The translations under genes were made by a program, and so were the position numbers. Below, piece after piece: positions 1 through 22,101 of a DNA stretch of 22,101 bases; within the stretch, counting starts at the first letter, position 1, and every line of letters starts with the position of its first letter. The notes under the pieces were generated by a model. The model made no database searches. It was not told the origin of the DNA and saw nothing but the letters and a program-made list of their open reading frames with translations. Location: positions 1 to 22,101 of the IMG/VR virus record IMGVR_UViG_3300008113_000666. One strand, given 5' to 3'. This stretch comes from a virus.

Positions 1-83
1 AAGGTAGATAGGTTTATAAAACCGTTATTTTCCTTGTTGACAAGGTCTTTAACGGTATTGTATACCTGTTGTATATTAACCAT
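1..83 (-). CDS. Partial phage gene, N-terminal 27 codons
   Basis: An ATG at 83-81 opens a frame that runs off the left edge without a stop; the product begins MVNIQQVYNTVKDLVNKENN. The frame follows an intrinsic terminator and a TAnnTTTG box that ends 4 nt before the start codon, so it looks like the first gene of a new transcription unit with an almost leaderless mRNA. From memory, openings of this kind (short helical N-terminus with a VYN..KDLVNK-like motif) occur in virion structural genes downstream of the capsid module of Bacteroidota phages, but 27 residues cannot establish a function. Confidence 0.6.
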   Translation of the reverse strand, partial: MVNIQQVYNTVKDLVNKENNGFINLST

Positions 84-87
84 AAAG

Positions 88-95
88 CAAATATA
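88..95 (-). promoter_or_regulatory. Bacteroidota-type -7 promoter box (TATATTTG)
   Basis: Read on the minus strand, 95-88 is TATATTTG, a full match to TAnnTTTG. With the usual start point about 4 nt after the box, transcription would begin near 84, next to the ATG at 83. No TTG or TTTG is present at the -33 position; that region falls in the loop of the upstream terminator. Confidence 0.6.
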
Positions 96-100
96 GGCAT

Positions 101-129
101 AAAAAAAGAGGGCCTTAACGGGCCCTCTT
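101..129 (-). terminator. Intrinsic terminator of the head operon
   Basis: AAGAGGGCC (106-114) and GGCCCTCTT (121-129) form a perfect 9-bp stem with a 6-nt loop. On the minus strand the stem is followed by seven T (complement of A101-A107). It lies 24 bases downstream of the stop codon of the last head-operon gene. This is a textbook Rho-independent terminator and the clearest one in the window. Confidence 0.9.
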
Positions 130-152
130 GTTCTTAAAACAAAGAACTCAAA

Positions 153-938
153 TTAAGACCCCATTTGCCTCTCTATTTCCGCAACAACTGGGGCTCCAGC
201 TTCTGTCATACAATATCTAACCATAATACTAATCGGATCTTGACCAGCTGGAACACTGATTATAGCTCTGTTAGAGTCAAACCATCTAATAGCATCTTCT
301 TCAATTTTTATAATCTGCATAGAAACGGCTCTATTCACCTTTGACTTCATCATGACCATTGGATCATCAAAAGACTCAATAAATGTCTTTGGGTTGGACT
401 TGGCGAACACTAACAAGTCATGTTTTATTTCCATAACTGGCCTGTCCGTATCCACTCCTAAGGCGGTCGCCACTACAAGCAGTTGCTCTAGGGGTTTGTC
501 TTTTATCATAGCTACAGCATCGGCTATCAAGAACTCGCTCTCAACATCAACCTTAGCCCTGGCTTCATTATCAACAAGCTCGAACATAGACCCTCCGTTA
601 GCCTTATTTCCTGGGTGAAGGCCCAGATATTTAATAAGATTTGGTTGATTATGCCCCACAAAAACTCTGCCCATCCTAAAGATAACTGGCGTCTTAACGG
701 ATGATGATGATTGTTCATCTTTGAATACAGAGTTTTCATTTTCGCAATATCTTATTTCTCTTACTGATTTTGTTTTTTCATCGTACACTGTTACTCCAGA
801 CTGAATAAGCATGTGTGTCGCCCCAGAAGAAAAAGATTGATATTCTAATGTTGACTTTGTTGCCCTTGTAGGGCTGACATCAGGCTTAATAAGTATTGCA
901 CCGTTGCCCTGATTAGATCTCCTAGTTGTCTTTTCCAT
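153..938 (-). CDS. Hypothetical phage protein, last gene of head operon
   Basis: The product is 261 residues and not recognised with certainty. The N-terminal third is polar and Ser/Thr rich with a basic start (EKTTRRSNQGNGAIL). The middle reads like a compact beta domain (VIFRMGRVFVGHNQPNL, about 85-102), and the C-terminal half looks helical with DAIRWFDSN near 216-224. No signal peptide, membrane helix or catalytic motif is visible. It is the last gene before the terminator and follows the probable head-surface gene, so a head-completion or connector role is possible, but only from position. The start at 938 is supported by the A-rich leader AAATTTAATAAAATGG. Confidence 0.8.
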   Translation of the reverse strand: MEKTTRRSNQGNGAILIKPDVSPTRATKSTLEYQSFSSGATHMLIQSGVTVYDEKTKSVREIRYCENENSVFKDEQSSSSVKTPVIFRMGRVFVGHNQPNLIKYLGLHPGNKANGGSMFELVDNEARAKVDVESEFLIADAVAMIKDKPLEQLLVVATALGVDTDRPVMEIKHDLLVFAKSNPKTFIESFDDPMVMMKSKVNRAVSMQIIKIEEDAIRWFDSNRAIISVPAGQDPISIMVRYCMTEAGAPVVAEIERQMGS

Positions 939-964
939 TTTATTAAATTTTATGTTTTTTTATA

Positions 965-1672
965 TTAAACCACCAAGTAATTAAAGCTTAAAGCAGCTGT
1001 AGTTGCTGCGGCCGCAGATGCGTTTTGATAAGAAACAACAAAACTGTTGGCGGCAATAGACTTAACAGCAAGTCCAGTAAATGACGCAGCAGTAGTTCCG
1101 ACTGGTGTCAAGAAAACCTTGGAACTCGTCGTCACCCCAGTAAGGTTTATTGTAAATTCAGCAGCCGTAGATGCAGCCAATGATGTCGCATCTGTAACTA
1201 CTGTTCCGCAAAACTTGGATGCATTGACAGCTGTTGCCCTGCTGGTTGTTTGAGTCAAGGTTTCAACCTCGCCAGAGGCAAAAGAAAGTCTTGCCACAGT
1301 AGTCGTTCCAGTAGCAGTAAGGTTAGCAACACTGATTGTGCCGCTGCTATTTTCATCTGCTATAGGGACCCAGGTGTTGTTTACCGTGTATATAAGTGTT
1401 GTTGACTCAGCAACACCATCAAGCGATCTTATATTAGATCCATCTACAGATATATTAACGGCGCCAGTTTGTGTTGCATTAGTAACAGCAACTCTAATAA
1501 GAGTTCCGTATGTCCAAAAAGCTCCGTTTGATTTTTTTATTGGTATCGTAAATGTTCCTCCAGCAGCTCTGTTATACTCAACAAAAGAGGTCAGTCCATT
1601 CCAAGTTCCTGTTGAATCAGTAATCGTCTGAGTAGCTCCGTCGAGCAATAATGGAAAAATAATTTTTGACAT
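965..1672 (-). CDS. Probable head-surface or decoration protein
   Basis: The 235-residue product is rich in Ala, Thr, Ser and Val and almost lacks Cys, His and Trp, as expected for an extracellular all-beta virion protein. Two parts can be told apart: residues about 1-110 (IIFPLLLDGATQTI, then NGTFTIPI-like strands) and a C-terminal repeat-like beta region ending in ALSFNYLVV. It sits directly downstream of the major capsid gene in the same operon, the usual place for decoration or head-fibre genes. No homologous family is identified from sequence alone; a short tail component is the alternative. The leader CAAATAAAAAAACAATG is A-rich. Confidence 0.7.
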   Translation of the reverse strand: MSKIIFPLLLDGATQTITDSTGTWNGLTSFVEYNRAAGGTFTIPIKKSNGAFWTYGTLIRVAVTNATQTGAVNISVDGSNIRSLDGVAESTTLIYTVNNTWVPIADENSSGTISVANLTATGTTTVARLSFASGEVETLTQTTSRATAVNASKFCGTVVTDATSLAASTAAEFTINLTGVTTSSKVFLTPVGTTAASFTGLAVKSIAANSFVVSYQNASAAAATTAALSFNYLVV

Positions 1673-1694
1673 TGTTTTTTTATTTGAGGTTAAT

Positions 1695-1732
1695 GCAGGA
1701 GAGGAAAAGCTTTTGACTCTATCCCCCCCTGC
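1695..1732 (-). other. Imperfect hairpin between capsid and surface-protein genes
   Basis: GCAGGAGAGG (1695-1704) faces CCCCCCCTGC (1723-1732), giving a 10-position stem with two A-C mismatches around an AAAAGCTTTT palindrome. It fills the 75-base gap between the capsid stop and the next start. No T-run follows on the minus strand, so it is not a standard terminator; it may be an mRNA-stabilising or attenuating structure. Confidence 0.4.
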
Positions 1733-1747
1733 TATAACCGTGTTATT

Positions 1748-3100
1748 TTACTTCAATACAACGTGTTGGTTAGCAGCTCTTGTAACCAGGTTGCACTCAG
1801 AGCGGTAGTTAAATCTGGCAACGTCAGTTCCATCGGTAGCATGACCAAGGATAGAACCAGTGATGAAATGCTCAACATCTCTGTTGTAATTTCCAGCACC
1901 CTTGTAATTCATTTCCAGCGCGGGAGATCTTTCGCCTGTTTTAGCGTCAGCGACATTGGTCATGGGAATCAGGGCTCCTTTGTAGGTAGGTCCAGAAGTG
2001 TTCAATCCAGAGATAGTAGCGTCATTCAGCATATTCCAGTCGTGCTTATGGAAGGTGTATCCGCCTCTTGTGAACGACTTAAATCCAAGCTGAATAGCCA
2101 TGTTGGCGTCATTATTAAAGGCTCCAAACTGACCAGGAAGACCAGCAGTAACCTGAGTCGCAATGCCATTGGCAATCATGTCATCTACGTCCAAAGAAGT
2201 TCTTCTGTCAACATACATAGCGTATTCACTAGGGGCGCCTTCTTTATCGAGTTCGAGAATGATCTGGTCCATGTCAGACATAGAAGCAAAGGTTCCTTGA
2301 GCGCCGCCACTTACATCTGCCACGATTCCTCTTGTTTCAACAGCTTGGAAGTAGCCCTCTGTACCAGGAACAGATCCAGTCTCAAGAGCTATGGTTCCAC
2401 TAGAAACCTTTTGGCCAAAAACCATCATCATCTCTCTTTGATTCATAAATCTCTTACGAGCATCCATTTCGTTTTTGTGGTACCATAGGTAAGACCCATC
2501 AACATTTACCCAGCCAATGTTGGTTGCCTGAGATCCATTCACAATAAACACCTCCTTAGTAATGAAGAGGGGATTTGTTCTTGAGGTTACCGATGTCTGG
2601 TAGAATGTTGCTGGCTGGTTTGTGCCTTGTGCGTATATGTTACCGATTACAGCGCCATTATAAGTGCCAGAGTTGATAACCGAAGTATTGCTTCCAGTCA
2701 GTGATTTGACAGCAATGTTAGAGGCTCCAGTCAAAGCCGTTATAACTACTCTTTGTCCATCATGAAGGAGCAGAACGTCATTGAGTCTAAGCGCCGTATG
2801 CAGGTTGGTCCCAGAAAGAACTCCAGTAGCAGCGCTAGTCAGTGCCGTGTACGCAAACGTCTTATGCAGTCTACCTTCTTCCCACCAGGTAACCTCGTCG
2901 GCTGTGGCTACGTTTTTCTTTGCTCCAGTAAGCTCAATGAATCCAGTAAGACCTTGGTCGCCATATGTTCTGACCAAAATCTCTCTGTTGTCTGGCTTAG
3001 TAGGACTTATAAGCGAACCGAGAGTAGTATAATTCTCTGGTGTTGTTCTAGTATCTGGACGGTATGTATTTTGATCCGCCCTTGTTATCGAATTAGCCAT
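1748..3100 (-). CDS. Major capsid protein
   Basis: The 450-residue product forms the icosahedral head shell. It starts with a polar arm (MANSITRADQNTYRPDTRTT), followed by the stretch PDNREILVRTYGDQGL at about 36-51. Residues near 215-230 hold a helical segment (MDARKRFMNQREMMMVFGQ), and the C-terminus contains the beta-rich RSPALEMNYKG and DVARFNYRSECNLV. Length, composition and position are those of an HK97-fold capsid protein: it follows a scaffold-like gene and precedes a surface-protein gene. No single catalytic motif exists for the family, so the call rests on overall pattern and context. The leader AACTAAAACAAAATGG is A-rich with no Shine-Dalgarno. Confidence 0.88.
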   Translation of the reverse strand: MANSITRADQNTYRPDTRTTPENYTTLGSLISPTKPDNREILVRTYGDQGLTGFIELTGAKKNVATADEVTWWEEGRLHKTFAYTALTSAATGVLSGTNLHTALRLNDVLLLHDGQRVVITALTGASNIAVKSLTGSNTSVINSGTYNGAVIGNIYAQGTNQPATFYQTSVTSRTNPLFITKEVFIVNGSQATNIGWVNVDGSYLWYHKNEMDARKRFMNQREMMMVFGQKVSSGTIALETGSVPGTEGYFQAVETRGIVADVSGGAQGTFASMSDMDQIILELDKEGAPSEYAMYVDRRTSLDVDDMIANGIATQVTAGLPGQFGAFNNDANMAIQLGFKSFTRGGYTFHKHDWNMLNDATISGLNTSGPTYKGALIPMTNVADAKTGERSPALEMNYKGAGNYNRDVEHFITGSILGHATDGTDVARFNYRSECNLVTRAANQHVVLK

Positions 3101-3122
3101 TTTGTTTTAGTTTTTTTTGTTG

Positions 3123-4145
3123 TTAAAGGAATTTAATACCGCCTCCGTTCATGCCAAGAGCTTCTCTGAGCTGAGCTGTAAGGGGGTCTTGTTGATTGTT
3201 TGCGCTAGCTTGATTCGGCGACTTGGCATTTACATTAGCTGCTTTATTCACTATACTCTTCTGTCCGTCACTCATCCCCTGTCTGTACGCAGACGTAAGT
3301 ATAGAGTTCATGTTGTCCAAAACAGTTCTGTGCATATTCAGCATGTCATAATTCCAAGAGCCATCCTCGCGCACATAAGGATCGAAGAACTCGTCAAGGC
3401 GAGAATTTTTGTCAAATAAAGCAGACTTGTATCTGTCATCTACGGAGTACATAAACTTTTTGCCCCCTAGATCGAATTCGATTCCTTGAAATTCATCAAG
3501 GTTTCTAGCCATATCACTTATCCACTCGTCATTGACAATAGAGCTATAGTCTTCGCTTTTGGCAACTGGGGTCTGGTAATCATTTCTTATCTGATCTATA
3601 GACCGTCTAGCTGACTCAGCGTCAATCTTTAGCTGCAATTTTGAGAGCTTAACCTCGTCCTCTCCGTAGACGTCTGGGTTAACTTTGTACTTGCTACCGA
3701 CAAGGATGTCTATCTCTTCTTGAGAAAGGTTAGGGTATTCCGCCGACATATTCAGCTTCACAACTGAAAGATCATCCATTTCGGATGGGTTAATCGACTG
3801 ATAAATAAACCAATCTCTTGGGTCTCGACCAGTCTTTTCGACAAAGTCGACTATAGCAGACACACGCTCGTCAATGGCACGTTCACGCTCTCTGTATTCC
3901 ACTAAATCGTCGTAAGAGCTTATGCTTCTACCGAACCTTTCGCTCAAGTAAGACAGCACAGCTGAATCAACATCTTCAGCAGGAACATCATTGTTGACTT
4001 CTGTTTGAGCCTCTTCTTGATTCAAAGCCTGATCAATTTCCTGAGAGATATTCTGTTCGATTACCTCCTCTTGATTGTTAAGAGCCTGAATTTCAGAATC
4101 ATCTACAAAGTAGAAGCTTTTCTCTTCATTGTTTTCAAAGGACAT
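3123..4145 (-). CDS. Scaffold-like head assembly protein
   Basis: The 340-residue product is strongly acidic at the N-terminus (many Asp, Glu, Asn and Gln in residues 1-60, for example QEEAQTEVNNDVPAEDVDSA) and largely helical in the middle (ERERAIDERVSAIVDFVEK, about 85-103). It ends in a Gly/Lys-containing tail (GMNGGGIKFL). Immediate placement upstream of the capsid gene, acidity, predicted helicity and a short basic or hydrophobic end are the features of phage scaffolding proteins, which line the prohead interior and bind capsid protein through the C-terminus. No protease domain or Ser-His pair was noticed, so it is unlikely to be a fused protease-scaffold. Start by ATG behind AATTTAATTAAAATG. 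Confidence 0.72.
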   Translation of the reverse strand: MSFENNEEKSFYFVDDSEIQALNNQEEVIEQNISQEIDQALNQEEAQTEVNNDVPAEDVDSAVLSYLSERFGRSISSYDDLVEYRERERAIDERVSAIVDFVEKTGRDPRDWFIYQSINPSEMDDLSVVKLNMSAEYPNLSQEEIDILVGSKYKVNPDVYGEDEVKLSKLQLKIDAESARRSIDQIRNDYQTPVAKSEDYSSIVNDEWISDMARNLDEFQGIEFDLGGKKFMYSVDDRYKSALFDKNSRLDEFFDPYVREDGSWNYDMLNMHRTVLDNMNSILTSAYRQGMSDGQKSIVNKAANVNAKSPNQASANNQQDPLTAQLREALGMNGGGIKFL

Positions 4146-4173
4146 TTTAATTAAATTTATTTATGGGTTTTTT

Positions 4174-4452
4174 TTACTTCAAGTATATAAGGCAAGTCGT
4201 GCTTGCACCAGAGGTGATTTTGGTGAACGGACCCTCTATTGGAACAAGGCTTCCAGATGGAAATGTTACAGAGACACCATCTGCATCTACCACTGGATTG
4301 GTTCCGTTATGATCAAATAAACTTCCGCCAAAAAGAGTAACTGTAGCTGCCGTTCCTGATGTTGTCGCGGTAACCAAAACTTTTTCTATAACTGTTCCAG
4401 TTGGGGCTTCATATGTAATTGAAGCTGGTATATATTGTATTCTAGATGCCAT
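4174..4452 (-). CDS. Small beta-rich virion protein
   Basis: The 92-residue product opens MASRIQYIPASITYEAPTGT and continues with alternating hydrophobic/Thr strands (KVLVTATTSGTAATVTLFGG) to a short hydrophobic end (CLIYLK). Composition is that of a small extracellular or head-surface beta domain, with no charged catalytic cluster. It starts one base after the stop of the membrane/coiled-coil gene and precedes the scaffold gene, so it is part of the head operon. It could be a capsid decoration, head-tail joining or minor head protein; the sequence does not decide between these. Confidence 0.7.
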   Translation of the reverse strand: MASRIQYIPASITYEAPTGTVIEKVLVTATTSGTAATVTLFGGSLFDHNGTNPVVDADGVSVTFPSGSLVPIEGPFTKITSGASTTCLIYLK

Positions 4453-4453
4453 G

Positions 4454-4663
4454 TTATTCGTCTATTTGTTTTCTTGCCAAAAGTATTTTAATCTCCTGAA
4501 CGTCTTTTATCAATTTATCTATGCTATTTTGAAGAACAGTTGTCTGCTTTTCATGTATGTCAAGTCTAAGTGCAAGCTTGCTGATTTCTATGTTCAGCTT
4601 TACGTACACGCCAACAAGACCAGCGGCAAGGACTATTATCTGATAGATGTTGATGTCAATCAT
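4454..4663 (-). CDS. Small membrane protein with coiled coil
   Basis: The 69-residue product has one N-terminal membrane helix (about residues 6-23, IYQIIVLAAGLVGVYVKL) followed by a heptad-patterned coiled coil (about 25-62, with hydrophobic residues spaced 3 and 4 in ISKLALRLDIHEKQTTVLQN). This layout fits holin- or hemolysin XhlA-like phage proteins, or a membrane anchor for head assembly. It is the first gene behind a TATATTTG box, and the mRNA would carry only about 3 nt before the ATG. Its place at the head of the capsid operon is unusual for a lysis gene, so the function stays open. Confidence 0.7.
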   Translation of the reverse strand: MIDINIYQIIVLAAGLVGVYVKLNIEISKLALRLDIHEKQTTVLQNSIDKLIKDVQEIKILLARKQIDE

Positions 4664-4670
4664 TTGGCTG

Positions 4671-4678
4671 CAAATATA
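4671..4678 (-). promoter_or_regulatory. -7 promoter box of the head operon (TATATTTG)
   Basis: On the minus strand, 4678-4671 reads TATATTTG, matching TAnnTTTG, in the 22-base gap between two genes. The expected start point near 4667 leaves a 3-nt leader before the ATG at 4663. No clear -33 element is seen. With the terminator at 101-129 it would bound one head transcript of about 4.5 kb. Confidence 0.6.
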
Positions 4679-4685
4679 ATAATTT

Positions 4686-4973
4686 TTACCACTTTACTTT
4701 ATTAGCCCAGTATGCTGCACTCATCTTTCCCTTGGCTATGTTCTTAGCATGTCTAGCCTGAAAAGACTGCCTTCTGTTCTTATATGACTCTGACTCCCCT
4801 TCTTTCTTTGGGGATCCAGATACACCTTGCTGACCGAAGCGAATCAGTTTAGTCTTATCCCCAACCTTGGCCAACACAACATGAGACTTCTTGGGGTGAG
4901 AAGGAGTGGCCTTAGGCTTATTAACGCCAGATAGCCCGTTCTTCTTAAGTATTGCTGCTATCTTGTTGTTCAT
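4686..4973 (-). CDS. Small basic conserved-type phage protein
   Basis: The 95-residue product is strongly basic. The N-terminal half is Lys/Pro rich. The C-terminal half carries KLIRFGQQG (about 42-50), NRRQSFQARH (66-75) and the end SAAYWANKVKW. From memory, the pattern RFG, then a basic R..SF.ARH segment, then an aromatic YW...W end recurs in small proteins of many tailed phages with no established function. It overlaps the preceding 48-residue frame by 29 nt. Binding to nucleic acid or to acidic scaffold is a guess from charge only. Confidence 0.75.
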   Translation of the reverse strand: MNNKIAAILKKNGLSGVNKPKATPSHPKKSHVVLAKVGDKTKLIRFGQQGVSGSPKKEGESESYKNRRQSFQARHAKNIAKGKMSAAYWANKVKW

Positions 4974-5091
4974 CTATTTTGTTTAAACTTTTTAAAGCGT
5001 CTATACCAGCGCTAACTTCTGAGTAAGGTCTTTGAGCTAAATAATTTATTATAGCCGAAAGAGTTTGCTCATCAATAACGTACTTATTCAT
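4945..5091 (-). CDS. Very small phage protein (48 aa)
   Basis: This short frame starts MNKYVIDEQTLSAIINYLAQ and stops at TAA 4947-4945. It is predicted as two helices (DEQTLSAIINYLAQ and SEVSAGIDALKSLNK). The start is preceded by the same A-rich leader AAATTTAATAAAATG seen before the 261-residue gene near the left end, which supports real translation. It begins 4 nt after the stop of the 56-residue gene, and its 3' end overlaps the start of the basic 95-residue gene by 29 nt. Function is not recognised; short helical genes of this type are common beside phage structural genes. Confidence 0.65.
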   Translation of the reverse strand: MNKYVIDEQTLSAIINYLAQRPYSEVSAGIDALKSLNKIDEQQDSSNT

Positions 5092-5095
5092 TTTA

Positions 5096-5266
5096 TTAAA
5101 TTTTGTTTATGGCCTCTATATCTTGATCTGTTAAATTACCACCATTATTTACTGCTAAGATAACGGATACTTTAACTTTTTCATTGGTGTGCCCAAGAAT
5201 GTGATTTATAACAACCTCAGATCCAAGCGCAGAAATCACAGATTGTAAAGCTAAGTCGTGTGTCAT
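5096..5266 (-). CDS. Very small phage protein (56 aa)
   Basis: The frame starts MTHDLALQSVISALGSEVVI and stops at TAA 5098-5096. Its ATG overlaps the TGA of the upstream discoidin-like gene in an ATGA junction, a strong sign of coupled translation. The product looks like a small alpha/beta or helical protein ending GGNLTDQDIEAINKI, without membrane helix or known motif. Function unknown. Confidence 0.65.
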   Translation of the reverse strand: MTHDLALQSVISALGSEVVINHILGHTNEKVKVSVILAVNNGGNLTDQDIEAINKI

Positions 5267-6093
5267 CCGTAGTTATTTGTACCGTTTTGGTTTGTTACTT
5301 CAAAAATACCATGATTAGTTTCCTCTCCAGCAAACGCACCAGTGCTGCTACTAAGTAATTGAAAGTGAGTGGCCTGAAAGTTGCTTGAAGATAAACGCAT
5401 GCTTTTTATTGTTGGTGGAGTAGGGTAAGTTCCAGGCTGGAATTCTATTTGCCACCAGTTAAGAGCAGAATTAGATATTCCTAAAGACCACCAAAACGTA
5501 CCAATAGCTGGGTTATCAGCAGCTTTCCATGGATCATATGTTGCGCTGTATGAATATCCAGCACTTACAGCTATTCCCGTCTCACTGGTATTGCTGGTTA
5601 GCTGTGTTGTTGGATACGCCGTGCCTCCTTGAGAAACAGAAGTGTAAAATCTTATATCAGCAATTCCAGCATAACTTGTAGTTGCCGCTCCAGCTGATGT
5701 TACTATTCTTAACCTAATGTACCGTGCCGTTACATAGCTAACATCATATGTGGCTGTTGCCACGGCGCTTTGCTTATAGTCTCCAAACTCTTGTGCTCTT
5801 ACAGAAAGAGTTCTTGTGCCTGTAGTGGCATTTGTGTCTTTTATAAAAAGTTTGTCACTTAATTTTTCTAGTGATGCACTTAAAGAGTGGTCAACGTTTG
5901 CATCAGTTACCGTAGTAGTGCCTCCTACTGCGGCGGAGGCAGAGAAATTTGGATTAGTATAACTAGCGTAATTAGAAATTGTTGCCGTTACCGTTCCGAA
6001 TGCGGCAGTTGCAACGCTTAACGTTGGGGTTGTAGAAGCTGGTGTTGATCCAGCGCCTGAAGTAGCGGGTATTGCAAATTCTCCTACAGCCAT
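5263..6093 (-). CDS. Adsorption protein with discoidin-like carbohydrate-binding region
   Basis: The 276-residue product has a low-complexity Ala/Thr/Ser N-terminus, then a beta region to about residue 120. The C-terminal part resembles the F5/8 type C (discoidin, galactose-binding-like) fold: YIRLRIVTSAG near 128-138, a GIADIRFYTS strand, then a WKAADNP segment and TFWWS, and a Trp-rich NWWQIEF strand followed by KSMRLSSS and HFQLLSSS. Such modules bind glycans, and the gene closes a run of three fibre genes, so a receptor-binding or fibre-tip role is likely. It starts 2 nt after the upstream fibre stop and overlaps the next gene by ATGA. Confidence 0.75.
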   Translation of the reverse strand: MAVGEFAIPATSGAGSTPASTTPTLSVATAAFGTVTATISNYASYTNPNFSASAAVGGTTTVTDANVDHSLSASLEKLSDKLFIKDTNATTGTRTLSVRAQEFGDYKQSAVATATYDVSYVTARYIRLRIVTSAGAATTSYAGIADIRFYTSVSQGGTAYPTTQLTSNTSETGIAVSAGYSYSATYDPWKAADNPAIGTFWWSLGISNSALNWWQIEFQPGTYPTPPTIKSMRLSSSNFQATHFQLLSSSTGAFAGEETNHGIFEVTNQNGTNNYG

Positions 6094-6095
6094 GA

Positions 6096-7820
6096 TTACA
6101 TGTCAAATATATTTATAGTCAAAGTTAAAGTAGCAGACGGAACTGCCGTAGCGTAAATCTTAACAGATCCGCTGCTACTATCGGTCCTTGGCAGCACGCC
6201 AGCTGTTGCCGCTACTGAAGCGCTTGCATTGTCTGGTATGACGTTTACTATAGATGTAGCGCTTATGTTAGTGTCACTTATGCTTGCTTCATAAAAACCA
6301 GACACAAGAGTCCAAGCCGCTGTAGTTACTGTCTTTCCAGTAACTTGAAGAAGTCTTTTTGTAACAAAAGACAGCGCTCCACTGCCATTTGTACTAAGCA
6401 CCTGCCCATTGGTTCCGTCAGCGGATGGAAGAGTATATGTCGTATTTGCTGAAAGCGCGGCAGGAGATTGTATAGCTATATAATTTGTTCCATTCGTAGT
6501 TGCCTCTCCGAGTCTAATTACAGCCCCAGTTGAACTTGTTCCATTAGCTATGCTTATTCCGTCTTCATCTACGCTAAATATGATATTGTTATCACCGTCT
6601 TTAACACGAAACGCTTGCGAAACCTCATCATCGTCGTAGTCAAGAACTACGTCGACGTTGCCGTTTGATCGGATGAGCAAATCGGCTGGGTCAACCGCCA
6701 AGCTGTTATCAGGGCCGATAGTTGATGTTCCACCGCCAGTAAAACTCAATGTTCCTAATATCGCTGATCCAGCCGTAAGCGTTCCGTTAGCGGTAAAGTT
6801 CCCAGAAGTGCTGATGGACGCGCCGCTCAACGAACCAAGTGCCTGAATGTTGCCAGTGGTGGCTATTGACGACAAAACCAGGTCATTGGCAACACCTATT
6901 GTCAGGGTATCTGTTGTATCGTTAGTTGTTATGGATACGTTTGTATTTGCCGCCGCAACGTTTAGAGTGTCCGTTTTAGAATCTGCTGCTATCGTGTTTT
7001 GTCCAGCCACAGCCACATTGCTGAAAGCATTCTGGTTAACTTCAGCTGTTGTCCCTAAAGAAATAGCGTCTTCAGATACAGCCAATGTTAATGGGGCAGC
7101 AAACGTGAAAGTATATGTATCTGTCTTTGAATCAGCGGCATGAGAAGCGGAAACAACAGTTACCCCGTCAGCAGCATATCCAGCTGCAAGTATGTTTGAA
7201 AAGGCATTTTGATTTACTTCAGCTCCAGTAGAAATGCTGTCTAACTTAGACTTATCTAATGCAGACATAGATCCAGCAGCGCCAGTTGTGGCCGCTGATA
7301 TTGCAACGTTTTTAGTAGTTGTTCCAGTTACAGTTATTGGGGCAGTCCCCGTGACATTGCTAACCCCAGCGGCAGCTGGTGTCTCCCATGTGGCCAGACC
7401 AGTTCCAGAATCCCAAGTAAGAACCTGGTTGTCTGTAGCGGCAACGTCAGACACATCTGATATTGCAGCTAGGTTTATTCCGCTTACGCTGACAGAAGAC
7501 TCTAAGAAAGCGAGAGACACAACCAAACCAGCTTGAGAGGTTACTACCTGTATCTTGTCTCCAGTCTGTAGGTTTATAGCGCCATCAGAAGGTATTACAG
7601 ACCAAGAAGTACGCGCCGCAATAGACTGATAGTTTATCTCGTAGCTAGTCGTGTTGGAAGCCTTATAAAGCTTTACGGTTATAGTGTAGGCAGTCGTAGA
7701 GCTAGAGTTGTATACGCTCAGTGATTTTACAACCGAAGCAACAACGCCACAGGTATACACGTCCTCATTAGAACCGCTTCCTGTTGTATTGTATGCTACT
7801 GATTTATATGAATTTGGCAT
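6096..7820 (-). CDS. Tail fibre protein
   Basis: With the ATG at 7820 the product is 574 residues (MPNSYKSVAYNTTGSG). The frame is open to 7874, but the longer start would overlap the upstream gene by 71 nt, against 17 nt for the chosen one. The N-terminal about 110 residues form a beta domain. The shaft contains fibre motifs such as SALDKSKLDSISTGAEV and two copies of EVNQNAFSN (about 201-209 and 260-268), each followed by a DSKTDT strand. The C-terminal about 90 residues differ in composition and may be the tip. It is a virion adsorption component; no chaperone or enzyme domain is visible. Confidence 0.82.
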   Translation of the reverse strand: MPNSYKSVAYNTTGSGSNEDVYTCGVVASVVKSLSVYNSSSTTAYTITVKLYKASNTTSYEINYQSIAARTSWSVIPSDGAINLQTGDKIQVVTSQAGLVVSLAFLESSVSVSGINLAAISDVSDVAATDNQVLTWDSGTGLATWETPAAAGVSNVTGTAPITVTGTTTKNVAISAATTGAAGSMSALDKSKLDSISTGAEVNQNAFSNILAAGYAADGVTVVSASHAADSKTDTYTFTFAAPLTLAVSEDAISLGTTAEVNQNAFSNVAVAGQNTIAADSKTDTLNVAAANTNVSITTNDTTDTLTIGVANDLVLSSIATTGNIQALGSLSGASISTSGNFTANGTLTAGSAILGTLSFTGGGTSTIGPDNSLAVDPADLLIRSNGNVDVVLDYDDDEVSQAFRVKDGDNNIIFSVDEDGISIANGTSSTGAVIRLGEATTNGTNYIAIQSPAALSANTTYTLPSADGTNGQVLSTNGSGALSFVTKRLLQVTGKTVTTAAWTLVSGFYEASISDTNISATSIVNVIPDNASASVAATAGVLPRTDSSSGSVKIYATAVPSATLTLTINIFDM

Positions 7821-9933
7821 GACTACGAAATAAAGTACGAAATATGGTTCTCTGAACTGGAGTGGCAGAGTCATCTAGGACTTTTATTTCAGTTATACCA
7901 GGGCTGGCCTGAGTAAAGAAATATCCTGTACTTCCTCTAAAGAAAGATCCAGACGTCTCTGTGGTTTCAAGAGCAGCTGACGTGCCACTAAAACCAAACC
8001 TAGTCTTATCTACAACCTTTGTTATTGGCGAAATAGCGTTATAAATGTTGCTTATGTCCCCCTGAACAGCAGATAAACTTCCTTCAAGCGATGTTATGCC
8101 ACTACTTATTGTTTGTGAGTTTGTGGATGTTCTCTGTATAGACGATCCATATATTGTAACCGATCCAGCCGTAGGTGTTATAGAATTTATGGATTTTACA
8201 ACAACGCTATCGTTTGCCACGGTTATAGTGCCAGATGGGCTATACAGCCCATTTACTTCAAGATCTCTCCACTGCCCATCCCTATACACGCTTGTAACTA
8301 TGTGAGACGATGTCGTGGGATTTGTTCCAGGAGCGCAAAACATATCTTTAGATATGCATGACCATTCAACATCTGTTTCCGTAGGGTTTACTCTTAGTAC
8401 CTTTTTATTGTTTCCAGAATATGTTGGAAGTAGGTTTGATCTAGCCTCACCTACATTGGTCGCTCCAGTTCCACCGCTTGATATAGGTACTGTTCCACTT
8501 AAGTAAGCAGTAGTGTCTAGATACCAATTATCTGCGGTAGTTTTTCTAAGGATGCCAGACGTTGCTGTAAGCCCAGATATAGCCGTTAAGTCAGCATCCA
8601 AGGGCTGGGCGTCTGTAATTCCATATCCAGACAGTGTCGTGGGATTCGTTCCAGCGGTAACCCTGCCCTTGGCATCAACAGTAACAGATTTATATGTTCC
8701 AGCCGTCACTCCAGTTGTTGACAAAGAAGTGCTTATGGATGTTGTCCCGCTTCCACTTATATCGCCAGAAAGAGTTATTGTTTGGTTTCCAGTAATATAA
8801 ACAGAGGTATCTAAAGACCATGAGTTTGCACCACCCTTTCTGAGTAATCCACTTGTCCCCGTTAGTGCAGCTATTGCAGCAAGATCAGCGTCATACGCCT
8901 GAACGTCTGTATTTATAACGAGACCAAGAGAGGTGCGTGCTGTAGGAGCGTTCAATCCAGCACTACCCCCATCCCACTTCAGTCTATCTGTAAATGCAGT
9001 ATCCCAGTTAGCTTGAGACGCTGTTGTAGGTATCGAATATCCAGATGTTAGGGTTATAGCTATTGTACCAGACCCAGTTACAGGTGTGTTTGATACAGAT
9101 AGACCAGTTGGCACAGATATACCTACAGATGTCACTGTTCCGTTACCCGTTCCAGCGCTAATGGCAGTTCTAAAGTCAGCAGCAGAAAGCGCACTTACTG
9201 TATTGTCTGCGTTGATCCTTGGAAATGTTATCGTGCTTGGGTTAGTGAGCGTAAACAAGTTCGACCCAACCGTAGTTGCTCCAAGGTTTGTCCTTGCACC
9301 CGTAGCCGTTGTCGCTCCAGTTCCACCGTTGCCTACAGCAACAATTCCAGTTACGTTGGCTGCGTTTCCAGTTATGTTTCCAGTTACTTTCGTTCCAGCA
9401 ACACTAAGTATATAGTCATTGGAAATAGATGTACCATTCCACGTTCCAGTTGTTATTGTTCCAAGAGTCGTTATTGACGCCTGACCAGCATACGTAGAGG
9501 CTATAGAAAACGTGGTTCCCGTTAAAGTTAATCCACTACCAGCCGTATAGGTAGTATTCGTGTCTGTTGCTGACAGGATTCCAGTTGCTGAATCTATTGA
9601 TAAGTTAGTGCCAACTTTTATACCACCAAGAAGCGTACTAGAGGCAATCGGAAGTGTGTAAGATCCGCTTCCAGATCCTATCTCTGTCCAGTTAGCTGCG
9701 TTTTGCCAGTCAGTATTTGCTATTGATGAAGATGTATATATATATGCTTTATCTAAACCAGTAACAACGGCTATAAATCCTTCTGATCTAACTGATGCGC
9801 TAAGAGAGTCTCTGTTTGGTGTCGCCCCAGATATAGTAGCAAAAACACCAAACCCCTTGACCTGATTTCCAGTCACGTCAATTATGGCTTCGTTTGGGTT
9901 GTTGTGCGTTACTAAACCTGGGAATATAGGCAT
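7804..9933 (-). CDS. Long tail fibre protein
   Basis: The 709-residue product has an N-terminal attachment domain (about 1-85, ending NTDWQNAANWTEIG). A Gly/Ser/Thr repeat shaft follows. Phage-fibre signatures include GGTGATTATGARTNLG (203-218), KSVTVDAKGRVTAGTN (415-430), LSGYGITDA (434-442) and a second GGTGATNVGEARSN (487-500). A unit of about 33 residues occurs twice, at 348-380 and 446-478, each with SGLLRK or SGILRK followed by a W-LDT element. The last about 180 residues include a coiled-coil-like stretch (TSLEGSLSAVQGDISNI) and a basic tail. It starts 3 nt after the collagen-fibre stop and overlaps the next fibre by 17 nt. Confidence 0.88.
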   Translation of the reverse strand: MPIFPGLVTHNNPNEAIIDVTGNQVKGFGVFATISGATPNRDSLSASVRSEGFIAVVTGLDKAYIYTSSSIANTDWQNAANWTEIGSGSGSYTLPIASSTLLGGIKVGTNLSIDSATGILSATDTNTTYTAGSGLTLTGTTFSIASTYAGQASITTLGTITTGTWNGTSISNDYILSVAGTKVTGNITGNAANVTGIVAVGNGGTGATTATGARTNLGATTVGSNLFTLTNPSTITFPRINADNTVSALSAADFRTAISAGTGNGTVTSVGISVPTGLSVSNTPVTGSGTIAITLTSGYSIPTTASQANWDTAFTDRLKWDGGSAGLNAPTARTSLGLVINTDVQAYDADLAAIAALTGTSGLLRKGGANSWSLDTSVYITGNQTITLSGDISGSGTTSISTSLSTTGVTAGTYKSVTVDAKGRVTAGTNPTTLSGYGITDAQPLDADLTAISGLTATSGILRKTTADNWYLDTTAYLSGTVPISSGGTGATNVGEARSNLLPTYSGNNKKVLRVNPTETDVEWSCISKDMFCAPGTNPTTSSHIVTSVYRDGQWRDLEVNGLYSPSGTITVANDSVVVKSINSITPTAGSVTIYGSSIQRTSTNSQTISSGITSLEGSLSAVQGDISNIYNAISPITKVVDKTRFGFSGTSAALETTETSGSFFRGSTGYFFTQASPGITEIKVLDDSATPVQRTIFRTLFRSHAKFI

Positions 9934-9936
9934 GGC

Positions 9937-12308
<2,372 letters not shown>

Positions 12309-12309
<1 letters not shown>

Positions 12310-12725
12310 TAAACAGATATATCTTCATTAACCTTGAATGTTCCATACAACCATGTCTGTGATTCAGATGTAGATGTAGATATTGCTTCTATATCATAAA
12401 CGTACATACCAGAAGACACAGTCTTCATTATGGTGTTTGTTACGCCGAATTCAACCTTACCAGTTGTTACTGTTGGAACAATTTTTTTTACCAGCGGACT
12501 TGTATCCTCAGTAGACAGAACTATGGTTGTATCTGCATCACCTGTAGTAGAGTATGCGTTATTTTCGTAATCTGCGGTCCTAACCTCCATTTTAAATGTA
12601 TAAGCATCAGATGGTACGGCAGTCCCCGTAGAATCCTTTAGGTCTATCTCAAGCTTAAAGGTGTCTCCTTTCCTGCAAATGATGTCAACTCTTTTAGAGA
12701 CATCTAGGTTTACTACGTTGCTCAT
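12309..12725 (-). CDS. Small baseplate- or Ig-like structural protein
   Basis: The 138-residue product is beta-rich, with [18 protein letters not shown] near 13-30, YTFKMEVRT, and a C-terminal [14 protein letters not shown]. The pattern KGDTF..EIDL followed by FKMEVR strands resembles the N-terminal domains of phage baseplate upper (BppU-type) and fibre-anchoring proteins; this is a fold-level impression only. It is coupled on both sides, overlapping the portal stop as ATGA and the collagen fibre start as TAATG, which fits an adaptor between portal/tail and fibres. Confidence 0.7.
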
Positions 12726-15208
12726 CTTCCGAGTATTCTTGATATTATTCCAGTGGATATTTCTTGTGCTGCTGCGGCGGCTCGTTCTTGTATCTCCTGA
12801 AGCTCGCCTCTCTTTCCGTCTCTCTGAGATATAAGCTTGCTCTGCTCGACAGCCTGCTTTTTGACTCTTTCGTCTTTTCTGTCCTCCTTCATGTTCTCAA
12901 CGTCCTTTTTGAAAGAGTTATCAGCATCCTTGGCATATGCATAAGCCTCTGCCTTGATCTGCTCTATCTCTTTCTTAAGCTCATGGAGCGCTTGCTCGAC
13001 TTGTATCTTAAGCTGAGCCTCAAGCTGCATCTCCTGCGCCTTTATCTGAGATTGCATCTGAACCTCTTGCATCTTTATCTCAGCGGCTTGTGCAGCAGAC
13101 TGCTGCTGAATCTGAGCCTGCATTTGAGAATTCTGCATGGCTGTTTGTTGCTGAGAAGCCATACGCTTCTTTCTTCTTATGATCAGCAACTTCTCAGCTT
13201 GGTTTATATCCTTCAGCTGTCTTATAGCTATAGCGTCCTCTATATCAAGCTCCTTCTGGGCCAAAGAGATCTGTATGTTGTTCTCAAGGTACTGCTTTTC
13301 AACTTCTTCCATGTCCTTAATCACGGTTATACCGAAGTTAAACATGTACAGATCTGAGAAAGACGAGATGACATCCATATTAGCCGCGCCTATAGCGTTC
13401 TCATAAACCCTATATATAACAGAGTCATTTGGTATTATCTGAATACTCTTTACTATATCGGCACAAATCTTCTTGTACAAAACAAGAGAACAGTTCGTTA
13501 TGTCGTATATAGCATTGTTTCCAGCGCTGATGGCCTGCTGTCTTACGCCAACGAGTTGATCCCCCTTCGGAGAGCTACCGTCCATAGCTTCGTTGATACC
13601 AGTGGTATCGCGGATCATCCTGAGGTAGTGGTTGTAAATACCTATAAGCTCGTTTACATTTCTTATAGTGTTCCCTATCTCTCTGATCGGTGGGTTCTGG
13701 AAGCCTCCCTCTGGGTTCTTGCTTCTATAGTAGAAGACGCCAGTCTGCTCGTATATATCATGCAGCTCAAGCGGTTGCAAATCGCCTCCTTTTCCTAGCT
13801 GGACGTTCTCAAGGCCCTCTATGTCGATTATAATACCGTCTGGCTTTGCTTTTGCTATAGACTGTTGCAACTTCAGATGAGACAACTGTATCTGATCGGC
13901 AAAACCAATACAGCTATCAACCATAGATTTAGGAATCATATCCCTAATGTTCACAGCTGTGGCCGAGTAAGAGAGCGTAGCTCTTGTTATGTCGTGTATA
14001 TTCTTGGGGATGTTTGTTTTTTTTCCGTAAGAAAATATCTTTTGACAACAAATTACCATACAGCCACCATAAACAACTAGATTGTCCATTTTTACTGGAC
14101 TTCTGTCAAAAATAGAATTTTTAGGAGCCTTGTATGAATCTCCTTTATAGTAAAATCCAGTATTTCCGTGTCTGTTTTGCTTTTCTTCAAAATATATAGA
14201 ATCGTTTGAAAGAAATTCAAAATCAAGAACGTCTATCATATACTCGTCATACCCATACTTAACTCTATCTGAACTAGAGTCGAACTTCCTTCTTGTCAAG
14301 TTTGTAAGATCATAGTTGTACATTTTTTGAGCAGACTTCGCTATCTCCTCATAATCCTCTTCTGTAAACTGATCTCCAGCAATTCTTTTAAGCTCTTGTA
14401 TAGACATAGTTTTTACATGTCCAGCATATGTAATGTCAGAAAAATTTGGATCTTCAGTATAACTATGTATGAATTTTGATGGGTCTACATACTCTGTTAC
14501 TATTCCGTAGTTTGGATCGTTGTTTCTTTTTACGACAGCCATGCCAAGCGTGGCTATGTCATTCACATTTCTACGGAATACAGAGTCGTTGAAGTCGCTC
14601 CACTCAAGCGTTAAGTTTGTGGCAATCTGAGCGGCTACTTCTGCGGCGGTCTTTATATTCTGGCCAAAGAATATCTCAGCTTCCTCAAGGGTGTCGGGAA
14701 TAGACTCTGGATCTGCGCCTACAGCCATGCCAGTCTTCTCTTTTATCTGGCTTATCATCTGCTTAGCATTGACAAGCATTTCCATCTTTTTCTTTTGTTT
14801 GTCTTTTTCAGAAGACGACAAAGGGTCGATGGCCTCGACGTTTGGATATGGTGACTGAGATAGTATCTTATTAACTACAATTCTTACGAATTTAGGAAGT
14901 ATAGGAACTGGAGTAAAATCCAGGTTCATCATGCTTCCGTCTCCGTTATTCGGATCGTAAGTGTTAAGCAGCTGGCGATATATTGTGGTGTCCTGTGTTC
15001 CGTTGGCGTAGTCTCTGTTTCTTTCAAATATGGAAAATCTTTTTCTGTATAATGATGAATCCTCATCAAGCTTACCCCATTGCTTATATATGGCCTTGGC
15101 GTACTTTTCCCCATAGGCAATCGTAGCCTTCTCTTCAGCAGAGGCTAGCGGATTGGGGAAGTTTCCAGAGGAAAGTGTAGAGCCTTGTTTTTTTCCGCTT
15201 TTGTACAT
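12722..15208 (-). CDS. Portal protein
   Basis: The product forms the dodecameric DNA-entry ring at the capsid vertex and docks the terminase. From the ATG at 15208 it has 828 residues (MYKSGKKQGSTLSSGN). The frame extends to a TTG at 15238, but that codon lies inside the TATATTTG box, upstream of the expected transcript start. Portal features are a charged helical N-terminus, the segment PILPKFVRIVVNKILSQ, and a long alpha/beta body containing YVDPSKFIHSY and RDTTGINEAMDGSSPKGDQ. A long Gln/Lys/Glu coiled-coil tail of about 150 residues (MQAQIQQQSAAQAAEIKMQ) follows. It is larger than lambdoid portals because of this tail. The neighbour upstream is terminase. Confidence 0.9.
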   Translation of the reverse strand: MYKSGKKQGSTLSSGNFPNPLASAEEKATIAYGEKYAKAIYKQWGKLDEDSSLYRKRFSIFERNRDYANGTQDTTIYRQLLNTYDPNNGDGSMMNLDFTPVPILPKFVRIVVNKILSQSPYPNVEAIDPLSSSEKDKQKKKMEMLVNAKQMISQIKEKTGMAVGADPESIPDTLEEAEIFFGQNIKTAAEVAAQIATNLTLEWSDFNDSVFRRNVNDIATLGMAVVKRNNDPNYGIVTEYVDPSKFIHSYTEDPNFSDITYAGHVKTMSIQELKRIAGDQFTEEDYEEIAKSAQKMYNYDLTNLTRRKFDSSSDRVKYGYDEYMIDVLDFEFLSNDSIYFEEKQNRHGNTGFYYKGDSYKAPKNSIFDRSPVKMDNLVVYGGCMVICCQKIFSYGKKTNIPKNIHDITRATLSYSATAVNIRDMIPKSMVDSCIGFADQIQLSHLKLQQSIAKAKPDGIIIDIEGLENVQLGKGGDLQPLELHDIYEQTGVFYYRSKNPEGGFQNPPIREIGNTIRNVNELIGIYNHYLRMIRDTTGINEAMDGSSPKGDQLVGVRQQAISAGNNAIYDITNCSLVLYKKICADIVKSIQIIPNDSVIYRVYENAIGAANMDVISSFSDLYMFNFGITVIKDMEEVEKQYLENNIQISLAQKELDIEDAIAIRQLKDINQAEKLLIIRRKKRMASQQQTAMQNSQMQAQIQQQSAAQAAEIKMQEVQMQSQIKAQEMQLEAQLKIQVEQALHELKKEIEQIKAEAYAYAKDADNSFKKDVENMKEDRKDERVKKQAVEQSKLISQRDGKRGELQEIQERAAAAAQEISTGIISRILGR

Positions 15209-15235
15209 TAAAAGGCGTATTTGACTATGTTTTGG

Positions 15236-15243
15236 CAAATATA
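15236..15243 (-). promoter_or_regulatory. -7 promoter box before the portal gene (TATATTTG)
   Basis: On the minus strand, 15243-15236 is TATATTTG, a full TAnnTTTG match, just after the terminase stop at 15252. The expected start point near 15232 gives a leader of about 24 nt to the ATG at 15208 and excludes the upstream TTG start. No clear -33 element was found. Confidence 0.55.
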
Positions 15244-15251
15244 ATGAAACA

Positions 15252-17378
15252 TTACCTATGCCACTCTTTCACCTTATATGTCCTGAAAAATACTTTATCC
15301 AAAAACACATCTTTATTCTTTTCAACCTTTGCTTTTTGAGAAGCTAAAAGTGCATATCCAGAGCTTATAGTCAAGTCAAACTTGGTTCTGTTGTTTATGT
15401 CAAAGGCAATCCAGTCTTCAAGTGTTTTATTAAAATACATATTCCCCATCTCAAAGCTATCCGTATTTATTCCTACATGGTTGTGTATATAGTTCTCTAT
15501 AGCTTGAGCGTGCGAGTGAATCACATCTGTGGAATTTGACGGTACGCCTTTGGTCTTTACGTTGGCGTGTGAGTTAGCTGATCTCAGGAATTCGGGCCTG
15601 TCCATAAGGTATTCATCATAACCTCTTTGCTCAAAATATCTAACTATACCGTATTTATTATTTTCAACGAGCAGAGGATACCCATAAAAAAAAGCGCACA
15701 TAAGAACGTCCTCATAAAATATGTTGGCTAAGTCTGGTCTTGAAGCGTACTCAACAACAAACATGTTAGAGGGCCCGTCCATGTTGAACTTGTTATACAT
15801 GTGCAGCGCCCCCTTAGAACCTCTTCCGTCAACCGTAGCGTCAATATCATAGGAGTCAACTCCACCACATCCGAATTCACTATTTGGAGGCGCTTTCTTA
15901 CCCCTAACCTCCTTTATTACATTTCTCCTTTCTGGTGGAGGCATCCACGACACTCTAAATCTTCCGTGTTGGTCTGGAGAGAATATAACCTCCTTGTCTT
16001 TCTCCTTCCACATAAAGTTACCAGACACAACTGGGTTCGGCAACATGTCGTTGTTATGGTCTATCTGCTGATAGATCTTGCCTATATTGAACAAGCTTCC
16101 TTCGATACTGTCTCTGAATGCCTCGTCTTCAGTAAAAGAAAACTGCCTTATAACTTCGTTGAGTTCCCTAGGGTCATGCTTAAGTGATTCTCTTTCGTTC
16201 TTGAGAAACACCTTAGCCCCCATTGTTATCTTCTCTCCGTCAATGCCAATCACCTCGTTCTCTGGATTCTCAACCACAGCATTCCCATAAATATCGAAGA
16301 ATCCTTCAAGAGCTTGATAGGCTGGAATATATATAGAGTATAGACCACTGGATGTTCTTCCGTTGGCGTTACGCTTGCTTGGACTGGACTCGTTCCACAG
16401 CTTCTTATATTCCTTTCCTCCTTTGTCCATCGGATTCACTGTACTTCCAACCAAAGCCTTACCAACTATCTTCTTACCAACTATAAGACAGGTTTTTTCT
16501 ATCCTCCAGGCCTCGCGTATGTCAGATGGCTTCTCCCATTTACCAGCCTCATCCAAGTACAGCATGTGAAGCTTCTCACCGTCATATGCGTTGTTGGTGG
16601 TGTTCTTCCAGTTGACTATGGTGTTCAAGGCGTCCCCCATGCGGGATGTCTTGTTCGTTTTCGTGATTCGCTTAGACGGCTCCCTGAAAGCCAATTCCAT
16701 CCTTGGGTTGGTGGTACCATCCTGGATGGGCTTGAAGAAAAATGGATAATTCTTAAATATATTAACCACCTTCTTCATAAAGATATTCTCCTGAGCGTCT
16801 TTACCAGTCTTAGACTGTATGCCAAGCAGTTTATCTTTTACTTGCGTAGCTTCATCGACAAGTACAGAAGAACATATATTGGTGTAGCCAGAACGACGAC
16901 ACTTAGTATAAAGCTGGCCAAGGCAGCGGTCGTCAACCTCGCAAGCAGCCAGATGAAGAAAGATCTCACGCTGAAATTGTAAGAAGTTTGGATAACCTAT
17001 ATCTATTTTCGTCCACTGCAAAAACATGTAGTTCCTGCCAGTGATATACGTTGGGACACCGTTGTTGTAGAACCACACCCCATCTCTTCTCCTTCTATAC
17101 TCCTCTTCTATATACGGGGAATACTTGTTCCTGAACTCCTGTGGCCTCTCAAGCCACTCGTCCATGGTCTTTATCTTGGAAAGCTCCTGAGGGACCTCAA
17201 GCCTCCTCCAAAATTGCTTATTCTTTGGGAGGTTGTGAAACAGAATGTCTTTCTTCTGCGGTTGCTTAGGCATAACAACAAGAAGCCCATGAAGTTCTAT
17301 TGCCTCTCCATGGGTCCCATTAGGATCGATCTTTATACCTAAATCTTTGTAGTCTTTTACTTCTACTAGCGCACTCAT
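15252..17378 (-). CDS. Terminase large subunit
   Basis: The 708-residue product is the DNA-packaging ATPase-nuclease. The ATPase carries a deviant Walker A, KCRRSGYT (159-166), where KxRxxGxT-like forms replace GxxGxGKT. A Walker B with catalytic Glu lies in MLYLDEAG (272-279), and the coupling motif GSTVN is at 311-315. The C-terminal RNase H-like nuclease has its first acidic residue in GGVDSYDIDA (505-513, D508), a VVEY strand (541-544) and PLLVENN (568-574). A long N-terminal extension (about 150 residues) precedes the ATPase. Its ATG overlaps the thyX stop as ATGA. No small terminase gene is recognised nearby. Confidence 0.92.
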   Translation of the reverse strand: MSALVEVKDYKDLGIKIDPNGTHGEAIELHGLLVVMPKQPQKKDILFHNLPKNKQFWRRLEVPQELSKIKTMDEWLERPQEFRNKYSPYIEEEYRRRRDGVWFYNNGVPTYITGRNYMFLQWTKIDIGYPNFLQFQREIFLHLAACEVDDRCLGQLYTKCRRSGYTNICSSVLVDEATQVKDKLLGIQSKTGKDAQENIFMKKVVNIFKNYPFFFKPIQDGTTNPRMELAFREPSKRITKTNKTSRMGDALNTIVNWKNTTNNAYDGEKLHMLYLDEAGKWEKPSDIREAWRIEKTCLIVGKKIVGKALVGSTVNPMDKGGKEYKKLWNESSPSKRNANGRTSSGLYSIYIPAYQALEGFFDIYGNAVVENPENEVIGIDGEKITMGAKVFLKNERESLKHDPRELNEVIRQFSFTEDEAFRDSIEGSLFNIGKIYQQIDHNNDMLPNPVVSGNFMWKEKDKEVIFSPDQHGRFRVSWMPPPERRNVIKEVRGKKAPPNSEFGCGGVDSYDIDATVDGRGSKGALHMYNKFNMDGPSNMFVVEYASRPDLANIFYEDVLMCAFFYGYPLLVENNKYGIVRYFEQRGYDEYLMDRPEFLRSANSHANVKTKGVPSNSTDVIHSHAQAIENYIHNHVGINTDSFEMGNMYFNKTLEDWIAFDINNRTKFDLTISSGYALLASQKAKVEKNKDVFLDKVFFRTYKVKEWHR

Positions 17379-18007
17379 TTAAATTTAATTGACTCTGAAA
17401 TCACAGGCAGAGCATCTGCAAATATACTCTTTATACATTTTGCTATGTCCTGTATCTCTTTTTGCGCGTGAGAGTCATCTCTTATCTGTATGAAATGTAT
17501 CCAAGATCGGATACTTCCAGTCATATGCAGGGTGGTCTTCGTAGCCATAGGCAGTACGAACCTTGCTGTTTCTCTTGACACCCCAGACTCCAGCAGGTTG
17601 TTGTACAGCTGCTCACATGCTGCAAGAACCATGGCAACCTTGCTATCAAGGACCTGTGAATTCATAGGATCCGTAGATGACTGCCGATTTGACTGAGCTT
17701 GCCAACGGAGCTGCACTGGCTCAAATATCCCTCCCTGAGATACGGCATTTACGTTCTGGTATCTCTGGCTAAATTCTTGAAAGGTGAAACTTCTATGCCT
17801 TAGAAGCTGTATGGCTATCGCTTTACTTGTCTCTATCTCTACGGTCATGTAAGAATGCTCGAAGGGAGACCAGTGCTTGTGCTTGATCAGATACCGTATG
17901 AGCGATTCGTAATCCTCCTTCTTATTCTCGCGAGAGCTAGAAACACGCGCAACCTCAACAATGTGTTCTTCAGCATTGGGGGTAATGGACAAAAGTTTTA
18001 CTTTCAT
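17375..18007 (-). CDS. thyX: Flavin-dependent thymidylate synthase ThyX
   Basis: The 210-residue product methylates dUMP to dTMP using FAD, NADPH and methylene-tetrahydrofolate, supplying thymidine for phage DNA synthesis. The family signature RHRx7S is intact: RHR at 70-72 and Ser at 80 in RHRSFTFQEFSQRY. HWSPFEH (45-51) and the C-terminal SWIHFIQIRDDSHAQKEIQ segment also match ThyX. Length is normal and no residue of the signature is missing. It ends in a 4-nt ATGA overlap with terminase, an unusual partner that suggests joint expression. The ATG at 18007 is the best start; no TAnnTTTG box was found directly upstream, so it may share the promoter of the tRNA block. Confidence 0.95.
   Translation of the reverse strand: MKVKLLSITPNAEEHIVEVARVSSSRENKKEDYESLIRYLIKHKHWSPFEHSYMTVEIETSKAIAIQLLRHRSFTFQEFSQRYQNVNAVSQGGIFEPVQLRWQAQSNRQSSTDPMNSQVLDSKVAMVLAACEQLYNNLLESGVSRETARFVLPMATKTTLHMTGSIRSWIHFIQIRDDSHAQKEIQDIAKCIKSIFADALPVISESIKFK
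17419..17426 (-). promoter_or_regulatory. Possible internal promoter for terminase (TATATTTG)
   Basis: On the minus strand, 17426-17419 reads TATATTTG inside the 3' end of thyX, 41 nt before the terminase ATG. It matches TAnnTTTG fully but lies in coding sequence and has no -33 element, so it may be chance. Confidence 0.3.
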
Positions 18008-18117
18008 TTGATTTATAACCGTGATGGTTTTTTACTTCATTGAATCGTTATTGCAGCTATAATGATGCATTTTTGCTTCATTTGCGTCAACAATCAGGCA
18101 TTATGCTCAAGGGTAAT

Positions 18118-18153
18118 TCCCGAGTTTGGCGCCGTTTTACTCCCGAGTTTGGC
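18118..18153. repeat. 13-bp direct repeat at the 3' end of a tRNA
   Basis: TCCCGAGTTTGGC occurs at 18118-18130 and again at 18141-18153, 23 bp apart. The second copy covers the CCA end and the next base of the last tRNA of the array; the first copy lies just downstream. This looks like a duplicated tRNA 3' junction, possibly a recombination scar. Confidence 0.55.
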
Positions 18154-18224
18154 AGCCAGGGTAGGAGTCGAACCTACATTCAGGGGCATAAAGCCCGCCA
18201 TTCTACCAGTTGAACTACCTGACT
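18150..18224 (-). tRNA. Abnormal tRNA, anticodon UUA by position
   Basis: The cloverleaf has a 7-bp acceptor (AGTCAGG with CCTGGCT), a D arm GTTC-GAAT, a T arm GTAGG-TTCGACT-CCTAC, discriminator G and an encoded CCA. By standard numbering the anticodon loop is CTTTATG, giving UUA, which would read the ochre codon UAA. The anticodon stem is poor (GCGGG against CCCCT: three GC pairs, a C-C mismatch and G-U), and position 37 is U rather than a purine. It may be a decayed tRNA, a tRNA with an unusual loop fold, or a suppressor. The amino acid is undetermined. Confidence 0.7.
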
Positions 18225-18230
18225 ATATAG

Positions 18231-18303
18231 AGCTTCTGAAAGGAGTCGAACCCTCAACCTACTGAGTACAAATCAGTTGCTCTACCAGTTGAGCTACAGA
18301 AGC
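18231..18303 (-). tRNA. tRNA-Thr (TGT)
   Basis: A perfect 7-bp acceptor (GCTTCTG with CAGAAGC), D arm GCTC-GAGC, anticodon stem ACTGA-TCAGT with loop TTTGTAC, and T arm GAGGG-TTCGACT-CCTTT. The anticodon UGU reads ACA. Discriminator U; CCA is not encoded. Confidence 0.93.
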
Positions 18304-18304
18304 A

Positions 18305-18380
18305 TGGCGCGTCAGGCAGGATTTGAACCTGCAACCCTCGGTTTTGGAGACCGATGCTCTACCAGTTGAGCTACTGACGT
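18305..18380 (-). tRNA. tRNA-Trp (CCA)
   Basis: Anticodon stem TCGGT-ACCGA with loop CTCCAAA gives anticodon CCA, reading UGG. D arm GCTC-GAGC and T arm GCAGG-TTCAAAT-CCTGC are regular. Discriminator G fits Trp and CCA is encoded. The first acceptor pair is an A-C mismatch. One base separates it from tRNA-Thr. Confidence 0.92.
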
Positions 18381-18385
18381 GTTTT

Positions 18386-18412
18386 CTTGCGATCACAGAT
18401 TGTGATTCCAAG
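18386..18412. repeat. Inverted repeat filling the Trp-Ile tRNA spacer
   Basis: CTTG and ATCACA (18386-18397) pair with TGTGAT and CAAG (18401-18412) around a GAT loop, leaving a 2x2 internal mismatch. It occupies nearly the whole 34-base spacer and could form a processing hairpin in the precursor RNA. Confidence 0.5.
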
Positions 18413-18414
18413 AG

Positions 18415-18488
18415 TAGGGGCGACAGGACTTGAACCTGTGACCTTGATGATATAAGCATCCTGCTCTAACCAACTGAGCTACGCCCCC
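18415..18488 (-). tRNA. tRNA-Ile (TAT)
   Basis: Acceptor GGGGGCG-CGCCCCT, D arm GCTC-GAGC, anticodon stem GGATG-CATCA (ending in a G-A opposition) with loop CTTATAT, T arm ACAGG-TTCAAGT-CCTGT, discriminator A. The anticodon UAU reads AUA, a codon used often by the genes here. CCA is not encoded. Confidence 0.92.
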
Positions 18489-18496
18489 AGTTAATC

Positions 18497-18520
18497 GCAC
18501 CTGTTTAATCGTAGAGGTGC
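18497..18520. repeat. Inverted repeat in the Ile-Arg tRNA spacer
   Basis: GCACCT (18497-18502) and AGGTGC (18515-18520) form a perfect 6-bp stem with a 12-nt loop. A wider pair, TTAATCGC (18491-18498) and GCGATTAA (18633-18640), flanks tRNA-Arg in inverted orientation. Confidence 0.45.
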
Positions 18521-18556
18521 AGAACGCGAAATAAAGACCAGCACGTCAAAGAATTG

Positions 18557-18630
18557 TACGCCCGACAGGATTCGAACCTGTGACCCACAGCTTAGAAGGC
18601 TGTTGCTCTATCCAGCTGAGCTACGGGCGC
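18557..18630 (-). tRNA. tRNA-Arg (TCT)
   Basis: Acceptor GCGCCCG-CGGGCGT, D arm GCTC-GAGC, anticodon stem ACAGC-GCTGT with loop CTTCTAA, T arm ACAGG-TTCGAAT-CCTGT, discriminator A. The anticodon UCU reads AGA. CCA is not encoded. Confidence 0.94.
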
Positions 18631-18660
18631 AGGCGATTAAAAGTACAAGTGGTACCAAGC

Positions 18661-18684
18661 CTGGTTGCCAATGCGGTCAACCAG
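18661..18684. repeat. Inverted repeat in the 100-base tRNA spacer
   Basis: CTGGTTG (18661-18667) pairs perfectly with CAACCAG (18678-18684) around a 10-nt loop. It is the only structure seen in the spacer 18631-18730, which has no gene. Confidence 0.45.
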
Positions 18685-18730
18685 CAGCTGGAAATAAAGG
18701 TGAAGAATCATGTCAATTAAATTGGTGTAG

Positions 18731-18797
18731 CGCCCTGTGCAGGAATCGAACCTGCCGCGTCCGATTATTAGTCGGGGCTCCCGTGAGCTTACAGGGC
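18731..18797 (-). tRNA. Abnormal tRNA-like gene with a very short D loop
   Basis: A perfect acceptor (GCCCTGT with ACAGGGC) and a regular T arm (GCAGG-TTCGATT-CCTGC) identify the gene, with G as discriminator and no encoded CCA. The D arm is GCTC-ACGG-GAGC, with only 4 loop bases against the usual 7 to 11. The anticodon stem CCGA-TCGG has 4 pairs, and loop CTAATAA gives AAU by position, an unusual Ile anticodon. At 67 nt it is short. It may be decayed or folded atypically. It is the first member of the array, 9 bases after the stop codon of the membrane-protein gene. Confidence 0.7.
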
Positions 18798-18805
18798 TAG
18801 GCCAG

Positions 18806-19084
18806 TTAGGCCTTTTTTCTGTCTGGGATGATCGCGTTGATCATAGAATCAACCAACCCAAACACCTTGTTGTCTCTCTCCGTTGGGGTGAGGTTGACAA
18901 CAATTTTCACTACCGCCATTAAGGCGATGAGAAGTTCGGGAATGATTCCAGGCGTGAACCATCCAGACTCAGCGACCGCTTCGTTCGGTGCCGTTTGAGC
19001 AACCGTTGCAGTATCTGCAACAGCCGCAATGGTGTCCATTGCCACTGGCAACGAATCAACCACAGTTACAAGAGTGTCAAGCAT
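18806..19084 (-). CDS. One-helix membrane protein, holin candidate
   Basis: The 92-residue product has a mildly hydrophobic Ala/Val N-terminus, one clear membrane helix at about 47-65 (PGIIPELLIALMAVVKIVV) and a charged C-terminal tail (TPTERDNKVFGLVDSMINAI, ending PDRKKA). Size and layout fit phage holins or other small inner-membrane proteins, and an M15 endolysin is about 2.3 kb upstream on the same strand. Equally, it could be a membrane anchor unrelated to lysis. It has the best promoter of the window and is followed after 9 bases by the tRNA array, so both probably share a transcript. Confidence 0.7.
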   Translation of the reverse strand: MLDTLVTVVDSLPVAMDTIAAVADTATVAQTAPNEAVAESGWFTPGIIPELLIALMAVVKIVVNLTPTERDNKVFGLVDSMINAIIPDRKKA

Positions 19085-19109
19085 ATATTGAGGGTTTCCG
19101 TTAAGGCCA

Positions 19110-19139
19110 CAAATCTACGGACAAATGCTGATATGTCAA
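19110..19139 (-). promoter_or_regulatory. Full Bacteroidota-type promoter (-33 TTG, -7 TAGATTTG)
   Basis: On the minus strand TTG (19139-19137) and TAGATTTG (19117-19110) are separated by exactly 19 bp, the spacing expected for the Bacteroidota housekeeping sigma factor. The start point should be near 19106, giving a leader of about 22 nt to the ATG at 19084. The -33 part overlaps the stop region of the MazG-like gene. It likely drives the membrane-protein gene and the tRNA array. Confidence 0.7.
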
Positions 19140-19516
19140 GAATTTTTTATGAACACACCGTTTTCCGTGCGCCCAGTCCTGTTCTTGATAGTATCATATG
19201 CAACGCCGAGGGCATAGTCTGGATCTATGCTCATCTGCTTAGCAAGGATGATTAACGTTACAAAACTATCTCCTATAGCGTCTACGAGATCGTCTCTATT
19301 GCCCTTGGCTAGAGCGCCAGCTACCTCCCCAACCTCCTCGACGACCTTAAGCATTTGTCTAGTTGAGTTATGCTCCAGTAAAAGGCCCTTATTATGAGCC
19401 CAATCGCCAACAAGTTCAACAAGTTCATCGAACGTTCTCTTTTTGTTTACGACAACGCTAGCTTCTACTCCGTAGAACGCTTCACTTTGAAAATTTTTCT
19501 GCAAATCCTCCTGCAT
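19136..19516 (-). CDS. MazG-like nucleotide pyrophosphohydrolase
   Basis: From the ATG at 19516 the product has 126 residues; the frame is open to a TTG at 19534, but ATG is preferred. The MazG-type metal site is visible: KVVEEVGEVAG (Glu-Glu-x-x-Glu, residues about 60-64 in this numbering) and RDDLVDAIGDSFVTL, whose acidic residues spaced 3 and 4 complete an all-alpha NTP pyrophosphohydrolase. WAHNKGLL before the first motif also fits. Such phage enzymes hydrolyse (d)NTPs or alarmones to monophosphates and may pair with ThyX in nucleotide control. The start overlaps the upstream gene by 35 nt. Confidence 0.88.
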   Translation of the reverse strand: MQEDLQKNFQSEAFYGVEASVVVNKKRTFDELVELVGDWAHNKGLLLEHNSTRQMLKVVEEVGEVAGALAKGNRDDLVDAIGDSFVTLIILAKQMSIDPDYALGVAYDTIKNRTGRTENGVFIKNS

Positions 19517-19775
19517 AATCTTTATTTGATTCAATTTGGGTTCCTGAATTCAACTCGTCTACCAGCTCTTGTAGCCTCTGGCGCTCGACTATAAGCTCTT
19601 TGCAGTCTATAGCCGTCTGCTTTATGGACTGAAGCTCTGCTTTTCTAGCGCTACCGCCAGCTTCGGGGTCTACAGGCTTCTTTATCTCCTCTATCATATT
19701 GTTAATAGCCTGAGACATCGCGTCCATAAGGCGCTTAGCCGCATCAGCGTTAGAGAACTCAATTATTTTCGACAT
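19482..19775 (-). CDS. Hypothetical helical protein
   Basis: The product from the ATG at 19775 has 97 residues (MSKIIEFSNADAAKRLMDAM); an upstream TTG at 19787 is less likely. It is almost wholly helical, with heptad-like spacing in MIEEIKKPVD and in ELIVERQRLQELVDELN, and has no membrane helix or known catalytic motif. It overlaps the GroES-like gene by 17 nt and MazG by 35 nt, showing tight coupling. Function unknown. Confidence 0.75.
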   Translation of the reverse strand: MSKIIEFSNADAAKRLMDAMSQAINNMIEEIKKPVDPEAGGSARKAELQSIKQTAIDCKELIVERQRLQELVDELNSGTQIESNKDYAGGFAEKFSK

Positions 19776-20343
19776 ATAATAGGTCAATTAGCCTTATTCT
19801 CAAGTAAACTTCTCCGTCTATCTTAAATCTGTATCCAAATTTATGATTGAAACCGACCACATCGCCTACCTTAAGGTTAATCTCTTTCAAACTATCTGAA
19901 TGATAGGCCACCCTTCCCTTTGCTATTGGATCCTCTTGAAGCTTAATGACCTCTATTATCTCTGATTCTTTCTTTTTTTCTTCTTTTACTGGCTCTAAAA
20001 CTATCCAGCCTCCAAGGGGTATAATGTTTTCAGATCCTTTTGGCCTATAAGCTATAGCTTGATTATCCATAGCTTCCTCTGAGTAGTTGACTAGATAAGA
20101 GTTTTCTTCTCCAGTAATTGGCTGACCGTCATTTACCACAACGTGATGATGAAAGTAAAGCGTGTCTCCTGGTTTAGCTCCAGTGTCAAACTTACATGGA
20201 GCGCTTACTATTTCAGCTTCATTAACTCTGTTCTCAAACTCATTGTACTTGGGATCAACATAAAGCTTTAGTCCGTTTGAAAGTTCTACGGTGTCGTTAA
20301 ACCGCTTATTCATCTTTACGATGAAGCAAGAAAGGGATCTCAT
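19759..20343 (-). CDS. GroES-like co-chaperonin with two GroES-type halves
   Basis: The 194-residue product resembles GroES in its C-terminal half. IPLGGWIVLEPVKEE (108-122) matches the PL..RVLVKP opening, and EKKKESEIIEVIKLQED is a charged loop with a short hydrophobic patch where GroES has its mobile loop. GRVAYHSDS, LKVGDVVGFNHKFG (157-170) and FKIDGEVYLRIRLIDLLYV (173-191) match the closing strands. The N-terminal half (about 20-100) looks like a second, diverged copy: NGLKLYVDP, AEIVSAP, then AKPGDTLYFHHHVV. Bacterial GroES is about 95 residues, so a tandem arrangement fits the length. The likely role is folding phage proteins with host GroEL, as T4 gp31 does. The start may instead be Met11 (20313). 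Confidence 0.75.
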   Translation of the reverse strand: MRSLSCFIVKMNKRFNDTVELSNGLKLYVDPKYNEFENRVNEAEIVSAPCKFDTGAKPGDTLYFHHHVVVNDGQPITGEENSYLVNYSEEAMDNQAIAYRPKGSENIIPLGGWIVLEPVKEEKKKESEIIEVIKLQEDPIAKGRVAYHSDSLKEINLKVGDVVGFNHKFGYRFKIDGEVYLRIRLIDLLYVENN

Positions 20344-20344
20344 T

Positions 20345-20584
20345 TTAAAAATTCAGATCATATTCTACGACACATGGCATATTTTCTATTGTCTTCCACA
20401 GAACTTGGGATTCTGGTTCTTGAACGTATATGACGTATTTTGTGACTCCATATAGATCAAAAGACTCTTGGTCAAATAATATAGAACATATAGAACCGTT
20501 GCCTACCTTCATCCCAATAGAGTAAGCCATTCCGTCTGTCTTTGGGTCTCTTCCAGCGACAATTTTTCGGATAAGTCCGTTCAT
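20345..20584 (-). CDS. Hypothetical small protein
   Basis: The 79-residue product (MNGLIRKIVAGRDPKTDGMA) looks like a small beta domain: short strands around IVAGRD, GMKVGNGSICSILFD and YGVTKYVIYVQE, then WKTIENMPCVVEYDL. No motif identifies it. It starts at a TGATG overlap with the 65-residue gene and ends 1 nt before the GroES-like start, so it is translated with both. Function unknown. Confidence 0.78.
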   Translation of the reverse strand: MNGLIRKIVAGRDPKTDGMAYSIGMKVGNGSICSILFDQESFDLYGVTKYVIYVQEPESQVLWKTIENMPCVVEYDLNF

Positions 20585-20781
20585 CAGTTCAAGCTTGAGT
20601 CGGAATTAAAGATACCTCTAAGTTTATCATTTCCAGTCATAGCAGAGTATGCTTTCTGCATCATTATGGATACGGCTTGAAGTTCAACTTCGTCCTGGAC
20701 TGAGAAGTGATATGAAGCGCCAACGCTTACATCGTCGTCATTCTTGATCTCTGTGAAAAATTCGTCTTGATTCTTATTCAT
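20584..20781 (-). CDS. Hypothetical small acidic protein
   Basis: The 65-residue product starts MNKNQDEFFTEIKNDDDVSV and continues with a helix (VQDEVELQAVSIMMQKAYSAM). It is the first gene of the minus-strand block, about 11 nt behind the start point expected from the TATCTTTG box. It has no membrane helix or DNA-binding motif. Function unknown. Confidence 0.72.
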   Translation of the reverse strand: MNKNQDEFFTEIKNDDDVSVGASYHFSVQDEVELQAVSIMMQKAYSAMTGNDKLRGIFNSDSSLN

Positions 20782-20785
20782 GGCT

Positions 20786-20793
20786 TAAATTTG
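20786..20793 (+). promoter_or_regulatory. -7 box for the plus-strand gene (TAAATTTG)
   Basis: TAAATTTG matches TAnnTTTG and lies 18 bp before the ATG at 20812; transcription should start near 20797, inside the opposing box. TTG is present at 20767-20769 but at 16 rather than 19 bp spacing. Confidence 0.55.
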
Positions 20794-20795
20794 GT

Positions 20796-20803
20796 CAAAG
20801 ATA
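20796..20803 (-). promoter_or_regulatory. -7 box for the minus-strand block (TATCTTTG)
   Basis: On the minus strand, 20803-20796 is TATCTTTG, a TAnnTTTG match. Transcription should start near 20792, giving an 11-nt leader to the ATG at 20781. The TTTG cores of the two boxes form the inverted repeat TTTG-GT-CAAA at 20790-20799. Confidence 0.55.
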
Positions 20804-20811
20804 ACTTCATT

Positions 20812-21231
20812 ATGCCTAAGTCCAGAGTCACAAAGAAAAGGATGTTCAGAGATTTTTCTCATATGAAGCCCTACTTCATAGGCAAGAATCACATGAAAAG
20901 GCTGAAGCAAAATAGGATAAAGTTCCTAGAGTCTTCAGACATATCTCAGAGTGAGCTGGAGTTTCTTTTGTGGGCTTATGACTTAGAATTTTTTACTTTA
21001 AAATTTGCTAGTGAGGACTATGAGATGAACCAATCTAACCTATCGAACAGACTGGTATATCCCCTTATGAACTCTGGTTATATATACAAGCATTTCGACA
21101 AGCTTACGTCTTCTAAACTATATGAAGATCAACTGTTCAGAGGCGAGACCAAGTTTAACTACAGGGTTAGGTATGCTATCACTCAGAAGGCTAGACTCGC
21201 TGTGCAGCGTTTCTACAGCCTCTTCGAATAA
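20812..21231 (+). CDS. Winged-helix-like protein, possible transcription regulator
   Basis: This is the only plus-strand gene. From the ATG at 20812 the product has 139 residues; the longer frame from a TTG at 20767 would begin upstream of the promoter box. A basic N-terminus (MPKSRVTKKRMFRDF) precedes a MarR-like winged-helix pattern: ISQSELEFLLWAYDLEFFTL helices, a possible recognition helix in MNQSNLSNRLVYPLMNSGYI, then a wing and final helix with YAITQKARLAVQRFYSLF. It is divergent from the minus-strand block with overlapping core promoters, so repression or autoregulation there is a natural guess. A structural wHTH role without regulation is possible. Confidence 0.75.
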   Translation: MPKSRVTKKRMFRDFSHMKPYFIGKNHMKRLKQNRIKFLESSDISQSELEFLLWAYDLEFFTLKFASEDYEMNQSNLSNRLVYPLMNSGYIYKHFDKLTSSKLYEDQLFRGETKFNYRVRYAITQKARLAVQRFYSLFE

Positions 21232-21235
21232 TAGG

Positions 21236-21379
21236 TTATCTTCCTTGGCCCCCGTAGGCCTTCTCGTAGGTTGAAGAGTTCTTGTTGGTAGATTTTCTCT
21301 TCGCGTGCCTTCCGTGGTTCTTCTTTGGGTTAAGCACCATCTTTGCCTCTGCCCTAGATCCTGATTTTGCCTTTGCCAT
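21236..21379 (-). CDS. Very small basic protein (47 aa)
   Basis: The frame starts at an ATG overlapping the stop of the M15 peptidase gene (TAATG) and ends at TAA 21238-21236, 4 bases from the convergent plus-strand gene. The product (MAKAKSGSRAEAKMVLNPKK, then NHGRHAKRKS and a Tyr/Gly-rich end) is extremely rich in Lys, Arg and Ala, suggesting a nucleic-acid or acidic-protein partner. It resembles in style, though not clearly in sequence, the basic protein at 4686-4973. Function unknown. Confidence 0.65.
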   Translation of the reverse strand: MAKAKSGSRAEAKMVLNPKKNHGRHAKRKSTNKNSSTYEKAYGGQGR

Positions 21380-21837
21380 TACATCAATCTATAAACAGTT
21401 GCTCCGTCGAGTTTCTGAGCACGCAATACTCTCTTAGAATTGTTATGCTCGTTATAAGACACATGGACCCAGGCTGGGTTGTCGTCATCCCCAAATTCCC
21501 AAATTAGTTGGTTGAATTCTAGGTTGTTCTTGATGTATTCAAAAATCTCTTTGTTTGTGACGCCACCAAAAGTATCTGCGTCAAGGTCGAGCGCACGGCC
21601 TTCCATATGCTCTGACGTCTTGCTCCCGCCGACTGCTTTGTTGAGCTTTTTGCACCTGTATCCTGAGGAGACTGCAATCGGTACATTGAAGTGATCTCGT
21701 AAGGGCTGAAAAACATTTTGAGCTATATCTATAAGGTTGTTAATCTCCTCTTTGCTTGGAATGTTTTTTATCCCCAGTCTTTCCGCTGTAATCGACTTTA
21801 CAACCTCTTTCAGGGATAGGTTTTTGCTTAGCTGCAT
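21379..21837 (-). CDS. M15-family peptidoglycan peptidase, probable endolysin
   Basis: The 152-residue product has the zinc peptidase layout of the M15 (DD/LD-carboxypeptidase) family. SGYRCKKLNKAVGG (58-71) is followed by SEHMEGRALDLD, giving the SxHxxGxAxD motif with His77 and Asp84. Trp-Glu-Phe-Gly (113-116) probably provides the catalytic acidic residue, and WVHV holds the third ligand, His125. The whole protein is a single catalytic domain without signal peptide or binding module, as in many phage lysins that need a holin. The N-terminal NLSLKEVVKSITAERLGI also fits M15A members. The ATG at 21837 is bounded upstream by an in-frame TAG. Confidence 0.92.
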   Translation of the reverse strand: MQLSKNLSLKEVVKSITAERLGIKNIPSKEEINNLIDIAQNVFQPLRDHFNVPIAVSSGYRCKKLNKAVGGSKTSEHMEGRALDLDADTFGGVTNKEIFEYIKNNLEFNQLIWEFGDDDNPAWVHVSYNEHNNSKRVLRAQKLDGATVYRLM

Positions 21838-21913
21838 TTTTAATTGAATTATTGTAAGCTATTTTAGCTGGGTTTACTCTCTTGATGGAAGGGTTAAAGT
21901 AGCCCCTGCTCAT
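21740..21913 (-). CDS. Doubtful small ORF overlapping the endolysin start
   Basis: An ATG at 21913 overlaps the stop of the upstream partial gene (ATGA) and opens a 57-codon frame, MSRGYFNPSIKRVNPAKIAY, rich in Lys, ending at TAA 21742-21740. The coupling junction favours translation, but the last 98 nt lie out of frame in the 5' part of the M15 gene. It could be a real tiny gene or only a chance frame filling a 72-base leader. Confidence 0.35.
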   Translation of the reverse strand: MSRGYFNPSIKRVNPAKIAYNNSIKNAAKQKPIPERGCKVDYSGKTGDKKHSKQRGD

Positions 21914-22101
21914 CTCATGCCAGGACCACGGCTTTTAGAGAGCATATCAAGCAACATTTGGGTGTTTGGAGCGCCCTTTCCCATAGCCCTACCAACCATA
22001 GCTCTTTCAGAAGAGTTTACGTCTGGACCAGTAGCCTCATAGTACTCTGTATCCAGCTCATAATCTCCGTTTTCGTTCTTTCTGATTGGGTAATCTTCGT
22101 C
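21910..22101 (-). CDS. C-terminal end of an unknown phage gene (partial)
   Basis: An open frame enters from the right edge and stops at TGA 21912-21910; 63 codons are visible. The fragment is acidic first (DEDYPIRKNENGDYELDTEY) and then basic and Met/Gly rich (AMVGRAMGKGAPNTQMLLDM, ending KSRGPGMR). No domain is recognised in this tail. Confidence 0.65.
   Translation of the reverse strand, partial: DEDYPIRKNENGDYELDTEYYEATGPDVNSSERAMVGRAMGKGAPNTQMLLDMLSKSRGPGMR

Follow-up and report, generated by a model that had tools for sequence, protein, structure and literature searches.

A probable compact divergent promoter built from two facing Bacteroidetes-type −7 boxes beside a MarR-like gene in uncultured marine phages

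Divergent and bidirectional promoters are already known as a kind. At regulator-operon pairs such as Escherichia coli bioA/bioBFCD and Tn10 tetR/tetA, the divergent promoters overlap or stand face to face. Divergently placed regulators of the MarR type usually adjust the ratio between their own promoter and that of their target. In the E. coli bidirectional promoters studied by Warman, Grainger, and colleagues, opposite-strand starts share one pseudo-symmetric −10 element and are typically 18, 10, or 23 bp apart, and one polymerase binds at a time (PMC12825309). Such promoters have been studied mainly with sigma-70 elements, and the regulation of Bacteroidetes phages has been only poorly mapped. 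In Flavobacterium, the −7 box spans −12 to −5, ending 4–5 nt ahead of the transcription start (PMC6847099, PMC9723704). Here we describe a phage site at which two such boxes face each other between divergent genes.

Geometry of the site and its recurrence among relatives

The window, i.e., the whole stretch of 22,101 nucleotides that was analysed, is part of an uncultured virus record of 46,302 bp. In this record, the structural and terminase genes are oriented leftward, and those between ~25 and 41.8 kb point rightward. The terminase shares 43–47% identity with those of an uncultured podovirus and of Elemovirus and is more distantly related to those of Cellulophaga phages and others of aquatic Flavobacteriia. 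The phage family consists of marine viruses of Flavobacteria-type bacteria. In the window, the tail region encodes a 790-aa protein with collagen-like GPQGPQG repeats (9937–12309), and six tRNA genes, three of them tRNA-Ile, lie on the minus strand at 18150–18797.

The sequence at 20780–20815 was read from the window as atggctTAAATTTGgtCAAAGATAacttcattatg. Within it, divergent ATG codons at 20781 (minus strand) and 20812 (plus strand) flank two −7 boxes, the coordinates of which are given in Table 1. On the plus strand, the letters of the leftward box are CAAAGATA, corresponding to TATCTTTG on the minus strand. The original prediction had placed two facing −7 boxes here, 2 bp apart around a TTTG-GT-CAAA centre, and its bases at 20786–20803 were exact. 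Because the Flavobacterium box occupies −12 to −5, transcription would be expected to start at ~20798 on the plus strand and ~20791 on the minus strand, giving predicted leaders of ~14 nt rightward and ~10 nt leftward.

Table 1. Features of the divergent site and of the adjoining genes in the window
Feature	Position	Strand	Remark
Rightward −7 box TAAATTTG	20786..20793	+	Predicted promoter of the 139-aa MarR-like gene; conserved in relatives
Spacer GT between the facing boxes	20794..20795		2 bp; 2–8 bp among exact pairs of relatives
Leftward −7 box TATCTTTG	20803-20796 (20796..20803)	−	Predicted promoter of the leftward operon, beginning with the 65-aa gene; preferred form
Predicted rightward start point (+1)	20798 or 20799	+	Placed by the Flavobacterium box-to-start rule
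Predicted leftward start point (+1)	20791 or 20790	−	Placed by the Flavobacterium box-to-start rule
139-aa MarR-like winged-helix protein (predicted fold)	20812..21231	+	Lone rightward gene in a leftward block
Divergent partner gene	20584..20781	−	65 aa here, about 100 aa in relatives; shortened in the window
79-aa protein, function unassigned	20345..20584	−	Next gene of the leftward operon
GroES-like co-chaperonin	19759..20343	−	Leftward operon; phrog_13932 E 8.4e-42, Cpn10 E 9.5e-07
MazG-like pyrophosphohydrolase	19136..19534	−	Leftward operon

Homologues of the plus-strand gene were gathered in a first set (124 sequences, 59 clusters at 93% identity) and an enlarged set (284 sequences, 95 clusters). 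Two exact facing boxes were found in 31/59 clusters of the first set, and eight more had a pair in which one box carried one mismatch. In the enlarged set, 44 of the 95 clusters showed an exact facing pair and 10 more a near pair (one box with one mismatch); the others, apart from one (locus L067), had the plus box alone (16), the minus box alone (6), or no box (18). A search for the paired boxes in related phages, which had been proposed with the original prediction, thus had a positive outcome in both sets. These results indicate that roughly half of the examined viral lineages share the arrangement and that the pair is not essential, since 40/95 clusters have one box (22) or none (18).

The boxes of exact pairs were separated by 2, 3, 5, 6, 7, or 8 bp; this series leaves out an alternative match in locus L067, where an exact pair at gap 11 occurs beside a near pair at gap 3. 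With +1 set 5 nt beyond the G of each box, the predicted starts of exact pairs are 1–7 bp apart (9 minus the gap) and never cross. In the window, the predicted plus start falls within the minus box and the predicted minus start within the plus box, as had been proposed. This holds for gaps of up to 4 bp; at gaps of 5–8 bp, which account for 40/44 exact pairs, the starts fall in the spacer, and the placement of each start inside the other box is not a conserved feature.

Clade alignments were built independently of the motif. In the window's clade, the boxes were fixed while the flanks and the 2-bp spacer changed (GT, TA, TC), and the sole change within a box sat at an N position. In the gap-7 clade, the conserved columns were the boxes, and flanks and spacers varied. 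The box states were strongly clustered on the protein tree (10 changes versus 26 in shuffles); therefore, the independent cases are far fewer than the clusters. In a Bacteroidetes metagenome-assembled genome (MAG), the gap-2 pattern was found in one place only, around which no divergent ORF pair was called. A contig locus of the same MAG encodes a 38% homologue, and its spacer, TATTTTTA-T-CAAAAATA, is a pair with one mismatch. No annotated phage record among those searched encodes the 139-aa protein, and in Elemovirus and MW202828, which represent neighbouring groups with records, no opposite-strand gene was present between endolysin and terminase.

We also compared the boxes with chance expectation. 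Single TAnnTTTG matches in the window were barely more frequent than in shuffled sequence (27 versus 19.1 ± 4.8, with 6/100 shuffles reaching 27), which is the count that would speak for a chance hit to a loose 6-base motif. By contrast, the 46,302-bp record contains two facing pairs with gaps of 0–10, whereas 200 shuffles averaged 0.06 and never yielded two, and the same place was kept in the 44 clusters with exact pairs. The loci of the first set (59 clusters), 594 kb in all, had only six exact facing pairs away from this site. Conservation at one site across clusters is the decisive support for the reality of the pair, and the chance reading, already refuted by it, retains a negligible probability.

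Two further facing pairs were seen. One, TAAGTTTG/TAAGTTTG with a gap of 9, lies within coding sequence at 10288–10312 of the window and is probably due to chance. The other recurs in L143, L154, and L129, in each case ~486 bp upstream of where the MarR-like gene begins.

Strand specificity and inequality of the boxes

Both boxes fit the Bacteroidetes sigma-A −7 sequence TAnnTTTG (TAHHTTTG). We counted this motif in the 60 bp before the ATG at other starts of these phages that have a free leader. Among 378 such leaders, taken from a simple ORF caller and from loci that are not all independent, TAnnTTTG occurred 130 times in the sense and 4 times in the antisense orientation. The motif thus marks gene starts strand-specifically in these phages, and leaders other than those of the divergent site only exceptionally contain an antisense box. 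Judged by their sequence, the two boxes behave as Bacteroidetes sigma-A −7 elements. Neither the site nor the other starts of the phages showed a conserved TTG/TTTG corresponding to a −33 element. This is no objection, because the −33 element is weak in Flavobacterium also, its motif being much less evident in F. johnsoniae (PMC6847099).

Each box also sits within the leader of the opposite gene, and A's ahead of the start codon aid translation in Flavobacterium (PMC6847099). The A-rich stretches might accordingly be translation leaders with Kozak-like A's and not antisense promoter boxes. However, the antisense form, CAAAnnTA, accounts for just the four cases counted above against 130 sense boxes, which largely refutes this explanation and leaves it extremely improbable.

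Two other patterns were noted at gene starts. Of the 130 sense boxes, 42 begin exactly 12 bp before the ATG, a position that would place the transcript start on the A of the ATG; they occur in related loci and, outside the window, on the minus strand at 24413 and 24734 of G000. These phages may thus have many leaderless mRNAs, though the presumed hosts rarely use such transcripts (5.5% in F. psychrophilum; PMC9723704). In addition, a block, GGCACTYSTAGTTTTACTATATTTGCA, is conserved before the gene that follows the terminase (the portal position) in many relatives (L094:4142, L110:12166, L095:5734, and others); it could serve an activator as a phage-specific promoter element.

The two boxes of the divergent site differ in form. 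At other starts, 117/130 boxes have the preferred form TAT[ACT]TTTG. In exact pairs, the leftward box was TATATTTG or TATCTTTG (NN = TA/TC) in 40/44 cases, whereas the rightward box was TAAATTTG (NN = AA) in 34/44 and had T at −10 in none. The rightward box of the window likewise departs from the preferred form, with A at −10. Across the 95 clusters, the leftward box was in the preferred form in 48 and the rightward box in 22, both were so in none, and 40 clusters combined a plus box off the preferred form with a strong minus box. These raw counts are striking, and they correspond to few independent changes on the tree (5 and 3), so few that a test cannot reach significance. They suggest that the leftward, operon-side box is usually the strong one, and we read the site as a lopsided pair with one direction as its default.

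The inverted symmetry of TTTG-N-CAAA, next to a gene for a predicted winged-helix protein, could also be taken as an operator for a dimer of that protein in place of two promoter elements. Some clades carry extra inverted repeats, e.g., GTATCT-CAA-AGATAC, which might be counted in its favour, but these are only marginally above shuffles and are absent from the window. In the window, no operator palindrome was found at the site; outside the box pair, the arms are only 2 bp. A shared dimer operator built from the two boxes is unlikely because clades differ in half-site spacing by as much as 6 bp, roughly half a turn of the helix, and because the arms differ at the N positions (AA versus TA/TC). 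On these two grounds, we rejected the operator as the main explanation. Moreover, the boxes match, strand-specifically, the promoter element at other starts, and clades with a single box exist. Overall, we consider this explanation very unlikely.

Flanking genes and proposed working of the site

The plus-strand product had been predicted to be a winged-helix protein. The AlphaFold model of the 139-aa protein (pLDDT 81.7) bore this out: its Foldseek matches in the PDB were MarR proteins, the best being Staphylococcus aureus MepR (probability 1.00, TM ~0.6), so that a MarR-type winged-helix fold is predicted. At the sequence level, the protein had no family match above cut-offs, none of the 58 members of its family matched the MarR Pfam models, and no usable hit came from a profile search against PDB sequences and Pfam. 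Its start, MPKS at 20812, is conserved across homologues, which rules out an upstream TTG start of the same ORF at 20767.

The site had been proposed to lie between this gene and a GroES-like/MazG block. The genes are indeed divergent. A small partner gene adjoins the site on the leftward side and is followed, further down the leftward operon, by the GroES-like and MazG genes. The partner gene stands beside the MarR-like gene in the clusters checked. Its product is predicted to fold as alpha-beta-beta-alpha and gave no structural match. Compared with the near-identical relatives L012 and L002, the partner gene of the window lacks 34 codons in frame, a loss that is not shared by its nearest relatives and is either a real deletion or an assembly fault.

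On its other side, the MarR-like gene meets a convergent gene in 84/86 clusters, with a median stop overlap of 4 bp, which leaves no room for a terminator. In nearly all relatives, the stop of this lone opposite-strand gene (20812–21379 in the window) overlaps or abuts the convergent neighbour, and a terminator scan of the window detected no leftward terminator there. A distant rightward promoter for the MarR-like gene is unlikely because the likely genes between 1 and 20.8 kb are oriented leftward.

Our favoured reading, in which we have reasonable though not strong confidence, is that the site works as a compact divergent promoter whose leftward element is strong and whose rightward element is weak, and that the MarR-like product probably tunes it. 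Only a few base pairs separate the two facing Bacteroidetes sigma-A −7 elements, and host RNA polymerase on one would cover the other. The leftward element, in the form of most other starts, would drive the partner gene and the GroES-like/MazG operon, and the rightward element, off the preferred form, would drive the MarR-like gene. From the inequality of the elements, default firing would be expected to be mostly leftward, with occasional rightward starts maintaining a low level of MarR-like protein. This protein probably has a binding site close to its own promoter, from which it would adjust the balance between the two directions. Later, leftward readthrough from upstream genes may silence the MarR-like gene by antisense transcription; such a run through the gene and both promoters is possible because no terminator was found in between. 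The original prediction had stated that polymerase can use only one of the promoters at a time. The overlap of the two sites holds by geometry, and from that geometry we infer, on steric grounds, that the two genes could not start at the same moment.

The leading rival accepts the promoter pair but grants it no regulatory role. In a spacer of ~30 bp, two promoters would interlock by default, as weak promoters that neither compete nor form a switch. Phage genomes are compact, the gap varies from 2 to 8 bp between clades, lineages with a single box or none exist, and a short spacer alone could push boxes together without regulatory purpose. In E. coli, the basal activity of five tested bidirectional promoters was likewise too low for competition, which was seen only once the promoters were activated (PMC12825309). 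However, the absence of any cluster with both boxes in the preferred form, the gap limit of ≤8 bp, and the MarR-like product hint at more. We give plain compactness a little under an even chance.

At the other extreme, the site could be a true two-way switch, in which start-site exclusion, binding of the MarR-like protein, and antisense readthrough together commit the phage to either the regulator or the leftward operon. The overlapping polymerase sites, the predicted fold of the regulator, the antisense geometry with its overlapping convergent stops, and the adjoining partner gene would all suit such a switch. On the other hand, the palindrome search yielded no binding site, the boxes differ in form, and some lineages do not have the pair. 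The two-way switch of the original prediction did not find direct support in that form; the boxes are unequal, and 40/95 clusters have one box or none. We regard a regulatory switch at the site as plausible and a full two-way switch as doubtful. A variant in which facing, selectively unequal boxes and antisense readthrough choose between the regulator and the GroES-like/MazG/terminase operon, and in which lineages reversed the polarity by exchanging which box is strong, is improbable when all of its parts are taken together.

Comparison with described promoters

The compact divergent promoter favoured here resembles bioA/bioBFCD and tetR/tetA in that genes are read outwards from overlapping promoters in a short spacer. 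It differs from them in its Bacteroidetes-type elements, its phage module, and the lack of a detected operator. With MarR regulators that are divergent from a target operon, among them the structural neighbour MepR, the locus has in common the predicted winged-helix fold and the divergent gene order, whereas the 139-aa protein matches no Pfam MarR model and no palindromic operator was found.

As in the E. coli bidirectional promoters (PMC12825309), starts on opposite strands are predicted within a few base pairs of each other. In place of one shared element, the phage boxes are separate and non-overlapping with gaps of 2–8 bp, the predicted starts are closer together (1–7 bp), and exclusion at the phage site is deduced from footprint overlap. 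Across the lineages, the same homologous gene pair comes with gaps of 2, 3, 5, 6, 7, and 8 bp and with single-box controls, a natural series in which the influence of spacing and box strength on the ratio of opposed transcripts can be tested directly.

Ordinary Bacteroidetes sigma-A promoters (TTTG/TAnnTTTG; PMC6847099, PMC9723704) have the same −7 element, likewise without a strong −33 element, but at the phage site two of these elements stand face to face within 18 bp. As far as a non-exhaustive literature search shows, what is new is the combination of facing, non-overlapping Bacteroidetes −7 boxes, with starts predicted 1–7 bp apart, and its conservation next to a MarR-like gene within a phage family.
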